A stretch of DNA of 64,000 nt, taken from contig NZ_AP022842.1 in assembly GCF_011398925.1 (NCBI RefSeq), forward strand, positions 670,001 through 734,000. The letters are read 5' to 3'. A model generated the notes under the pieces. The model saw only the letters and a program-made list of their open reading frames with translations, did no database searches and had not been told where the DNA came from. A program made the position numbers and the translations under genes. Origin of the DNA: Bacillus sp. KH172YL63 (lineage in GTDB: Bacteria > Bacillota > Bacilli > Bacillales > Bacillaceae_B). Shown here piece after piece: positions 1-64,000 of this stretch. Each line of letters starts with the position of its first letter. The first letter of the stretch is position 1.

Positions 1-2
1 AT

Positions 3-1187
3 CTGCTTGCCGATCACGATGTCCCAAGCTTTAACCGCTCTCCGTACGACGGATTTGCCCTCAGGTCCATCGATACACAACAAGCTTCTGCCGATCAACC
101 GGTCCAATTCAAAGTGGCCGGTGAAATCGGGGCTGGAAGTGTTTATGAACCTACGGTCGCGTCAGGGGAAGCGGTCCGCATTATGACCGGCGCTCAAATT
201 CCAGAAGGCTGTGACGCAGTCGTCATGCTTGAGCTGGTCAAAGAACTGAAAATCGACGGAATGGATTTCATCCAATTGAAGCGGGCCTATCCAACGGGTG
301 CCAACATTTCATTCAAGGGTGAGGATACAAAGCGGGGGACGGTCCTTGCAGAAAAGGGGACCTTTATCAATCCCGGCATCGTCGCACTGCTTGCGACCTT
401 TGGATATAAAAGCGTGCCGGTCAGCAGAAAGCCGAAGGTAGGGGTGATCGCGACGGGAAGTGAGCTGTTGGAAGTCGATGAACCGCTTGTGCCCGGCAAA
501 ATCAGAAACAGCAATGCCTATATGGTCAATGCCCAAATTGAACGTGCCGGAGCGCTGCCTGTCTATTTAGGGCAGTTCAGCGATGATTTTGATACGTGCT
601 ACGAGAAGGTAGTGGACGCCCTTTCGAAAGTCGATATCCTCATTACGACCGGTGGCGTTTCTGTAGGGGATTATGATTACTTGCCGGCAATTTACGAAAA
701 GCTGGAGGCGAATGTCCTTTTTAATAAGGTAGGGATGCGACCGGGAAGTGTCACGACGGTTGCCGAGAAAGACGGCACATTGTTGTTCGGATTATCAGGG
801 AATCCTTCCGCCTGTTATGTCGGATTTGAACTCTTTACAAGACCAGTCATCCGTACTTCCATTGGATGTGAAAATCCGTTCATAAAGAGCATCACTGCTG
901 CACTTGGTGCAGACTTCACCAAGCCGAATCCATTTGATCGCTTCGTGAGGGGCCATATGGCATTCCAAGACGGAGAAGTGAAGGTGTATCCGAATGGTCT
1001 GGATAAGTCAGGGTCTGTCGCTTCTTTGGCGGGGACAAACGTACTCATCATTTTGCCCGCCGGGACAAGAGGATACGAAAAGGGGATGAAAGTGAGTGCT
1101 CTCCTCCTTGAAGACCAAGAAGGATCCGCATCATACCGTTACAAAGAAACGGGAAAGGGGAATGGACGTGAAAGAAGTACTTTTTAA
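3..1187 (+). CDS. moeA: Molybdopterin molybdenumtransferase MoeA (5' end outside window)
   Basis: MoeA inserts molybdate into adenylylated molybdopterin, the last step of basic molybdenum cofactor synthesis. The reading frame is open from base 3, so the true start lies upstream; 394 residues are visible against about 400-430 for the family. The first visible residues contain DVPSFNRSPYDGFALRS, a conserved MoeA N-terminal signature. TTGGVSVGDYDY and the C-terminal LSGNPSACYVGFELF are typical of the MogA-like and C-terminal domains. The 3' end overlaps moaE by 26 bp and the cofactor genes run on in the same direction, so this is an operon. Family assignment is secure. Confidence 0.96.
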   Translation: MLADHDVPSFNRSPYDGFALRSIDTQQASADQPVQFKVAGEIGAGSVYEPTVASGEAVRIMTGAQIPEGCDAVVMLELVKELKIDGMDFIQLKRAYPTGANISFKGEDTKRGTVLAEKGTFINPGIVALLATFGYKSVPVSRKPKVGVIATGSELLEVDEPLVPGKIRNSNAYMVNAQIERAGALPVYLGQFSDDFDTCYEKVVDALSKVDILITTGGVSVGDYDYLPAIYEKLEANVLFNKVGMRPGSVTTVAEKDGTLLFGLSGNPSACYVGFELFTRPVIRTSIGCENPFIKSITAALGADFTKPNPFDRFVRGHMAFQDGEVKVYPNGLDKSGSVASLAGTNVLIILPAGTRGYEKGMKVSALLLEDQEGSASYRYKETGKGNGRERSTF

Positions 1188-1641
1188 CGTGACAGACGAA
1201 CCGATCGAGCTTCAAGAGCTGGTGGATAAGGTTACGAGAAGAGAAGCAGGGGCTGTCACGACGTTTATCGGAACGGTCCGGGAATGGACAAAAGGGAAGA
1301 AGACCGTTTATCTGGAGTACCAGGCGTATAAACCGATGGCGATCAAGATGCTGCAAACGATCGGAGATGAAATCCAAGCCAAATGGCCAAACACCATCGT
1401 TGCGATTACACACCGTGTCGGAAGACTCGATATTTCAGACATTGCCGTGATCATCGCTGTTTCATCCCCCCACCGAAAGGCTTCTTATGAAGCGAATGAA
1501 TACGCGATTGAACGGATAAAGCAAATCGTGCCGATATGGAAGAAGGAGCACTGGGAAGACGGGGAAACGTGGATTGGCGATCAATTGGAGAATGTTCCAT
1601 ATCCGGAAGGAAAACCTAAGATAAAGGATGAAACCCAATGA
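1162..1641 (+). CDS. moaE: Molybdopterin synthase catalytic subunit MoaE
   Basis: MoaE is the large subunit of molybdopterin synthase. It holds cyclic pyranopterin monophosphate while sulfur from MoaD thiocarboxylate is inserted. The 159-residue length fits the family. Family motifs visible are GAVTTFIGTVR near residue 30, VYLEYQAYKPMA, VAITHRVGRLDI and the C-terminal PIWKKEHWEDG with the active-site lysines. The ATG at 1162 is chosen because GAAAGGGG sits just upstream and the protein begins MDVKEVLF; an upstream in-frame ATG at 1096 would lie inside moeA without a good ribosome binding site. The stop codon overlaps the moaD start (ATGA). Confidence 0.95.
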   Translation: MDVKEVLFNVTDEPIELQELVDKVTRREAGAVTTFIGTVREWTKGKKTVYLEYQAYKPMAIKMLQTIGDEIQAKWPNTIVAITHRVGRLDISDIAVIIAVSSPHRKASYEANEYAIERIKQIVPIWKKEHWEDGETWIGDQLENVPYPEGKPKIKDETQ

Positions 1642-1871
1642 TAACAGTATTACTTTTTGCCCACCTGCAGGAAGAAGCAGGCACTGACAAGCTCTCATTA
1701 CCAATGGACGGGGTGACGATTGAAGAATTGAAGGCTGAGCTTCAAAACACCCACCATCTCACACGTTTGGATGCTGTAATGGCAGCAATCAATGAAGAAT
1801 ACGCAGGAAATGAAGATACAGTCCAATCAGGTGACACCGTGGCATTGATTCCACCTGTAAGCGGCGGATGA
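1638..1871 (+). CDS. moaD: Molybdopterin synthase sulfur-carrier subunit MoaD
   Basis: MoaD is the ubiquitin-like sulfur carrier of molybdopterin synthase; its C-terminal glycine is activated and thiocarboxylated. The 77-residue protein ends in PPVSGG, the required diglycine tail, preceded by the family's DTVALIPPVSGG strand. It starts with a four-base overlap with moaE, consistent with translational coupling of the two subunits of one enzyme. No moeB/thiF activating enzyme is present in the window, so activation must use an enzyme encoded elsewhere. Confidence 0.94.
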   Translation: MITVLLFAHLQEEAGTDKLSLPMDGVTIEELKAELQNTHHLTRLDAVMAAINEEYAGNEDTVQSGDTVALIPPVSGG

Positions 1872-1886
1872 TGAGGAGGGAAAGAC

Positions 1887-2396
1887 ATGCTGAAAGAACA
1901 TAGAAGAAAGTCTCCGAAAATCGTTCAGTGTGGAATCATCACAGTAAGCGATACGAGGAATCAAGAGACTGATAAAAGCGGGAAGCTCCTTCATGAGTTA
2001 TTGAAGGAAGATCATCACGACATCCTTGCGTATGACATTGTCCCTGATGAAAAAGGGCTCATTCAGGACGCGGTGAAGCGTCTGGTGGAGAATGAGAAGA
2101 TTGAAGCGATCATCATCAATGGGGGAACGGGAATTGCCAAGAGGGATGTCACGATAGAAGCGGTGCAGCCTTTACTTGAGAAGGAAATCCCCGGCTTTGG
2201 AGAGTTATTCCGCTATTTGAGTTACGAGCTTGATATCGGTTCTGCAAGCATGCTTTCCCGTGCGATTGCAGGAGTCGCAAATCATACAGCCATCTTTTCC
2301 ACTCCCGGTTCAAGCGGTGCGGTCAAGCTTGCGATGAATAAGCTGATCCTGCCTGAGCTTGGCCATATGGTCATGGAGCTCAACAAAGACTTGTAG
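1887..2396 (+). CDS. moaB: Molybdenum cofactor biosynthesis protein MoaB (MogA-fold)
   Basis: MoaB/MogA-family proteins adenylylate molybdopterin before MoeA inserts the metal. The 169-residue protein has the fold's signature motifs CGIITVSDTRNQETDKSG near the N-terminus, the central nucleotide-binding GGTGIAKRDVTIEAV and the later FSTPGSSGAVKLAM. An AGGAGGGAAAG ribosome binding site precedes the ATG. It is 15 bp downstream of moaD and 8 bp upstream of modA, inside the same cofactor operon. In Bacillus this protein is normally named MoaB although it fills the role of MogA. Confidence 0.93.
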   Translation: MLKEHRRKSPKIVQCGIITVSDTRNQETDKSGKLLHELLKEDHHDILAYDIVPDEKGLIQDAVKRLVENEKIEAIIINGGTGIAKRDVTIEAVQPLLEKEIPGFGELFRYLSYELDIGSASMLSRAIAGVANHTAIFSTPGSSGAVKLAMNKLILPELGHMVMELNKDL

Positions 2397-2404
2397 AATA
2401 AAGG

Positions 2405-3205
2405 ATGAACACATTGAAACGGATCAGTATTTCTCTCATACTATTTTCAATATTATTCATATTCGGGTGCAGTCCTTTTACAAAAGATACAGACGCACCT
2501 GTCAATATTACGGTCTCTGCTGCCTCGAGTATGACCGAAAGCTTAAATGAATTGAAAGACAGGTTTGAAAAAGAGCACCCTGACATTTCCGTCACGTATA
2601 ATTTTGGCGGCACCGGCACCCTTCGGAAACAGGTGGAGCAGGGAGCACCGGTGGATCTGTTCTTCCTGGCCTCACAAAAAGATTATGTACTTCTTGAGGA
2701 AAAGGGCTTCATACAGAAGGGATTCCCGATCTTTGAAAATCGCCTTGTGTTGATAAAGCACAAGGAGGTGGCAATCGACAGTTTCGATTCTTTCCTGTCA
2801 TCGGATGAAAAAGTTGCCATCGGTACGCCGGATGCCGTTCCAGCCGGAACCTATTCAAAGCAGATGCTCCAGGCTGTCGGTGCGTGGGATATGTTGTCAG
2901 GGGATAACCGCCTCGTATTCGCAAAAGATGTTCACCACGTGCTGAATTTGGTGGAAACAGGCGCAGTTGATATCGGCTTTGTATACGCCAGTGACACACT
3001 CCATGCCGACAATATCGACATCGTGGAAGAAATCGATCCAGAATTACATGAACCGATTACATACTATATGGCTGAGATTGACGGCCGCGGGTCCTCGAAT
3101 GAAGATGAGATTGAAACCTTCTATGAATATGCACTGTCTGCCAAAGGGTTGAAGCTGTTCAAATCATATGGTTTTGCAGCCGAGAAAAAGTCGGGTGGCT
3201 CTTGA
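2405..3205 (+). CDS. modA: Molybdate ABC transporter substrate-binding lipoprotein ModA
   Basis: Extracellular lipoprotein that binds molybdate or tungstate for import. The 266-residue precursor has an N-terminal hydrophobic signal ending in a lipobox with Cys22 (FIFGC), followed by the ModA hallmarks VSAASSMTESLNELK and FGGTGTLRKQVEQGAPVDLFF. The later DIGFVYASD is also typical. The stop codon overlaps the first base of the modB start. Its place directly after moaB couples molybdate uptake to cofactor synthesis. Confidence 0.95.
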   Translation: MNTLKRISISLILFSILFIFGCSPFTKDTDAPVNITVSAASSMTESLNELKDRFEKEHPDISVTYNFGGTGTLRKQVEQGAPVDLFFLASQKDYVLLEEKGFIQKGFPIFENRLVLIKHKEVAIDSFDSFLSSDEKVAIGTPDAVPAGTYSKQMLQAVGAWDMLSGDNRLVFAKDVHHVLNLVETGAVDIGFVYASDTLHADNIDIVEEIDPELHEPITYYMAEIDGRGSSNEDEIETFYEYALSAKGLKLFKSYGFAAEKKSGGS

Positions 3206-3864
3206 TGGAATGGTCCTGGTTTCCTGTTCAATTATCCATTACCGTCGCGTTAACGGCGACCGTGATCACATTCATACTGGGGCTTACCGCCGCATACGGG
3301 GTGGCGACCAGGAGGATAAAAGGAAAAGCGGTCATCGAAACGATTTTCTTCATGCCATTGGTGCTGCCGCCTACGGTCATCGGCTTTATTCTCATTGTTG
3401 TATTCGGAATGAACAGCCCCGTCGGACAATGGGTGGAGTGGATGACCGGCAGAAGCCTGTTATTTACGGCGACTGCCGCCACCATCGCTGCCACAGTCGT
3501 GGCTTTTCCGTTGATGTATCAGTCGATCAAGACCGGATTTCTGTCAGTGGATCAACAAGTTGTCGATGCCGCCATGGTCGACGGGGCATCTGAAGGGAAG
3601 CTGTTGACCCATATCATCCTGCCGTTATCCCACCGATCGATTATCACAGGCGTGATCCTCAGCTTCACGCGGGCATTTGGGGAATTTGGGGCGACCCTCA
3701 TGTTTGCAGGAAACATACCGGGCGTCACGCAAACGATCCCAACGTCCATTTACCTTGCCCTCGAAACAGGTGAAACCCGGATTGCCTGGTATTATGCGCT
3801 GATCAGCATCGGGATTTCATTTCTACTCCTGCTATCCATCAACCGGACGAAGGGCTCTTCATAA
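3205..3864 (+). CDS. modB: Molybdate ABC transporter permease ModB
   Basis: Membrane subunit of the molybdate importer, 219 residues with about five hydrophobic segments. The family motifs are FMPLVLPPTVIGF and the coupling segment AAMVDGASEGKLLTHIILPLS, which contacts the ATPase. ATG 3205 overlaps the last base of the modA stop; a TTG three bases earlier is possible. No modC ATPase gene follows. The convergent moaC gene comes next, so the partner ATPase must be encoded elsewhere or be a shared one. Confidence 0.94.
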   Translation: MEWSWFPVQLSITVALTATVITFILGLTAAYGVATRRIKGKAVIETIFFMPLVLPPTVIGFILIVVFGMNSPVGQWVEWMTGRSLLFTATAATIAATVVAFPLMYQSIKTGFLSVDQQVVDAAMVDGASEGKLLTHIILPLSHRSIITGVILSFTRAFGEFGATLMFAGNIPGVTQTIPTSIYLALETGETRIAWYYALISIGISFLLLLSINRTKGSS

Positions 3865-3883
3865 AGTCGTTTCCTTCGGCTGC

Positions 3884-3917
3884 AAAAAAAAGGACGCCGG
3901 AAATCATTCCGGGTCCT
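3884..3917 (-). terminator. Rho-independent terminator of moaC
   Basis: An approximately 10-bp stem (GGACCCGGAA with TTCCGGCGTCC, one bulge) overlaps the last codons of moaC on the minus strand and is followed there by eight T. On the plus strand it lies just after modB and may also stop the modB transcript, although the T tract on that side is poor. Confidence 0.75.
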
Positions 3918-4404
3918 TCTCCATACGTTTGAAATCACCATTTTTGCCGCCGCTCTTTTCAAGTAGATAGGTGGGACCGATGATCATTCCTTTGTCTACT
4001 GCTTTACACATATCATAGACAGTCAGCGCTGCTACGGAAGCGGCCGTCAATGCCTCCATTTCAACACCCGTACTGCCGACCGTTTTCACCTCGGCTTCGA
4101 TCACCAACTCATAGCGTTCTTCTGAAAGAGACTCCCAGTTGAAAGTAAGATCAACCCCGCTGATTGGAATCGGGTGGCACATCGGAATGACAGAGGATGT
4201 CTGCTTGGCTCCCATGATGCCGGCAATTTGGGAAACGCCCAAAACGTCCCCTTTTTTATTATTCTGGTGAATGATGTTCTCATATACTTCTTTCGTCATT
4301 TGCACACTTGAACGGGCCAGCGCCTTTCTGGCACTTTCTTTCTTATCGCTGATATCAACTATCTTGGCTCTGCCGTGATCATTGAAATGAGTGAATTCGC
4401 TCAT
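3904..4404 (-). CDS. moaC: Cyclic pyranopterin monophosphate synthase MoaC
   Basis: MoaC with MoaA converts GTP to cyclic pyranopterin monophosphate, the first step of molybdenum cofactor synthesis. The 166-residue protein shows the family's conserved [34 protein letters not shown] and DMCKAVDK motifs, and ends with the KSGG segment. It is transcribed against the modB side and divergently from mobB across a 73-bp gap. A GGATGATAC sequence upstream of the ATG is a weak ribosome binding site. moaA is not in the window. Confidence 0.95.
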
Positions 4405-4477
4405 GCTGTATCATCCTTTAATATAGAAATAGTCTAGTTTCATCCTATCACAAGTAGAACAATTAGGAGAGATTAAT

Positions 4478-4978
4478 ATGTTCATTTTTCAGATTGCCGG
4501 ATATAAGCGGAGCGGGAAGACAACATTGGTCAGTGGGCTCATCCAATTCTTCTCGGAAAAAGGGTTCAAGGTTGCGAGCTTGAAGCATCATGGTCATGGA
4601 GGAACCCCTGCCGCTGTTGAAAACACCGATACGAGAAAGCATGAAGAAGCAGGTGCCGTCATGACGGGTGTCGAAGGGGAAGGGGTCTTACAACTGACCA
4701 TGAGCAAACCCTCATGGAAACTGGATCAAATCCTCTCATTCTATCAGCTGATGGAGGTTGATGTACTTCTGATTGAAGGCTATAAGGAGCATGATTTTGA
4801 TAAAGTGGTGCTGATACGGGATGATCACGACCTGCCGCTGCTGGACCACTTATCAGGAATCAAAGCAATCATGACACCATTGCCATTGAAACATGAAGAC
4901 TATGACATACCGATCTTCAGGTCGGATGAGACAGAAGCGTTTTGTGAATGGCTGGGAGAGAGGGTTGAAGATTTATAA
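4478..4978 (+). CDS. mobB: Molybdopterin-guanine dinucleotide biosynthesis adaptor MobB
   Basis: MobB is a GTP-binding partner of MobA. The 166-residue protein begins with a P-loop (GYKRSGKTT near residue 8) followed by KVASLKHHGHG, the MobB-specific segment. VDVLLIEGYK near the middle is the Walker B region. TTAGGAGAG precedes the ATG. It is followed 23 bp later by mobA, so the two are probably cotranscribed and supply the guanine dinucleotide form of the cofactor to oxidoreductases encoded elsewhere. Confidence 0.94.
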   Translation: MFIFQIAGYKRSGKTTLVSGLIQFFSEKGFKVASLKHHGHGGTPAAVENTDTRKHEEAGAVMTGVEGEGVLQLTMSKPSWKLDQILSFYQLMEVDVLLIEGYKEHDFDKVVLIRDDHDLPLLDHLSGIKAIMTPLPLKHEDYDIPIFRSDETEAFCEWLGERVEDL

Positions 4979-5001
4979 TATAAAAGAAGGAAGTGGTGTT
5001 T

Positions 5002-5565
5002 ATGACAATAGAATGGACAGGCATCCTGCTGGCAGGAGGCGAATCAAGGAGATACGGTTCTCCGAAAGCTTTTGCCAAACGGGACGGAAAAGCCTTTTAT
5101 CAATATTCCCTCGATGCGTTAAAGCCCCTTTGTTCGTCGATCATCGTCGTGACCCGGCCTGAACTTCTCCATTTGTTCGATGAGGCGCAAGGAATCGGCA
5201 TCATGACTGATAAGGAAACGTACAAAGGTCAAGGCCCACTCGCAGGTATATTCACCGCCATGGATGAAGGGGATGCTGAATGGTATATCGTGCTGCCGAC
5301 GGATGTGCCTTTTATCGGGGAGAAGATTTGCCGGTACTTGATGGAACAAATAGAACCGGGTGTGGAGGCAGTGGTCCCGGTCGCAGCAGGCAGGGAACAG
5401 CCGCTTATCGCTGTGTATCATCACACCGTGAAAGATGTAATAGAAGGTCAGCTGTCCTCAGGGAAAAGATCTTTAAGAAGCCTCTTTACACACATCAACG
5501 TGAAATATGTTCAAATGAAAGAGGAAGAGTACTTCCGCAATATCAATCGACCGGAAGATTTATAG
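5002..5565 (+). CDS. mobA: Molybdenum cofactor guanylyltransferase MobA
   Basis: MobA transfers GMP from GTP to molybdopterin. The 187-residue protein has the nucleotidyltransferase signature LAGGESRRYGSPKA at the N-terminus, the central LPTDVPF metal-binding Asp motif and the C-terminal NINRPEDL typical of MobA. ATG 5002 is used because GAAGGAAGTGG lies at a normal distance; a GTG at 4993 falls inside that site. A bidirectional terminator follows immediately. Confidence 0.93.
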   Translation: MTIEWTGILLAGGESRRYGSPKAFAKRDGKAFYQYSLDALKPLCSSIIVVTRPELLHLFDEAQGIGIMTDKETYKGQGPLAGIFTAMDEGDAEWYIVLPTDVPFIGEKICRYLMEQIEPGVEAVVPVAAGREQPLIAVYHHTVKDVIEGQLSSGKRSLRSLFTHINVKYVQMKEEEYFRNINRPEDL

Positions 5566-5571
5566 CCCATG

Positions 5572-5630
5572 AAAAAATCCGAACGGACTCGAAGCCTGCC
5601 AGGCATGTCGAGAAACCGTTCGGATTTTCT
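5572..5630. terminator. Bidirectional terminator between mobA and a convergent gene
   Basis: Perfect 13-bp arms (AAAATCCGAACGG at 5574-5586 and its complement at 5616-5628) flanked by A and T runs on both sides, lying between the convergent mobA gene and the minus-strand membrane protein gene. The 29-base loop has a small internal CTCGA/TCGAG stem. Confidence 0.85.
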
Positions 5631-5666
5631 TCTGTTCAATCATCTTGTTTCAGTGCTGGATGGATT

Positions 5667-7346
5667 CTACAATCCGTCAATCGTCAGTTCTTTCACAGGC
5701 AGGAATGCTTCTCCCGTATCCAAGTAAGTGACGTTCACTTTGTCATTTTCCTTCAGATAGATGGCAAGCAAGTTGTTTTCAGAAGAAACGATATAGTTCT
5801 TCCCATTATCGAGCAGGAAGGATACGACGGTGTAATCACCTGACTTTTCCTTGTAAACCCGGACGACCGTGCCGTTGGCCTGCTTTTCCTCTGCCTTCGA
5901 GCTGCCGTCTACGCTGCCGCCGCCACGTTGAAGTGCTGTTTTATAAGCTTTAAGCGCCTGGTTCGGCGTACCTGCATACGCAGAAATTTCCGGATTGGCA
6001 GCCGATACGATGAAATAGTTCTGTAAGAAGCCATTGGCATCAAGGACAGGTGTCAGCCAGCTTGCTTCTCCGTAGAAGTTATACAGAACCGGCATTTCCC
6101 CGTCCCATTTCTTCTCGATGAATTTCTTCTGGATGATCTGCAGGGCACCTTGGGAATCCATATAAGATTCTTCAAGATTACCTGTGTAGAATGTCGATTC
6201 ACCGGTTCTTGAGTTTGTCAGGGAATAACCCAACATGGAATCGACGCCTTCTTTCGGCGATGTGAAATCCGTGAAGTAGTACATGTCGCCATTTTCGTCA
6301 AAAATAGGGCTCACGTTCGCTTCCGTTCCTTCATCTGAAGGAAGCTTTACATCAGACTTACCGAAGCGGCTGTTCCAGAAGCCTTTCACATAATTACCGA
6401 AATAACTGTTCTGAAGGCTGACCGTTTCAGGTGAGACGGCTCCGTCGATGAATGCCGGAACCTCGTCAATCTTATATGAGTCGGTTTTACCGGTTTTCGG
6501 ATCCACCATGACGATCCCGTCAACTTCAAATCCATTCCGTGCAGAAATGAAATCCCCGTACGTCTGGATGTAGAACGGCTTCCCATCATCATCAATCTCA
6601 AGCTGGACATCTCCATTGAAGATTTGCTTCGGATAGTTCAAACGGATATGCCTTTCGATCTTTTTATTAAAGAAAGCGGAAGGTGTGTAAACCATTTCTT
6701 CCTTGATGAATTTAGGATTCGCATTGGAATCGGTGGCACTCAGCTTGAAGTACCCAGGGGTAACGTCCCCTTTGAACCATTTGAAAAATCCTGAGAACTC
6801 GACAGGTGCAATATACACATATTCACCGTCAATCTTCTGGATCTGCAGATTCCCAAGCTCGTAATAACTGGTGTTCGGAACCTGACCGAATGCTTTCTTC
6901 ATTTTATTCCGTGCAAACTGTGGAGGGACGCTTGCAGGCGTCTCTTTCTCATCAAACGCCTGGATTTCCGTTTTGACCTCCATCTTGGCTGATTCAAACT
7001 TCTCATCGGCATTAAAGATGAACGCAGTCATGAAGTAAGCCCCGACACATAAACTTGCCAGGAACAATACCCCTTTCGCCATTCGCTCCTTGCCGGTCGC
7101 AAGTGTTGCCCCGAATCCAGAAGCGACAATCAGGAAGATCCACACACTCGTGAAATTCTGATCCAGATTCGTCAGGTAATAGCTGACAAATACCACCACG
7201 GTGGCAATCAGGAATGTTCCCCCAAATAAAGCAGTGAAGGAAGGATATCCCTCTTTTTTATTTTGCTTTTTCATGATAGTGACCGGTACAAGCAAGAGCG
7301 CCATCACCAATCCGACAATCACTGAAAATAGTAATATGTTTCCCAT
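5667..7346 (-). CDS. Conserved membrane protein of unknown function, 559 aa
   Basis: I do not recognise a characterised family. The N-terminal ~115 residues hold four hydrophobic segments (about residues 3-25, 36-57, 66-82 and 91-113). A large soluble region of about 440 residues follows, rich in aromatic and acidic residues, and the last ~60 residues look like a small beta-barrel domain (VVRVYKEKSGDYTVVSFLL onward). There is no signal peptide apart from the membrane segments and no evident catalytic motif. A GAAAGGGG site precedes the ATG. It is monocistronic, bounded by strong bidirectional terminators, so the neighbours give no functional clue. The topology suggests a membrane-anchored large sensory or scaffold domain, which is inference. 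Confidence 0.85.
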   Translation of the reverse strand: MGNILLFSVIVGLVMALLLVPVTIMKKQNKKEGYPSFTALFGGTFLIATVVVFVSYYLTNLDQNFTSVWIFLIVASGFGATLATGKERMAKGVLFLASLCVGAYFMTAFIFNADEKFESAKMEVKTEIQAFDEKETPASVPPQFARNKMKKAFGQVPNTSYYELGNLQIQKIDGEYVYIAPVEFSGFFKWFKGDVTPGYFKLSATDSNANPKFIKEEMVYTPSAFFNKKIERHIRLNYPKQIFNGDVQLEIDDDGKPFYIQTYGDFISARNGFEVDGIVMVDPKTGKTDSYKIDEVPAFIDGAVSPETVSLQNSYFGNYVKGFWNSRFGKSDVKLPSDEGTEANVSPIFDENGDMYYFTDFTSPKEGVDSMLGYSLTNSRTGESTFYTGNLEESYMDSQGALQIIQKKFIEKKWDGEMPVLYNFYGEASWLTPVLDANGFLQNYFIVSAANPEISAYAGTPNQALKAYKTALQRGGGSVDGSSKAEEKQANGTVVRVYKEKSGDYTVVSFLLDNGKNYIVSSENNLLAIYLKENDKVNVTYLDTGEAFLPVKELTIDGL

Positions 7347-7502
7347 AATGTTCCCCTTTCAAGGTTGTGATTCTGTTTATAGTGTATATACGGATGAGGG
7401 GGCGGGAAGGTTTCAAAGGATTTATTGGGTGGGGGAGATTATTACCGGAGATCGGCCGGTGGTTGTGAACGGACAACACTTGGAAAGTGGTATTTACAAA
7501 TA

Positions 7503-7556
7503 AACCGGACGATGATTCGACCCCGAAAATGGGTTTCGAATCATCGTCCGGTTTTT
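7503..7556. terminator. Long perfect inverted repeat, bidirectional terminator
   Basis: Arms of 18 bp (7503-7520 and 7536-7553, starting AACCGGACGATG) are perfectly complementary and end in a T run on the plus strand and an A-rich start on the other. It lies 12 bp past the end of the minus-strand pyruvate oxidase gene and probably terminates it. Confidence 0.82.
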
Positions 7557-7567
7557 ACCCACGCCTG

Positions 7568-9289
7568 TTAAAACAGACGTTTCAATGCCTTCCGCAATGG
7601 CGGCATGTCAACTTCATGATCTTTGAAAAACTTTTTCATGACGTGCTTGGAGTATCCTTTCGCTTGTTCAAAATTGATTTTCCCCGGAAGCGGTGGCTGA
7701 TCTTCAATGACGCAGTCGATGATGACCGGTTTGTTTGATCTGAGAGCCATGTCAAAAGCCGGCTGCAGGTCTTCATGCTTGATGACCCGGTATCCTTCCC
7801 CGCCACATGCTTTGGCAAATTGAGCGAAATCGATGTCTTCTAGATCGGTTTCATATTCCAGATGTCCGCTTGCTTCCTGTTCGTATTTGATCATACCGAT
7901 TTTACGGTTATTTAAAATCACGACGATAATCGGAAGCTTGTACTTAACCGCTGTAACGAAATCCTGCATCACCATGGTAAAGCCACCGTCTCCGCACACA
8001 GCGATCGCCTGGCGTTGAGGCTCCGCAAGGGCACTGGCGATTGCTCCGGGAAGGCCGCAGCCCATCGTCGCCATCCAGCTTGAGAAAATCATCCGTTGAT
8101 TGGTGACTTTGAAATGCCTGGCTGTCCACACCGTCACATTTCCCACATCGACGGATAATGTGGCATCATCAGCAGCGATCTTCCTAAGGGCTGCTATGAC
8201 CTGGGGAGGCTTGATAGGTGGGGTATCCCCCGATTCATCTTTTTCAACATGCTTCCACCAATTCTTCATATTAGATTGACACTCTTCCAAAAAGGATCTG
8301 TCTTCTTTACGTGTCAACTGCTCATTCCACTGTTTCAACACAAGCTTTGAATCCCCGACGATGCCGACGGAAACCGGATAACGCTTTCCGATTTGAGCAG
8401 GGTCAGCGTCAATCTGCACTGCCGGCGTATCATCAGGAAGGAAATCACGATACGGGAATGAAGTCCCGATCATGATGAGCAGATCGGCTTCTTCCATGGC
8501 TTCATAAGCAGGCTTTGTCCCGATCTGTCCCAGCTGCCCGAGGTTGTGGGGATGTTCATCCGGGAGGGTTCCTTTGGCTGGAAGTGCAAAGATGACCGGA
8601 GCTGCGATCTTCTCAGCAAAGCTCTCAAGCTCCCGGGCGGCATGCCTGGATCCGGTTCCTGCCAGGATGACGGGACGTGTCGCTTTATGTACCAACTCCA
8701 TCCCTTTCTTGACATCCTGTTCAAGGGGTGCGGCGATGGTGGCAGCAGGGATGCTGGATGTATCCTTCACGCCAACGTCGATCTTTTGTGCCGGGAGATC
8801 ATCCGGGATGATTAACACAGATACCCCTTTCTTTGCATAGGCGGTACGAATCGCCTGATTCATCAGATCGGGGAATGCTTCAGGTGATGAGACACGTTCA
8901 CAGTAGACTGAAACATCTGCAAACAATCGGTCCAGATGAACCTCTTGAAACGAATCCATCCCGAGCTCATCCGTCGCCACCTGACCGGCAAGAACCAACA
9001 CAGGAGCACTGTCAGCTTTTGCGTCATACAACCCGTTTAATAGATGGATGGCTCCGGGTCCGCCGATGGACAAACAAACCCCGATGTTTCCAGTGAGCTT
9101 TGCATAAGAAGAGGCAGCCAGTGCCGCGACTTCCTCATGCCTGACCTGAATGAAGTCAATCTCCTCTTTCTCACTCCGCAATACGTCGACAAAGTGATTG
9201 ATTGAATCACCGGGAAGACCAAATACATGCTTAATATTCCACGTTTCCATGATATTCGCTGCAACCTGCCCTGCGCGTTTTTGAGCCAT
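7568..9289 (-). CDS. ydaP: Thiamine diphosphate-dependent pyruvate oxidase (YdaP/Pox type)
   Basis: Thiamine diphosphate and FAD enzyme of the acetolactate synthase superfamily, predicted to decarboxylate pyruvate oxidatively to acetate or acetyl phosphate. The 573-residue length matches B. subtilis YdaP. Motifs are the N-terminal FGLPGDSINHF, the catalytic glutamate in QVRHEEVAALAA (about residue 52), the FAD region AGTGSRHA and the thiamine-binding GDGGFTMVMQDF...NNRKIGMI. ATG 9289 is preceded by a perfect AAAGGAGG; the frame extends further upstream without a better start. In B. subtilis ydaP belongs to the SigB general stress regulon; no SigB promoter was confirmed here. It is monocistronic. 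Confidence 0.93.
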   Translation of the reverse strand: MAQKRAGQVAANIMETWNIKHVFGLPGDSINHFVDVLRSEKEEIDFIQVRHEEVAALAASSYAKLTGNIGVCLSIGGPGAIHLLNGLYDAKADSAPVLVLAGQVATDELGMDSFQEVHLDRLFADVSVYCERVSSPEAFPDLMNQAIRTAYAKKGVSVLIIPDDLPAQKIDVGVKDTSSIPAATIAAPLEQDVKKGMELVHKATRPVILAGTGSRHAARELESFAEKIAAPVIFALPAKGTLPDEHPHNLGQLGQIGTKPAYEAMEEADLLIMIGTSFPYRDFLPDDTPAVQIDADPAQIGKRYPVSVGIVGDSKLVLKQWNEQLTRKEDRSFLEECQSNMKNWWKHVEKDESGDTPPIKPPQVIAALRKIAADDATLSVDVGNVTVWTARHFKVTNQRMIFSSWMATMGCGLPGAIASALAEPQRQAIAVCGDGGFTMVMQDFVTAVKYKLPIIVVILNNRKIGMIKYEQEASGHLEYETDLEDIDFAQFAKACGGEGYRVIKHEDLQPAFDMALRSNKPVIIDCVIEDQPPLPGKINFEQAKGYSKHVMKKFFKDHEVDMPPLRKALKRLF

Positions 9290-9399
9290 GGTAGAACCTC
9301 CTTTGATTGATATAGTGATTTGTACCACTGATGGGGATTTGCTAAACGTTGGGGGGAGTGGGGGCTTTGGCGAAACCGGGAGAGCTGGGTGAAAAGGGG

Positions 9400-9597
9400 T
9401 TTCGATGTTAAAGCTGGGATAACAGCGTGAAAAGGGGTTTCGGCGTTAAAGCTGGAATATCAGTGCAAAAAGAGGTTTCGCCGTTATATCCAGGATATCG
9501 CCGATAAAAATGATATTTCGCCGTTAAATCAGAGATATCGCCGTTAAAATGAAATTTTCGCCGTTATATCCAAAATATCGCCGATAACCATCCCCCA
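9400..9597. repeat. Phased array with CGCCGTTA/CGCCGATA core
   Basis: The 337-bp gap between the pyruvate oxidase start and the terminator of the next gene holds no gene but a tandem array. Two 38-bp units (about 9400 and 9438, sharing GAAAAGGGGTTTCG and GTTAAAGCTGG) run into six units of exactly 20 bp: CCG begins at 9481, 9501, 9521, 9541, 9561 and 9581. Each carries the core (T)CGCCGTTA or CGCCGATA with variable 10-11 base spacers. No hairpin or promoter consensus is obvious. Confidence 0.85.
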
Positions 9598-9626
9598 CAC
9601 CCCTCTCATCAGCAGCTAATCCCCAT

Positions 9627-9660
9627 AAAAAAGCAGCCGATCAAAGATCAGCTGCTTTTT
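9627..9660 (-). terminator. Terminator of the mapP-malT operon
   Basis: Stem AGCAGC/GCTGCT extended by GATC pairing around an AAA loop, with a six-T run on the minus strand directly after the mapP stop codon. Confidence 0.85.
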
Positions 9661-9662
9661 CA

Positions 9663-10451
9663 TTACCCAAGAACCACTTCCACGCCGAAATGATCTGAAA
9701 TAACGGGTTTATTATCCGAATTAAAGATGACTTTTGAGGATGTCACCGCCGTTTTTTCGCTGGCAAGGATGAGGTCGATGCGTAAATTGTGTTTATTGTC
9801 GTCCCAGCCGGCGATTTTACCTTCGACGGTGATGCCCTGGTCATGATCGGTTGCTTCAACGAATGTATCGACAAGCCCTTTTGACATGAGGTAATCGTAG
9901 CCTTCATGTCTGACATGTGCGTTGTTGTTGAAGTCCCCCATAAGGAAGAAAGGTGTTTCTCCGGTCACTTGTTCCAAGAGGGAATCGACCTGGTATTTAA
10001 ATGGTTCTTCTTCATCCGACCACCAGCCGAGGTGGCAGGAGTAGAAGGTGAGGGGGGTTCCTTCATATAATATGGTGGCCCCTACGATTTTACGGGTCTT
10101 CCAGTATGATTGATCCTCACTCTTTGATATGAAAAAGGAGTGTTCTTTCACTACCGGGTGCTTCGTCAAGAGGGCGACGCCTTCCTCATAAACGTCGTAG
10201 CCGATATGGGCGAAGTCCCAGGTGAGTGAGTAATCGGTGACGCCGCGTTTTTTCAGTTCGTCGAGAAGGACGACGGCGTAATTGTCCCGTTTCACGAGCC
10301 CGTGGAGGATGTCACTGTCGATGAGCTGACTGACTTCCTGAAGGGCGATGACATCGTAGGATTTTTCCGCGATGTCATCTGCTAAAATAGCGATTTTTTC
10401 GAGCTGGTTGTTTTCTTGCCATGAGTGGCAGTTCAACGTGAGTAATTTCAT
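9663..10451 (-). CDS. mapP: MapP-like sugar-phosphate phosphatase (EEP fold)
   Basis: Member of the endonuclease/exonuclease/phosphatase fold: TLNCHSWQ at the N-terminus, the metal ligand in ALQEVSQ (about residue 40), SCHLGWW, GDFNNNAH and the terminal ISDHFGV histidine. At 262 residues it matches MapP of Enterococcus, a magnesium-dependent maltose 6'-phosphate phosphatase. MapP dephosphorylates imported maltose phosphate so that maltose phosphorylase or glucosidases can act. The assignment rests on fold plus position: the gene begins 3 bp after a maltose/glucose-family PTS EIICB gene. A nuclease or sphingomyelinase role is unlikely because there is no signal peptide. The substrate remains inferred. 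Confidence 0.78.
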   Translation of the reverse strand: MKLLTLNCHSWQENNQLEKIAILADDIAEKSYDVIALQEVSQLIDSDILHGLVKRDNYAVVLLDELKKRGVTDYSLTWDFAHIGYDVYEEGVALLTKHPVVKEHSFFISKSEDQSYWKTRKIVGATILYEGTPLTFYSCHLGWWSDEEEPFKYQVDSLLEQVTGETPFFLMGDFNNNAHVRHEGYDYLMSKGLVDTFVEATDHDQGITVEGKIAGWDDNKHNLRIDLILASEKTAVTSSKVIFNSDNKPVISDHFGVEVVLG

Positions 10452-10454
10452 AGA

Positions 10455-12090
10455 TCAGGCTCCAAGGAGGTCTTGGATATCAGACTTGATGACATCTGCT
10501 TTTGGACCATAGATGGCCTGTACGCCTTTGTCTTTCATGATGAGGCCGAGTGCCCCGTTTTTCTTCCATTCCTGTTCGCTTCCGACAAGGCTTGTATCTT
10601 TTACCGTGACACGGAGGCGGGTCATACACGCATCCACGTCGACGATGTTTTTCTTTTCCTCCAAGCATGGCCACCACTTGTGGTGCGATGGAGTCGGCAC
10701 TGACGGTTGCTCCGCCTGATGAAGCTTCATCTTCGATATAGTTACCGTTTCGGCCAGGTGTCGGGAAGTTGAACTTCTTGATCAGGAAGTTCGCAACCGT
10801 GAAGTTCAAGCCAAAGAATACGAGACAGGCAATGACGAAGTTTACCAGGTCGAGCCACAGTCCTGCTTTAATGATCATCGGCACACGGGTCAACAGCTCA
10901 ATTGATCCAAATGAATGGAGGCGGATGTGAATGAGATCCACAATCGCGAATGCAAGACCGGTCATGACTGCATACACAACATATAGAAGCGGTGCAGCGA
11001 ACATGAACATGAATTCGATCGGCTCTGTGACACCGGTCAGGAATACTGCCAGGCCGGCAGAGAAGAACATGGATTTGTATTTCTTTCTTTTATCTTTATC
11101 CACATTGCGGTACATGGCATAAGCGATCCCGATCAATGCAGCGGAAGAAAGGATCATTTGACCGACTTTGAAGCGGGCAGGTGTGACGTCTTGCAGAAGC
11201 TGGTTGTAGCTTGCTGTGTCACCTGCAGCCAGGAAGTTGTTCAGGTCGGCGATCCACGCAAGCCATAATGGGTCTTGTCCTGCTACTGTCGATCCAGCGC
11301 TAGAACCTGTCAGGATCGTATAAGTCCCGCCAAGTTCCGTGTAGTTGATTGGAACCGTTAACATGTGATGCAATCCGAATGGCAACAGCAGGCGTTCTAA
11401 AGCACCGAATACAAATGGTGCAATGATCGGTGCCGAGTTGCGGGAAGTTGCGATCCATTGACCGAAATCATTCAATGCTCCCTGGATGAACGGCCATACG
11501 AGCGCCATCACGATTGCGATCACAACGGAACCAAGGATGACCACAAATGGTACGAAGCGCTTTCCGTTGAAGAAGGAAAGGGCATCCGGCAATTTACTGT
11601 AGTTATAATATTTGTTGAATAGGTTGGCACCAAGGAAACCTGAAATGATGCCGACGAATACGCCCATATTTAATGCGGGTGCCCCAAGCACCGATGTGAA
11701 ATAATCTGAAACGATCAGCGTCTGGCCGAATAGGGAGGAGACGGTTGCTTCCGGATCTCCGAGCATATCTCCGCTTACGCCGAAGATCGCCCCTGTTATG
11801 CGGTTGATCAGGATGAAGGCGATCAGTGCGGCAAATGCCCCGCCGGCACGCTCCTTCGCCCAAGATCCACCGATGGCTACTGCGAACAGGATGTGAAGGT
11901 TCGTGATGACACCCCAACCAATGTCCTCCATTACTCTTGCAATCGTTTGCATTAATGTGATGTCTCCACCCATCATCGCAATCAATTTACCGAGGGAAAT
12001 CATGATTCCTGCAGCGGGCATGACGGCTACGACCACAAGCAGTGCTTTACCGAATTTTTGCCAAAAATCAAAAGACAGTACATTCTTCAT
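10455..12090 (-). pseudogene. malT: PTS EIICB sugar transporter, MalT-like, with a single-base frameshift in EIIB
   Basis: EIIC domain (about residues 1-440, roughly ten membrane segments, with GLHHMLTVPINYTELGGTY and the TGVTEPIEFMF motif) followed by a linker and an EIIB domain. After AMLGGKE the frame shifts: the original frame runs into a non-homologous tail ending at 10480. The -1 alternative frame continues as NIVDVDACMTRLRVTV with the phosphorylated cysteine and ends properly at 10455. The shift lies at the five-T run 10648-10652 (GAAAAAC on the coding strand); one A fewer would restore the gene. This is either a true frameshift, an unusual recoding site or a homopolymer sequencing error. 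There is no EIIA domain; an EIIA-Glc encoded elsewhere would be needed. Confidence 0.88.
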
Positions 12091-12149
12091 AAACTCATTT
12101 CCTCCTTTAATACCAATCTATTGGACTATTTTTTCTATGACTTCTTATA

Positions 12150-12163
12150 TGTGTGCGTTTACA
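12150..12163 (-). promoter_or_regulatory. Catabolite response element-like site in malT leader
   Basis: TGTAAACGCACACA on the minus strand matches the cre consensus TGWAARCGYTWNCW at 12 of 14 positions. It lies downstream of the proposed malT promoter, where CcpA binding would block transcription. The site is seen in sequence; its function is inferred. Confidence 0.5.
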
Positions 12164-12206
12164 TTTCAGGGTAAATTGAAATGAGAGAATACACCTTCTG
12201 TGGAAC

Positions 12207-12235
12207 AATCTATTATGTAAATATTTTACGAACAA
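12207..12235 (-). promoter_or_regulatory. Proposed SigA promoter of malT
   Basis: On the minus strand TTGTTC (12235-12230) and TAGATT (12212-12207) are separated by 17 bp, 117-145 bp upstream of the malT ATG. The cre-like site lies downstream of it and an operator-like palindrome lies immediately upstream. Confidence 0.45.
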
Positions 12236-12240
12236 AAGGA

Positions 12241-12254
12241 TGCAACCGTTTGCA
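12241..12254. promoter_or_regulatory. LacI-family operator-like palindrome upstream of malT
   Basis: TGCAACCGTTTGCA is a near-perfect palindrome around a central CG, the pattern bound by LacI/GalR repressors of the MalR type, and it also matches 12 of 14 cre positions. No LacI-family gene is in the window, so the cognate protein would be CcpA or a MalR encoded elsewhere. Confidence 0.5.
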
Positions 12255-12341
12255 CTAACTAACTACACACATTTTATGATATCCCTTTCAAGAAAGCAAC
12301 AACAAAATATTATTTTAGTAAAATATTGTAGGGGGGGTGCC

Positions 12342-12373
12342 AAAAAAAGCACCCAATCCTGAAGATTGGGTGC
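12342..12373 (-). terminator. Terminator of pfeT
   Basis: A perfect 10-bp stem GCACCCAATC/GATTGGGTGC with a five-base loop, followed on the minus strand by seven T, immediately beyond the ATPase stop codon. Confidence 0.9.
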
Positions 12374-12381
12374 GAAGCTGA

Positions 12382-14298
12382 TTATTTTAACAGGCGAAGC
12401 CCGTTTAGGATGACGAGGATCGTACTTCCTTCGTGGCCGATGACCCCGTATGGGAGGTCAAGGATTTGCAGGAAATTTGATGCAATGAGCAGCATGATGA
12501 CGGCGATGGAGAAGACGACGTTCTGCTGTACGATCCGTTTCATTTTTTTTGAAAGTTTGATTGCTTCTGCAATTCGGGTAAGATCGTTTTTCATCAGTAC
12601 GACATCTGCCGTTTCCAATGCGACATCGGTACCTTCACCCATGGCGATCCCTACGTTGGCAGTTGCCAGTGCCGGGGCATCATTGATCCCGTCTCCAACC
12701 ATCCCGACCGTACCGAATTGATGTTTCAGCTTTTTCAATTCGTCTACTTTCGTTTCCGGCAGGCACTCGGCGATAAAAGAGGAGACACGTGCTTCTTCTG
12801 CAATGGCACGGGCTGTTTTTTCGTTATCTCCTGTAAGCATGATTGTCTGGACGCCTTCAGCTTTGAGAAGATTCAGGGCTTCGATCGTTTCTTTCCGGAC
12901 CACGTCTTTCAGGGCGATCATGGCGACGATATCCTGTTCTATTGCAACAAATACCGTAGTTTTTCCTTCAGAGGCGATTTTTTCATAGGCACCGTTCATA
13001 AATTGACCTGCCTGTTTTTGGCCCACAAAATCTGGTTTACCGATCTTCCACGTGGCACCATCCACAACAGCTTTCACGCCCCAACCGGATACATCTTCAA
13101 GGGAGTCGGGCTGGAACATGGTGATATCTGCGCTGCGTCGTACATGTCCGACGATTGCTTGTGCGAGAGGATGATTGGATTGGCTCTCAATGGAAGCGAC
13201 GGTGCGCAGCACGTCATGTTCATTCATTCCTTCTGCAATCAGGACATCGGTCACTGCCGGCTTTCCTTTTGTCAGCGTACCGGTTTTATCAAAGGCAATC
13301 GCCTTGATATTGCTCAAGTTCTCAAGATGGGCACCGCCCTTGAACAGGATACCGTGACGGGCACCGTTTGAAATGGCCGATAAGCTTGCCGGCATGATCG
13401 CCGCGACGAGTGCGCATGGTGATGCAACCACAAGGAGAACCATCGCACGGTAGAAGGTTTCCGTCCAGCTCCATCCAAGGATGAAGTGAGGGAGGAACAT
13501 CATCAGGAATACAACGGCGAGTACGACTTTGACATACGTTCCTTCAAAACGTTCGATGAACTGCTGGGAAGGGGACTTTTCGCTTTGTGCCGATTGGACA
13601 AGGTCGATGATTTTTTGGAACAGGGTTTCGCTGCTCGGTTTCGTCATTTCAATCGTGATGGCACCGTTGATATTGACCGTCCCGGCGAAAACTTCATCTC
13701 CGTCTGCCTTTGTGACCGGAACGGCTTCACCGGAGATGGCCGCCTCATCAATGGACGATCTCCCTTTTACCACGACACCGTCCGTCGGTACCCGCTCACC
13801 GGGCTTAATCAGGATGTGGTCACCGATTTTAAGTGTCGACACGCTTACTTTCTTTTCTCCCGATCCGGTAACCAGCCATGCTTCTTCAGGCTGAAGCTCC
13901 ATGAGGGCTGAGATTTCCTTTTGACTTTTATTCATCGTATACGTTTCAAGTGCGCCACTCACGGCGAAGATGAAGATGAGGATTGCTCCTTCTGTCCAGT
14001 AGCCGATGATAGCTGATCCTACAGCGGCAAAGATCATGAGCATTTCTACATTCAATTCTTTATTTTCGATGGTTTCTTCGATTCCTTCTTTCGCTTTGGC
14101 AAAACCGCCGATCGCAAAAGCCAGGATATAGAAGAGGACGCTCAAGCCCGAATCTTGCTTGGCCGTCAGCCATCCAAGCAGGATGAATACACCGCTGATA
14201 ACGGCGGCGATCAATTCGGCATGGGGTTTTATTTTTTCAAGTAAGTTCATTTTTTCATCTGGTGAATGCATTGACAGGGCTTTGGATTGTGAACTCAT
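12382..14298 (-). CDS. pfeT: P1B-4 metal efflux ATPase PfeT (YkvW/ZosA family)
   Basis: Heavy-metal P-type ATPase, 638 residues, close in length to B. subtilis PfeT (formerly YkvW/ZosA), which exports ferrous iron. It has no N-terminal metal-binding domain. The membrane motif is SPC (residues 293-295) instead of CPC, and the last membrane helix carries HEGST (about 622): together the P1B-4 signature. Catalytic DKTGTLT (Asp337), the ISGEAVPVTK actuator motif and GDGINDAPAL hinge motif are present. AAGGAGG precedes the ATG. Upstream lie a Fur-like box and an exact PerR box, matching the known PerR repression and Fur activation of pfeT. Iron export is inferred from family and regulation. Confidence 0.93.
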   Translation of the reverse strand: MSSQSKALSMHSPDEKMNLLEKIKPHAELIAAVISGVFILLGWLTAKQDSGLSVLFYILAFAIGGFAKAKEGIEETIENKELNVEMLMIFAAVGSAIIGYWTEGAILIFIFAVSGALETYTMNKSQKEISALMELQPEEAWLVTGSGEKKVSVSTLKIGDHILIKPGERVPTDGVVVKGRSSIDEAAISGEAVPVTKADGDEVFAGTVNINGAITIEMTKPSSETLFQKIIDLVQSAQSEKSPSQQFIERFEGTYVKVVLAVVFLMMFLPHFILGWSWTETFYRAMVLLVVASPCALVAAIMPASLSAISNGARHGILFKGGAHLENLSNIKAIAFDKTGTLTKGKPAVTDVLIAEGMNEHDVLRTVASIESQSNHPLAQAIVGHVRRSADITMFQPDSLEDVSGWGVKAVVDGATWKIGKPDFVGQKQAGQFMNGAYEKIASEGKTTVFVAIEQDIVAMIALKDVVRKETIEALNLLKAEGVQTIMLTGDNEKTARAIAEEARVSSFIAECLPETKVDELKKLKHQFGTVGMVGDGINDAPALATANVGIAMGEGTDVALETADVVLMKNDLTRIAEAIKLSKKMKRIVQQNVVFSIAVIMLLIASNFLQILDLPYGVIGHEGSTILVILNGLRLLK

Positions 14299-14341
14299 TA
14301 CTATTTCCTCCTTAAGGTAAATGAAAATATGGGTTTCTCAT

Positions 14342-14356
14342 TGAGAATAATAATCA
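14342..14356. promoter_or_regulatory. Fur-like box upstream of pfeT
   Basis: TGAGAATAATAATCA matches the 7-1-7 Fur box TGATAATNATTATCA at 12 of 14 informative positions. It is 44 bp upstream of the pfeT start codon. It differs more from the PerR consensus, so Fur is the likelier protein. Confidence 0.6.
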
Positions 14357-14384
14357 ACGTCAATACCCCTATAAAACGACGAAA

Positions 14385-14409
14385 GCTGCCACCAGTAAAA
14401 GGTGACAGC
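14385..14409 (-). terminator. Hairpin between the MFS gene and pfeT
   Basis: GCTGTCACC and GGTGGCAGC form a nine-base stem with one mismatch; on the minus strand it is followed by TTTCGTCGTTTT, a weak T tract. It may end the upstream MFS transcript or act inside the pfeT leader, since the PerR box lies upstream of it. Confidence 0.45.
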
Positions 14410-14453
14410 AAAACTGCACGTGCTCTTAGTTGAAGCTATATGAAGTTATTAAT

Positions 14454-14468
14454 TTATAATCATTATAA
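14454..14468. promoter_or_regulatory. Exact PerR box upstream of pfeT
   Basis: TTATAATCATTATAA is a perfect 15-bp match to the PerR consensus TTATAATNATTATAA, 156 bp upstream of the pfeT ATG and 44 bp beyond the stop codon of the preceding minus-strand MFS gene. A TATAAT inside it could serve as a -10 element. It supports peroxide/iron control of pfeT. Confidence 0.8.
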
Positions 14469-14511
14469 TCTAATCCTATCACATGTATATGAGGAAGGAA
14501 AGCTTTTTGTG

Positions 14512-15696
14512 CTAGTTGTTCTGGGTTATTTCTCCACGTCGGTGTTGGAATGTGAAGACGAGCAGGCTGATAAAGATCAGGAACATCATAAAGGCGATGA
14601 GGTAAAAGAAGCTCGAGCCTTTTAACCAGTCGATCGTAAGCCCTCCAACAAATGGTCCGATCATGCTTCCGAAGCTGAAGAAGATCCCGCACATGATATT
14701 ACCGGCAGGAAGCAGCTCTTTCGGCAGCAGGTCAGTCATATAGCTGATGCCGAGTGAAAAAGTAGAACCGACGGCCATGCCGGCCAGCGTGAAGCAGATG
14801 AATAAGCCGGTGGTGGAGCCAGATACAATGCCTGCCGCGGAAAAGCACAGGAAGCCGATCATCATCACCGTCAGAAGGACAGGCTGCCTTCCATGTCTGT
14901 CACTGAGCATGCCGAGTGGGACCTGGGAGATGATGCTTCCGATCGCAAATGCCGGCAAGAGGATTGCGACAGCGTCAATTGATAAGCCGTTCCGGAGGGC
15001 GAAAACGGGAAAGTTCCCATTTAAGGACGCTTCCAGAAATCCATATCCAAGCGGGGGAAGCAGCGCTGCCCATGCATAAGTAAGTACTTTTCCAAACCGG
15101 TGGAAGGAACCGAGGAATGATGCGCTGCCGATTCCTTGGTCTTCCGGAAACTCGTTTTTCAATTTAAAGACGAAAGCCCACACCGTTACACTTAATAAGG
15201 AAGAAATGACGAACGGAAGGGCTTGGTGGATGGAGATGAGCTGAGTCATCATCGGCCCGGCGGCAAATCCAATCCCGAATGACACACCGTATATGGAAAT
15301 GTTACGTCCGCGGCGCTCCGGCGGTGAAAACGATGTGATCCATGTCTGGGTGGAAAAGTGAAGCATCTGATCGCCTATCCCGATGAACATGCGGAGGATG
15401 AACCAGAACCAAAAGGACTGCCAAAGCGGGAATAATAAGAGCGAAAGGGCGACGATGATGCCTCCGATGATGATCATCGGCTTGTAGCCAATTCTCTGCA
15501 GTGGCCTTTCCATTAAAGGCGAGGCCAGAAGTATGCCTATATAAAGGGCGGTTGCATTTAACCCGTTCAGGGAGGAGGAAAGTCCGTCCTGCTCTAATAT
15601 GATGGCGATGAGCGGCAGGAGCATACCTTGTGAAAAACCTGATATGGCGACGATCGCTACCAGCACCCTGAAACGGAAGGATAGTGATTCATTCAT
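14512..15696 (-). CDS. yfkF: Major facilitator superfamily transporter, YfkF-like
   Basis: 394-residue protein with about twelve hydrophobic segments and the MFS loop motif PLGMLSDRHGRQPVLL between segments 8 and 9. No substrate can be assigned. It corresponds to yfkF of B. subtilis by position, since chaA (yfkE) and yfkD follow on the other strand in the same neighbourhood. ATG 15696 with GGGAG upstream is chosen over an upstream in-frame TTG at 15711. Confidence 0.85.
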   Translation of the reverse strand: MNESLSFRFRVLVAIVAISGFSQGMLLPLIAIILEQDGLSSSLNGLNATALYIGILLASPLMERPLQRIGYKPMIIIGGIIVALSLLLFPLWQSFWFWFILRMFIGIGDQMLHFSTQTWITSFSPPERRGRNISIYGVSFGIGFAAGPMMTQLISIHQALPFVISSLLSVTVWAFVFKLKNEFPEDQGIGSASFLGSFHRFGKVLTYAWAALLPPLGYGFLEASLNGNFPVFALRNGLSIDAVAILLPAFAIGSIISQVPLGMLSDRHGRQPVLLTVMMIGFLCFSAAGIVSGSTTGLFICFTLAGMAVGSTFSLGISYMTDLLPKELLPAGNIMCGIFFSFGSMIGPFVGGLTIDWLKGSSFFYLIAFMMFLIFISLLVFTFQHRRGEITQNN

Positions 15697-15824
15697 TGTG
15701 AAAACTCCCAATCATTGTGGATATCTTTCTTGATGGTACCCCCAATTTCAATGTTTGGCAATACGAAGGGAATAGAGTAAAATCAAAACATCAACGAAGT
15801 ATATAAGGAAGGAATGATGATTTT

Positions 15825-16208
15825 ATGGAATATATCATGCAAGACGGAGGATTTTACACAGATTTAGGGTTTGGCAAACTGGAAGTATCGGGTAACGAAG
15901 AATATGGCTTCCGTCCCTACCAACTGATGGTGTCATCAGTAGCAGTCTGCAGCGGCGGCGTTCTCCGCAAAGTCCTGGAAAAAATGCGCATCCAAATTGA
16001 CGACATACATATCAAAGCAGACGTCACCAGGAACGAACAAGAAGCCAACCGCATCGAAGCCATCTCCCTCCACTTCACCATTCGAGGGACGGACCTTAAT
16101 GAAGCGAAGATCGAAAAAGCGATGAAGCTGACTCGGAAAAACTGCTCCATGGTCCAATCGGTGCAGGACAGCATCAAAATTGAAGAAACGTTTGAGCTGG
16201 TAGGGTGA
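15825..16208 (+). CDS. OsmC/Ohr-family thiol peroxidase-like protein
   Basis: 127-residue OsmC-fold protein. The two family cysteines are Cys42 (VSSVAVCSGGVL) and Cys107 (RKNCSMVQSV), at the spacing used in OsmC/Ohr redox pairs. The group reduces organic hydroperoxides, although many short members are unassigned and named only OsmC family. It is divergent from the MFS gene with a 128-bp gap and followed by a palindromic repeat element. A GGAAGGAA lies 12-18 bp upstream of the ATG, slightly far. An adjacent PerR-controlled locus makes an oxidant role attractive, but no PerR box lies in front of it. Confidence 0.85.
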   Translation: MEYIMQDGGFYTDLGFGKLEVSGNEEYGFRPYQLMVSSVAVCSGGVLRKVLEKMRIQIDDIHIKADVTRNEQEANRIEAISLHFTIRGTDLNEAKIEKAMKLTRKNCSMVQSVQDSIKIEETFELVG

Positions 16209-16217
16209 TATTTCTTT

Positions 16218-16278
16218 GGGGACGGACCTCAAATAAGGGATTTTCTTATGTTTTCAGGTGCGTTTGAGGTCCGTCCCC
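16218..16278. repeat. GGGACGGACCTC palindromic repeat, copy 1
   Basis: Perfect 16-bp inverted arms (GGGGACGGACCTCAAA at 16218-16233 and its complement at 16263-16278) around a 29-base spacer, directly after the OsmC stop codon. Followed by the short duplication CCCCCAACTCTA. It probably acts as a 3' stem-loop. Confidence 0.85.
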
Positions 16279-16327
16279 CAACTCTAGTCCCCCAACTCTA
16301 AATTTATAGCAAAGGGTGATCGTATAC

Positions 16328-17386
16328 GTGAATAGGGTGTTTACTTTGCTGGTATTTGCAGGGGTACCGGTTTCGGTGATCGGTTCTCTGCTTCATTGGC
16401 CTAGTGTGATCATGTTTGTGATTTATTGTGTGACGATTATTGCACTGGCAGCCTTTATGGGGCGGTCGACGGAAAGCCTGGCGGTTGTGTCCGGCCCCCG
16501 GATCGGCGGTTTGTTGAATGCAACATTCGGGAACGCGGTCGAGTTGATTATTTCGATTTTCGCCTTGAAGGCAGGGTTGATCGGGGTTGTGCTTGCTTCC
16601 CTGACAGGGTCTGTCCTTGGGAACCTGCTTCTTGTTGCCGGTTTGTCTTTCTTTGTGGGCGGCATCAAGTACAAGCGCCAGAAATTCAATGTATATGATG
16701 CCCGTCACAATTCAGGACTTCTTATGTTCGCAGTGATTGTGGCGTTCGTCATACCGGAAGTGTTTTCGATGGATATGAACGAAACGAAGACGATGAGCCT
16801 ATCAATCGGTATCTCGGTCATCTTGATCGCCCTTTATTTATTTGCTCTGTTCTTTAAACTCGTGACCCACCGTGGGGTGTATCAGACGGAAAGTGGGGAA
16901 GACGGACACGGTCATGACGAGGAACCGGAGTGGAGCAAAGGAAAGGCACTGCTGATCCTGGCTGCCTCAACGGTTGCAGTCGCCTATGTGTCAGAACGTC
17001 TTGTTCATACGTTTGAAGAAGTCGGTGAAGCGTTTGGATGGAGTGAACTGTTCATCGGGGTCATCATCGTCGCCATCGTAGGGAATGCCGCCGAGCATGC
17101 TTCTGCCATCATCATGGCTTATAAAAATAAGATGGACGTGGCAGTGGAGATCGCAGTTGGATCAACCCTGCAGGTCGCCATGTTTGTGGCACCGGTCCTT
17201 GTATTGATTTCCTTATTCTTTGAGAAAAGCATGTCCCTTGTGTTTACTTTACCGGAACTAGTGGCGATGGTGTCGGCGGTCCTCGTCACGATCATCATAT
17301 CCAATGATGGGGAGACGAACTGGTTTGAAGGCTTGACCCTTCTGGCGGCCTATTTGATCATGGGAATCGGATTTTATCTATTATAA
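16328..17386 (+). CDS. chaA: Calcium/proton antiporter ChaA (YfkE), CAX family
   Basis: Membrane cation exchanger, 352 residues with eleven hydrophobic segments. The duplicated CAX alpha repeats are visible as GGLLNATFGNAVELII (about residues 60-75) and GNAAEHASAIIMAY in the second half, each with the ion-binding glutamate. A cytosolic acidic, histidine-rich loop (GEDGHGHDEEPEWSKGK) separates the halves. The closest known protein is B. subtilis YfkE, a structurally studied Ca2+/H+ antiporter. GTG 16328 is preferred over GTG 16316 because AAAGGGTG is then correctly spaced and the product begins MNRVF like YfkE. Confidence 0.94.
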   Translation: MNRVFTLLVFAGVPVSVIGSLLHWPSVIMFVIYCVTIIALAAFMGRSTESLAVVSGPRIGGLLNATFGNAVELIISIFALKAGLIGVVLASLTGSVLGNLLLVAGLSFFVGGIKYKRQKFNVYDARHNSGLLMFAVIVAFVIPEVFSMDMNETKTMSLSIGISVILIALYLFALFFKLVTHRGVYQTESGEDGHGHDEEPEWSKGKALLILAASTVAVAYVSERLVHTFEEVGEAFGWSELFIGVIIVAIVGNAAEHASAIIMAYKNKMDVAVEIAVGSTLQVAMFVAPVLVLISLFFEKSMSLVFTLPELVAMVSAVLVTIIISNDGETNWFEGLTLLAAYLIMGIGFYLL

Positions 17387-17392
17387 TGGAAG

Positions 17393-17422
17393 GCCCGGCA
17401 GAAGGATGTCGGGCTTTTTTTT
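17393..17422 (+). terminator. Terminator of chaA
   Basis: GCCCGGCA/TGTCGGGC stem (one G-U pair), six-base loop, then eight T. Confidence 0.9.
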
Positions 17423-17506
17423 ATGGGTGAATGAAAAATGTGGGAACCGCCTACTCATTTTGGAATAAAATAACAAGATAGTTTTTGGATAAAGGAATGA
17501 GTATAG

Positions 17507-20023
17507 GTGAGAAAAAAGAAAAACATGTCTCCCGGTAAAATCATTGACTGCAAACTTGACATCCCACCACGCGGATGCTCTGGAATTTTTCCTTATGATG
17601 GATGTGAAGATCCGACACTCCAACTAGATGATATCGATTCGATCAGCTGTGAAGGGGTGATCAGCGGCAGGGTGCTGTGTGATTATCAGCCCCTTCAAGG
17701 TGTGACGGTCACCCTTGCGTCATCGTTCCCCGGTCTCACTTTTGAAAATGCCCAGCCGGTGACTGACAGTACGGGAAGGTTTCAAACAAGAGTAACAGTG
17801 AATCCAGGTACGCCGATTACGCCTAATGTGATTGTTTCGGCGACGGCAGTTGTAATTGGTAAAACGATACGGGATTCTATTTCAATCAGAGTGGATTGTA
17901 TTAAATGTAAGAATCCCGTGCTTATATTGGATTCCATCCCTTGTCCTGTCAAATGCAAGGGCGCGCAGATCAGTGGAAGGCTCACATGTGATGGAATGGC
18001 GATTGGTGGTGCTGCTATTAGCTTTATTATAGAGTCGGCTTCAAATCGAGTCGTCATCACGCCAAATCCTGCCATTACCACAAATGACGGCAGATACACG
18101 GCAACCCTGGTCCCATTTCCGGATATAAATGAAACCATTACGATCACAGCCACGACAAAGATTGGGGGTAAACAGGTATCCTCTGAAATAAGAGAAGTGA
18201 ATGTGCATTGCGTCAAATGTAAAAATCCTTCCATACAATTGAAAAAAATAAAAAAAATCGATTGTCGGGCCATTGTATCAGGTAAAGTGACGTGTGATGG
18301 GGTTCCTCAGCCAAATGTCCCTGTCACACTATCCGGTTCTTCCATACTGGCGTTTGACCCTATAAATCCTGTTACGGATGAAAATGGATTTTTCTCTTCT
18401 TCTATAACAGTAGAGGAGGGCACACCTTTTCAAAAGGCTGTCTATACAGCGACAGTGAAAATCGATGGGAAATTGATCAGTGCCACAGATACCGTGAAAG
18501 CAGGCTGTGAAAAATGCAGAAAGCCAAAATTAACATTAGAAGTTCCCTGTGAAACCGTCACATGCAAGGGGGCGAAATTGACAGGTAGATTAACGTGCGA
18601 CGGTGTGCCTGTTCAAGGTAAAAGTGTTTCATTCATTATTTCGGCTTCCTCTCCAGATATAGTGGAATTACAGCCCAATCCAGCGATAACCGACCAAAAC
18701 GGAAATTATGTTACAAAGCTCGACGTATCCCAGGGTGTGATGGAAACCATTTCTATCAAGGCGGTAGCGACTATTGATGGAGCCCCTGTTATTGCGTTTG
18801 CAAAAGTTACGATTGATTGTCGGTGTGAAAATCCCACCTTCCATATGAGAAAAATAAAAAAACTTGATTGTAAGGGGATCGTGTCTGGTTGCCTGACTTG
18901 CGATGGAAAGCCTATATCATACCAAACAGTATCCTTCTCCAGCCCTGTTTTAACATTTAAACCACGGGCAGTCGAGACGGATGAAAACGGTGAATTTTCA
19001 ACCCTTGCCTTTGTACCACCGCATCCGCCCTTTAGGGAAGTTCCTTATACTGTGTCAGCAAAGGTAGAAGGTAAGCCTATTTCTGAGGTGTTCTTCGTAT
19101 ATGCAGGTTGTCAGCGATGCGATCATCCTAAGTTGACGTTGTGTGTTCCAGACTGTATTGATTGCGAGGGTGCGAAAATTACAGGTGAATTCTCATGTAA
19201 CGGCCGGCCTGTAGGAAACGCAAAGATCGAATTGAAAGTATCCCCCAAGGTAGCGACGATCAATCCTGAAAAGGTGATAACCAATGAACATGGTGAATAT
19301 GAAGCATGGATCCATCCTGATGGGGATGTTAATGAAGATGTATTGATTCAAGCAACCGCACGCTTAGAAAAAAAGGAGATCGTTTCTGTAAATAAAATGA
19401 CAAAGATTCATTGCATTTGCAAACATCCTGTGGTGGAACTGGATTCTGTCACAGAAATTATTTGTTGTGGAAGGATCGGAGGGACCGTCCTCTGTGACGG
19501 AATCCCGGTCCCGGATATTGATATTGAGCTTGACAGTCCGCTTCTTGAATTTGAAAAGAAAATGGTAACGACGAATGAACAGGGCAGGTTTTCAAGTGAA
19601 GTCACAGTGCCGGAAGATACAGACTTTCAGGAAATCCCTTATACTGCGACAGCCATTGTTTCGGGAGAAGTGATTTCTGCAAAGGGCTTTGTGTACGGAG
19701 GGTGTCTTCTATGCGAGGATCCTGACATATCACTACGCGTTCCGTTGTGCATCGACTGCAAAGGGGCAACGATCACTGGTAAAGTAATGTGTGATGATAT
19801 CCCCCTTGAAGGAGTGAAAGTCTTCTTTGAAGTGATGGAGAAAGATTTGAAAAAAATCATCCAGCCAAACCCTGCGGTAACAAATGCATCCGGCAAATAT
19901 TCGGCGAGAATCACCTCTGTCCACGGAATGGATCACTGTCTCACCCTCAGGGCGGGAATACTTTGGGGAGGCAGGAAGATTTACACCAAACCGTTTTATA
20001 CAATCATTGAATGTACGTGTTAA
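17507..20023 (+). CDS. Large cysteine-rich tandem-repeat protein with eight Ig-like modules
   Basis: 838 residues with no signal peptide and no membrane segment. After ~30 residues the protein is eight modules of about 100 residues, each opening with CxxC(K/E)xP or C-x-C and then a C-x-G-x-(I/V)-S/T-G-x-L-x-C-D/N-G core. The modules alternate between two types: A (modules 1, 3, 5, 7; TDENGxFSS, YTATxxVDGK) and B (modules 2, 4, 6, 8; LxVPC, CKGAxITG, QPNPAIT, GxYxA). The strand pattern resembles bacterial Ig-like or carboxypeptidase regulatory-like domains. A GTG start with AAAGGA ten bases upstream is used; ATG 17525 lacks a site. It sits alone with terminators on both sides, between chaA (yfkE) and yfkD, which are neighbours in B. 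subtilis. Function unknown; a disulfide-linked or spore-surface role is speculation. Confidence 0.88.
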   Translation: MRKKKNMSPGKIIDCKLDIPPRGCSGIFPYDGCEDPTLQLDDIDSISCEGVISGRVLCDYQPLQGVTVTLASSFPGLTFENAQPVTDSTGRFQTRVTVNPGTPITPNVIVSATAVVIGKTIRDSISIRVDCIKCKNPVLILDSIPCPVKCKGAQISGRLTCDGMAIGGAAISFIIESASNRVVITPNPAITTNDGRYTATLVPFPDINETITITATTKIGGKQVSSEIREVNVHCVKCKNPSIQLKKIKKIDCRAIVSGKVTCDGVPQPNVPVTLSGSSILAFDPINPVTDENGFFSSSITVEEGTPFQKAVYTATVKIDGKLISATDTVKAGCEKCRKPKLTLEVPCETVTCKGAKLTGRLTCDGVPVQGKSVSFIISASSPDIVELQPNPAITDQNGNYVTKLDVSQGVMETISIKAVATIDGAPVIAFAKVTIDCRCENPTFHMRKIKKLDCKGIVSGCLTCDGKPISYQTVSFSSPVLTFKPRAVETDENGEFSTLAFVPPHPPFREVPYTVSAKVEGKPISEVFFVYAGCQRCDHPKLTLCVPDCIDCEGAKITGEFSCNGRPVGNAKIELKVSPKVATINPEKVITNEHGEYEAWIHPDGDVNEDVLIQATARLEKKEIVSVNKMTKIHCICKHPVVELDSVTEIICCGRIGGTVLCDGIPVPDIDIELDSPLLEFEKKMVTTNEQGRFSSEVTVPEDTDFQEIPYTATAIVSGEVISAKGFVYGGCLLCEDPDISLRVPLCIDCKGATITGKVMCDDIPLEGVKVFFEVMEKDLKKIIQPNPAVTNASGKYSARITSVHGMDHCLTLRAGILWGGRKIYTKPFYTIIECTC

Positions 20024-20037
20024 CCACCAACACCTAA

Positions 20038-20074
20038 CAGCGGAATCCGATTATAGGAATCCGCTGTTTTTTTT
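20038..20074 (+). terminator. Terminator of the cysteine-repeat gene
   Basis: CAGCGGAATCC and GGAATCCGCTG form an 11-bp stem with one mismatch, followed by eight T. Confidence 0.9.
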
Positions 20075-20168
20075 GGAAGCAATTGATAGCAGTTTTGGGG
20101 GATAAGCTATGTCTTGTAGGAAAAACTAACGGCAAAACCTTAAGTTTAGTTTGAAAGGAGTCAATGAT

Positions 20169-21017
20169 ATGAAAATCATGCGCACTGCTCTTATGATTAT
20201 TCTCGCATTCTTCGTTACCACATCAGGTCTCCATGCTGAAAATAATCCTAAAAAAGCGAATGAAAAAGCACCAAAGACAACTGAAAAAGCTCCACAGGCT
20301 GAAGATACACGGGTGAAAATTCCAAACTCGGTCTTAAACATCGCCAAGGAAAACACGTATCCGAACTCCACACAAGATCAGCCATACCTTCAGCCCAGCG
20401 AATGGTCCCAGGAACTCATCGAAACATCAAATGTTAGGATTGAAAATCCAAACCTGATCAGAATGTTGAACGAGTCGACCATGAATAAAGCGCCGACAAT
20501 CGGTCTCAGGGCGACCATTTACCTAGGTGAGTGGCCTTTAAACTATGCATCGTCGGAAACCTCCCCAAATTGGGAATATCAGAAGGTGAACACAAACTAC
20601 TTCGATAACCGTGGAGGTAAGTCCAATTACCAAATCCACTACGTTCAAGAAGCACAAAAAGTAGTAAAAGGCGGACTCACGGCTAAGGTGCCGCACGCAG
20701 ATGATGTAGAAAAAATGATGCTCATCAAAGCCATGGATAAATCAAAACTTCCCCTCGCATTTCAAACGATTGTCGGTGCAGGGACAAAGAAGGACCATGT
20801 GTACAACATCTCTCCTAAAAGACTTGGATATCTGTACGCCTTTGCCCCGGCCATAAACGAAAAAGGAAAAGTGACATATGGGGAAGTATTCCTCGTCATG
20901 AAAGGAACAAAGCGCTCCATCGTTGTCAAAAACGTCACTTCACAAGGCGTGGGAGCATGGATACCGGTTCAGGATCATGTCCACTTCGGCTTCATGGCCA
21001 GCGAATCACCAAGATAA
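20169..21017 (+). CDS. yfkD: YfkD-family secreted protein
   Basis: 282-residue protein of the YfkD family, of unknown function and restricted to Bacillaceae. The N-terminus is a classical signal peptide with a predicted cleavage after LHA (about residue 22). A Lys/Glu/Pro-rich linker (NPKKANEKAPKTTEKAPQ) follows, then a soluble domain. ATG 20169 is used because AAAGGAG lies nine bases before it; an in-frame TTG at 20151 is inside that site. Its neighbour chaA is conserved in B. subtilis. Confidence 0.88.
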   Translation: MKIMRTALMIILAFFVTTSGLHAENNPKKANEKAPKTTEKAPQAEDTRVKIPNSVLNIAKENTYPNSTQDQPYLQPSEWSQELIETSNVRIENPNLIRMLNESTMNKAPTIGLRATIYLGEWPLNYASSETSPNWEYQKVNTNYFDNRGGKSNYQIHYVQEAQKVVKGGLTAKVPHADDVEKMMLIKAMDKSKLPLAFQTIVGAGTKKDHVYNISPKRLGYLYAFAPAINEKGKVTYGEVFLVMKGTKRSIVVKNVTSQGVGAWIPVQDHVHFGFMASESPR

Positions 21018-21023
21018 AGGTTT

Positions 21024-21066
21024 AAAAAAGAGTGAATGCGGGTAAATCCATATTTCACTCTTTTCT
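21024..21066 (+). terminator. Terminator of yfkD
   Basis: An 11-bp perfect stem AAAAGAGTGAA/TTCACTCTTTT with a 17-base loop and a T-rich tail. Confidence 0.85.
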
Positions 21067-21121
21067 TATTTTCCTTAATATGTTATAATAATTAGAATAT
21101 TCAGAATTAGGAGGGGTATCA

Positions 21122-21295
21122 ATGGAATATCTTATGATCTTTGGTGGACTGCTTGTAGCATTCATTACACTGAGAGTTTGGTTCGGGGCAAGACGTGCGA
21201 AAATCTATGCGGAAATCAAAAAACAAAAATACAACGCCATAGACCCGGCACTCGAAAAAATCTCCCCAACCAACAACCGCACAACCATCAACTAA
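21122..21295 (+). CDS. Small membrane protein, 57 aa
   Basis: Open frame ATG 21122 to TAA 21293-21295 with AGGAGGGG seven bases upstream. The product begins MEYLMIFGGLLVAFITL, a single membrane helix, followed by a basic segment (GARRAKIYAEIKKQKYN) and a short Asn/Thr-rich tail, giving a cytoplasmic C-terminus by the positive-inside rule. It is followed at once by a perfect terminator and preceded by its own spacing from yfkD, so it is an independent gene. No family recognised. Confidence 0.75.
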   Translation: MEYLMIFGGLLVAFITLRVWFGARRAKIYAEIKKQKYNAIDPALEKISPTNNRTTIN

Positions 21296-21296
21296 A

Positions 21297-21329
21297 AACA
21301 CATTGGACCCCGATCCAATGTGTTTTTTT
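21297..21329 (+). terminator. Terminator of the 57-aa membrane protein gene
   Basis: Perfect 11-bp stem AACACATTGGA/TCCAATGTGTT, six-base loop and an uninterrupted T run. Confidence 0.92.
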
Positions 21330-21338
21330 CTCTTTTGT

Positions 21339-21414
21339 GAGGGACGGACCTTGGTTTTTTAGATGAAAATGGTGTCCTAAAGGGGTTAGTGGTTCCGTTG
21401 TGGGGGACGGACCT
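21339..21414. repeat. GGGACGGACCT motif, two direct copies
   Basis: GAGGGACGGACCT at 21339-21351 and GGGGACGGACCT at 21403-21414 occur in the same orientation about 64 bp apart, without the inverted partner seen elsewhere. They lie between convergent terminators, so this looks like a degraded copy of the palindromic family. Confidence 0.6.
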
Positions 21415-21445
21415 CCATGGGTGGGATCACTTGGAAGCAAAAAGA

Positions 21446-21475
21446 AAACCCAAATCCACAACCAGATTTGGGTTT
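21446..21475 (-). terminator. Terminator of yfkAB
   Basis: Perfect 11-bp stem AAACCCAAATC/GATTTGGGTTT with T-rich sequence on the minus strand; lies ten bases beyond the yfkAB stop codon. Confidence 0.88.
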
Positions 21476-21485
21476 CCTTCATTAT

Positions 21486-22613
21486 TTATCGTGATATTTT
21501 CGCTTCCCGCTTTGAAAAGTCGACATCCTGATAGTACATGGATTTCACCAATACGTTCGGTCCGAGGCAGCGGGCCATCGGGCAGTGGCAGTTCAGTTCC
21601 TTGGCAAGGGGCTGATCTTTCCACTTGTTGAAGATATCGGGAAGCGTGTCTGTCGTAATATTACCAAGCGGCGCTGTGTCTCCGAAGTCTGTCACGATCA
21701 CGTCTCCGGTGAAGATGTTGACGTTGAGGCGGGATCGTCCGTCCGGGTCATTTCTGACACTCACATTCTTGGCTGCATAGAGCTCAGTCAAGAAATCAAG
21801 ATCATCTTGAGATGAGCTGCATGGATAAAAGGGCAGTGTGCCGAACAGCATCCACACGCTGTCATCACGGAATGCAAGGATGTTCCGGATTGCTTCACGG
21901 GTTTCTTCTAATGAAAGTGTCTCAAGGCTTGAAGCGAAGTCTGAAGGATACATCGGATGTATTTCGTGACGTCCGCACTTCATTTCGTCAACTATCTGAC
22001 GATGGATCTTCTCGAGATAAGGCAGGGTATTTTTATTTAACATCGTTTCCGCCGAGACAAGCACGCCACGCTCAGACAGGGCACGACTGTTTTCAATCAT
22101 GCGGTCGAACAGCTTCTTGCGCTGCTCCCTTGTCGGCTTTCGTTCCATGTTGGCAAACCCGACATCGATGAATTCATCGATCGTTCCCCAGTTATGGGAG
22201 ATGTGCAGCACATCGAGATACGGGGCGATCAGTAAATAGCGGTCGAGATCAAGGGTGAGATTAGAATTAATCTGTGTATGTACGCCCCGTGAATGTGCGT
22301 ACTTCAATAATGGAAGAACATAATTTTCAACCGATTTCTTAGACATCATCGGCTCTCCTCCGGTAATACTAAGGGAACGGAGCGTTTTGATATCATCAAG
22401 TTTCTTAAGGATCAGTTCAATGGGAAGGGCGCTCGGGTCCTTCGGTGAAAGGGTATAACCGACGGCACAGTGCTCGCATCTCATGTTACAGAGCGTCGTG
22501 GTGGTGAATTCAATATTGGAAAGCGTGATGTCACCGTGTTCATCCACGTCTAAATATGCCTCCCAAGGATCATGCTCAATCGACATTTTCTTGGTGAGAG
22601 GTTCAGTTTTCAT
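21486..22613 (-). CDS. yfkAB: Radical SAM protein YfkAB with C-terminal CxCxxxxC motif
   Basis: 375-residue radical SAM enzyme. The 4Fe-4S cluster motif is CNMRCEHC (Cys42, Cys46, Cys49), followed by the SAM-binding GGEP in SITGGEPMMS. A second cysteine motif CHCPMARC near residues 342-349 probably binds an auxiliary cluster and defines the YfkAB group. The substrate is unknown; no small ribosomal peptide precursor gene is evident next to it. AAAGGAG precedes the ATG. It stands alone, divergent from the SE1561-family gene. Confidence 0.9.
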   Translation of the reverse strand: MKTEPLTKKMSIEHDPWEAYLDVDEHGDITLSNIEFTTTTLCNMRCEHCAVGYTLSPKDPSALPIELILKKLDDIKTLRSLSITGGEPMMSKKSVENYVLPLLKYAHSRGVHTQINSNLTLDLDRYLLIAPYLDVLHISHNWGTIDEFIDVGFANMERKPTREQRKKLFDRMIENSRALSERGVLVSAETMLNKNTLPYLEKIHRQIVDEMKCGRHEIHPMYPSDFASSLETLSLEETREAIRNILAFRDDSVWMLFGTLPFYPCSSSQDDLDFLTELYAAKNVSVRNDPDGRSRLNVNIFTGDVIVTDFGDTAPLGNITTDTLPDIFNKWKDQPLAKELNCHCPMARCLGPNVLVKSMYYQDVDFSKREAKISR

Positions 22614-22728
22614 TCGTAAAAGCTCCTTTATTAATCAGTCATCTATCCATTATTGAGAAAGGGTAAGCCCTTGTCAATCCGAAAATTATTGGTTACGATA
22701 GTAATCGAACTGAAAGGAGAGAGGACCA

Positions 22729-22911
22729 TTGGGTAAAGCAGTCAACGATAAAGACTCACAAGTGAGTTATTTGAAACAACGCCTTAACCTTTTCGTCGAC
22801 GTTCTGGATTCAATCGACCCTGAACAGGCTGACATTGACGATATCGACCGCCTGATCGCGATGATCGATGATATAGAAGTAAAATGCGAACAATTCAAGA
22901 AAAGTGAGTAA
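22729..22911 (+). CDS. SE1561-family small protein
   Basis: 60-residue acidic protein starting at TTG 22729 with AAAGGAGAGAGG upstream. The sequence has a predicted helical hairpin (KQRLNLFVDVLDSIDPEQAD then IDDIDRLIAMIDDIEVKCEQ), typical of the SE1561 family named from Staphylococcus epidermidis. Function unknown. It is divergent from yfkAB and ends in its own terminator. Confidence 0.8.
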   Translation: MGKAVNDKDSQVSYLKQRLNLFVDVLDSIDPEQADIDDIDRLIAMIDDIEVKCEQFKKSE

Positions 22912-22938
22912 GAGTCCAGAGCGGGCTCTTATTTTTTT
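22909..22938 (+). terminator. Terminator of the SE1561-family gene
   Basis: AAGAGTCC/GGGCTCTT stem overlapping the stop codon, then ATTTTTTT. Confidence 0.8.
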
Positions 22939-23040
22939 AGGGAAGGACCTCTGCTCGTCCACAACCCCCACCAAGCAGGAATTCTCTTCCAATAGGTCTA
23001 ACTTTAAATACGATACCAATCATTAAAGGAGAGACGCCCC

Positions 23041-23487
23041 ATGATCATCACACCCATCGACAGAGATCAATGCGAACAGGCCAAGAATGTAATATTAGCA
23101 GGATTTATGGAACGTTTCGGCTTCATCGACCACACATTAAATCCTGATATTCAGGACATTTCCTTAGAGTATGACGGCATACAGCATCATTTTTTTGTAG
23201 GAAAAGAAAACGGCAGACTCATCTGTACCGGAGCGATACGTAAGGAAAAGGGAGATACATACCAGATTGTCAGGATGTCGGTTCTTGCTTCACACAGAAA
23301 ACGTGGTCTCGGACGCATCATGCTCAAGTTTTTGGAAGAAAAAGCCCAAACGCTTGGAGCCCGGCGCCTCATCTTGGAAACGAATAAACAATGGTCGGAT
23401 GCGATCCGATTTTACGAAAATAATGGGTTTGTCTATACCGGTGAAGACGACGATTCCTGTTATTTCGAGAAGGAAATTCCGTTGTGA
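23041..23487 (+). CDS. GNAT-family N-acetyltransferase
   Basis: 148-residue single-domain GNAT protein. The acetyl-CoA loop is RKRGLGRIM (about residue 87), preceded by the strand IVRMSVLAS and followed by LGARRLILETN and AIRFYENNGFVY, the usual C-terminal part of the fold. Substrate not predictable. AAAGGAG precedes the ATG. It lies between the SE1561-family gene and fumarase and may be transcribed alone. Confidence 0.88.
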   Translation: MIITPIDRDQCEQAKNVILAGFMERFGFIDHTLNPDIQDISLEYDGIQHHFFVGKENGRLICTGAIRKEKGDTYQIVRMSVLASHRKRGLGRIMLKFLEEKAQTLGARRLILETNKQWSDAIRFYENNGFVYTGEDDDSCYFEKEIPL

Positions 23488-23571
23488 AATCCCTTTCAAT
23501 CTCAATCTTATAGGAGTATAATGATGTATGAAAATTAAGACTGTTATTGAGATCTTTAGAGGGGGAGAACG

Positions 23572-25128
23572 ATGAATAAAGAGACATTACAGCAAAGCAT
23601 GTACGACTTGATTGTGGAAACGTCCACGAACCTGCCGAAGGATGTCAGACGCGCGATCCGGTCGGCGAAAGCCCGTGAGAACGCAGGCACCCGTGCGGCA
23701 ATGAGTTTGGACACAATTTCAAATAATGTAAAGATGGCCGATGACAATGTATCACCGATCTGTCAGGACACCGGTCTTCCAACTTTTAAAATAAAAACAC
23801 CGGTTGGCGTGAATCAGCTTGAAATCAAAGAAGCGATTTATGCAGCCATGGTACAGGCGACAAAGGACGGAAAGCTCCGCCCGAACTCTGTTGATTCTCT
23901 CACTGGGGCAAACTCCGGGGACAACCTTGGTCTTGGGACGCCTGTCATCAAGTTCGAGCAGTGGGAAAAGGATTATATCGATGCACGCCTGATCTTAAAG
24001 GGCGGTGGTTGTGAAAATAAAAACATCCAGTACAGCCTTCCTTGTGAGCTTGAAGGACTGGGCCGTGCAGGACGTGACCTGGACGGGATCCGCAAATGTG
24101 TGATGCATTCTGTGTATCAGGCCCAGGGACAAGGCTGCAGCGCCGGATTCATCGGCGTTGGCATCGGTGGAGACCGTTCGTCTGGATACGATCTTGCAAA
24201 AGAGCAACTCTTCCGTTCCGTTGATGACGTGAATCCAGTTGAAGATCTTCGCAAGCTGGAAGAGTATGTGATGGAAAATGCGAATGAGCTAGGAATCGGA
24301 ACGATGGGATTCGGCGGGGAAACGACGCTTCTTGGCTGTAAGGTCGGCGTCATGAACCGTATCCCGGCAAGCTTCTTCGTGTCGGTTGCCTACAACTGCT
24401 GGGCTTTCCGCCGCCTCGGCGTGAAGCTTGATGTGGACACTGGCGGAATCGACGAATGGTTCTATCAGGAAGGCGAAAAGATTGACCTGACACAAGGATC
24501 TGAAGCCGAGCTTGAAACAGCTGCTGCATCATCCGGCGAACAGCCGAATGTCGTGGTTCTTGAAGCGCCGATCACGGAAGAGAAAATTCGCGGATTGAAA
24601 GTGGGAGACGTTGTTCAGATCAACGGCCGCATGTACACAGGACGGGACGCAATTCACAAGCATCTGAGCGAAAACGATGCGCCGGTCGACCTTGATGGTC
24701 AGATCATCTACCACTGTGGGCCCGTGATGTTAAAGGACGATGAGGGCAACTGGCATGTGAAAGCGGCCGGTCCAACGACATCGATTCGTGAGGAACCTTA
24801 CCAAGGCGACATCATGAAGCGCTTCGGTATCCGTGCTGTCATCGGTAAAGGCGGTATGGGTCCTAAAACCCTTGCTGCCCTGAAAGATCACGGCGGCGTG
24901 TACTTGAATGCCATCGGCGGCGCGGCCCAGTACTACGCAGATTGCATCAAAGGTGTAGACGGCGTCGATTTGATGCAGTTCGGCATCCCTGAAGCAATGT
25001 GGCATCTGAATGTTGAAGGCTTCACAGCGGTCGTGACAATGGATTCGCATGGAAACAGTCTCCATGAAGAAGTAGATAAATCTTCACTGGAAAAACTGGC
25101 ACAGTTCAAGGACCCTGTATTCAAATAA
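23572..25128 (+). CDS. fumA: Fumarate hydratase, class I (iron-sulfur)
   Basis: Class I fumarase interconverts fumarate and malate with an oxygen-sensitive 4Fe-4S cluster. The 518-residue protein contains both the alpha and beta parts in one chain. Cluster cysteines are suggested by ICQDTGLPTF (Cys64), GGGCENKN and GQGCSAGFIG; the beta part has GTTSIRE-like PTTSIREEPYQGD and VIGKGGMG. GGGGGAG precedes the ATG. Many Bacillaceae use only the class II enzyme FumC, so this would be an additional or alternative fumarase; the closely related L-tartrate dehydratases cannot be fully excluded. Confidence 0.92.
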   Translation: MNKETLQQSMYDLIVETSTNLPKDVRRAIRSAKARENAGTRAAMSLDTISNNVKMADDNVSPICQDTGLPTFKIKTPVGVNQLEIKEAIYAAMVQATKDGKLRPNSVDSLTGANSGDNLGLGTPVIKFEQWEKDYIDARLILKGGGCENKNIQYSLPCELEGLGRAGRDLDGIRKCVMHSVYQAQGQGCSAGFIGVGIGGDRSSGYDLAKEQLFRSVDDVNPVEDLRKLEEYVMENANELGIGTMGFGGETTLLGCKVGVMNRIPASFFVSVAYNCWAFRRLGVKLDVDTGGIDEWFYQEGEKIDLTQGSEAELETAAASSGEQPNVVVLEAPITEEKIRGLKVGDVVQINGRMYTGRDAIHKHLSENDAPVDLDGQIIYHCGPVMLKDDEGNWHVKAAGPTTSIREEPYQGDIMKRFGIRAVIGKGGMGPKTLAALKDHGGVYLNAIGGAAQYYADCIKGVDGVDLMQFGIPEAMWHLNVEGFTAVVTMDSHGNSLHEEVDKSSLEKLAQFKDPVFK

Positions 25129-25137
25129 GAAAAAGGT

Positions 25138-25170
25138 ACCATCCTGCACAAGCTGCGGGATGGTTTTTTT
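25138..25170 (+). terminator. Terminator of fumA
   Basis: ACCATCCTGCA with TGCGGGATGGT stem, five-base loop and seven T, nine bases after the stop codon. Confidence 0.9.
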
Positions 25171-25240
25171 AATGGGTAATTATGTTAATATAGGTGGAGA
25201 TATGAAACACTGAACGCAGAAAAATATTGGAGGATGACAG

Positions 25241-25810
25241 ATGAATTTCTATAAGGTAATGGGCATGATGATTCTCGTGTTGATGCTGATTTTAACAGGC
25301 TGTGGTAGCAATCCGGAAAAAGAAGCAGACATCACTTCTATTGAAGATGTGAATCTGGATAGTTTAAAAGATCATAGCGGAACCTATGTAGGAGACAACT
25401 CAAACGTACAAGCGATCCTACAGGAGCTCCCTGGTGGTGAAACGATCAAAGAAATCGATCTTTCTAATGAAAGCCTGGACGTAACCTACGGATATAAAGA
25501 AGGAAACCTGTCAGAATCAGACGTAAATGAATACTGGTTCGACGGTACCAACGTCAACCGTAAGAACTTTTACTACAACGCCATCTACCTGACACTTCTC
25601 GTTCCAAACGCTAAAGAATATCATTTTACCGTCGACGAAGCGAAAGTGTCAGTATCCCGTGACAAAATGGTCGCAGGCCTGTCCAAAGAATTCAGCGACT
25701 TCCCAAAAGGAGAAGACATCTGGGACCCAAAAACCGTCTCTGCCTTCATCGAAAAACACCAAGGCAAAATGACCGAGATGGCAACTCAGTATCAGACTTT
25801 TTTTGAGTAG
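25241..25810 (+). CDS. DUF4825-type lipoprotein
   Basis: 189-residue lipoprotein. The signal segment ends in ILTGC with the lipidated Cys21, and the mature part begins with an acidic linker. The region HSGTYVGDNSNVQAILQELPGG is typical of DUF4825, a domain of unknown function in Gram-positive lipoproteins and membrane-anchored sensors. GGAGGATG precedes the ATG. Monocistronic. Confidence 0.8.
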   Translation: MNFYKVMGMMILVLMLILTGCGSNPEKEADITSIEDVNLDSLKDHSGTYVGDNSNVQAILQELPGGETIKEIDLSNESLDVTYGYKEGNLSESDVNEYWFDGTNVNRKNFYYNAIYLTLLVPNAKEYHFTVDEAKVSVSRDKMVAGLSKEFSDFPKGEDIWDPKTVSAFIEKHQGKMTEMATQYQTFFE

Positions 25811-25823
25811 GGGGGAGTGATTA

Positions 25824-25837
25824 GGGGGACGGACCTT
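25824..25837 (+). repeat. GGGACGGACCTT motif, single half-copy
   Basis: GGGGGACGGACCTT occurs without a recognisable inverted partner just after the lipoprotein gene. It is taken as a half or degraded copy of the palindromic family. Confidence 0.5.
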
Positions 25838-25886
25838 TGGGGGTAGTTGGTTTTTCAATTAGGGTTGGGGGCTGCCAGCCCTAATT

Positions 25887-25991
25887 ACGCAATAAACCTT
25901 GAAAGTCGCGCAATTGATGGCGGATTTCACGCAATAAAGGGTGAAAGTTGCGCAATAAGTGGTGAAAGTTACGCAATTAGCTCTGGGAAGC
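25887..25991. repeat. 21-bp phased array, ACGCAATAA core (five units)
   Basis: Core ACGCAATAA/GCGCAATTG starts at 25887, 25908, 25929, 25950 and 25971, exactly 21 bp apart. The 12-base spacers differ but keep GTGAAAGTT-like segments. It opens the 788-bp gene-free stretch between the DUF4825 gene and pdaA. Confidence 0.88.
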
Positions 25992-26066
25992 AGGGTGCGG
26001 GCCGGAGCTTTACCTGTAAAACAGTGATTTAAGAGGTGGCTGGTCAAAAATAAGCATAGTACTGAC

Positions 26067-26302
26067 TAAAAGGTATGAGGAGAAGGCGAAATTTGGCTGT
26101 GAATTTGCATTTTGAACCCTGCCTACCGTCAATTACGTAGGGATCAGCCCGCGGAACTAGTTGAAGCATCAGGCCTTCCATATCAATCGCAGTGATCTAA
26201 GAATTCACTAATTAATATTACGAAAAAAAATCATCCAAAAGGTAAGACGAGAAGCTGAAATTCAGCTGCGAATCCACCATCTAAACACCCTCAACAGCAA
26301 TT
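26067..26302. repeat. Two diverged copies of a ~70-bp sequence
   Basis: Segments near 26067-26138 and 26230-26305 align over about 70 bp: AAAAGGTA..GAGAAG, GAAATT..GCTG.GAAT, then CAATTACG. The second copy runs straight into the next phased array, suggesting the array plus its flank was duplicated. The ~90 bp between the copies shows no gene or clear signal. Confidence 0.5.
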
Positions 26303-26428
26303 ACGCAATAACCCCTCAAAGTCACGCAATAAGTACTGGATTCCACGCAATAAAGCCTCAATCTCACGCAATAACCATCCATTCTCACGCAATAACCATC
26401 CATTCTCACGCAATAACCACTCCACCGT
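26303..26428. repeat. 21-bp phased array, ACGCAATAA core (six units)
   Basis: ACGCAATAA starts at 26303, 26324, 26345, 26366, 26387 and 26408, exactly 21 bp apart; two adjacent units (26366 and 26387) are identical. Because 21 is a multiple of three, all reading frames through it give heptapeptide repeats, but no start site or codon bias supports translation. The remaining ~170 bp before pdaA hold no recognisable gene. Confidence 0.9.
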
Positions 26429-26598
26429 CCATAAACCATACCCCATTCCCCATGCCGACGGCCAAAACTCCCCCTGCACCAGCACAAAAGACCATTCCGC
26501 CACCCTTTTTACCACTAAAATTCGCAGATCCACCCAATGCTGGATACTATTAGTACACATGAATCCTCTCTGTTCTCAGGAAACTAAGGGAAACGGTA

Positions 26599-27390
26599 GT
26601 GAAAGAAGGGTTCAATTTGCGAAAATCGCTTAAAGTGCTGCTGATCGCGTCCATTTTAGTATGTCTCATCCCGGCCCAGGCTTATGCAGTATCGAATAAT
26701 CCGATCGGGTGGGGCTTCAAGAAAAGTCAAAACGAAGTACAACCGGAGGCAGGTCCAGAATATGACCAACTCCTTGAAAAATACGGAGCCTTTTATAAAG
26801 GTTCACCAGATGAAAAAGTGCTGTATGTCACCTTTGATAATGGATATGAAAATGGCTACACGGAAAAGATCCTGAACGTGCTGAAGCAGGAAAAAGTGCC
26901 GGCCACGTTTTTTGTAACCGGCCATTATCTGTTAAGTGCAGAGGACCTCGTCAAGCGGATGGTAAAGGAAGGGCATATTATCGGTAACCACTCCTGGCAT
27001 CATCCGGACTTCACGGCAAGTTCCGACCAGAAGATCAGGGAAGAGCTGGAGAAAGTCAAAGTGAAAACAAAGGAGTTGACCGGGCAGAAAGAGATGAAGT
27101 ATTTGCGTCCACCACGTGGCGTCTTCTCTGAGCGGACGCTTCAAATCGCGAAGGAAGAAGGCTACATCCATGTGTTCTGGTCGCTTGCTTTCATCGATTG
27201 GAAAACCGATCAGCAAAAGGGCTGGCAGTATTCATACGACAACATCATGGCCCAAGCCCATCCAGGTGCGATCATACTGCTCCACTCCGTCTCAAAAGAC
27301 AATGCTGACGCACTAGAAAAAGCTATTAAAGACCTCAAAAAACGTGGATATACCTTTAAAAGCCTAGATGAGCATCCAAAGATGAAGTAA
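26599..27390 (+). CDS. pdaA: Peptidoglycan N-acetylmuramic acid deacetylase PdaA
   Basis: PdaA removes the acetyl group from muramic acid in spore cortex peptidoglycan, allowing muramic delta-lactam formation needed for germination. The 263-residue length equals B. subtilis PdaA (YfjS). The polysaccharide deacetylase domain shows TFDNGYENG (the PdaA-type Asn replacing the second Asp of NodB), HSWHHPDF with the metal histidines, RPPRGVFSE and the C-terminal ILLHSVSKDNA. An N-terminal hydrophobic signal ends near QAYA. The start is GTG 26599 or TTG 26617, which has AGAAGGG upstream; GTG is kept for length. A forespore SigG promoter is expected, but I could not place one confidently. Confidence 0.93.
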   Translation: MKEGFNLRKSLKVLLIASILVCLIPAQAYAVSNNPIGWGFKKSQNEVQPEAGPEYDQLLEKYGAFYKGSPDEKVLYVTFDNGYENGYTEKILNVLKQEKVPATFFVTGHYLLSAEDLVKRMVKEGHIIGNHSWHHPDFTASSDQKIREELEKVKVKTKELTGQKEMKYLRPPRGVFSERTLQIAKEEGYIHVFWSLAFIDWKTDQQKGWQYSYDNIMAQAHPGAIILLHSVSKDNADALEKAIKDLKKRGYTFKSLDEHPKMK

Positions 27391-27392
27391 GA

Positions 27393-27443
27393 GGGACGGA
27401 CCTTCATTCCTAAGACCTGGTCCTAGGAAATGAGGTCCGTCCC
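27393..27443. repeat. GGGACGGACCT palindromic repeat downstream of pdaA
   Basis: GGGACGGACCTTCATT...and its complement form a nearly continuous 23-24-bp stem, including an inner CCTA/TAGG stretch and a GACC..GGTC tip, starting two bases after the pdaA stop codon. It should fold strongly in RNA and may define the pdaA 3' end. Confidence 0.85.
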
Positions 27444-27466
27444 CAAAATGGAATATTTTTCACAGT

Positions 27467-27493
27467 GGGATGGACCTTTGAAGGTCCGTCCCT
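27467..27493. repeat. Short GGGATGGACCTT palindrome
   Basis: GGGATGGACCTT and AAGGTCCGTCCC form a 12-bp stem with one G-T pair and a three-base loop, 23 bp after the previous copy. Tandem placement of two copies is unusual in this window. Confidence 0.8.
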
Positions 27494-27556
27494 CTTTAGT
27501 TCCACGGGGTGTGTGCTATAATACACATACAAGTTTTGTGCGGAGGGATGAGGACA

Positions 27557-28426
27557 ATGGCAGTTAGGAATGTTAAGATTGAGGGTCCGTATGATTTTGA
27601 TCGGGTGTTGGAGCGTTTGGCGCTTGATCCGTTGAATAGTGTGGATCAGCTCGACCGGAGTGTGAAGGTCCCGTATTATCTTCAGGATGGTGGCGGGGAG
27701 GTCATTACGGTGCAGGCTGTCGGTACGACGGATGAGCCGGAGTTCACGATCACGTTTGAGAGTGAAGAGGGGATTGAAGAGAAGCAGCAACGCATGTCGG
27801 ATATCTTCCAATGGGAGACGGGTCTCATGGATATGCACGAGCACTTTCTTCAAACAGATCTCAGACCGATTTTTGAAGAGCATGTCGGAACGCCTATCAT
27901 GCTTGAATTCGACCCGTTTGCGACGATCGTGAAGAGCATCATCCATCAGCAGCTGAATCTGAAGTTCGCCTTCACCCTCACCCATCGTTTCGTTACGACT
28001 TACGGATGGGAGAAAGACGGCGTTTGGTTCTATCCGTCAGCTGAGAAAATCGCCGGTCTTACGGTGGCTGAACTTCGTGAGCTTCAATTCAGTCAGCGGA
28101 AAGCGGAGTATGTAATCGGGCTTGGGCAGAAAGTGTCCAGTGGTGAACTTGATTTAGATGCTTTGGCGAAGCAATCCGATGAGGAAGTCATCAAAGAGCT
28201 GACGAAAATCCGCGGCATTGGTCCATGGACAGCCCAAAGCTATCTGTTATTCGGGCTCGGCCGGCCGAATTTATTCCCGAAAGCGGATATCGGCATCCAG
28301 AACGCCATCAAACAATTATTCGAAATGGAGCAGAAACCGACGATGGACGAACTCGATCGCTTCAGCGCGGACTGGCATCCTTACTTAAGCTATGCATCCT
28401 TGTACTTATGGAGAAGTATTGAATAG
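27557..28426 (+). CDS. yfjP: DNA-3-methyladenine glycosylase YfjP (AlkA-like)
   Basis: Base-excision repair glycosylase of the HhH-GPD superfamily, 289 residues. The C-terminal domain holds the helix-hairpin-helix LTKIRGIGPWTAQSYLLF followed by the catalytic aspartate in FPKADIGIQ. The N-terminal half resembles AlkA beta-sheet domains. ATG 27557 is used since CGGAGGG lies upstream; the frame is open further up without a good start. It is followed 19 bp later by rlmCD. The order pdaA-yfjP-yfjO is the B. subtilis arrangement. Confidence 0.9.
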   Translation: MAVRNVKIEGPYDFDRVLERLALDPLNSVDQLDRSVKVPYYLQDGGGEVITVQAVGTTDEPEFTITFESEEGIEEKQQRMSDIFQWETGLMDMHEHFLQTDLRPIFEEHVGTPIMLEFDPFATIVKSIIHQQLNLKFAFTLTHRFVTTYGWEKDGVWFYPSAEKIAGLTVAELRELQFSQRKAEYVIGLGQKVSSGELDLDALAKQSDEEVIKELTKIRGIGPWTAQSYLLFGLGRPNLFPKADIGIQNAIKQLFEMEQKPTMDELDRFSADWHPYLSYASLYLWRSIE

Positions 28427-28445
28427 ATAGAACGGACGTGAATCA

Positions 28446-29846
28446 ATGAAAAAGCAATATGCAAAAAAGCATCACAGTAATGAAGTGAAAATAGAGCTGA
28501 AACAGCAGTTTCCCCTGACGATAAAGAAAATCGGAATCAACGGTGAAGGAGTCGGGTTCTTTAAGCGGAAAATCGTCTTCGTACCAGGCGCCCTCGCAGG
28601 TGAAGAGGTGGTCGTGGAAGTGACCAAGGTCCACCCGAAATTCACAGAAGCACGCATCAAAAAAATCCGCAAGAAGTCACCGCAGCGAACGAAAGCGCCA
28701 TGCCCGGTATACGAGCTGTGCGGAGGATGTCAGCTGCAGCATTTGTCCTACGAGGGTCAGCTTGATGCGAAACGGGACATCCTGCTTCAATCACTCGAGC
28801 GCCATACGAAGCTGAAGCTTGAAGATATGGACATCCGCCCGACGATCGGTATGGACAACCCTTGGCATTACAGAAACAAGAGTCAATTCCAGGTGGGCAC
28901 CCAGAATGGGAAAGTCATTGCAGGCCTGTACAGCATGAATTCCAATAAGCTCATCGATATTGACGAGTGTATCGTTCAGCACCCGCTGACAAACAAGGTG
29001 ACTACTGAAATCAAACGGATCATCAATGATTTCAACATTCCTGTTTTTGATGAGAAAAAGAAAATGCCGATCATCAAGACGATTGTCACCCGGGTAGGAT
29101 TTGAAACAGGAGAGGTCCAGGTGGTACTGGTCACGACGGAAAAGAAAATCCCTCGCAAGGAATTACTGATCAATGAAATCCAAAAGCGCCTGCCGGAAGT
29201 CGTGTCGATTGCACAGAATATCAATCCGAAGAAAACGGCACTCGTCTTCGGCGACGAAACGATTCATTTGTCGGGTAAAGAAAGTATCGAAGAGCGTCTC
29301 GAAGAATTCACATACGAGCTTTCTGCACGTGCCTTCTTCCAGCTTAATCCGATCCAGACGAGCAAGTTGTACAATGAAGCCAAGAAAGCGGCCGGGCTCA
29401 CTGGTGAAGAAAAGGTTGTCGATGCTTATTGTGGCGTTGGGACGATCGGTCTTTGGCTTGCTGACGGGGCGAAGGAAATCCGGGGGATGGACCTCATCAA
29501 GGAAGGGATCGATGACGCCAAGAAGAATGCGAAGAAATTCGGCGTCGATCATGCTGAATACTTTGTCGGAGGAGCGGAAACGCTCATGCCTAAGTGGAAG
29601 AATGAAGGCTGGCGACCGGATGTCGTCGTAGTCGATCCACCGCGGACGGGGTGTGACAACAAGCTGCTTGATACCCTGAAAGAAGTGAAGCCGAAAACGT
29701 TTGTCTACGTTTCCTGTAACCCTTCGACCCTGGCGAAGGATATCGATTATTTGAAGAAGCAATATCGGGTCGAGTATTTACAGCCTGTGGATATGTTCCC
29801 GCAGACGGCACACGTGGAAGTTGTGGCAAAGCTTGTATTAAAATAA
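28446..29846 (+). CDS. rlmCD: 23S rRNA (uracil-5-)-methyltransferase RlmCD-type (YfjO)
   Basis: SAM-dependent RNA m5U methyltransferase of the TrmA/RlmD family, 466 residues. An N-terminal TRAM domain (residues ~15-75, [20 protein letters not shown]) precedes iron-sulfur cysteines in [14 protein letters not shown]. The Rossmann part has [15 protein letters not shown] and [10 protein letters not shown], with the nucleophile in [10 protein letters not shown] and the base glutamate in HVEVVAKL. B. subtilis has two such paralogues (YefA = RlmCD, and YfjO). By synteny this is YfjO, so the exact target uridine is uncertain. Confidence 0.9.
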
Positions 29847-29862
29847 GAAAATATATAAATAC

Positions 29863-29906
29863 CAAAAAGCCAAGAATGCGTATCAAACGACATCCTTGGC
29901 TTTTAG
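29863..29906. terminator. Bidirectional terminator between rlmCD and xynB
   Basis: AAAAGCCAAGAATG and CATCCTTGGCTTTT form a 14-bp stem with one mismatch between convergent genes; A and T runs on both sides serve both directions. Confidence 0.88.
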
Positions 29907-29926
29907 TTTTATACAAACGTCAACCC

Positions 29927-31537
29927 TTACTTATCTTCCCGATACATAAAATAATCAAAGTCTGCATGCAGTTTTTGACCGGAAGTATCCTGGCACTGCA
30001 TGCCGACGAAGGCTCCGGTGAAGAATCCTCCACCTTGGATGTAATCATCAGAAAGCTTGTGTGATGGAAGGGAGACAGGGATCTCAGTCCAGTCCTGTCC
30101 ATCAAAGGAGTAAGAGTATTTGTATAGAGTTTCTTTGACGTTGACCCGTAGATAGACGGATTCGATGTCATCAGGGATTTTGATGACGTCTGCCCCTAAT
30201 GGTTGATCGAAAGTGAAGTTGTCACATGTGGTGAGATCCAGGATCCGTCCTTTTTCTTCATGCCAGGTGATTTGAAGGGCGGTCCAGTTTTGGGTGTTGT
30301 AGTAGTTGACCAGGCCTGCTGCCTGTTGGAACGTTTCAGGTCTGAATGAGACTTTCGTTTCGGCAGTGAAATGGAAATGCTGCCAGCGTCTTGCGATGTG
30401 GGCCTGTGTGAATTTGGATGTAAGTGACTCGGCTCCGTAAAGGCGGAGGTGCCCAGGGTTATCACGCAGTGACATGATTGTTTCATTTAGCGGGATACGC
30501 AGCGATTGAAAGTGAAGGTTGAGCGTGTACGAGTTGAAATCGTCTACTTCCTCAACATCATCCTCCCATACGACTTCATCCATGGCAGGTGCCTGTATGT
30601 TGACGGAAGGATGGCTGCCTCCGACCACATATGGCCAGTCTTGTTTCCACTCCAGCCGTTGGATCGCGGTCTCCCTGCCAAGTGGACAATAGCCTCTTGG
30701 ATCGAGTAAAGGTTTATTTTCCTGCTGAAGAGGGCGTCCTGTTAAATGGACAAGGTACCATTCGTCGGTATGGGTGTGAACGATGGACGCATGGCCAGCT
30801 TTTTGCAATGGATTTCTTGGGGTTTGAAAGGACGAAATCAATGGGTTCTCAGGATGAACCTCATATGGCCCCCATAAATCCTTTGATCGTGCGATGGTTG
30901 CTTGATGATCGTATTTTGTGCCGCCTTCAGCTGTAAGAAGATAGTAATAACCGTTCATCTGATAAAGGTGGGGGGCTTCTGTCAGCTTGACATCGGTCCC
31001 TTGGAAAATGATTTTCTTTTTCCCGATCAGCTTTCTCTCGCTCACGCTGTATTCCTGCATGACGATACCGTAAAAGGGATGATGACCCACCCGTTGGTCC
31101 CACATCATATTGACGAGATATTTCTTCCCGTCATCATGATGGAAAAGGGACGGGTCAAAGCCGGAGCTGTTCAGGTGGATTGGTTCTGACCATTCTCCAT
31201 CAATGGAGGCGCATGTGACAAGGTAGTTATGGCAGTCTTTCCATTGTCCATCAACGACTTTCACATCGGTATAGATCAGCCAGAACTTCCCGTCGGCGTA
31301 TGAGAGGGCAGGTGCCCACACGCCTCCAGAATCCGGATTTCCTTTCATGTCAAGCTGGGTGATACGGTTTAATGGTCTTGAAACAAGGTGCCAATTCTTT
31401 AAATCCTTTGAATGGTAGATGCCGACTCCAGGAAACCATTCAAATGTGGATACAGCAATATAATAATCTTCGTCTACCCGGCAGATGCTCGGGTCTGGAT
31501 TGAAGCCTTGCAGAATCGGATTTTGAATCATGTTCAT
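29927..31537 (-). CDS. xynB: Beta-xylosidase, glycoside hydrolase family 43
   Basis: Intracellular GH43 enzyme (no signal peptide), 536 residues, the typical size of Bacillus XynB, which cleaves xylo-oligosaccharides to xylose. The three catalytic carboxylates fit the Asp in GFNPDPSI near residue 14, the Asp in [10 protein letters not shown] and the Glu in LTEAPHLY. The C-terminal ~200 residues form the beta-sandwich domain. ATG 31537 is used because GAAGGGGGA precedes it. It lies 27 bp downstream of xylR on the same strand, so the repressor gene and the hydrolase are probably cotranscribed. Confidence 0.93.
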
Positions 31538-31564
31538 TGTGAATCCCCCTTCAAGTATCAATGC

Positions 31565-32743
31565 TTACAGTAAATCGATCGTTAAAAAGTTTTCACTTGC
31601 ATAAGCGGCTACACCCAAAGCTGTTGAATGGGTGGATAACTGTGAGAAATCAATGCTCAGATCTTTTTGATGTGTCCAGAGTGTCTGGGTTTTTTTCTTG
31701 CTGATTGGTTCATTAAGCCACCGGGAGGAAGAAGCCAGGCGATTCCCGATGATGACTTGCTCGGGGTTGAATATATTAATGATGTTGTTGATGCCGGTGC
31801 CAAGATAAGCACCGATTTCTTCAAAGATCGAAATGACTGCTTTATCTCCGTTTTCAGCGAGTTCATTCAAGCTTTCCAGGGAGAGGTTATCACCGTCATC
31901 CGTCTTGATTTGTTGATTGGCGGCGCTGCTCAGCAGGGCTTTTTCAGAAGCGAACAGCTCCCAGCAGCCAAAGTTTCCGCATCGGCATTGCGGTCCATCT
32001 CCTTCAATTGTCATATGACCAAGCTCGCCGGAAAAACCGTTGTTTCCCTTATAGAGTTCACCGTTAAGGATAAGGCCAACACCAATACCGATGCCGACGC
32101 TTACATAAATGATGTTATCGGCGTCTTTCCCTGCACCGAACTTTTTCTCTCCGTAGGCTCCGGCGTTGGCTTCGTTCTCGATTTGGACAGGAACGTTATA
32201 CTTTTCCTCAATGATGTTCTTAAGATGGATGTTTTTCCAATTTAGATTGGGTGCAAGGAGGATCTCTCCGTCGGTGCTGACTGTACCCGGTACACCAACC
32301 CCTATGCCGACGATCCCGTAATGGCTCGGGGGAGCGGCTGCAATGAGCGCATCCACAATCACAAATAATTCTTGAAGGATTTCTTCATAGGTGAAGTCAT
32401 TGAATTGAATCATTTTTTCATCGCATATATTCCCTTGAAGATCTGTTAGGATACCGAGGATATAATTGACACCGATATCGACTCCGATGGAATATCCGGC
32501 TACTTGATTGAACAGGAGCATGACCGGTCTTCGGCCTCCGCTGGATACACCTGGTCCGGATTCAAGGATGAGGTTTTCTTTTAACAGCTCACTTACCTGG
32601 GAAGATACCGTACCTTTGTTCAGTCCTGTTTTGTTCGCGATGTCGGCACGGGAAATGGGGGTGAAGTCCTGTATCGTCTGGAGGACGAGGGACTTGTTGC
32701 CTTTTTTCACAACGTGCTGATTATACGTTTGGGTCGTTTTCAT
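31565..32743 (-). CDS. xylR: Xylose repressor XylR (ROK family)
   Basis: ROK-family transcriptional repressor, 392 residues. The N-terminal winged helix-turn-helix is visible in ISRADIANKTGLNKGTVSSQ, followed by the sugar-binding kinase-like fold (GVDIGVNYILG, ENEANAGAYGE, VGIGIGVG) and the ROK zinc motif CRCGNFGCWE. ATG 32743 with GGAG seven bases upstream is chosen over an upstream in-frame start at 32764. A 25-bp operator lies 61 bp upstream in the divergent region, so XylR probably controls itself, xynB and the divergent sugar importer, as well as xylA and xylE through further operators. Confidence 0.93.
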   Translation of the reverse strand: MKTTQTYNQHVVKKGNKSLVLQTIQDFTPISRADIANKTGLNKGTVSSQVSELLKENLILESGPGVSSGGRRPVMLLFNQVAGYSIGVDIGVNYILGILTDLQGNICDEKMIQFNDFTYEEILQELFVIVDALIAAAPPSHYGIVGIGVGVPGTVSTDGEILLAPNLNWKNIHLKNIIEEKYNVPVQIENEANAGAYGEKKFGAGKDADNIIYVSVGIGIGVGLILNGELYKGNNGFSGELGHMTIEGDGPQCRCGNFGCWELFASEKALLSSAANQQIKTDDGDNLSLESLNELAENGDKAVISIFEEIGAYLGTGINNIINIFNPEQVIIGNRLASSSRWLNEPISKKKTQTLWTHQKDLSIDFSQLSTHSTALGVAAYASENFLTIDLL

Positions 32744-32803
32744 GTACAAGCTCCAATCTTTCACTTTTGTCTAAGTGTATCACTATATGTTTATATTATA
32801 AAC

Positions 32804-32828
32804 TTAGTTTATCCACTAGACAAACATT
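32804..32828 (+). promoter_or_regulatory. XylR operator 1 (importer/xylR divergent region)
   Basis: Imperfect palindrome TTAGTTTATCC...CTAGACAAACATT, 25 bp, matching the B. subtilis xyl operator arms TTAGTTTG/CAAACTAA. The second arm includes TAGACA, which can serve as the -35 of a promoter reading into the ABC importer (TAATCT at 32840-32845, 17-bp spacer). Confidence 0.75.
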
Positions 32829-32898
32829 CTTTTCGGTGGTAATCTTGAAATAGTAGCAAGTTCCTATGTCAAAATATGAATATTGGGGGTATTTAATT

Positions 32899-34200
32899 TT
32901 GAGGAAAAAGAAAGCGGTTACAACGTTTTTTGCCATTTGTTCGTCTCTGATCCTTGTCACTGGCTGCTCTGGTTCTGATGAAAAAGCTTCGGGCTCCAAA
33001 GGGGAAAAAACGATCGAGTTTATGCATTTATGGCCTGAAGGAAGCTCAAAAAAACACAATACGATTGTCAGTGAAATCATCAATGATTTTGAAAAGGAAC
33101 ATCCTGATGTGAAAGTGGATCTTGAAGTACTCAGCAATGAACAATATAAGGATAAGCTAAAGGTGCTTTCGACTTCGAATGAATTGCCGGATGTAGGGAT
33201 GACGTGGGCAGCAGGATTCATGGAACCTTATGTAAAAGGGAAGAAGTTCGCTTCTTTAGATGATCTGGTGGAAGGTGATTTAAAGGATCGTTTCGTTGCA
33301 GGGACCGCAGAAGCATATGCTGTGGATGGCAGCACCTATGGCTTACCTCTTGAATTAAATATCGCCACAGTATTTTATAACAAAGAAATCTTTAATAAAT
33401 ACGGATTAGAAGCGCCAAAAACGTATGAAGAGCTTCAACAAGTAGTAAAAACGCTGAATGAAAATGATGTCGCGCCGATTGCTCTTGGAAACAAAGACCG
33501 ATGGACAGGTTCATTATGGTATATGTATCTTGCAGACCGGATCGGCGGCGCGAATACATTGCCTGATGCGATTCACCGTAAAGGATCTTTTGAGGATCCG
33601 GCACTTGTGTCAGCAGCTGAAAAAGTCCAGGAGTTAGTGGATGAGAAAGCTTTTGTCAAAGGATTTAACGGTCTCTCAGATGAAGAAGCAAAGAGTATGT
33701 TCATGAACGAACAGGCCGCCATGTATCTGATTGCGACATGGGACCTGCCGAACTATACAACCAATGAGGATGTGCCAAAAGAATTCAGGGATTCCATCGG
33801 CTACTTTAACTTCCCGACGGTTGACGGTGAAGGGGATATGAACAGCTTTGTCGGTGGTCCAGGGGTTGGATTATTCGTTGCCGAAGATTCAGATGTAAAG
33901 GAAGAAGCGAAAGAATTTGCTTCATTTTTCCTTCAAGAGTGGGGAGAAAAATTGGTTACAGAAGCAGGGGTCATTCCAGCCACTAAGTTGGACGCTGAAT
34001 CATTGGATTTACCTGAGATGTATGTTGATGTGCTGGAAGATCTGAATAAAGCAAGCAATATCACATTATTTGCTGATGTTCAGATGAGTGCAGATGTGGC
34101 CCAGGTTCATTTAGATATGATCCAGGCATTGTTTGGAAAAGAAGTTTCTCCAAAAGAGTTTGCCAAGGAGCATGAAAAGGCCCTTTCGGCAGAAGAATAA
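32899..34200 (+). CDS. Sugar ABC transporter substrate-binding lipoprotein (xylose locus)
   Basis: Family 1 extracellular solute-binding lipoprotein, 433 residues from the TTG at 32899, which has GGGGGT eight bases upstream. The next ATG candidate upstream (32866) would add 11 residues in front of the basic signal start. The signal ends in LVTGC (Cys23). Family features are IEFMHLWPEG, the GLPLELNIATVFYNK segment and the hinge region near FPTVDGEGD. The context (XylR operator upstream, xylA/xylB and a xylosidase nearby) suggests xylo-oligosaccharides or xylose as ligand, which is inference. Two permeases follow but no ATPase; MsmX-type ATPases are commonly shared in Bacillus. Confidence 0.9.
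   Translation: MRKKKAVTTFFAICSSLILVTGCSGSDEKASGSKGEKTIEFMHLWPEGSSKKHNTIVSEIINDFEKEHPDVKVDLEVLSNEQYKDKLKVLSTSNELPDVGMTWAAGFMEPYVKGKKFASLDDLVEGDLKDRFVAGTAEAYAVDGSTYGLPLELNIATVFYNKEIFNKYGLEAPKTYEELQQVVKTLNENDVAPIALGNKDRWTGSLWYMYLADRIGGANTLPDAIHRKGSFEDPALVSAAEKVQELVDEKAFVKGFNGLSDEEAKSMFMNEQAAMYLIATWDLPNYTTNEDVPKEFRDSIGYFNFPTVDGEGDMNSFVGGPGVGLFVAEDSDVKEEAKEFASFFLQEWGEKLVTEAGVIPATKLDAESLDLPEMYVDVLEDLNKASNITLFADVQMSADVAQVHLDMIQALFGKEVSPKEFAKEHEKALSAEE
32909..32922 (+). promoter_or_regulatory. cre-like site at the start of the binding-protein gene
   Basis: AGAAAGCGGTTACA matches the cre consensus at 12 of 14 positions and lies within codons 4-8 of the gene, a common roadblock position for CcpA in Bacillus sugar operons. 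Confidence 0.5.
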
Positions 34201-34225
34201 TGTAGACCAAATATTATTGATGAAA

Positions 34226-34261
34226 GAAAAGGACATACCTTTTTGGCGGCTTGTCCTTTTC
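34226..34261 (+). terminator. Intercistronic stem-loop after the binding-protein gene
   Basis: Perfect 10-bp stem GAAAAGGACA/TGTCCTTTTC with a 16-base loop followed by TATTTTT. Such attenuating or stabilising hairpins are usual between an abundant binding protein and its permeases. Confidence 0.75.
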
Positions 34262-34288
34262 TATTTTTAACATATGGGGTTGAATATC

Positions 34289-35167
34289 ATGAATAAAGTA
34301 ATGTCGAATAAATGGATCATTGCATTATATGTCCTTCCTGCCCTTTTGCTTATCGGTCTCTTGATTTTTATCCCGCTTATTCTGACAGGGTATTATGGGC
34401 TGATGGATTGGGACGGGATCGGCACCATGGAATTCATAGGGTTAGAGAATTATATTCAGGCCGTCCAGGATAAAAAGTTCTGGGACAGTGCACTTCATTC
34501 ATCCTTATTAGCGCTATTTTCAACATTAAGCTTAATCATCTATCTGATTATCTCCTTGATCTTGGCTTCAAAGATAAAGGGTGCGGATTTATTAAGAAAG
34601 ATCTATCTGATCCCGATGCTCCTTTCATCTGTCGCGATTGCCCAACTGTGGATCAAAGTGTTCAATCCATCAAATGGAGTTTTGAATAGCCTGTTGATGT
34701 CGGTCGGCTTTGAAAATCCTCCGGCGTGGCTCGCTGAACCTTCCGTTGTACTGTACGCAATCTTCATCCCCATTCTATGGCAATACGCCGGTTTTTACAT
34801 TCTGATCTATTACGCAGCATTGAAGAACATCCCGGAATCCCTAGTGGAGGCAGCAAAAATTGATGGTGCCACACCTTTTCAAATCGCTTATAAAATCAAG
34901 CTCCCGCTGATCATGGGGGTGGTGAAGGTCACCATCGTCCTTGCAGTAGTGGGATCCTTGAAGTATTTTGATTTGATCTATGTGATGACAGGCGGGGGAC
35001 CGAACGGGGCAAGTGAAGTAATGGCTTCTTATATGTATAAATTAGCTTTTTCAAGTAATGATTTTGGCTATGGGAGTGCCATCGGATTCTTACTGCTGAT
35101 CATTACACTCATTGTGACCGTCATCATCCGGAAGTTGACGGCGACAAAAGAAGAAATCCAATATTAA
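34289..35167 (+). CDS. Sugar ABC transporter permease (MalF/LacF type)
   Basis: 292 residues with six hydrophobic segments. The EAA coupling loop is visible as SLVEAAKIDGATPFQIAYKIKLP, and GGGPNGASEV is characteristic of the first permease of CUT1 importers. The start at ATG 34289 has GGGG at suitable spacing; an ATG at 34274 would fall on that site. Followed 16 bp later by the second permease. Confidence 0.92.
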   Translation: MNKVMSNKWIIALYVLPALLLIGLLIFIPLILTGYYGLMDWDGIGTMEFIGLENYIQAVQDKKFWDSALHSSLLALFSTLSLIIYLIISLILASKIKGADLLRKIYLIPMLLSSVAIAQLWIKVFNPSNGVLNSLLMSVGFENPPAWLAEPSVVLYAIFIPILWQYAGFYILIYYAALKNIPESLVEAAKIDGATPFQIAYKIKLPLIMGVVKVTIVLAVVGSLKYFDLIYVMTGGGPNGASEVMASYMYKLAFSSNDFGYGSAIGFLLLIITLIVTVIIRKLTATKEEIQY

Positions 35168-35183
35168 TGGGAGGTATGGTCAA

Positions 35184-36005
35184 ATGAAGCGCGCTGGCTA
35201 TTCGTTACTCTATCTATGTCTGGGGATCGTCGCTCTCCTTCAATTGTTTCCGATCGTATGGCTCTTTCTCTTCTCATTGAAAGATAACCGTGACATCTTT
35301 TCTAACTCTCCTTTCTCCCTTCCTTCTGAGTTTCATTGGGAGAACTACGGAAAGGTATGGGAGGGGGGAATAGGCGTTTATTTCTGGAACAGTATTTGGA
35401 TCACAGGCATCGCGATTGTGTTCACAGTCATTCTGGCAAGCATGGCCACGTTCGCGATCACGAGAATGAGGTGGAAATGGAGTAAATGGGTGCTTGGCTT
35501 ATTCATGGTCGGGCTGATGATCCCGATCCACTCATCGATCATTCCGTTGTTCAGTATGTTCCTGAATGTCAATTTAATTGATAATCCATGGTCGATCGTC
35601 ATTACATATACTGCCTATAACCTGCCGATTACGATGATGATCCTGCTTGGCTTTTATTATACGCTTCCCCGTGAAATAGAGGAGGCTGCGATCATGGATG
35701 GATGCTCTGTGCACAGGATGTTCTTTAAGATCATCCTGCCGATGACGATGCCGGTTATGTCCACAACGGTCATCATTAACATGATTTATAATTGGAACGA
35801 ATTTGTCTTCGTCAATACGTTCGTCAGCTCAGATGAATATAAGACCCTGACAGTCGGGATCCAGAATTTCATCGGACAATATATGACCGATTGGGGCGCA
35901 ATCGGCGCAACCCTTATCATCAGTGTACTGCCCATCCTGCTTGCATTCTTCTTCTTTAGCAATAAAGTGGTGGAAGGGATTTCTTCAAGTGCAGTGAAAG
36001 GGTAG
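35184..36005 (+). CDS. Sugar ABC transporter permease (MalG/LacG type)
   Basis: 273 residues, six hydrophobic segments, with the EAA loop in EIEEAAIMDGCSVHRMFFKI and the conserved GLMIPIHSSIIPLF of MalG-like permeases. GGGAGGT precedes the ATG. It closes the importer operon; 170 bp later a stem-loop separates it from a convergent gene. Pairs with the preceding permease as a CUT1 heterodimer. Confidence 0.92.
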   Translation: MKRAGYSLLYLCLGIVALLQLFPIVWLFLFSLKDNRDIFSNSPFSLPSEFHWENYGKVWEGGIGVYFWNSIWITGIAIVFTVILASMATFAITRMRWKWSKWVLGLFMVGLMIPIHSSIIPLFSMFLNVNLIDNPWSIVITYTAYNLPITMMILLGFYYTLPREIEEAAIMDGCSVHRMFFKIILPMTMPVMSTTVIINMIYNWNEFVFVNTFVSSDEYKTLTVGIQNFIGQYMTDWGAIGATLIISVLPILLAFFFFSNKVVEGISSSAVKG

Positions 36006-36127
36006 GGGTTATATTCATGTTTAGTTTAAGAGTTTAATAGAAAAAGGTATACATGCATGAGTGAAAGCATGCTTAGGTGAGTAAAGCGGAAAGTGAGCAC
36101 CTGCAGACCCAATGAATATCCAACCAA

Positions 36128-36164
36128 AAGAGATCGTCCTCTATTTATTAGGAGACGATCTCTT
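36128..36164. terminator. Inverted repeat between importer operon and YesL gene
   Basis: AGAGATCGTCCTC and GAGACGATCTCT form a 10-12-bp stem between convergent genes. T runs are short on both sides, so efficiency is uncertain. The 120 bp before it show only a weak CATGCATGAGTGAAAGCATGC palindromic stretch. Confidence 0.6.
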
Positions 36165-36182
36165 CGTCATGCTACCTCATAT

Positions 36183-36791
36183 TCATCGTGCCTGCTTTCG
36201 TTGAAGCCGGTCAAATGCGTTCAGGGAAATCCACATGGTCACAAAGGCAGATGTGCTTCCGCCAAAGAATACCGCCAAAGCCGGGAATAGAAACATGATG
36301 TAAAAAAATGAGCCTAGACCAATCAGGATTGCGAGCGTATGTAATGGATGAATGATCATGATGAGGAGTGCTTGTTTCATGACGCCTGCCACCCCCAGCT
36401 GGTAATGAACATAAACAGGAAAGAGATAAAACAGGATGAATAGAAAAAACAGTGTGAACGAGAATAGTAGAATATGGGCACCTGATATGAGCTCATCCAT
36501 CTTCAATTGGAAATAGCGGATATCAAGGACGAGCAGAAAAAGGGCGAAAAAAATGGAGAAGCCCATCCGATTGCTTTTCCAGAACTCTTTTTTATAATAT
36601 CCGAAAAAGGAAGGGAAAAGGGGGGACACGGGACCGTTTCTTATCCATCCCCTTATGACGGCAAACATGGCCACCGTGGCTGGGAAAAAACCGAATAGCA
36701 CGCCACCTGCCAATGTAAAGCCGATCCATAATAAATTGAGATATGCGAAGCGGGTGATCCACTCGATCATGTTGTGCAAGACGTTATTCAA
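36183..36791 (-). CDS. yesL: YesL-family (DUF624) membrane protein
   Basis: 202 residues with about five hydrophobic segments and the DUF624 features GGVLFGFFPATVAMFAVIRGW and FFGGSTSAFVTMWI. YesL-like genes sit beside sugar ABC importers and glycosidase genes in Bacillus (for example rhamnogalacturonan loci), but their role is unknown. A TTG at 36791 is chosen as start because GGGAGG is eight bases upstream; the frame extends upstream to 36842 without a site. It lies divergent from xylA, upstream of operator 2. Confidence 0.8.
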   Translation of the reverse strand: MNNVLHNMIEWITRFAYLNLLWIGFTLAGGVLFGFFPATVAMFAVIRGWIRNGPVSPLFPSFFGYYKKEFWKSNRMGFSIFFALFLLVLDIRYFQLKMDELISGAHILLFSFTLFFLFILFYLFPVYVHYQLGVAGVMKQALLIMIIHPLHTLAILIGLGSFFYIMFLFPALAVFFGGSTSAFVTMWISLNAFDRLQRKQAR

Positions 36792-36871
36792 TCTTAGAAC
36801 CTCCCATATGGTTAGCAGGTATTTGTGATTATTATAAAGCATTTGAATGGATATTACAGTAGTTTAGAAAC

Positions 36872-36896
36872 TTTGTTTATTCAATAGACAAACTAA
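36872..36896 (+). promoter_or_regulatory. XylR operator 2 (xylA)
   Basis: 25-bp palindrome TTTGTTTATTC...ATAGACAAACTAA, nearly identical to operators 1 and 3. Its second arm overlaps the -35 of the xylA promoter. Confidence 0.82.
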
Positions 36897-36913
36897 CCAT
36901 GTGTTGCTATAAT
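36885..36913 (+). promoter_or_regulatory. xylA promoter
   Basis: TAGACA at 36885-36890 and a perfect TATAAT at 36908-36913 are separated by 17 bp. The -35 is embedded in XylR operator 2, so repressor and polymerase would compete. Confidence 0.8.
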
Positions 36914-36918
36914 GTTCT

Positions 36919-36932
36919 TGTAAGCATTTACA
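36919..36932 (+). promoter_or_regulatory. cre site at the xylA transcription start
   Basis: TGTAAGCATTTACA, a nearly perfect palindrome matching cre except for the central CA, sits 5-20 bp downstream of the -10 box, a position where CcpA represses. Confidence 0.7.
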
Positions 36933-36946
36933 TTCCATATATAAAC

Positions 36947-37012
36947 AGCACTGTTCGAGCAGCGGGTTTGACCGCACCGACTGCGGTGTCTCGCATGACT
37001 AAGCAGTGTGCT
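36947..37012 (+). other. Structured 5' leader of xylA mRNA
   Basis: Nested complementary segments: outer AGCA.CTG with CAG.TGCT (36947-36953 and 37004-37012), CGAG/CTCG (36956-36959 and 36990-36993) and an inner perfect ACCGCA/TGCGGT with a five-base loop (36971-36987). The structure ends 9 bp before the AGGAGG of xylA and has no T tract, so it is not a terminator. It could stabilise the mRNA or be a regulatory RNA element. No known riboswitch consensus recognised. Confidence 0.55.
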
Positions 37013-37038
37013 ACATTACATTTTAGGAGGAACGATCA

Positions 37039-38364
37039 ATGGCATATTTTCAACACATCGACAAAATCAAATTTGAAGGTTCGAATTCTACCAATCCGTT
37101 TGCGTTTAAATTTTATAATCCAAAGGAAGAAATCGGCGATAAAACGATGGAGGAGATCCTGCGCTTTGGAGTAGCCTATTGGCACACCTTCACGATGGAC
37201 GGTTCTGATCCGTTCGGTAGCGGCACGATGATACGCCCTTGGGATAAGTTCACTGGAATGGATTTAGCGAAAGCGAGGGTGGAAGCAGCTTTTGAATTCT
37301 TTGAGAAGCTGGATGTCCCGTTCTTCTGTTTTCATGATATAGATATCGCACCAGAAGGAAGCAATCTGAGAGAGACGAATCAAAATCTTGATACCATCGT
37401 CAGTATGATTAAGGAATATATGAAAGATAGCAAAACGAAGCTGCTGTGGAATACGGCCAATAATTTCACACATCCACGATTCATTCATGGTGCGGCGACG
37501 TCGAATAGCGCAGACACGTTTGCTTACTCGGCAGCGAAGATCAAGAAGGGCCTAGAGGTCGGGAAAGAGTTGGGTGCAGAAAACTATGTGTTCTGGGGAG
37601 GCCGTGAAGGATACGAAACACTCCTTAATACGAATATGCAGCTTGAGATGGATAACCTGGGACGTTTCCTTCATATGGCGGTTGATTATGCGAAAGAAAT
37701 CGGCTTCGATGCCCAATTCCTGATTGAGCCGAAACCGAAAGAGCCTACGACCCATCAATATGATTTCGATGTGGCGACAGGCTATGCATTCTTGCAACAT
37801 TACGGTCTGCAGGATCACTTCAAGTTCAATATTGAAGCGAACCATGCGACATTGGCAGGACATACATTCGAGCATGAGTTACGCTATGCCCGGGTAAACA
37901 ATATGCTGGGATCGGTGGATGCGAATCAGGGAGATCCACTATTGGGATGGGATACAGATGAGTTTCCGACTGACTTGTATTCTACGACACTCGCAATGTA
38001 TGAAATTCTGAAAAACGGTGGTCTTGGTCGGGGCGGATTGAACTTCGATGCGAAAGTCAGAAGGGGTTCATTCGAGCCGGAAGATCTATTCCATGCACAT
38101 ATCGCCGGGATGGACAGTTTCGCAGTCGGTTTAAAGGTTGCTCATAAGCTGATTGAAGATCATGTATTGGACGGTGTAGTGGAGAATCGTTATAAGAGTT
38201 ATACAGATGGCATCGGTCTTGATATCGTCGAAGGCAGAGCCGATTTCCATAAGCTCGAGGAGCATGCGCTCGGATTAACTGAGATCAAGCATCAATCAGG
38301 GCGTCTGGAAAACATCAAGGCAACGATCAACCAGTATTTGTTGAAGGCTTATGCAGGAGAATGA
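37039..38364 (+). CDS. xylA: Xylose isomerase
   Basis: Converts D-xylose to D-xylulose. The 441-residue protein is a class II xylose isomerase: [14 protein letters not shown] with the catalytic His/Asp, [16 protein letters not shown] with the metal glutamate, [17 protein letters not shown], and the SVDANQGD...GWDTDEFP metal ligands. TTTAGGAGGAACG gives a strong ribosome binding site. xylB starts 19 bp downstream. Regulation by XylR (operator 2) and CcpA (cre) is strongly suggested by sites upstream. Confidence 0.97.
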
Positions 38365-38383
38365 AGAAGCTGGGGGTGCGGAC

Positions 38384-39883
38384 ATGAAATGCGTCATTGG
38401 GATTGATCTCGGAACAAGTGCAGTGAAACTCTTGCTCATGAATCAAAAAGGAAAGATCATCGATGAAGTATCGAAGAGTTATCCTGTGATTCAGGAGAAA
38501 GCAGGATACAGCGAACAGGATCCTCAATCTTGGGTAGAGCAAACGGCAGCCGGGCTTTCGGACCTTTTACGAAATTTCAAGGGGAACCCGGAGGACATCG
38601 AGGGCATCAGTTTCTCTGGACAGATGCACGGCCTTGTCCTGCTGGATGAAAACAATGAAGTGCTGCGTCCGGCGATCCTGTGGAATGATACGAGAACGAC
38701 AGAAGAGTGCAGGGATATTTATGAGGCACTGGGAGAAGAGCGCCTGCTTGCAATCACTAAAAATCCGGCATTGGAAGGGTTCACCCTGCCGAAGTTATTA
38801 TGGGTAAAAAAACATGAACCGAAAATCTATGAGAAGGCAAAGACGTTTGTCCTTCCGAAAGATTATGTGCGCTATAAACTGACAGGTGAATTGCATATGG
38901 ACTACTCTGATGCTGCCGGGACGCTGCTTATGGATATCAGTAAAAAAGAGTGGAGCAAGGAGATCTGTGACATCCTCGGAATCGATGAGAAACTTTGCCC
39001 TCCACTGGTCGCTTCTTATGAGAAGGTAGGAAACGTCACCTCTGAAATGGCGATTTCAACTGGCCTTTCAGCATCCACGGCCGTCATTGCCGGAGGGGCA
39101 GACAATGCATGCGGGGCGATTGGTTCCGGCATCCTTGAAGATGGCAAGACATTATGCAGTATCGGGACGTCTGGTGTCGTATTATCTTATGAATCAAGCG
39201 ACGATAAAGACTTTCAAGGGAGAGTGCATTATTTCAACCACGGTACGCCGGATGGCTATTATACGATGGGGGTCACACTTGCTGCCGGAGACAGCTTGAG
39301 CTGGTTCAAAGAAGTGTCCGGTAAGGATGAATCGTTTGAGGAATGGATGAGTGACGTCGGGCGTGTTCCTGCAGGAAGCAATGGACTCCTTTTCACTCCT
39401 TATGTGTCAGGCGAAAGGACGCCTCATGCTGATGCTGCTATACGGGCAAGCTTCATCGGGATGGATCGCTCACATGAAAGAAAAGATTTCATCCGTGCTG
39501 TCATGGAAGGAATCACATTCTCATTGAATGAATCACTCGCCATCTTTCGCGGGAACGGCAAGGAAATCAACACCATCGTATCGATAGGCGGAGGAACGAA
39601 GAACGAAGAGTGGCTTCAAATGCAGGCAGACATTTTCAATGCGAAGATTGTCAAGCTTGCAAGTGAACAAGGTCCGGGAGTAGGGGCAGCCATGCTTGGC
39701 GCTTACGGTTGCGGCTGGTTCCCTTCATTAAAAGAATGTGCAGCCGAATTCATTTCCGTAGAAAAAGAATTCCTGCCTGATCCTGAGAAGGTTAAAGTGT
39801 ATAAAGCGTTGTTTGAGGTGTATCAAGACGTTTATCAAGCTACCAAGTCAATGAACGATAAGTTGGTCAAATTCCGAAAGTAA
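38384..39883 (+). CDS. xylB: Xylulokinase
   Basis: FGGY-family kinase, 499 residues, phosphorylating D-xylulose to xylulose 5-phosphate. The N-terminal GIDLGTSAVKLLLM phosphate-binding strand, ISFSGQMHGLVLLD with the QMHG sugar contact, the catalytic Asp in IAGGADNACGAIG and the C-terminal VSIGGGTKNEEWLQMQAD are all present. ATG 38384 with GGGGGT upstream is used; the frame is open 33 bp further up. Operon with xylA, ending before a large intergenic hairpin. Confidence 0.95.
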   Translation: MKCVIGIDLGTSAVKLLLMNQKGKIIDEVSKSYPVIQEKAGYSEQDPQSWVEQTAAGLSDLLRNFKGNPEDIEGISFSGQMHGLVLLDENNEVLRPAILWNDTRTTEECRDIYEALGEERLLAITKNPALEGFTLPKLLWVKKHEPKIYEKAKTFVLPKDYVRYKLTGELHMDYSDAAGTLLMDISKKEWSKEICDILGIDEKLCPPLVASYEKVGNVTSEMAISTGLSASTAVIAGGADNACGAIGSGILEDGKTLCSIGTSGVVLSYESSDDKDFQGRVHYFNHGTPDGYYTMGVTLAAGDSLSWFKEVSGKDESFEEWMSDVGRVPAGSNGLLFTPYVSGERTPHADAAIRASFIGMDRSHERKDFIRAVMEGITFSLNESLAIFRGNGKEINTIVSIGGGTKNEEWLQMQADIFNAKIVKLASEQGPGVGAAMLGAYGCGWFPSLKECAAEFISVEKEFLPDPEKVKVYKALFEVYQDVYQATKSMNDKLVKFRK

Positions 39884-39892
39884 ATCCACAAG

Positions 39893-39962
39893 GTCAAGGC
39901 AGGCTGTCTCAACATCACGCTGATTCACTGGAGCATGATCGGGACGGCCTTCCCTGTTTGAC
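39893..39962 (+). other. Large intercistronic hairpin between xylB and the reductase gene
   Basis: AGGCTGTCTC (39901-39910) pairs with GGGACGGCCT (39941-39950) with two G-U pairs, and GTCAA/TTGAC extends the base of the stem. No T tract follows, so it is more likely an RNA-processing or stability element than a terminator. Confidence 0.5.
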
Positions 39963-39995
39963 AGGACAAATCATGAGGAAGGTTGGGAAAACACG

Positions 39996-40979
39996 ATGAA
40001 ATATAATCGGTTAGGGAATACAGATCTGAAGGTAAGTGAATTGAGTTTTGGCACATGGGCAATCGGAGGGTCATGGGGAAAGGTCAATGACCGTGAAGCG
40101 TTAGACGCATTGGACCGGGCCATGGACGAAGGGGTGAACTTCTTTGATACTGCCGACGTTTACGGGGACGGACATAGTGAAGAATTATTGGCGAAGGCGA
40201 CAAAGGGAAAGGAATCGTCGGTGCATGTGGCGACTAAATTTTGCCGGAGCGGAGACATCCATGATCCGGAGACGTATTCAATGGACCGGGTAAGAGCTTT
40301 TTGTGAAAACAGCTTGAGACGCTTGAATCGGGAATCGATCGACCTTTACCAGATTCATTGTCCGCCGATGGAAATACTGAAAGATGGCAGGGTATTCGAG
40401 GTACTGGAGAAATTAAAGGATGAAGGGAAAATACGCCATTATGGTGTCAGCGTAGAAACGATAGAGGAAGGTATTTTCTGCCTCGAACAGACACAGGTCA
40501 GTTCATTGCAGGTGATTTTCAACCTGTTAAGGCAGAAGCCGCTTGAGAAGCTGTTCCCGATGGCAGCTGACAGGAATGTCGGGATCCTTGCCCGCGTCCC
40601 ATTGGCCAGTGGGCTTTTAACTGGTAAGTTTACGAAGAATTCAACGTTTGAGCAGGATGATCACCGTCACTTTAACCGCAACGGGGACGCATTCAATGTC
40701 GGGGAAACATTCGGCGGCCTGGCGTTTCAAACCGGCGTTGAACTGAGCGATGAACTGGATTGGATTGGTCATGAAAGAGGAAACCGGACAAGGGCTGCCA
40801 TCAAATGGATCCTTCAACAAGAAGAGGTGACCACTGTAATCCCAGGCTTCCGCAATGTAAAGCAGGTAGAGGATAACCTCGCCGCCCTGCATGTAAAAGA
40901 CTTCAGTCAGGAAGAAATGCAGAAACTTCACGACTTTTATAAGCAAAGGGTGCATCCTCATATCAGGGGTGCCTATTGA
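39996..40979 (+). CDS. Aldo/keto reductase
   Basis: 327-residue NADP-dependent oxidoreductase fold. The catalytic tetrad is visible as Asp and Tyr in FFDTADVYGDGHSE, Lys in HVATKFC and His in YQIHCPP. The C-terminal AAIKWILQQEEVTTVIPG is the usual coenzyme segment. It follows xylB in the same direction and may reduce or oxidise a pentose-derived aldehyde, which is inference from location. GGAAGGTTGGG lies ahead of the ATG. A strong terminator ends the xyl operon after it. Confidence 0.9.
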   Translation: MKYNRLGNTDLKVSELSFGTWAIGGSWGKVNDREALDALDRAMDEGVNFFDTADVYGDGHSEELLAKATKGKESSVHVATKFCRSGDIHDPETYSMDRVRAFCENSLRRLNRESIDLYQIHCPPMEILKDGRVFEVLEKLKDEGKIRHYGVSVETIEEGIFCLEQTQVSSLQVIFNLLRQKPLEKLFPMAADRNVGILARVPLASGLLTGKFTKNSTFEQDDHRHFNRNGDAFNVGETFGGLAFQTGVELSDELDWIGHERGNRTRAAIKWILQQEEVTTVIPGFRNVKQVEDNLAALHVKDFSQEEMQKLHDFYKQRVHPHIRGAY

Positions 40980-41000
40980 GTCTTAAAAAGTAATAGAACA

Positions 41001-41040
41001 GCCAGGAATGCATTATACATCCGCATCCCTGGCTTTTTTT
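41001..41040 (+). terminator. Terminator of the xylAB-reductase operon
   Basis: GCCAGG.ATGC paired with GCAT.CCTGGC, ten-base loop and seven T, between convergent genes. Confidence 0.88.
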
Positions 41041-41046
41041 GTTGGA

Positions 41047-42078
41047 TCAGTCTGTCGAAAATCGAAACACGGTACGCTGTTTATAAGTATCTTCTGGACG
41101 TAGAATGATCCCGGGCAAACCGTCATGGTGGAGGGAAGCGGGAGAGCCCTGGGCCTCGAAGCATACCCCTCCATAGGGAGAAGAAGGTCCTTCAGAAAGT
41201 GGAAGATCATCCGGCAGATTATTTCCTGTATAAAGAATGAAGCCAGGCTGGTCGGTTTTAACGGTCATCACCCGGCCAGATGTGTCATCTTTTACAACAA
41301 TGCTCTGATCACATTCATGATCCAATAAGAAATAGTGATCAAATCCATTGCCGGCAATGACCGTTTGTTCGAGCCCGGCTGTCATCCCTTCGCGCAAGGT
41401 CCGTCCCTCACGGTAATCAAAAGGTGAGCCGTTGGTGTCTATGATGGTGCCGGTCGGGATGAGGTCGGCGTCCAACTGGAGGATTTGATGGCTGTCGATT
41501 GAAACGGTGTGCTGGTGGATGGTATCCTTCCTATCTCCGTGTAGGTTGAAGTACGTATGATTCGTCATCGTCAGAGGGGTGGTGTGAGAAGTTTGGGCTT
41601 CGTAGTCGATGATGAATTCATTGGCATCAGTAAGGGTGTAGGTAACTGAAACGTTAAGTGTACCTGGATAACCACCTTCCAAATCGGAGCGGCAATGAGT
41701 CAGTCGGATCCCTGCCCTATCTTCTCCGTGAAAGGGTTCTGATTGCCAAAGAACCTTATGGAATCCGTTCGATCCCCCGTGGAGATGATTCACACCGTCA
41801 TTTGCTTCAAGGTGATAGGGCGTTCCTTCAATTTCGAAAGAAGCTCCTTGTATTCTCCCGGCAACAGGTCCGATCACTGCTCCGAGAAATGCGGGATCGT
41901 TACGATAATCCTGTATATCCTTGTAACCGAGGACGATATTTTCCACCTTGCCTTCACGATCAGGCACCATCCATTTCGTGATGATTCCCCCGTAGTTTAA
42001 TAGACTGACAGACATGTCTTCATGACTTAATGTATATTCTGTCCAACCGTTTTCCAAATCGTATGTTTCAATTTTCAT
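41047..42078 (-). CDS. galM: Aldose 1-epimerase (mutarotase)
   Basis: Galactose mutarotase-like protein, 343 residues, interconverting anomers of aldoses. NDGVNHLHGGSNGFHKVLW holds the conserved histidines, with TNHTYFNLHG and the general-base glutamate in GVCFEAQGSP near the C-terminus. A GAGGTG site precedes the ATG. It lies downstream of the xylose symporter gene on the same strand, so xylose anomers are the likely substrate. Its codons for GRTLREG contain one copy of GGGACGGACCTT, apparently by chance. Confidence 0.93.
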   Translation of the reverse strand: MKIETYDLENGWTEYTLSHEDMSVSLLNYGGIITKWMVPDREGKVENIVLGYKDIQDYRNDPAFLGAVIGPVAGRIQGASFEIEGTPYHLEANDGVNHLHGGSNGFHKVLWQSEPFHGEDRAGIRLTHCRSDLEGGYPGTLNVSVTYTLTDANEFIIDYEAQTSHTTPLTMTNHTYFNLHGDRKDTIHQHTVSIDSHQILQLDADLIPTGTIIDTNGSPFDYREGRTLREGMTAGLEQTVIAGNGFDHYFLLDHECDQSIVVKDDTSGRVMTVKTDQPGFILYTGNNLPDDLPLSEGPSSPYGGVCFEAQGSPASLHHDGLPGIILRPEDTYKQRTVFRFSTD

Positions 42079-42104
42079 AGTGATTCACCTCTTCGTATGG
42101 ATTC

Positions 42105-42135
42105 AAGAAAAAGGAGCATCTGTATCTGAACAGAT
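42105..42135 (-). terminator. Stem-loop between xylE and galM
   Basis: Perfect GCATCTGT/ACAGATGC stem with a six-base loop, followed on the minus strand by TCCTTTTTC. It lies 15 bp after the xylE stop codon and 27 bp before galM, so it could partly terminate xylE transcription ahead of galM. Confidence 0.7.
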
Positions 42136-42149
42136 GCCCCGATGTACGG

Positions 42150-43565
42150 TTATACCGCTTTTGATTTCTTCGGGACTGGCGCTTTCCACAGATCTTCCAT
42201 TTGTTCGAGCGATTTCCCTTTCGTTTCAGGCACCATCTTCCAGACGAATATTGCTGAAAGGATACTCATTACTCCGTAGATGCCGTATGTCAATCCACCG
42301 CTGTACTCCATCATCATAGGATAAGTGGAGGAAACAAGGTAGTTCGCAGCCCATTGAACAGCGACGGCGATAGCCACTGCCTGCCCGCGAATCCGGTTCG
42401 GGAAGATTTCAGAAATCAACACCCAGCAAATCGGTCCCCAGGACATCATGAAAGAAGCGGTATATACAATGATGAACAGCAGGGTACTGATACCGATAAT
42501 GTTAGCAAAGGCAAGTCCGGATACACCGAACATCCCGATGGCCATCCCGATCGATCCAATGATCAATAATGGTTTCCGCCCCCATTTGTCGACGGTCATG
42601 ATGGCGATCACGGTGAAGATGACGTTGATCAAACCCATGACTATCGTTTGCAGCATCGAAGCATCCTTGGCAGCCCCCATGCTTTCAAAAATCCGTGGCG
42701 CGTAATAAAGGGCGACATTGATCCCGACGAATTGTTGGAAGAGGGAGAGCAGGATCCCAATGATGATCACGGTCTTACCGTATGCAAATGTTGACAGCTT
42801 TTCAGTTGAAACATTCACCGATTGTTTAATATCACTCAGGATTGATTTAGCGACTGCAGCTCCGTTGATTTTCGTTAAGATCTGAAGTGCGTGATCATCT
42901 TTATTTTTCAAAGATAGATATCGTGGTGTCTCCGGGACGAAAAATAGGAATACACAGAATAAAAGGGCAGGGATGGCTTCAGAGGCAAACATGTATCTCC
43001 AGCCGACATCATTGATCCAAGCGAGTGATTGCCCGTTTGCGATGCCCCAGTTAACGAAGTAGACGACGAGCATACCGAAAATGATGGCGAATTGGTTATA
43101 CGAAACGAGCCGCCCCCGAATGGCGGCAGGTGCGATTTCTCCGATATACATAGGAACGATGGCAGAAGCCAATCCTACCCCGATTCCCCCTATAATCCGG
43201 TAGAAGTTAAAAGCAAACAGCAAGCCCATCGTCGGTTCACCCTTCGTGAAAAAGAAGATTTCAGGATAAGCAGATCCGAGGGCCGATAGAAGAAACAAAA
43301 TCGAAGCGATGATAAGGGATCTTTTGCGTCCGAAAGCAGAAGAGAAGTAACCGGAAAGAATCCCGCCGATGATACATCCGATAAGCGCAGAGGAAATCGT
43401 CGCGCCGTGTAAAAAAGAACTCAAGCCCAAGCCTTGGATAAGATAGGCTTCAACTGATTTTTCTGCACCGGAAATGACAGCCGTATCATAACCAAAGAGC
43501 AAGCCTCCAAGAGTGGCAACCAATGTAATGGACAAAATGTACAGCGAACCTTTTTGTTTCGTCAT
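42150..43565 (-). CDS. xylE: D-xylose:proton symporter XylE-like (sugar porter family)
   Basis: 471 residues with twelve hydrophobic segments. Sugar porter motifs are GGLLFGYDTAVISGA in segment 1, GRKRSLI, PMYIGEIAPAAIRGRLVS, FFVPETPRYL, QQFVGINVALYYAPRIF, AIMTVDKWGRKPLLI, SWGPICWVLISEIFPNRIRG and the terminal VPETKGKSLEQME. The closest characterised protein I recall is E. coli XylE, including the specific run QTIVMGLINVIFTV. Driven by the third XylR operator and promoter upstream with two cre-like sites in the leader. It gives a second, non-ABC route for xylose uptake. Confidence 0.94.
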   Translation of the reverse strand: MTKQKGSLYILSITLVATLGGLLFGYDTAVISGAEKSVEAYLIQGLGLSSFLHGATISSALIGCIIGGILSGYFSSAFGRKRSLIIASILFLLSALGSAYPEIFFFTKGEPTMGLLFAFNFYRIIGGIGVGLASAIVPMYIGEIAPAAIRGRLVSYNQFAIIFGMLVVYFVNWGIANGQSLAWINDVGWRYMFASEAIPALLFCVFLFFVPETPRYLSLKNKDDHALQILTKINGAAVAKSILSDIKQSVNVSTEKLSTFAYGKTVIIIGILLSLFQQFVGINVALYYAPRIFESMGAAKDASMLQTIVMGLINVIFTVIAIMTVDKWGRKPLLIIGSIGMAIGMFGVSGLAFANIIGISTLLFIIVYTASFMMSWGPICWVLISEIFPNRIRGQAVAIAVAVQWAANYLVSSTYPMMMEYSGGLTYGIYGVMSILSAIFVWKMVPETKGKSLEQMEDLWKAPVPKKSKAV

Positions 43566-43600
43566 AATGATTGAAGACAGATGTGTCTCATGAACCGGAT

Positions 43601-43614
43601 GGATAACGCTTTCA
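43601..43614. promoter_or_regulatory. cre-like site A in the xylE leader
   Basis: GGATAACGCTTTCA fits the cre consensus at 12 of 14 positions, 36 bp upstream of the xylE start codon. Confidence 0.45.
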
Positions 43615-43629
43615 TTTCAACGTAAAAAA

Positions 43630-43643
43630 ATAAAGCGTTTCCA
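43630..43643 (-). promoter_or_regulatory. cre-like site B in the xylE leader
   Basis: TGGAAACGCTTTAT on the minus strand fits the cre consensus at 12 of 14 positions, between the xylE promoter and its start codon. Confidence 0.55.
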
Positions 43644-43704
43644 AAAAGAGTCATGATCTGCCTCTTCCCCCTTTTCCTTTTTAAATTGTTTAATGATTAA
43701 CTGA

Positions 43705-43746
43705 ATTATATCAAAAGTAAATTAGTTTGTCTAATGGATAAACTAA
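43705..43746 (-). promoter_or_regulatory. xylE promoter with XylR operator 3
   Basis: On the minus strand, operator TTAGTTTATCC...TTAGACAAACTAA (43746-43722) contains TAGACA (43733-43728), followed after 17 bp by TATAAT (43710-43705). The architecture is the same as at xylA. Confidence 0.85.
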
Positions 43747-43788
43747 GTTTTTTGCATGAATGAAAGAATGATTGCGATTGTCAGATTC

Positions 43789-43824
43789 ATCAAAAGGTCC
43801 GCCCCCAGGGACGGACCTTTTGAT
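43789..43824. terminator. GGGACGGACCTTTT palindrome ending the SDR gene
   Basis: Perfect 13-bp arms ATCAAAAGGTCCG/CGGACCTTTTGAT with an inner CCC/GGG pairing, ten bases past the stop codon of the minus-strand SDR gene. It belongs to the dispersed GGGACGGACCT family and is placed as a terminator. Confidence 0.75.
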
Positions 43825-43834
43825 AGGTATTCGC

Positions 43835-44596
43835 TTACTCAATGCTCTTCTTGGTGTTCTCATATATTTCTTCGACAGCCTGGTCGATTTCATCCCTCGA
43901 CATTTTCATCGCATGTGCAGACCTGCCATATCCGATTTCTGTTTTACCTGCCTCCAGATCTTGAAAGATGCTGTCAGCAAATTCATCAACCGGTGCACCG
44001 AATGTATGAAGGCCGACTCCACCAAGATCTGTATTCACAGCCGGCGGGGCTACTTCGATCACTTCTATTCCTGTATCCGACAGTTGCAGCCTGATGCTTG
44101 TTGAGAAAGAGTGAAGTGCTGCTTTGGTCGCTGAATAGATCGGGGCAATCGCCATCGGTGTGTAGGCAAGACCAGACGTTACATTAACGATTGCGGCATA
44201 AGGTTTGTTTTTGAAAAAGGGAGCAAACAAGAAAGCGAAATGCATCGGTGCCTCGATGTTGGCGGTGATTTCCTTGTTGTAGTAGCGCCAATCCTCTTTA
44301 ACGTCGGTGTTGAGAACATGGTACCGCTGTTGGATCCCTGCATTGTTCACAAGTACATTCACTTCAGGATGATGAGTAGTGACCCAGTCAAACAACTCAA
44401 TCCGTTCTGTTTCCTCGGTTATATCGCATACTTTTGTAACGATGCCCGGATGTTTTTCCCTGGCTGCCTCAAGTTTTTGTTCATTTCTACCACAAATGAT
44501 GACCCGGTTTCCCTTCTGTATGAAACGTTCTGCGAAAGCGTAGCCGATACCGGAGGCTCCCCCGGTAATTAAAATCGTGTTTCCGGTCAATTTCAT
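43835..44596 (-). CDS. Short-chain dehydrogenase/reductase (DltE-like)
   Basis: 253-residue classical SDR. The nucleotide-binding TGGASGIG (residues ~11-18), NNAG in LVNNAGIQQRY, the catalytic serine in VNVTSGLAYTP and YSATK (YxxxK) are present. Substrate unknown. It lies outside the xyl operons, and the ATG has no strong ribosome binding site (GGGTTGAAGGATG). Separated from the xylE promoter by ~90 bp and the palindromic terminator. Confidence 0.88.
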   Translation of the reverse strand: MKLTGNTILITGGASGIGYAFAERFIQKGNRVIICGRNEQKLEAAREKHPGIVTKVCDITEETERIELFDWVTTHHPEVNVLVNNAGIQQRYHVLNTDVKEDWRYYNKEITANIEAPMHFAFLFAPFFKNKPYAAIVNVTSGLAYTPMAIAPIYSATKAALHSFSTSIRLQLSDTGIEVIEVAPPAVNTDLGGVGLHTFGAPVDEFADSIFQDLEAGKTEIGYGRSAHAMKMSRDEIDQAVEEIYENTKKSIE

Positions 44597-44719
44597 CCTT
44601 CAACCCTCATTTCTTAATAGCTGTTTTTTACTTATCATCCATTTTAAAGGGAGGTGGGGAAGAATGCGAATGATAGGATTGTGATGTGAGTGTGGGTTGT
44701 TTTATAAACTTTATGTTAA

Positions 44720-44744
44720 TTAGTTTGTAAAAAAACAAACATAA
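44720..44744. promoter_or_regulatory. xyl-operator-like palindrome upstream of the GIY-YIG gene
   Basis: TTAGTTTGT...ACAAACATAA resembles the xyl operator arms but is one base shorter in spacing and has an A-only centre. It lies upstream of a possible promoter TTGTTT-17 bp-TATGAT (44756-44784). It could be an operator for the HTH protein encoded next or a degenerate XylR site. Confidence 0.4.
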
Positions 44745-44814
44745 TTAAAAAGTGTTTGTTTTTATTTTGTTTAAATAGTATGATGGAAACAATCAATCAT
44801 GACGGAGGGCAATT

Positions 44815-45912
44815 ATGAACAATTATTTTAATCAGGACCTTTCCATTGAAGTATTGGAGAAGGGGTATACGGAAGACGAAAGAGGTTTCGCTTGTATATT
44901 TTGTGTAGAGAAAGCGGCCAAAGGCAGGATTTATCAGGTGGAGGGACAATTGTATGAAGCGTGGTACTATATGGAGCTTCATATTAAGGAAGCGCACGGG
45001 GATGTATTTGATGTGCTCCTTTCAGGAGGAAAGGACCATACAGGCCTGACGGAACAGCAGTCCAAGATGCTGAAGCTGATCTATCAAGGGAAAGATGATG
45101 GGGAAATCCAGAAAGAGTTGAACATCGGGAGTCTGTCGACAGTCCGGAATCATCGTTTTGTGCTTCGGAAAAAGGAGCGACAGGCGAAAGTGATGGGCGC
45201 ATTGATGTCGCTGTTGAATAAACAGATGGGCGTGCCGCAGGATATTGGCGCCGACGAGATCGAAAAGCCGATTGAACCGTCAGATGAGATCTCACGTTTA
45301 TTCTCAGAAGAAGACGGCCGCCTGAAAACCTATCAGATCAAGGAGTACGAGAAGGAGAAAGTTTTATCCGAGATCATGGGCCTGTTCCATTACGGGAAGA
45401 AATACTCTGAGAACGAAGTCAATCAGATATTAAGTGAGGTTTACGAAGATTATGCACTGTTGAGGCGGGAGCTTGTAGACAGAGGACTCCTGTCCCGTCA
45501 TGATGACGGCAGCCAATATGAAGTGGTGCATCCAAAAGAGGGAGAGGGAATGAAAGTGGACAGTAAAAAGGAAATGAAGCTGAAAGCAAAAGAAGAAAAG
45601 CCGGAGAGCGGTGTATATCAGCTGGTCAATAAAGAAAATGGAAAACGGTTTGTCGGGAGTTCCCCAAACCTTAAATCCTTGAACGGCCTGAGATTCGAGC
45701 TGAACCTCGGGAGTCATCAGAATAAAGAGCTTCAGCAGGACTGGAAACAATACGGGGAAGACGCATTCGAATTCGACATCCTCGAACGCATCAAAGAAAA
45801 AGACCTCCAAACCAATAACAAAAAGAAACTGCTCGAAGACCTCAAAGAAAAATGGCTCACCAAACTCCAGCCATACCAGGAAAAAGGCTACAACCGTCCT
45901 AAGAAAGATTAA
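44815..45912 (+). CDS. Zinc-finger-like / LuxR-type HTH / DUF2087 / GIY-YIG fusion protein
   Basis: 365 residues with four recognisable parts. Residues 24-61 hold Cys27-x2-Cys30 and His56-x4-His61, a possible zinc site. Residues ~78-125 are a LuxR-type helix-turn-helix (GLTEQQSKMLKLIYQGK, GSLSTVRNHRFVLRKK). Residues ~160-238 resemble DUF2087 (YSENEVNQILSEVYEDYALL, RRELVDRGLLSR). After a charged linker, residues ~265-340 resemble a GIY-YIG nuclease (SGVYQLVNKENGKRFVGSS, QYGEDAFEFDIL). The second half-motif reads FVG instead of YIG, so nuclease activity is uncertain. GGAGGGC precedes the ATG. Ends in a palindromic repeat shared with the convergent MFS gene. Confidence 0.85.
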   Translation: MNNYFNQDLSIEVLEKGYTEDERGFACIFCVEKAAKGRIYQVEGQLYEAWYYMELHIKEAHGDVFDVLLSGGKDHTGLTEQQSKMLKLIYQGKDDGEIQKELNIGSLSTVRNHRFVLRKKERQAKVMGALMSLLNKQMGVPQDIGADEIEKPIEPSDEISRLFSEEDGRLKTYQIKEYEKEKVLSEIMGLFHYGKKYSENEVNQILSEVYEDYALLRRELVDRGLLSRHDDGSQYEVVHPKEGEGMKVDSKKEMKLKAKEEKPESGVYQLVNKENGKRFVGSSPNLKSLNGLRFELNLGSHQNKELQQDWKQYGEDAFEFDILERIKEKDLQTNNKKKLLEDLKEKWLTKLQPYQEKGYNRPKKD

Positions 45913-45915
45913 AGA

Positions 45916-45993
45916 AGAGGGACGGACCTCTGTTTTTAGGCAGGAATCCCCATATGGCGGGATTCTTAGCTGGAATTTGAGGTCCGTCCCTCT
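45916..45993. repeat. GGGACGGACCTC palindromic repeat overlapping a gene end
   Basis: Perfect 15-bp arms AGAGGGACGGACCTC (45916-45930) and GAGGTCCGTCCCTCT (45979-45993) with an inner AGGAATCCC/GGGATTCT stem. It separates two convergent genes and encodes the last ~8 residues and stop codon of the MFS protein on the minus strand. Confidence 0.88.
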
Positions 45994-47234
45994 TGTATTG
46001 GACGTTTCTTGATGATGATGACAAAGAGGCTTGCGAGTGCACAGAATATGCCGGCCATGAGGAAGGCCCAGGTGTATGAGCTGAGTCTGTTGAATATGAC
46101 TCCGGCACCAAAGGCGGCAACGGCAGCGCCTGCTTGATGGGCGGCGAAGATCCAGCCATAGATGATACCGCTTTTGGAAACGCCAAAGATCTGCCTCGAG
46201 ATGTTAATCGTAGGTGGAACGGTGGCAATCCAATCGAGTCCATAGAAAATGGAGAAAATCATCAGCAAAGTCACCGAACCTTCAGATAAGGCAAGGGGCA
46301 ATAGAATAAGGGAGCCTCCCCTTAAGGCATAATACCAAAACAGGAGCCACCGGCTGTCAAAGCGATCAGACAGCCAACCGGATAAAGTAGTACCGACAAG
46401 GTCGAAAATCCCCATAAAGGAAAGCAATGAAGCAGCCGTCACTAAAGGAATTCCGTAACTTAAACAATAAGAGACAAAATGAGTTCCGATAAGTCCACTG
46501 GTGGAAAGGCCGCAAATGAAAAAACTTCCCGCCAGCAGCCAAAATTCTTTCACCTTAATAGCTGTCGTCAATCCATTGAATGCGATGATGATCGGATTCT
46601 TTTTTGTACTTTCTTCGTTTTCTTTATCGTTCTCTTCACTACCGTATGGTTGAATGCCGATATCACTTGGAGAGCTTTTCATAAAAAGGATGATGATGAC
46701 GAGCATGACGATACTTAGGCTGGAAATGAGGCTGATGGCTCCCCTCCAGGAATAATGGTCAATGATGATGGCCAGTATGGGTAGAAGTATTAACTGTCCG
46801 GTTGCGGTGCTCGCAGTTAAGATTCCTACTGCAAGGCCCCTTCGTTTCACGAACCAGCGATTGGCGACATAGGGGCTAAGAACTGTCAGGAAAAGTGAGG
46901 ACCCGAGGCCAATGACGATTCCCCAAATAATAATGAGCTGCCAAGGCTCATTCATGACGAAAGTAAAGAGTGTTCCAAAAAACAAGGTCCCCATCGACAG
47001 GAGCATGATTTTCTTTAAACCGAGCACTTCTATTAGTGCTGCCATAAAGGGACCTGAAATTCCGTATAAAAAAAGACCCACAGCAAAGGCGAGGGAAATG
47101 ACAGACCGGTCCCATCCAAATTCGTTCTCGAAAGGCTCGATAAAGACACCTGAGGAAGAGCGGACAATTCCGGCAACGATAATCGAGAAGAAACAAATGA
47201 CTAAAATAATCCAACTGTAATGAAGACGCTTCAC
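45966..47234 (-). CDS. Major facilitator superfamily transporter (monocarboxylate/oxalate-type)
   Basis: 422 residues, twelve hydrophobic segments, with the N-terminal pattern of OFA/monocarboxylate-type MFS proteins (SSGVFIEPFENEFGW, RRGLAVGILTASTATGQ). The substrate is not predictable. A GTG at 47234 with GGCGGG upstream is preferred over GTG 47243. The C-terminus EGRTSNSS is encoded by the palindromic repeat, so the ancestral end was probably different. It is divergent from an XRE-cupin regulator gene with an AT-rich palindrome between them, the usual arrangement for a regulator and its transporter. Confidence 0.85.
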   Translation of the reverse strand: MKRLHYSWIILVICFFSIIVAGIVRSSSGVFIEPFENEFGWDRSVISLAFAVGLFLYGISGPFMAALIEVLGLKKIMLLSMGTLFFGTLFTFVMNEPWQLIIIWGIVIGLGSSLFLTVLSPYVANRWFVKRRGLAVGILTASTATGQLILLPILAIIIDHYSWRGAISLISSLSIVMLVIIILFMKSSPSDIGIQPYGSEENDKENEESTKKNPIIIAFNGLTTAIKVKEFWLLAGSFFICGLSTSGLIGTHFVSYCLSYGIPLVTAASLLSFMGIFDLVGTTLSGWLSDRFDSRWLLFWYYALRGGSLILLPLALSEGSVTLLMIFSIFYGLDWIATVPPTINISRQIFGVSKSGIIYGWIFAAHQAGAAVAAFGAGVIFNRLSSYTWAFLMAGIFCALASLFVIIIKKRPIQEGRTSNSS

Positions 47235-47273
47235 ACCTATCACCCGCCATTATCTTATGATAAAATTATTATA

Positions 47274-47290
47274 ATGAACAAATTGTTTAT
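47274..47290. promoter_or_regulatory. Operator candidate between MFS and XRE-cupin genes
   Basis: ATGAACAAATTGTTTAT is a nearly perfect palindrome (AACAA.TTGTT) in the centre of the 113-bp divergent region. A likely binding site for the XRE-type regulator encoded beside it; inference from position. Confidence 0.5.
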
Positions 47291-47347
47291 TATATTGATT
47301 TCATTGTACACTATGGAAACGATCCCGTTCAATAGGAGGTTTTACAT

Positions 47348-47905
47348 TTGGAAAATATTCAAGGCATCATTTCAGAAAACCTGACAACGATCCGAAAGAA
47401 ACGAAAGATGAGTTTAGATGAGCTGGCGTCAGTGACAGGTGTAAGTAAAAGCCTGCTCCGGCAAATTGAAAAAGATGAATCCAACCCAACGATCTCTACG
47501 CTGTGGAAAATTGCCAACGGATTAAAGATTCCCTTTACGTCACTGATGAAATACGAACTTCCCGATACAGAACTCGTAAGGAAAAATGACATATCCCCCC
47601 TTACTGAGCAGGATGGAGCATACCGGCTGTTTCCTTCTTTTACATACGAAGATCGAAAGCCTTTTGAAATGTATGAGGTGGAAGTGGATCCGGATGCAAG
47701 ACTAGAAGCAGCCCCACACAGCCCTGGGACGATTGAGTGTGTGACTGTCTTCAGCGGAACACTTAGATTAACCGTTCAAGGGAAGGAACATATGTTAGAA
47801 ACGGGCGATTCGATTAAGTTCAAGGCGGATTATGCTCATACATATTTAAATCCGGGCAGCGAATTGACCCGTTTGAGCATGGTGATTTATTATCCTGAAG
47901 AGTAA
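47348..47905 (+). CDS. XRE-family regulator with C-terminal cupin domain
   Basis: 185 residues. An N-terminal XRE helix-turn-helix (MSLDELASVTGVSKSLLRQIEK, residues ~19-40) is followed by a cupin beta-barrel (HSPGTIECVTVFSGTLRLTV, GDSIKFKADYAHTY). Such proteins sense small metabolites and control a neighbouring transporter. It starts at TTG 47348 with AGGAGG eight bases upstream. The divergent MFS gene is its likely target. Confidence 0.92.
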   Translation: MENIQGIISENLTTIRKKRKMSLDELASVTGVSKSLLRQIEKDESNPTISTLWKIANGLKIPFTSLMKYELPDTELVRKNDISPLTEQDGAYRLFPSFTYEDRKPFEMYEVEVDPDARLEAAPHSPGTIECVTVFSGTLRLTVQGKEHMLETGDSIKFKADYAHTYLNPGSELTRLSMVIYYPEE

Positions 47906-47948
47906 GATATAGGTAAAGATAACATTTCGTCACGAAGGAGTGAAAAGA

Positions 47949-48539
47949 GTGAACACCGACTTTGACCTGGTCCACTTCATCTCTTCCCATCAACTGCATT
48001 CAAGGTTCATCCTAGGAATAGACGGCTTAAGCCGTTCAGGGAAGACTACACTTGTAAATGAGTTGAAAACGGCCTTAACCAAGGAAGCATTGCCGTTTCG
48101 CATCTTTCATATTGACGATCACATTGTGGAGCGTGCCCGCAGGTATGGTACCGGCCATGAGGAATGGTATGAGTATTATCAATTACAGTGGGATACGGAG
48201 TGGCTGCGAGGAAATTTCTTTGATGGATTGAAGGATCGTGATGAACTCCATCTGCCTTATTATAATAGCGAAAGTGATACTCAACAGTTTAAACGCATCA
48301 CTCTTCCGAAAAAGTGCGTCGTCATCGTGGAAGGCGTGTTCCTGCAACGCAAAGAATGGAAAGAATATTTTGATACGATCATCTACCTTGACTGTCCGAG
48401 GGAAAAGCGTTACGCACGTGAATCCGAATCCACTCAACAGAACCTGTGGAAATTCGAGAACAGGTATTGGAAGGCGGAAGACCATTATGTGAAAACGTGC
48501 GACCCGATTGGCCGTGCTGATTTTGTCATACATTATTAA
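47949..48539 (+). CDS. P-loop nucleoside/uridine kinase-like protein
   Basis: 196-residue P-loop kinase. Walker A is GIDGLSRSGKTTLV near residue 25, followed by HIDDHIVERARRYGTG and VVIVEGVFLQRKEW (Walker B region), the order seen in uridine kinase/phosphoribulokinase-like proteins. The lid RYARESES... contains arginines for phosphate binding. Substrate unknown. GTG 47949 is chosen because AAGGAG is eight bases upstream; GTG 47940 overlaps that site. First gene of a run of single-enzyme genes. Confidence 0.85.
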   Translation: MNTDFDLVHFISSHQLHSRFILGIDGLSRSGKTTLVNELKTALTKEALPFRIFHIDDHIVERARRYGTGHEEWYEYYQLQWDTEWLRGNFFDGLKDRDELHLPYYNSESDTQQFKRITLPKKCVVIVEGVFLQRKEWKEYFDTIIYLDCPREKRYARESESTQQNLWKFENRYWKAEDHYVKTCDPIGRADFVIHY

Positions 48540-48548
48540 AAAGAAACC

Positions 48549-48587
48549 AGGAAGCTCATTTTGTATTCAATGTGCTTCCTTTTTTTG
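48549..48587 (+). terminator. Terminator of the kinase gene
   Basis: AGGAAGC/GCTTCCT stem with an 18-base loop and seven T. Confidence 0.8.
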
Positions 48588-48701
48588 TGAAATAAAGGAT
48601 TGAGTTGTTTGGAATATTTTGAAATAATTGATAGTGGCTATCGGGAACATTTGAATGTCAGTCGACATAATAGAGAGAGGCCGATAAGGAAGGGGAACAT
48701 C

Positions 48702-49667
48702 ATGAAATTTTACCTTGCTTCAAGCTTCGCCAATAAACAACAGGTACGTGAAATAAGTGAACGGCTGAAGCAATCGGGCTGGAAGCATACATATGATTGG
48801 ACAAGAAATGAAAAGGCAGTGACACTTGAAGACCTCATGGAAATCGGACAAAAAGAAAAGGATGGGATTGCCGAATCTGATATTGTCATCCTTATCCTGC
48901 CGGGTGGGAAAGGGAGCCATGTAGAACTGGGACTGGCGCTCGGACTCAATAAACGGGTGATCATCTACTCACCAAACGATGAAGTAAGCGACTTCTCACA
49001 AACGACGACTTTTTATCATTTGCCTGAAGTGGAAACATGCACTGGGAGCATAGAAGATTTACTGAATAAAGTGACGGAAAATCAGAATCAAACAGTGAAA
49101 GATTCAAATATGAAATTTGTATTACTCTTCGGTCCTCAGGCTGTCGGGAAGATGACGGTCGGACGTGAGCTTGAGAGAATCACTGGATTGAAGCTGTTTC
49201 ACAACCATATGACCATTGATTTACTGGAGCCCTTCTTCGGATTCGGGCCTGAAATGTGGAAATTATCAGGATTGTTTCGGCAGGAAGTATTCAACACTTT
49301 CGCAGCCGGTGACCAGAAAGGGATGATCTTCACGTTTGTATGGGCATTTAATGAAGAAAGTGACTGGAAAGCGGTCGGGAAAATGTGCGATACATTCAGG
49401 TCGAAAGGCGCGGACATCTATTTTGTCGAGCTGGAAGCGGGAGTTGAAGAAAGGCTGAAACGAAACCGGACGCCTTACCGTCTCCAGGAAAAACCGACGA
49501 AGAGAAATATTGAGCAGTCGGAACAGCATCTCTTAAGCACGATGGATACACTCCGTTTGAACTCTGTAGAAGGGGAAATCAAAGAGAAGCACTATTTGCG
49601 GATCAACAATGAGAACCTTGAGCCCTCGCAAGTGGCAGAAATGATTAAGCAGACATTCAACTTTTAG
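48702..49667 (+). CDS. Fusion of deoxyribosyltransferase-like and P-loop kinase domains
   Basis: 321 residues in two domains. Residues 1-~135 resemble nucleoside 2-deoxyribosyltransferases and related N-glycosidases: KFYLASSFANKQQVREIS, YDWTRNE, the catalytic-glutamate type segment GSHVELGLALGLNKRVIIY. Residues ~155-321 form a P-loop kinase: FVLLFGPQAVGKMTVGREL (Walker A), FHNHMTIDLLEPFFGFG and a lid with RLKRNRTPYRLQEKPTKRN. AAGGAAGGGG precedes ATG 48702; the open frame to 48600 lacks a site. The two parts are usually separate proteins, so a shared nucleotide or nucleobase substrate is suggested. Confidence 0.85.
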   Translation: MKFYLASSFANKQQVREISERLKQSGWKHTYDWTRNEKAVTLEDLMEIGQKEKDGIAESDIVILILPGGKGSHVELGLALGLNKRVIIYSPNDEVSDFSQTTTFYHLPEVETCTGSIEDLLNKVTENQNQTVKDSNMKFVLLFGPQAVGKMTVGRELERITGLKLFHNHMTIDLLEPFFGFGPEMWKLSGLFRQEVFNTFAAGDQKGMIFTFVWAFNEESDWKAVGKMCDTFRSKGADIYFVELEAGVEERLKRNRTPYRLQEKPTKRNIEQSEQHLLSTMDTLRLNSVEGEIKEKHYLRINNENLEPSQVAEMIKQTFNF

Positions 49668-49686
49668 ACGTGAGGAGGAAACACCA

Positions 49687-50823
49687 TTGGACAAGAAAAT
49701 AGAGTTGCCCCTTCCTGAGGATGCAAGGGTAATCGTGGTTTCGGACATTCACGGGGAACTGGAGCTTTTCAAAAACCTGCTCGAAAAAGTGGATGTAGGG
49801 GAAGAAGACTACCTGATCATTAACGGGGATCTTTGTGAAAAAGGTGAAAACAGCAAAGGCGTTGTCGAATTTGTCATGGAGCTTGAAGCAAGCCACCCCC
49901 ATGTGTATGTGATTGAGGGCAACTGTGACACGTTGGTGGAAGACCTGCTTGAGGAGAATCCTAAGTTGATGGGTTATTTACATGCAAGGAAGCATACTCT
50001 TATTGCTGAGTGGCTTGAAGAAGTCGGCTTTGTCATGGATCATGCTACCACCGTCCAGGAAATCAAGGAGATCCTGACGAGGCATTATATGGATGAAATC
50101 AATTGGCTCATGGAGCTGCCTACTTTGATTGATACGGAAGACTATGTGTTTGTCCATGCAGGGATTGAAAATCGAGAAGATTGGAAGGAAACGGACCGGC
50201 TCGCTGCCATCACCATGCCTTCATTCCTCGATCGATCCCACCAGGCTGACAAATATGTCATAGTCGGGCACTGGCCGGTCGTGAATTACGCTACCCATAT
50301 TCCTTCAAACAATCCCATTGTTGACCATGAGAAGAAAATCATTGCCATCGACGGAGGGAATGTCATTAAACACACAGGTCAGTTGAATGCATTCATCATT
50401 CATAGAGCCGCGACGGGGGATACGTTTTCTTATACGTATGTAGACAAATTCCCGGAATACGAAGTGGAAAATGATTTCGAACCCGATCGGCAAATGAACG
50501 GTGCACTTACCTATCCTTATTATGAGCTCAAGCGGATCCAGGAATATGAGCACTTTACACTGTGCGAGCAGCCGGATACCCATACGCGGCTTCTTGTGAA
50601 AAATGAGTATATCCAACAAAGAGAAGATGGACAATTTCAAGGGAAGACTGGTGTTTCTTGTGGTCAGATCACTGTTGAAAGAGGGGACATCGTTTCTGTT
50701 TTAGACAGCAGCTGCACAGGCTATGATCTGGTCAAAAAAGATGGGGTGGAGGGATGGATAGAAAAAGGCAACCTCCTTCGATTAAACCCGTATATGAAAA
50801 ACACAGAAACAATGAATGTCTGA
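49687..50823 (+). CDS. Metallophosphatase (calcineurin-like) with C-terminal SH3-like region
   Basis: 378 residues from TTG 49687, preceded by GAGGAGG. The phosphoesterase domain has VVSDIHGELELF (residues ~18-29), INGDLCEKGE, EGNCDT, VHAGIENRED and GHWPVV...DGG, giving all metal ligands of the PPP-type fold, similar to diadenosine tetraphosphatase and PrpE-like enzymes. The last ~100 residues read like an SH3-type beta domain (TRLLVKNEYIQQREDG, DIVSVLDSS, GVEGWIEKGNLLRL). It overlaps the hydrolase gene by 8 bp, so the two are translationally coupled. Confidence 0.88.
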   Translation: MDKKIELPLPEDARVIVVSDIHGELELFKNLLEKVDVGEEDYLIINGDLCEKGENSKGVVEFVMELEASHPHVYVIEGNCDTLVEDLLEENPKLMGYLHARKHTLIAEWLEEVGFVMDHATTVQEIKEILTRHYMDEINWLMELPTLIDTEDYVFVHAGIENREDWKETDRLAAITMPSFLDRSHQADKYVIVGHWPVVNYATHIPSNNPIVDHEKKIIAIDGGNVIKHTGQLNAFIIHRAATGDTFSYTYVDKFPEYEVENDFEPDRQMNGALTYPYYELKRIQEYEHFTLCEQPDTHTRLLVKNEYIQQREDGQFQGKTGVSCGQITVERGDIVSVLDSSCTGYDLVKKDGVEGWIEKGNLLRLNPYMKNTETMNV

Positions 50824-51745
50824 AAAGGTGGTGGCAGAAATCTATCATCAAGTTCAAGTACACCACAATAAATTAGAGGTGCTTCTTAAAGGGAATACCG
50901 GACCATACGTTGTCATTCTAACCGGTATGGGGTGCTCATTTGATGAATGGCATGAAGTGACTGAGGTGTTAGGCGTGACAAACCGGGTTCTCATGTATCA
51001 CCGGCCCGGACTTGGCGAAAGTGAGCTTGGAGTTCGGAAGAGGAATACAGAAGCGACTGTTCAAGAGCTGTATGAACTGCTTGCCTATTATGAAATAAAT
51101 GAACCTGTGTATCTGGTAGGTCATTCTTATGGTGGGTTAAGTGCGCAACACTTTGCCAGACTATTCCCGGATAAGGTAGCAGGCATGGTCCTTGTTGATT
51201 CCACGTCTACGGATCTGGCCCGTTTAGACGAATTGGATCTGCCGATGTTAGATGAAGAATCTGACGAGAAATGGATAGAGAAATGTTTACGATACGCTGC
51301 AATGGACCAGGAGCAATTAAGAAAAATCATAAAGCCTTCTTTAACTGATCAACAAAAGAAGTTTCCAAAGACTCTGCAAAATAGACTGATTGATTTTCAA
51401 GTAAATCCCCTTCTTTACAAAGCGATGGCATCAGAAATTCAGTGCTGGAAACAAGATGCGAAAGTGATACAAGGACTTGGGGAGTTCCCTGATGTTCCGT
51501 TAATCGTCATGGGACGTGATAAAGAGTGGAGCATTCAGTCCCAATTGCAGTCAGGGATTCCGGAATGGGAGTTAAGGTGTTTTGAAGAAATGTGGGAAGA
51601 TTTAATAACGAAACAGGCGGAACTTTCTACTTGTAGTGAATTGATCTTTACTGAGCGCGCGGGACACTCTGTTTATCTAGACCGTGCTGACTGTGTTATT
51701 GAGTGGATCTACAAGGTAATGCGACAGAAAGTAAACCTGCAATAA
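50816..51745 (+). CDS. Alpha/beta hydrolase
   Basis: 309 residues. The nucleophile elbow is GHSYGG (about residue 102), with LTGMGCSFDEW oxyanion region and a C-terminal AGHSVYLDRAD providing the histidine. Substrate unknown. The start overlaps the end of the metallophosphatase gene (ATGTCTGA), indicating coupling. Confidence 0.88.
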   Translation: MSEKVVAEIYHQVQVHHNKLEVLLKGNTGPYVVILTGMGCSFDEWHEVTEVLGVTNRVLMYHRPGLGESELGVRKRNTEATVQELYELLAYYEINEPVYLVGHSYGGLSAQHFARLFPDKVAGMVLVDSTSTDLARLDELDLPMLDEESDEKWIEKCLRYAAMDQEQLRKIIKPSLTDQQKKFPKTLQNRLIDFQVNPLLYKAMASEIQCWKQDAKVIQGLGEFPDVPLIVMGRDKEWSIQSQLQSGIPEWELRCFEEMWEDLITKQAELSTCSELIFTERAGHSVYLDRADCVIEWIYKVMRQKVNLQ

Positions 51746-51781
51746 TGGAATAATAGACGCTTGTTGAATGGAGGAACCCAT

Positions 51782-52396
51782 ATGAAAACCAATCTGCAAA
51801 ACATCCTGAAAATCATCAAGCTCGCGGAAAAGCTGAAAAGCGAATTGAGACACAGCTGGCTGTCAGATGGGAGGCAGGAAAGTGTCGCCGAGCATACGTG
51901 GCGGGTATCATTGATGGCTGTGCTGGTCGAACCGTATTTAACAGACAGAGTCGATATAACGAAACTATTGAAAATGATCATCATTCACGACCTGGTCGAA
52001 GCAGAGGCTAGAGATATTCCTGCCTTTTATACAATGGATAATGAGGAGAGGAAAAAAGAAAAACAGGCCAATGAATTAAAAGCGATCGACCGGATCAGGG
52101 ACACGCTGTCAGGGGCTATCGGGGAAGATATCCATGCTTTGTGGATAGAGTTCGAACGGAAAGAATCCTATGAAGCGAAGGTTGCCAATGCCCTGGATAA
52201 ACTTGAAGTCCAAATCCAGCATAACGAGGCAGACATTGATACGTGGCTTGATGTTGAATACGGGATGAGCTTTATGATGGGGAAACACACCGATTTTGAC
52301 CCGGTTCTTTCCGAATTGAAAAGGCTGATCGAAGAAGAAGCGGAAATGAAGATGCGAAGTGCAGGTATTCAGGTTGATGAAATCAAGCATGCATGA
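51782..52396 (+). CDS. HD-domain phosphohydrolase
   Basis: 204 residues. HD ligands are visible as SVAEHTWRVSL (His), IIIHDLVEAEARD (His-Asp) and a later DKLEVQIQHNEADI segment containing the last Asp. This subgroup resembles YfbR-type 5'-deoxynucleotidases and other small HD nucleotidases. A nucleotide substrate would fit the kinase neighbours but is inference. ATG 51782 is used because GGAGGAACCC lies in front; the frame extends to 51761 without a site. Confidence 0.85.
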   Translation: MKTNLQNILKIIKLAEKLKSELRHSWLSDGRQESVAEHTWRVSLMAVLVEPYLTDRVDITKLLKMIIIHDLVEAEARDIPAFYTMDNEERKKEKQANELKAIDRIRDTLSGAIGEDIHALWIEFERKESYEAKVANALDKLEVQIQHNEADIDTWLDVEYGMSFMMGKHTDFDPVLSELKRLIEEEAEMKMRSAGIQVDEIKHA

Positions 52397-52436
52397 AGCA
52401 AGGTTTAAAGATTACAAGGAAAGGAGACATCATGAT

Positions 52437-52616
52437 ATGAAAAAAGGTATGGTGTTTGTGCTATCAGGATTGGCATGTCTATTAGTATCATTGCTGGTCG
52501 TACTGCCAACCCCTATATTTGCAACAGTTCTGGGAGTCAGCATCCTCTTCAATGTATATGGTACTGTCCTGCTGATCGGGTTCATAAGAGGTACTGAGAA
52601 AATGAATCCAGAATGA
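52437..52616 (+). CDS. Small membrane protein, 59 aa
   Basis: Begins MKKGMVFVLSG after AAAGGAGA at nine bases. Two hydrophobic helices (GMVFVLSGLACLLVSLLVVL and ATVLGVSILFNVYGTVLLIG) separated by a short PTPIF turn, ending in a charged tail. No family recognised. Its stop overlaps the next start (ATGA), so it is coupled to the following membrane-anchored protein. Confidence 0.72.
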   Translation: MKKGMVFVLSGLACLLVSLLVVLPTPIFATVLGVSILFNVYGTVLLIGFIRGTEKMNPE

Positions 52617-52999
52617 GAAGAAGCATCATTCTATCTGTCATCATCCTGGCATTGATCTTCTATTATTTATACGCAGGGATAAGGGTCCCCTATGAAGATA
52701 TAACGTTAGAAAATGCGCCATCCTCCATCCGGGAAAAGATAGAGGGAAATGAGGACCATATTGGATATCAACTCATTCAAACCGGTACCTCTACCTATAT
52801 TTATTACCGAGCCAATGATGATCCGAATGATTATATCACCACAAGTGTGGATGTCAGGTCCAAGTTTGATCAGGTAGTCGTGACTGCGACGGTGATGTAT
52901 GCCAGTAATGATGGATATGTCAGTGACTACAAATTAATAAAGCTCGATAAAGTGTCAGAAGATCGATTATTCTTTAAGGAATACAATAAAGCAAACTAA
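52613..52999 (+). CDS. Membrane-anchored protein of unknown function, 128 aa
   Basis: An N-terminal hydrophobic segment (SIILSVIILALIFYYLYAGI) and a ~105-residue extracytoplasmic domain (IGYQLIQTGTSTYIYYRA, QVVVTATVMYASNDG), probably beta-rich. No recognised family. Start overlaps the stop of the preceding 59-aa gene; the next gene begins 14 bp after it with AAGAAGGGGG, so the three form a small membrane-protein operon. Confidence 0.75.
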   Translation: MRRSIILSVIILALIFYYLYAGIRVPYEDITLENAPSSIREKIEGNEDHIGYQLIQTGTSTYIYYRANDDPNDYITTSVDVRSKFDQVVVTATVMYASNDGYVSDYKLIKLDKVSEDRLFFKEYNKAN

Positions 53000-53013
53000 G
53001 AAGGGGGCTTAAC

Positions 53014-53358
53014 ATGAAAGAGTATGTGATGAGTATAGCCGTATTTTCGCTGGCCATTGCAATTGTCATAGGAAGCTGGCTGATTGCAGATGGAATGAAA
53101 CAAGAAGAAACAGCGGCAAAAGAAGAAGTGAAGACCGAGATCGTGCTGCAAGAGAAAAAATTATTAACGCCGGGGGAGCTGAAGGAGTATCTCGGCATTA
53201 CAGATGAAGAGTTGGCAATCATCATGCCGAGAGATGGTGGAGACGGGACAACAAGCAGTCAAATCCCGAATATCAGAATCGGAAACAGTTATTATTTTCC
53301 CCGGGCTGCAGTTGATAGCTGGCTGCTTGAGATGGAGATGGTCGGGTTTTATAGATAA
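53014..53358 (+). CDS. Membrane-anchored excisionase-like helix-turn-helix protein
   Basis: 114 residues: an N-terminal membrane segment (MSIAVFSLAIAIVIGSWLIA), a charged linker and a C-terminal domain LLTPGELKEYLGITDEELAII...IRIGNSYYFPRAAVDSWL. The C-terminal part resembles the AlpA/MerR-like excisionase fold used for DNA binding. If the segment is a real anchor with the N-terminus inside, the domain would face outward and not bind DNA, so orientation matters. Function unknown. Confidence 0.75.
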   Translation: MKEYVMSIAVFSLAIAIVIGSWLIADGMKQEETAAKEEVKTEIVLQEKKLLTPGELKEYLGITDEELAIIMPRDGGDGTTSSQIPNIRIGNSYYFPRAAVDSWLLEMEMVGFYR

Positions 53359-53418
53359 GTGTACGCGATGAACTAAAAGCATGTTAGAACACAACACCAA
53401 TGAAAAGGAGAACCTTTC

Positions 53419-53973
53419 ATGTTAAGACTTTTCATCATGACCGTAGGAAAAACCCACAGCGGCAAAACAACATTCGCAAAGAAGTTGGAAAAACAATTGA
53501 TGAATTCGGTTGTGATTGATCAGGACAATCATGCTGCATTCATCAACACCCATTATAAGCATATCCTTCCATCAGAAGGCCCGAATACTTTGAAATATGC
53601 CATCAGTCAAGCAGTGGTGGACTATGCGATTCAGGAAACCTCCCATCATATGATTCTGTGTAATTCAAACCTTAGCAAAAGTGGAAGGGCAGCCCGTTTG
53701 AAACAATTCCGAGAAAACGGTTTTCACACCATACTTGTCCATTGCGACACCCCGGAAGAGGTCCTTAAAGAACGGGTGGCAAACAGTGAGCGGAGCAAGT
53801 CCATCTTCAGGAGTGAGACGTCCTTCGAAGAAGTATTGAGAAGGCAACAGTCTCATTCCTATTTTAAGGACACTGGGGATCCGGTTGAAGGAGAAGCAGA
53901 TCGATTGTTTGTCATTCAGAGTGAGGGTGAAGTGGAAGGGGTTATCCGGGAGATTGTGGGGATTTTGGTGTGA
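53419..53973 (+). CDS. P-loop ATP-binding protein, AAA/zeta-kinase-like
   Basis: 184 residues. Walker A is GKTHSGKTTFAKKL at residue ~10, followed by DQDNHAAFI and a helical section ending in LVHCDTPEEVLKERVANSERS, typical of small kinases that phosphorylate metabolites or nucleotides. GAAAAGGAGAACC precedes the ATG. Substrate not predictable. No antitoxin partner is evident. Confidence 0.83.
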   Translation: MLRLFIMTVGKTHSGKTTFAKKLEKQLMNSVVIDQDNHAAFINTHYKHILPSEGPNTLKYAISQAVVDYAIQETSHHMILCNSNLSKSGRAARLKQFRENGFHTILVHCDTPEEVLKERVANSERSKSIFRSETSFEEVLRRQQSHSYFKDTGDPVEGEADRLFVIQSEGEVEGVIREIVGILV

Positions 53974-54143
53974 AAGGTGAGAGTGTTACTCCAAAGGATG
54001 GTTTCTAGGTGATGATGTTGAACCCTTTGAAAAGGATATGACGGACGCACTATCAGGAATGAGCGAATCTGGCGTATTTAAAGAGAAGATGAATCTGACT
54101 ATGCTCGGCACCAAGGCGGCAAACATGTGAAGGAGGTTCACGT

Positions 54144-54443
54144 ATGGCACGATGCACCCGATGTGACGGTAAGCTCTCATGGCATAAAATGTTTTCAGCG
54201 TTGATGATCAAGAAGCGGCATGCTTTTGACTGTCAGCACTGCGGTCAGGAACTATATTTCACCCCTGGATCGGTAAAATGGATATTCGGGGTGACGGCAC
54301 TCATTCCCATAAGCTTTGCTTTGTCTATGATTCTGAAACCGACAGCGTCTTCCTTCGTCTTTCACGTTATAGTGGTATTCTTATACGTTTTGATTGTCCC
54401 GTTCTGCGTAAGGGTGACGCATAAGGAGGAGCCACTATTTTAG
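54144..54443 (+). CDS. TIGR04104-type membrane protein with two CxxC motifs
   Basis: 99 residues. An N-terminal zinc-ribbon-like pair CTRCDGKLSWHK...CQHCGQ (CxxC separated by about 23 residues) is followed by two hydrophobic helices. This is the pattern of the cxxc_20_cxxc family. Function unknown. AAGGAGG precedes the ATG. Lies at the end of the kinase/membrane gene run, with 170 bp of uncertain sequence before it. Confidence 0.8.
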   Translation: MARCTRCDGKLSWHKMFSALMIKKRHAFDCQHCGQELYFTPGSVKWIFGVTALIPISFALSMILKPTASSFVFHVIVVFLYVLIVPFCVRVTHKEEPLF

Positions 54444-54460
54444 CTCATCAGGAGGTGATC

Positions 54461-54647
54461 ATGCTGAAGATAAACAGAATGACAGAGGTGGCTGGCTGTT
54501 ATTAATCGCTTTTTGGATGGTACGAAGCTTGTATGGTTTGATACAGCATATAAAAGAGCAGGACAAGAAGTTCGCCATAATCGAATGCTTTTTGTTGACG
54601 TTACGGTTGGTGTGCTGTACTGGCAGGGGGTCATCACTATAACCTGA
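54461..54647 (+). pseudogene. Short gene disrupted by an apparent frameshift
   Basis: A very strong AGGAGGTGATC precedes ATG 54461, but that frame ends after 14 codons. Another frame just after it reads WLAVINRFLDGTKLVWFDTA then GQEVRHNRMLFVDVTVGVLY and ends at TGA 54645, with protein-like composition. Removing one G near 54488-54492 would join the two into a ~60-residue protein. It is either a decayed gene or a sequence error. No homologue recognised. Confidence 0.4.
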
Positions 54648-54738
54648 TATGTATTTGGCGTGAATAAGAGGCCCCCTATACCATCCTTATCTTAAGAAGG
54701 GGAATCCTCCAGAAGGCAGCTGCAATTGGATGTCTATA

Positions 54739-54858
54739 TTAAAAATTTTTCTTTCGATCTGCTTTTCTTCTAAAATAGCTTATTGTGATTCCGATGATGC
54801 CTGCAATGACTAATAGAGGAATGATAAAATAAACAATCGCTCCTGTAGTTCCAATCAT
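54739..54858 (-). CDS. Small membrane protein, 39 aa
   Basis: ATG 54858 on the minus strand preceded by GAGGAGGAAC. The product MIGTTGAIVYFIIPLLVIAG... has one hydrophobic helix and a basic tail (FRRKADRKKNF), the layout of single-pass mini-proteins. It is too short to be judged by coding statistics; the ribosome binding site and composition are the support. A short A/T-rich region follows the stop. Confidence 0.6.
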   Translation of the reverse strand: MIGTTGAIVYFIIPLLVIAGIIGITISYFRRKADRKKNF

Positions 54859-55032
54859 GGTTGTTCCTCCTCTCGATTGATTCATAGCCATATTCCCCTT
54901 TTTTAAGGTTTTGAAACGGGTGGGTGTGTTGAGAATAAGGATGTGGCCAATATAGATAATAAAGAGGATTATCGTCATTAAAAATAACAAAAATAAACCG
55001 TACGAGCGTGACGGATTGTAGGAGGCCCACAA

Positions 55033-55215
55033 ATGAAACGACTCAAAAACAAACCATACTGGATCCTCATGCCCCCATTTCTCATATTATCCTTCATCTT
55101 GATCTACAACCTTCCTCCGGAAAATCAGCACTATGCCTATATTCCGGTCATCGTCTTTTGGATCGTCTATTATAGTTGGAACCTCTATTCAGGAAAGAAA
55201 AATAGAAATAGATAA
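55033..55215 (+). CDS. Small membrane protein, 60 aa
   Basis: ATG 55033 with TAGGAGGCCC upstream. Two hydrophobic helices (WILMPPFLILSFILIYNL and YIPVIVFWIVYYSWNLY) with a basic C-terminus (SGKKNRNR). No family recognised. Followed immediately by a perfect terminator; divergent from the 39-aa gene. Confidence 0.75.
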   Translation: MKRLKNKPYWILMPPFLILSFILIYNLPPENQHYAYIPVIVFWIVYYSWNLYSGKKNRNR

Positions 55216-55217
55216 AG

Positions 55218-55250
55218 AGAAGGAGCCGTGCCCCAAGTACGGCTCCTTCT
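55218..55250. terminator. Bidirectional terminator
   Basis: Perfect 12-bp stem AGAAGGAGCCGT/ACGGCTCCTTCT with a nine-base loop between convergent genes, overlapping the end region of the 60-aa gene. Confidence 0.9.
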
Positions 55251-55258
55251 TTCGTTTA

Positions 55259-56905
55259 TCACACCACGGGGCGCACCCACAGCTTTGAAAAATCCACGTA
55301 TCCAAAATGTTTGATTTCGATGTTCATGATATCGGTGGTAAAGGGGATGAACCTTTTTTCGTAATAGAGTGGGATCATGATCGATTCTTCCATGAGCATT
55401 CTTTCCACTTTCATGTTCAGTTCTGTCCATTGTGCAAAAGGTGTGTGGGGGTAAGCGGCCAGCGCGCCCTTCAGCTTTTCACTTTTTTCTACGATGTGGT
55501 GCAGCGGGGAAAAGCCGTTCATCATGAAATGGTAAAATGAAAAGTTTTGGCTGGATTCGAAAATCTCTCCGTGAATGAATAGGTCCACTTCAAGTGTTTT
55601 CGGGTGCTTGATGAGCGTATCTTTGAATGAAAACCACTGAAGGTCCACCGGAATGTTTTCTTTTTCGAAGACGTCAACGAGCCACTGTGTTGTCCTTGCT
55701 GTATGTTTGGCACCACGGATTACGATGGGGGCAGTGAAGGACGGTCTTCGAGCTTCCCTGATATGCATGTGTTGATCCTGTCCTGCCAATGTGCTTTTGT
55801 CATTCGTTGCGGCACGGGGTTCGTAATCTGAAATGCTGTGACGGTATTTCGCGATGATCCAGTGGAGAAAGTCCCTCACTTCTTTCCGCCGGATGTCTGA
55901 GTCCCGTGTCGGGTCCATGACAACGATTCCGAAGCCTGAGTCGCTTTCCACTTCAACCGAATCCCCATCATGTTGTTCGTGATGTGACTGGTACATCCCT
56001 TTAAAATCATGGGGAACCTGGACGAATTCCACGGCATCAAGAAGGGGCCTTTCCCTGAAATGATTTTTAAAGGCGGCAAGCGTCGTCTTTTCATCCTTGT
56101 TTTCTTCAATGGAGAAGCTGCCGGTACCAAGGACGCGTCCCTTATTTTCTTTATAAATGCTTGCATACATCATACTGAGCATCGGGAGTACGTAGCTGCA
56201 TCCGCTTGGGTGGTGAAGATCGATGACGTGTGGCGCTTTGACTTCGATCTTTTCGACCGGCGTCCATAGTCCTTTGTAATGGGGATCATGTCGGACTCTG
56301 TCCAAGCAGTCGACCACGTCCTTTGCCGTCAGGGAGGACCCGTCATGAAATGTAATGTCTTTCCGTAAATAAAGACGAGCTTTCTCTGGCGACACATCCC
56401 AGCTGTGGGCGAGTTCCGGGAGGATGTCTCCATTTTCAGTGATGGAGACAAGCCTGTTGAACACATTCGCGACGAGATGGGCACTGAGGACATCGGCTGC
56501 CTTCAGCGGGTGGATGGAGAAAAAGGGGTGCCTTTTCGGGACGATCAGCTTGTCCGCAGACTCCCTGATGAATCCAAGCTTCGTATGAAATTGATTCATC
56601 AACCGCAGCTTCGTATCGGTGGACCATTCGTACATCAGATATTTACTGCTTTCTGCGACAGATTTCTGTTCGATCTCCTTCATGGCTACTTCTTCAAACG
56701 CTTCTTCCACATCCTTTTTCCAGGAAAGCTTCGAAACATTGCCACGGCCGCGACCCGGTGTAAAGACCATCCATCCTTCTTCATTCCATTTTTTTAAGTA
56801 GCGGGTCGTCTGCTTCAGGCTCAATTGAAGGGTTTCAGAGATTTCCTCGACTCGGATATTTCCAGAAGGATAGTACCTCCAAAGGGTGAGTAATTTATTC
56901 TCCAT
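55259..56905 (-). CDS. SgrR-family regulator with solute-binding domain
   Basis: 548 residues. The N-terminal ~115 residues are an SgrR-type winged helix (LTLWRYYPSGNIRVEEISET, KQTTRYLKKWNEEGWMVF). Residues ~130-548 are a family 5 solute-binding (oligopeptide type) domain without a signal peptide (FNRLVSITENGDILPELAHSW, RKDITFHDGSSLTAKDVVDC). SgrR of E. coli senses sugar-phosphate stress; Gram-positive members often sit beside a divergent MFS transporter, as here. ATG 56905 has TAGGAGGAAAC upstream. Predicted to control the MFS gene 99 bp away. Confidence 0.9.
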   Translation of the reverse strand: MENKLLTLWRYYPSGNIRVEEISETLQLSLKQTTRYLKKWNEEGWMVFTPGRGRGNVSKLSWKKDVEEAFEEVAMKEIEQKSVAESSKYLMYEWSTDTKLRLMNQFHTKLGFIRESADKLIVPKRHPFFSIHPLKAADVLSAHLVANVFNRLVSITENGDILPELAHSWDVSPEKARLYLRKDITFHDGSSLTAKDVVDCLDRVRHDPHYKGLWTPVEKIEVKAPHVIDLHHPSGCSYVLPMLSMMYASIYKENKGRVLGTGSFSIEENKDEKTTLAAFKNHFRERPLLDAVEFVQVPHDFKGMYQSHHEQHDGDSVEVESDSGFGIVVMDPTRDSDIRRKEVRDFLHWIIAKYRHSISDYEPRAATNDKSTLAGQDQHMHIREARRPSFTAPIVIRGAKHTARTTQWLVDVFEKENIPVDLQWFSFKDTLIKHPKTLEVDLFIHGEIFESSQNFSFYHFMMNGFSPLHHIVEKSEKLKGALAAYPHTPFAQWTELNMKVERMLMEESIMIPLYYEKRFIPFTTDIMNIEIKHFGYVDFSKLWVRPVV

Positions 56906-57004
56906 CGTGTGTTTCCTCCTAAAAGGGGACATGAATATATAAAGTGTCTATTTTTATAATATTTCGTCTAGTTTAATATACAGTAAACAAGGGGAGGGAA
57001 CAAC

Positions 57005-58267
57005 ATGAAGTGGAAAGAATTACCTCAGAATATTAAAGTGAGGATGATCACCTCATTTTTTAATCGTGCCGTATCATCAGCCGTCATGCCATTTATGGCC
57101 CTGTTTTTTGCACAGGAACTGAACAAGATTTGGGCGGGGGCATTCCTGATCACAACAGTGGTGATCGGATTTTTCATCAATTTGGTAGGCGGTTATATAT
57201 CAGATCGCTTTCCCCGGAAGAAAGTGCTGCTGACCACATCCTGGCTGAACGCTTTCTTCTTCCTGATCATGACGGTCAGCTTATTGCCGGCAGAGAATCT
57301 TATCTGGCTGTTTGCAGGTGCATACATAGGTTTCATCATTACGAGCAGTCTGGGCCGCCCGGCTATGCACGCCATCATCATCGATTCCACGACGCCTGAA
57401 AACCGGAAGGCCGTTTATGCCCTGGATTACTGGCTCGTCAACTTGTCGATGGCAATCGGGGCGGCACTTGGAGGATTACTCTACATCAATCATCAAACAG
57501 AATTATTCATGATGCTCACATTCACGTCGACGATGATTCCGATCGCATATGGAATCTGGCTGCAGGATCATTTTAAAGATCAGCTTCAAAAGAAGCATCA
57601 AAATGTCTTTGTGGATCTTATCAGCAATTATCGTGTTGCCTTTCGTGATTCTGCTTTCGTGAAAGTGGTTTTCGGCTCCACCTTCATTTTTGCGGCAGAA
57701 TTCTCTTTGAACAGCTATATCGGCATCAGGCTCGCTGAAACATTCGACGCCGTAAGTGTGGGGAGTTTTGAAATCGTAGGGGTGAGGATGCTGAGTATCC
57801 TGAACATCCAGAACATGCTCCTTGTCGTATGCTTTACATTCATCATCAACCGGTTTACGGACCGAATGAACAAGAAGCATGCGTTGTTAGTCGGGCTGCT
57901 TCTGTACGGAATAGGCTATATGACCATTACTTCTGCAAATACGTGGTACGTGTTGGTTGCATTCAACCTGATTGCGACAATGGGTGAACTGATTTACTCA
58001 CCGATCCGAAACGCGGAACAGGCCAACATGATCCCGAGCGACAAACGGGGATCATACTCAGCCTTTTCAAACCTTTCCTTTAGCGGGGCCGACATGATTG
58101 CCCGGTCCACCATCATCATCGGCGCCTTCCTCATACCGACCATGATGAGTGTCTATATCGGGTCGATCGTCATGATCGGTACGTTCTTCATCTATACCGG
58201 ATTATTTGTCCGGAGCTGGACTTCAGGGAAAGTCCTTGATGAGGGTGTGACGGCAGGAGGAAAGTAA
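57005..58267 (+). CDS. MFS multidrug-type exporter divergent from SgrR regulator
   Basis: 420 residues with twelve hydrophobic segments. The loop GGYISDRFPRKKVLL after segment 2 and GRPAMHAIIIDSTTPENRK after segment 4 are typical of MDR-type MFS exporters (YttB/YfmO-like). GGGGAGGG precedes the ATG. Substrate unknown; the divergent SgrR-like gene is its likely regulator. Ends with a strong terminator. Confidence 0.88.
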   Translation: MKWKELPQNIKVRMITSFFNRAVSSAVMPFMALFFAQELNKIWAGAFLITTVVIGFFINLVGGYISDRFPRKKVLLTTSWLNAFFFLIMTVSLLPAENLIWLFAGAYIGFIITSSLGRPAMHAIIIDSTTPENRKAVYALDYWLVNLSMAIGAALGGLLYINHQTELFMMLTFTSTMIPIAYGIWLQDHFKDQLQKKHQNVFVDLISNYRVAFRDSAFVKVVFGSTFIFAAEFSLNSYIGIRLAETFDAVSVGSFEIVGVRMLSILNIQNMLLVVCFTFIINRFTDRMNKKHALLVGLLLYGIGYMTITSANTWYVLVAFNLIATMGELIYSPIRNAEQANMIPSDKRGSYSAFSNLSFSGADMIARSTIIIGAFLIPTMMSVYIGSIVMIGTFFIYTGLFVRSWTSGKVLDEGVTAGGK

Positions 58268-58283
58268 CGATAAAAAGGAGTGT

Positions 58284-58318
58284 AAGAAGCTTATCCTGTG
58301 GAGATAAGCTTCTTTTTT
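58284..58318 (+). terminator. Terminator of the MFS exporter gene
   Basis: Perfect 12-bp stem AAGAAGCTTATC/GATAAGCTTCTT and a T run. Confidence 0.92.
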
Positions 58319-58510
58319 AATGGTTCTTTTCACATAGACTGTTGCTGTTATTAGACTTTAATGTAAGTATCTACGGTAATTTGATGCTGAGGAGTAAAAA
58401 ATGGTTATAGCAATGGATCAAGGGAAATGTACTTGAATTACGCTAATCACTACTATTCAGAAGAAGAACAAGTAGTTAATCCAGTGAATTTTTGGTTTTT
58501 ATCCTCGATA

Positions 58511-58637
58511 GTTGATTGGAGCGGAAGATGCTCGACTCCTGCGGGAACTGATGGACAGGTGAGACCCCGCAGGACGAAGTCCGAGGAGGCTCACCGCCAT
58601 CCCCGCGGAAAGCGAGCATCTGGAGCGGAAATCAACC
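58511..58637. repeat. Bacillaceae-type GGAGCGGAA folded repeat
   Basis: A ~127-bp GC-rich imperfect palindrome in the 520-bp gap before the next gene. It starts GTTGATTGGAGCGGAAG and ends TGGAGCGGAAATCAAC, with internal pairs GATGCTCG/CGAGCATC, CCTGCGGG/CCCCGCAGG and GGTGAG/CTCACC. I recognise it as a repeat family spread through intergenic regions of many Bacillaceae genomes. GC content is well above the flanks. The rest of the gap shows no gene; the flank ATTTTGAAATAATTGATAG also occurs near 48616. Confidence 0.8.
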
Positions 58638-58787
58638 GCACCTGACTTGTTTAAAAGTCACAATATTTACGAAAACAGCCTTTTTAATAATTTTCGTTGA
58701 AGTATTCTAAGTATTTTGAAATAATTGATAGGAAGAAAATGTTAATGTATATCATTGGATACTGTTAAGAAAGCGGGATATCCCAAT

Positions 58788-59561
58788 ATGAAAAAAATGA
58801 ATCATCATGACTACGTTAAAATAAAAAACCTCATACAAGCAGACTCGATCGCTGTGCCAACCTTTGTGAATTCCGTTCTCGACGGGGTGATAGACGGCAT
58901 TGTTTATGCTGACTCATCGGTGCCGGAAACATTTTTCATCGGTACGGGTAATGGCATTTATTTTGCCGGGGGGAGACCTGAAGGCAATCTTGCAGAAATA
59001 TTGAACGGAATCTATCGAGATAGGAAAAATCAATCACTGCGATTCACTTTGTTCACCTCATCATCAGATTGGTATCACCTGATCAATAGACATCTCAACG
59101 GTGAGGTGAAGTCAATGAGAAGATATCAATTTGCCTATATCGGAGGGACGGACCTCTCCAAGAAGGACACGCTGCCAGAAGGCTATTCCATTTCACAGAT
59201 CAATCCTTCTCTCATAGAACGAAGTGAAGCGTTCGGGCCCAGATATTATGAAGAATATTGGGGAGGGACGGATCCGTTTATTCACAATGGTTTCGGATTC
59301 TGTCTCTTACATAACGGAAACATTGTGAGTGAGTGCACGTCGATCTTTGCTTCGAAACACTATGCGGAAATCGACATTGAGACGATGACTGAGTATCAGG
59401 GAAAAGGGTTGGCGAAAGTTTTGACGGCCAGGTTCATCTCTGAATGTGACAGAAGGGGGCTCCAACCACGCTGGGACTGCGGTGTGGAGAATGGGGCGTC
59501 CATTCGGCTCGCAGAAAGAGCAGGATTTCGCATGGAGAATGAGTACAGTATTTTGGTGTAA
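58788..59561 (+). CDS. GNAT acetyltransferase (two-part, ~257 aa)
   Basis: 257 residues. The N-terminal half is a GNAT-like partner domain (VPTFVNSVLDGVIDGIVYA); the C-terminal half has the acetyl-CoA fold ECTSIFASKHYAEIDIETMTEYQ with GKGLAKVLTARFI and the closing NGASIRLAERAGF. Resembles the GNAT_acetyltr_2 or FR47-like group. The start at ATG 58788 has only a weak AGCGGGA site. It opens a compact run of eight genes to 63.6 kb. The GGGACGGACCTC string occurs twice within its coding region (59144 and a variant at 59268). Confidence 0.85.
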   Translation: MKKMNHHDYVKIKNLIQADSIAVPTFVNSVLDGVIDGIVYADSSVPETFFIGTGNGIYFAGGRPEGNLAEILNGIYRDRKNQSLRFTLFTSSSDWYHLINRHLNGEVKSMRRYQFAYIGGTDLSKKDTLPEGYSISQINPSLIERSEAFGPRYYEEYWGGTDPFIHNGFGFCLLHNGNIVSECTSIFASKHYAEIDIETMTEYQGKGLAKVLTARFISECDRRGLQPRWDCGVENGASIRLAERAGFRMENEYSILV

Positions 59562-59579
59562 AGGGAGAGGAATTCTGTG

Positions 59580-60137
59580 ATGGGAAAGAAAGCGTTGGTT
59601 CTTGTAGATGTGCAGGAAGCGTTCAAGGACAGCAAGTGGGGAGAACGGAACAACCCCGATGCGGAGTTGAATATTCAAAGGATCCTCCACCTTTGGCGTG
59701 AAAAGGGATATGAAGTGATTTATATTCAGCACGAATCGGATCAGCCATCGTCCCTGTTCTACCCTGGGAATAAAGGGTACGAGTTGAATCCGCTCGTAAC
59801 GCCTAAGGAGAAGGAGGTCATTTTTTCAAAGAAAGTAAACAGCAGCTTCATCGGGACCGGTCTGGAATCATATTTGAAAGAGAACGGGATATGCGAACTG
59901 GTCATAACCGGATTGACCACCCCTCATTGTGTATCCACGACTGCCAGGATGAGTGGAAATCTTGGGTTCACAACATATCTTATTTCCGATGCGACGGCAG
60001 CATTTGGCCTGACTGATCACAAAGGGGTGTATCATCGTCCCGAAGTGATACATGAAATCACTTTAGCCACCCTGCATGATGAGTTTGCCACCATTCTCAC
60101 CACCGATGAAATGATGAAGGAGTTTGACCTGGTATGA
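59580..60137 (+). CDS. Isochorismatase-family cysteine hydrolase
   Basis: 185 residues. The catalytic triad of the family is Asp in ALVLVDVQEAF, Lys in IFSKKVNSSF and Cys in GLTTPHCVSTTARM. Members hydrolyse nicotinamide, N-carbamoyl compounds or related amides; the specific substrate is not evident. ATG 59580 has AGGGAGAGG nine bases upstream. Its stop overlaps the ASCH gene start (ATGA). Confidence 0.9.
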   Translation: MGKKALVLVDVQEAFKDSKWGERNNPDAELNIQRILHLWREKGYEVIYIQHESDQPSSLFYPGNKGYELNPLVTPKEKEVIFSKKVNSSFIGTGLESYLKENGICELVITGLTTPHCVSTTARMSGNLGFTTYLISDATAAFGLTDHKGVYHRPEVIHEITLATLHDEFATILTTDEMMKEFDLV

Positions 60138-60499
60138 GGGGATTGGTCATCAAGTCTCCTTGGGTCGACCTTATTCTGGATGGGAAGAAGGTGTGGGAAA
60201 TCAGGGGCTCAAATACGAAGATCAGAGGTACGGTCGGCTTGATTAAAAGTGGGTCAGGTACCGTTGTAGGGACGGTGAAGATCGTCGATAGCCAAGAGCT
60301 GACCCTTTCACAGTATAGGAACGGGTCAGCACGGCATGGTGTCGAAAGTGAAGCGAGTCTTCAGCTGCCATACAAAAGGACGTATGCCTGGGTGCTGGAG
60401 GACCCCGTGATCTATCAAACCCCTCGTCCTTATAAACATCCAATGGGAGCCGTCATATGGGTGGATCTTTCAAAAGCGATGGAGGGAAAATTAAAATGA
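60134..60499 (+). CDS. ASCH-domain protein
   Basis: 121 residues: RGLVIKSPWVDLILDGKKVWEIRG is the ASCH RNA-binding-like signature with the conserved lysine and glutamate, followed by GLIKSGSGTVVGTV. ASCH proteins bind nucleic acids or modified nucleobases, and some act as amidohydrolases on acetylcytidine (YqfB). It overlaps both neighbours by four bases, so it is cotranslated with the isochorismatase-like and GNAT genes. Confidence 0.9.
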   Translation: MRGLVIKSPWVDLILDGKKVWEIRGSNTKIRGTVGLIKSGSGTVVGTVKIVDSQELTLSQYRNGSARHGVESEASLQLPYKRTYAWVLEDPVIYQTPRPYKHPMGAVIWVDLSKAMEGKLK

Positions 60500-61092
60500 A
60501 TCGTCATGTGTTCACTGCACCGCCGATACTTGAGAACGAAAAGATAAGGCTTGAACCGATGACAGAAAGTCATGCCCAGGATCTTTACAAACTGAATACG
60601 CCAGATATTTGGACGTATATGCTCAGGGAAATCGTGACGCTTGAAGAAATGCAGGCCTGGATGGGAGAAGCGATACAGCTCCGTGAGAAAAAGTTAGCCC
60701 TTCCATTCATCGTCAGGGTGAAAGGGACGAATAAGATAGCGGGGACGACAAGGCTCTTTGACATCAACCCCATTCACAGGTCATGCGAGCTCGGCTCTAC
60801 CTGGTATGGCCGGGAATATCAGAGGACGTTCGTGAATTCTGCCTGCAAAGCCATGCTCTTAGGTTATTGTTTCGAAACATTAGGGATGATCAGGGTCCAG
60901 TTCAAGACAGATGAGCGAAACGAGAGATCGCAAAAGGCGATTGAGCGTTTGGGCGCCGTGAAAGAAGGCGTCCTCCGGAATGAAAGAATCTTATCCAATG
61001 GATATATCCGGAACGCCGTGGTTTACTCTATCACCAACGAGGAGTGGCCGGCTGTGAAAGAACAGTTTGGGAAAAGGGAGAAACGATATTAA
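60496..61092 (+). CDS. GNAT acetyltransferase, RimJ/RimL type
   Basis: 198 residues. RLEPMTESHAQDLYKLN at the N-terminus and GSTWYGREYQRTFVNSACKAMLL, MIRVQFKTDERNERSQKAIERLGAVKEGVLR are features of RimJ/RimL-type acetyltransferases. Overlaps the ASCH stop (ATGA), with GGAGGG nine bases ahead. Could modify a protein N-terminus or a small amine; inference only. Confidence 0.88.
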   Translation: MNRHVFTAPPILENEKIRLEPMTESHAQDLYKLNTPDIWTYMLREIVTLEEMQAWMGEAIQLREKKLALPFIVRVKGTNKIAGTTRLFDINPIHRSCELGSTWYGREYQRTFVNSACKAMLLGYCFETLGMIRVQFKTDERNERSQKAIERLGAVKEGVLRNERILSNGYIRNAVVYSITNEEWPAVKEQFGKREKRY

Positions 61093-61105
61093 AGGAGGAG
61101 TGCAC

Positions 61106-61561
61106 ATGTACCAGTATTTCAACGGTCTTACCATTCGGGAGGGGACAGAAAGTGTGCCTGCTGATGCGGTCGAAGCTCTCTTTCAAGATGCAGGATGGGC
61201 ACGGAACACCCCTGACTGGCAAAAAGAAAAGTTCTCCCTAATCTTCACGAATTCAACCTGGGCATTTACCGTATGGGACGGGAACGACATGATCGGGATG
61301 ATCCGGGTGATTTCAGACAGAATCATGGCAGCCAACATCATGGACCTGGTCGTTCTGACAGGATACCGTGGCCGGGGGATAGGGAAGAAGCTTGTTGAAT
61401 TATGTGTTCAAAAGCTGCCTCACGGAGATTGGTTCGCCCACACATCTGCAAACAACTTCCCTTTCTACAAAACATGCGGATTCGAAGTGAAGAACCTGGC
61501 TGAGAACGGCACTTGTGCATATTACGGGTATATTCAGGCGAGGAAAGATGGGCACAGGTGA
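61106..61561 (+). CDS. GNAT acetyltransferase
   Basis: 151 residues, with MDLVVLTGYRGRGIGKKLVELC containing the acetyl-CoA loop and NNFPFYKTCGFEVK near the C-terminus. AAAGGAGG precedes the ATG. It overlaps the next gene's start by 14 bp. Substrate unknown. Confidence 0.88.
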   Translation: MYQYFNGLTIREGTESVPADAVEALFQDAGWARNTPDWQKEKFSLIFTNSTWAFTVWDGNDMIGMIRVISDRIMAANIMDLVVLTGYRGRGIGKKLVELCVQKLPHGDWFAHTSANNFPFYKTCGFEVKNLAENGTCAYYGYIQARKDGHR

Positions 61562-62534
61562 GAAACGGCCGGAAAATGAAATCACAGCCATGATGTCACC
61601 GTTAGAACAAAGGATGAAAGATAAAAAGTGGAAGCTTGTGAATAAAGAGAGGATTCACGGTGCCCATGCCGGTCAAATTTTCAGGGTTCTTGTAGATGAA
61701 GGGGATAACCGGAAAGACTCTTATGTTTATAAAGAATTTGCCGATGGTCGTGAGAATGAAGTGGAACTTTATTTGAAGATACCGGTCCAGATGAATAGGT
61801 TCGGTGTGATCGAAGATGTCTGGGATGAGAAGCCTAAGGCGATGTTAATGAAGGATCTGGCTTCCCCTCTGAAGGGCAGCTTTTCACTTCTATCATTCAA
61901 AGAAAAAAAGAACGTGCTGCAGGAAATTTTACAAAGACTCTCTGACTTACATACTTCAGATTTGCCTGAAAAGGACATGGAAATCCATACGCTATCTTTT
62001 GAATGGAAAACATGGTGTGTGGAGGAATTAACCAAAATATGTGAGAGATATCAGTGGGCATCCCGGCAATGGATAGACGTGATAGAAGAAATAGACAAAG
62101 GGCGGTCTGCTGGAAAGAAACGATTGAAATGTCCGCTTGTGTTGACACATGGAGATCCTCACATGGAAAATGTTTTCCGCTATAAAGGTGAAATTTGCTT
62201 CATCGACTGGGAGTGGGCAGCCCTCGGATCACCGTTGAGGGACCTCACCATTCTGATGCAGGACCTTTATGATGTTGAGTTGATCCAATACGCTACACAA
62301 GGCTATCGAAGCATGTTGAAGTCAAAGAATCTTTTTATTGAAAAAGAAGACTACCAATCCGACTTCACTCTCCTTTATCTCGCCCACACGACCATGATGC
62401 TTGCCTGGGAGATACATAAATTCTTTAAAGGCTATCTGACAGAAGCGGACATTCAAAGAATCATAGAGTTTAAGATAGGAGAAATCAGGCGTGTTGCAAG
62501 TGAGCGGCCAGACGATACGGATCCGAAAGAATAG
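61548..62534 (+). CDS. Aminoglycoside phosphotransferase-fold kinase
   Basis: 328 residues. The kinase core is LVLTHGDPHMENVFRY (catalytic loop HGDxHxxN) followed by ICFIDWEWAALGSPLRDL (metal Asp), the signature of the APH/choline kinase family. The true substrate could be a small alcohol or antibiotic. ATG 61548 is close behind GAGGAAAG, and overlaps the preceding GNAT gene by 14 bp; ATG 61590 lacks a site. Confidence 0.86.
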   Translation: MGTGEKRPENEITAMMSPLEQRMKDKKWKLVNKERIHGAHAGQIFRVLVDEGDNRKDSYVYKEFADGRENEVELYLKIPVQMNRFGVIEDVWDEKPKAMLMKDLASPLKGSFSLLSFKEKKNVLQEILQRLSDLHTSDLPEKDMEIHTLSFEWKTWCVEELTKICERYQWASRQWIDVIEEIDKGRSAGKKRLKCPLVLTHGDPHMENVFRYKGEICFIDWEWAALGSPLRDLTILMQDLYDVELIQYATQGYRSMLKSKNLFIEKEDYQSDFTLLYLAHTTMMLAWEIHKFFKGYLTEADIQRIIEFKIGEIRRVASERPDDTDPKE

Positions 62535-62571
62535 AAGATGTGATTTTTAGTGTGAAGGAGGTGCAGTGTGT

Positions 62572-63183
62572 TTGACAACGATTGGATTTATAAGGCATGG
62601 CATCACTGAGTGGAACATTCTTGGCAGAGCCCAGGGTACGTCTGATATCCCTTTAAATAAAGAGGGAAGAAGACAAGCTTCCCTCATGGGAGAAAGACTG
62701 CTGAATGAAGCAGATTGGGATGTGATGATTGCAAGTGACTTATCGAGGGCGATCGAAACAGCCGGCATCATAGGAAACAAAATCAATATGCCCATCCATC
62801 ACTATGAAACGAGAATCAGAGAAATAAACTGCGGGGAAATAGAAGGAACGACGGAAGAAGCCAGGCTAATGCGGTGGGGCAGTAACTGGCGTAATCTGGA
62901 CCTTGGGATGGAGAGATTTGAAGACGTAGGCGAAAGAGGGAAAGAAGTAGCAGAGGAGTTAGTCCAACTTTATAACGGGAAGCGGATATTAATCGTGAGC
63001 CACGGTGCCCTGATTGGGTTGACCCTCAAAGCATTGCTTCCTGCAGCGTTTGAGCGTACATATATCGATAATGCTTCCATGACCATACTCAGACAATCTG
63101 AAGGCGGATGGAAGTGTGAGTTATACAATTGTACGGAGCACTTGACCCGAAACACTTCAACCTCCGTCATTCAACAAAACTAA
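62572..63183 (+). CDS. Histidine phosphatase (phosphoglycerate mutase-like)
   Basis: 203 residues. The RHG motif is FIRHGITEWN near residue 7, with SDLSRAIETA and the second histidine in VSHGALIGLTL. Small-molecule phosphatases such as PhoE have this form. The start is TTG 62572 (ten bases after AAGGAGG) or GTG 62566 (four bases after it); TTG fits spacing better. Confidence 0.88.
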   Translation: MTTIGFIRHGITEWNILGRAQGTSDIPLNKEGRRQASLMGERLLNEADWDVMIASDLSRAIETAGIIGNKINMPIHHYETRIREINCGEIEGTTEEARLMRWGSNWRNLDLGMERFEDVGERGKEVAEELVQLYNGKRILIVSHGALIGLTLKALLPAAFERTYIDNASMTILRQSEGGWKCELYNCTEHLTRNTSTSVIQQN

Positions 63184-63203
63184 ATGAAGAGAGGGATTGA
63201 ACC

Positions 63204-63638
63204 ATGCAACTGAAATTAAAAGATGACATGCTCATCACTGTGAGAAAATATGAATCTAATGATTTTGATAAAATCAATGAGCTGAATGCAGAGGAACAAT
63301 GGAACAACCTGGTGAACAAGAAAGAAGATACGAAAGACGCATGGAACCAGTCGAATATCGCGTATGTTGCGATTCATGACGGGCAGCTGCTCGGTTATAT
63401 CCGTGGAATGACTGATGGAGCGATCACAACCTTTATTTGTGAATTATTGATCCACCAGGATTTCCGGGGATTCGGTATGGGGGATGCACTTCTCCAATAT
63501 GTCCATGGACTGTATCCGAAGACAAGGGTCGAAATGCTCGCGAGCTCTACTTCTCATACATACTATGAGCAGAAGGGGTACAGGCCGTTCTATGGATTCC
63601 GGAAGACGTATGAGGAGCAGGCAGTTGTTAGGAAGTAA
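63204..63638 (+). CDS. GNAT acetyltransferase
   Basis: 144 residues. LLIHQDFRGFGMGDALLQYVH is the acetyl-CoA loop region, and EQKGYRPFYGF the C-terminal part. GAGAGGG precedes the ATG. Fifth GNAT protein in the window; followed by a gene-free array. Confidence 0.87.
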   Translation: MQLKLKDDMLITVRKYESNDFDKINELNAEEQWNNLVNKKEDTKDAWNQSNIAYVAIHDGQLLGYIRGMTDGAITTFICELLIHQDFRGFGMGDALLQYVHGLYPKTRVEMLASSTSHTYYEQKGYRPFYGFRKTYEEQAVVRK

Positions 63639-63682
63639 TCATCATTCAGTGGATATTGGGGATGGTCCCTTAAATAGGTAAG

Positions 63683-63799
63683 TTGATAATAAATAGGTAG
63701 AAGTCGATAATATAACCGGAAAGTCGATAATATGTGGGTGAGAACTCGATAATATATTTGAAAACTCGATAATATATGAGGAGAAGTCGATAATATCAC
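63683..63799. repeat. Phased array, TCGATAATA core
   Basis: Core TTGATAATA/TCGATAATA starts at 63683, 63704, 63724, 63746, 63766 and 63787, spaced 20-22 bp. It lies in the 250-bp gap after the last GNAT gene; the remaining bases to 63890 show no gene. Confidence 0.85.
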
Positions 63800-63890
63800 G
63801 CCAAACCAGGCCGATTTATGGGTTTCGGAAGACGCTTCAGACGTAACTGACTGTTAGAAATCAGCAAAACACTTGAATTCAATAACAGGA

Positions 63891-64000
63891 GTGATCACCA
63901 TTAAAAGAATATACATGCTGCACGGGTTCATGGGGACCGCGCATACACATTTTTCTCACCAGATTTCTTACTTCGGGGAGAGCTATGAGCTGATTACGCT
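63891..64000 (+). CDS. Alpha/beta hydrolase, 5' part (continues beyond window)
   Basis: Frame open to the window end, reading IKRIYMLHGFMGTAHTH, the HGxxG oxyanion region of an alpha/beta hydrolase. AGGAGTGATC lies before an ATT codon at 63900, which may be the initiator; GTG 63891 and ATG 63915 are in frame alternatives. Too short for a subfamily. Confidence 0.65.
   Translation, partial: MITIKRIYMLHGFMGTAHTHFSHQISYFGESYELIT

What the first reader, a model, noticed from the sequence alone, without database searches (positions are those of the whole stretch)
17507..20023. Alternating cysteine-rich Ig-like repeat protein without a signal peptide
Eight ~100-residue modules arranged as four A-B pairs, each with conserved CxxC and C-x-G...C-D-G cysteines. 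No secretion signal, no anchor, and flanked by terminators. It interrupts the yfkE-yfkD neighbourhood that is contiguous in B. subtilis, so it is an accessory insertion. The strict A-B alternation implies that the pair is the duplicated unit. A cysteine-dense cytosolic protein in Bacillus suggests a spore coat or crust component or a metal-binding scaffold, but neither is shown.
Basis: partly seen in the sequence, partly recalled or inferred. Interest (0 to 1): 0.75.

Follow-up and report, generated by a model that had tools for sequence, protein, structure and literature searches.

The report
Cysteine-stapled Ig-like spore-surface rod protein
A soil bacterium carries a gene for a long chain of cysteine-pinned immunoglobulin-like domains that is most likely made late in sporulation and built into the outer shell of its spores; relatives in other bacteria are fused to a known outer-coat protein.

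Summary
Window 17507-20023 encodes an 838-residue, 43-cysteine protein of eight Ig-like modules in strict A-B alternation, without a recognisable signal peptide or anchor, between two terminators. A and B are predicted to share one fold (intimin/Big_1 type). Named relatives are mostly Rossellomorea.

Best reading: an outer spore-coat or exosporium rod made in the mother cell under SigK. (1) A SigK-type promoter pattern (AC-N15..17-MATANNNTR) lies upstream of 24 of 28 family loci against 32 of 405 other ORFs nearby; the pattern was widened after seeing the family, the strict form gives 6 of 28 against 5 of 405. (2) In other Bacillales the same modules are fused to the BMQ_0737 spore-coat domain (6 of 9 scanned); no Rossellomorea member scanned has it (0 of 7). 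(3) No export signal.

Four cysteines per module are nearly invariant over 281 modules. I infer two disulfides clamping both ends of each module; one lineage fits (joint loss of all four), four proteins with a degenerate neighbour module do not fit simply.

"Accessory insertion" is not supported as stated: one relative keeps a relic, so loss has occurred. Alternation is not universal (ABAAABABA, ABAAB). Spore location and disulfides are inferred, not shown.

The parts
   Evidence: hairpin plus T run, -19.4 kcal/mol, z -5.65
17446..17472 (+). SigK-type promoter, AC-N16-AATAAAATA (the consensus first base of the -10, C, is A here)
   Evidence: conserved in orthologs and, as AC-N15..17-MATANNNTR, in 24 of 28 family loci; alone in the window it is not significant, 4 sites against 3.45 expected
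17491..17496 (+). ribosome-binding site AAAGGA
   Evidence: read directly
17507..20023 (+). gene for the 838-residue Cys-rich Ig-like repeat protein
17507..17599 (+). N-terminal tail, residues 1-31, basic, then the C-K-L-D-I-P-P-R-G-C-S-G-I-F-P motif; disordered in the model
   Evidence: motif found in 21 of 21 family members chosen for it; pLDDT under 50 for residues 1-31
17600..17896 (+). module M1, type A
17897..18208 (+). module M2, type B
18209..18505 (+). module M3, type A
18506..18817 (+). module M4, type B
18818..19108 (+). module M5, type A
19109..19411 (+). module M6, type B
19412..19702 (+). module M7, type A
19703..20020 (+). module M8, type B, ends in C-T-C
20037..20073 (+). intrinsic terminator after the gene
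   Evidence: hairpin plus T run, -18.9 kcal/mol, z -5.83

Best explanation
It is a structural protein of the outer spore layers (outer coat, crust or exosporium). It is transcribed late in the mother cell by SigK RNA polymerase, needs no secretion signal because the coat is assembled from the mother-cell cytosol, and forms a rod of eight Ig-like domains. The second Cys of each linker pairs with the Cys at the end of strand B of the following module, and the Cys at the start of strand B pairs with the first Cys of the next linker, so each module is clamped at both ends once the spore surface becomes oxidised. The N-terminal P-P-x-G-C-[PS]-G-I-F-P tail is a candidate docking peptide. Module number sets length. 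Shown here: the protein, its modules, a shared fold by prediction, a promoter-like sequence, no recognisable export signal, and fusion of such modules to a spore-coat domain in relatives. Inferred: SigK dependence, spore location, disulfide pairing, docking role.
For: SigK-type promoter: 24 of 28 family loci against 32 of 405 other ORFs of the same stretches; with C at the first -10 base 14 of 28 against 9 of 405; strict AC-N16-CATANNNTA 6 of 28 against 5 of 405. Collapsed by me to 17 groups of related loci, 13 and 10 are positive for the first two patterns (tested). The 16-nt spacing equals that of Bt bclA (CAC-N16-CATATGTTA), whose SigK dependence was shown by lacZ fusions (PMC4750369, passages). 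A sigK gene is present in this genome, 374.8 bits. Domain company: of nine related proteins from other loci scanned against NCBIfam, six carry NF052457 'BMQ_0737 family morphogenetic spore coat protein' above its cut-off (L066, L067, L068, L069, L072, L073) and three do not (L060, L063, L065); NCBI gives that name to P0039; the window-family module profile finds two or three modules in each of those six chains. BMQ_0737-GFP lies in the outer shell of B. megaterium spores and is exposed to antibody (PMC4656864, passages). No signal-peptide-like N-terminus among 38 members by hydropathy. Cys: 249, 279, 280 and 273 of 281 modules keep the four positions; module 4 of two short orthologs lacks all four while module 3 keeps its last Cys. 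The genome also encodes a CotZ-type coat protein and a BMQ_0737-type protein of its own.
Against: No expression, proteomic or imaging data. The window copy has A instead of C at the first -10 base, and about as many such sites are found in the window as chance gives. The widened pattern was chosen after seeing family sequences; the 28 loci are related; the 405 control ORFs (120 codons or more) are not all real genes. L043, L062, L066 and L068 lack the pattern; L064, dropped for having only 190 upstream bases, has a CATATGATA but no AC at the right distance. The window protein has neither the BMQ_0737 domain nor the C-terminal domain of its paralogs, and 0 of 6 Rossellomorea-type relatives scanned has the BMQ_0737 domain. 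Against the clamp: in P0003, P0004, P0006 and P0007 the last module lacks the aligned linker Cys but keeps the strand-B-end Cys (an extra Cys near strand B might replace it). Modules were counted only above 15 bits, which favours Cys-bearing ones.
Confidence: 0.76

Rival explanations
1. Same spore protein, but the four cysteines gathered at each module junction (CxxC of the linker, strand-B start of the module before, strand-B end of the module after) bind zinc rather than forming disulfides, giving a metal-stiffened rod.
For: CxxC linkers; weak zinc-ribbon resemblance in relatives, Ribosomal_S27e E 0.0038 in P0017, 17.4 bits against a cut-off of 24.5, and a JGI name 'ribosomal protein S27E' for P0033. 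The last module of P0003, P0004, P0006 and P0007 keeps its strand-B-end Cys without the aligned linker Cys, which simple pairing inside the module does not predict. The cytosol where it is made is reducing (established knowledge).
Against: Two of three B-to-A linkers in the window are CxC. In two 4-module orthologs module 4 lost all four Cys while module 3 keeps its own, as pairing inside modules predicts; the two are close relatives and may be one event.
Confidence: 0.17
2. A secreted or wall-attached adhesin like invasin/intimin whose export signal is missed.
For: Among the best structural matches are intimin and invasin domains; Big_1 by sequence.
Against: No signal-peptide-like N-terminus, LPxTG or membrane segment among 38 members by hydropathy and pattern; domain company is a spore-coat protein; SigK-type promoter pattern.
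Confidence: 0.04
3. A cytosolic protein of vegetative cells with a non-structural role (metal buffering or redox storage).
For: No export signal; many Cys.
Against: Promoter pattern and domain company point to spores; a regular rod with near-invariant Cys per module looks structural (inference).
Confidence: 0.05

Closest known systems
BMQ_0737 family morphogenetic spore coat protein (NCBIfam NF052457)
   Same: In other Bacillales genera the BMQ_0737 domain is followed by two or three Cys-bracketed Ig-like modules that the window-family profile detects.
   Different: The window protein has only modules and a short tail; NF052457 does not match it at E up to 10.
Intimin/invasin bacterial Ig-like domains (Pfam Big_1)
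   Different: No signal peptide seen, four Cys per module, spore-forming Gram-positive relatives; no outer-membrane barrel domain listed by Pfam.
F-Anchor-3 of Clostridium aceticum (DUF4183, four DUF11 repeats, CsxA-like domain)
   Same: A predicted spore-surface anchor with zero to four repeat domains in different homologues (PMC11952670, a preprint, passages).
   Different: Other domains; Pfam lists neither DUF4183 nor DUF11 for the window protein.
BclA-type exosporium nap proteins
   Same: SigK promoter with 16-nt spacer (PMC4750369, passages); a short N-terminal peptide before a long stalk (PMC11952670, passages).
   Different: Collagen stalk and C1q-like head there, Ig rod here; the exosporium leader TIGR03720 is not among the matches of the window protein.

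Membership tests
Pfam Big_1 (PF02369) | whole-protein score above the gathering cut-off | tested here: met
   90.3 bits against 34.9, seven stretches. TTR-52, DUF6795, DUF4198 and CarboxypepD_reg also pass their cut-offs, so this is a superfamily-level statement.
BMQ_0737 family morphogenetic spore coat protein (NF052457) | match to the family domain | tested here: not met
   no match at E up to 10 in the window protein nor at E up to 1 in six close relatives; present in six of nine related proteins from other loci
SigK regulon | SigK-type promoter, -35 AC and -10 CATANNNTA with about 16-nt spacer | tested here: inconclusive
   one mismatch (A for C) in the window copy and not significant alone; pattern strongly enriched across the family. 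The AC/CATANNNTA wording is recalled; Bt examples from PMC4750369.
SigK regulon | transcription lost in a sigK mutant | not testable with these tools
   needs experiment
spore-surface protein | found on or in the spore coat or exosporium | not testable with these tools
   needs imaging or proteomics
intimin/invasin adhesin | signal peptide and membrane anchor | tested here: not met
   hydropathy only
exosporium leader proteins (TIGR03720) | N-terminal leader match | tested here: inconclusive
   window protein not matched at E up to 10, but a 30-position model can be missed by filters; the genome search found none and its controls did not ring either
disulfide-stapled Ig rod | two disulfides inside each module | tested here: inconclusive
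   Cys conservation and one joint loss fit; last modules of four relatives do not fit simply; no coordinates or chemistry

The most novel reading that the evidence does not exclude
A further architecture of spore stalk or brush in Bacillales, besides collagen-like nap and ENA fibres: doubly disulfide-clamped Ig rods whose length is set by module number (4 to 10), hooked into the BMQ_0737/CotZ layer by a C-P-x-[IL]-F-P peptide and, in paralogs, capped by an unnamed 150-residue C-terminal domain.
Probability: 0.3. Interest if true: 0.75.

Novelty: new variant of a known kind. Interest (0 to 1): 0.52.

Why it matters
Spore surfaces decide adhesion, resistance and germination, yet outside B. subtilis and the B. 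cereus group many of their outer proteins are unnamed (general knowledge). Here a family that sources call 'hypothetical', 'transthyretin-like' or 'ribosomal protein S27E' gets a testable assignment: SigK-made, spore-surface, disulfide-clamped rods of adjustable length. It would explain why a Cys-rich Ig repeat protein has no export signal, and offers a candidate for a very stable protein scaffold.

Tried and rejected
Whole-model Foldseek against PDB and viral models: the 50 rows shown for each are Ig or Big_1-like repeat arrays or uncharacterised proteins with TM at most 0.24. Sequence search of solved structures gave nothing below E 1. A genome-contig scan by back-translation found no relatives. 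The first upstream DNA alignment mixed orientations, because genome-search loci of minus-strand matches are not turned; redid it. A sigma-70 scan gave 7 sites against 9.1 in shuffles. The N-terminal motif profile against eight BMQ-type proteins: own-genome L074 scores 11.2, above all of 2000 shuffled decoys (best 9.5), but L066 scores 3.0, L068 and L069 -0.1, L072 and L073 below zero, L064 and L067 nothing; a loose pattern finds the motif near the domain end in 5 of 8 and anywhere in 51 of 2000 decoys. So this link is a lead only. A first run of that test failed by a script fault. A genome-wide DNA pattern for the motif gave 18 sites against 21 for the reversed control; only L074 and one long transporter-like frame (L082) hold it well inside a long frame. 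Fold of the paralogs' C-terminal domain: the searches were filled by the Ig domains, so it is untested. The BMQ_0737 paper (Manetsberger 2014) is not held; only its title in reference lists and citing passages were seen.

Literature absence: searches for Rossellomorea/spore/Ig-like, BMQ_0737, exosporium/immunoglobulin-like/cysteine-rich/spore coat, and spore coat/Ig-like domain/disulfide listed no paper on this protein by title or abstract start; most subscription papers are not held.

Full report
What is there. The ORF at 17507-20023 starts with GTG behind AAAGGA and encodes 838 residues with 43 Cys. Pfam finds Big_1 in seven stretches and several other beta-sandwich families. Eight modules follow a 31-residue basic tail that the model leaves disordered. 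They alternate 97-99 residue A modules and 101-106 residue B modules; in a tree of 66 modules from nine proteins A and B are split by a 100/100 branch, and the M1 modules of all nine proteins group together (100/99), so at least part of the array was laid down before these proteins diverged. Hairpins beside the gene fold as terminators. Against one ortholog dN/dS is about 0.15 at high dS.

Relatives. 19 proteins were found in the large protein set (a capped 7990 candidates scored), the named ones mostly Rossellomorea. In the genus set, 22 of 36 genomes match; comparing coordinates, 18 hold the gene next to the yfkD-like gene, three hold it elsewhere, one holds a relic. Lengths of 439, 652, about 840 and 1042 residues correspond to 4, 6, 8 and 10 modules; P0008 (ABAAABABA) and P0018 (ABAAB plus a C-terminal domain) break the alternation. 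Of 30 loci around the yfkD-like gene, three show the two flanking genes adjacent; the other 27 were occupied or not resolved by my pattern. One genome (G025) keeps the promoter pattern and a 45-codon open frame, 31 residues of which align with the protein's N-terminus, followed by a terminator-like sequence. Loss has therefore occurred at least once; for the other empty sites direction is undecided.

Spore link 1, promoter. Upstream of the orthologs at this site is a conserved AC-N16-AATAA(A/G)ATA or a close variant, and upstream of most paralogs AC-N15..17-CATANNNTR. Scanning 28 family loci and 405 other ORFs of the same stretches in the same way (ORFs with identical last 60 residues, and ORFs with fewer than about 240 upstream bases, dropped): 24 of 28 against 32 of 405; with C at the -10 start 14 of 28 against 9 of 405; strict form 6 of 28 against 5 of 405 (Fisher p 4e-20, 3e-13 and 2e-5, inflated by relatedness and by my choosing the wider pattern). 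Collapsed by hand to 17 groups, 13 and 10 are positive; counting L064, dropped for short upstream sequence, as negative makes 13 of 18. The window's own site alone is not significant. The spacing equals that of Bt bclA and bclB (PMC4750369, passages); B. subtilis SigK promoters have a 14-16 nt gap between a five-nucleotide -35 and a ten-nucleotide -10 element (PMC517825, passages). SigK is present in this genome.

Spore link 2, domain company. The paralogs' C-terminal domain occurs in 25 of 299 genomes drawn from the order (12 of 116 genera). Nine family proteins from those loci were scanned against NCBIfam; six carry the BMQ_0737 spore coat domain above cut-off (L066, L067, L068, L069, L072, L073), three do not (L060, L063, L065); L062, L064 and L071 were not scanned. 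In L066, L067, L072 and L073 the coat domain, Ig modules and C-terminal domain are one chain; in L069 and L068 the C-terminal domain lies on following frames. NCBI names a 77%-identical relative of L066 'BMQ_0737 family morphogenetic spore coat protein'. BMQ_0737 of B. megaterium is called crucial to the outermost spore layers (title of Manetsberger 2014, seen in reference lists) and its GFP fusion lies in the outer shell (PMC4656864, passages). The window protein and six close relatives lack the coat domain, and the window protein lacks the C-terminal domain.

Spore link 3, no export. In 38 proteins the most hydrophobic 12-residue stretch of the first 45 residues averages at most 1.96 on the Kyte-Doolittle scale, no 19-residue stretch exceeds 1.95, and none has LPxTG near its end. 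P0026 and P0033 start inside a module and P0004 and P0006 have extended starts, so their N-termini are less telling. Coat proteins are made in the mother-cell cytosol (established knowledge), so absence of a signal is expected.

Cysteines. Over 281 modules of 52 proteins, some near-identical and all above 15 bits, the four canonical positions are Cys in 249, 279, 280 and 273; of 32 modules without the first, 16 have a Cys within four residues. By the model's strand positions they sit at the two ends of strand B, at the end of the last strand and in the linker. Two 4-module orthologs lack all four in module 4 while module 3 keeps its own. In P0003, P0004, P0006 and P0007, where module 7 has decayed, the last module lacks the aligned linker Cys but keeps its strand-B-end Cys and has an extra Cys close to strand B; this does not fit the simple scheme. 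I infer linker-Cys2 to strand-B end and strand-B start to next-linker-Cys1 disulfides, formed after mother-cell lysis. Zinc at the junctions is the main rival.

Verdict. A spore outer-layer rod is the best explanation (0.76). It is an uncharacterised variant of known things: Ig-like repeats plus the SigK spore-coat programme.

Noticed in passing
L077 8660-14875 (-), own genome G000:C1 about 1982660-1988875: 2071-residue protein of many carboxypeptidase-regulatory-like repeats (my reading) with a partial BMQ_0737 domain at its C-terminus (49.9 bits, below the cut-off of 71) and CATAAACTA upstream; perhaps another giant spore-surface protein.
   Followed up: partly
L074 1411-2571 (+), own genome G000:C1:1629100: 386-residue BMQ_0737-type coat protein (73.7 bits) whose domain ends in a P-R-Q-C-P-G-L-F-P motif like the window protein's tail; genes that I read as glycosyltransferase and epimerase lie nearby.
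   Followed up: partly
P0018 residues 538-690; L060 6840-7313; L061 6968-7432: An about 150-residue Cys-containing beta-rich domain, alone or after Ig modules, in 25 of 299 Bacillales genomes; no Pfam or NCBIfam match covers it in P0018 or L060.
   Followed up: partly
L114 (G025), upstream of the yfkD-like gene: Relic of the window gene: promoter pattern and a 45-codon frame, then a terminator-like sequence.
   Followed up: yes
P0008 modules 3-5: Three very similar consecutive A modules, a recent single-module amplification that breaks the A-B alternation.
   Followed up: yes
P0003, P0004, P0006, P0007, region of module 7: Module 7 has decayed into an acidic, low-similarity stretch while module 8 is kept (P0003 and P0007 also).
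   Followed up: partly
L039 11171-12175 and L049 6527-7540: A gene near a paralog, outside the family by my pattern, also has a strict AC-N16-CATANNNTA upstream; possibly another late mother-cell gene.
   Followed up: no
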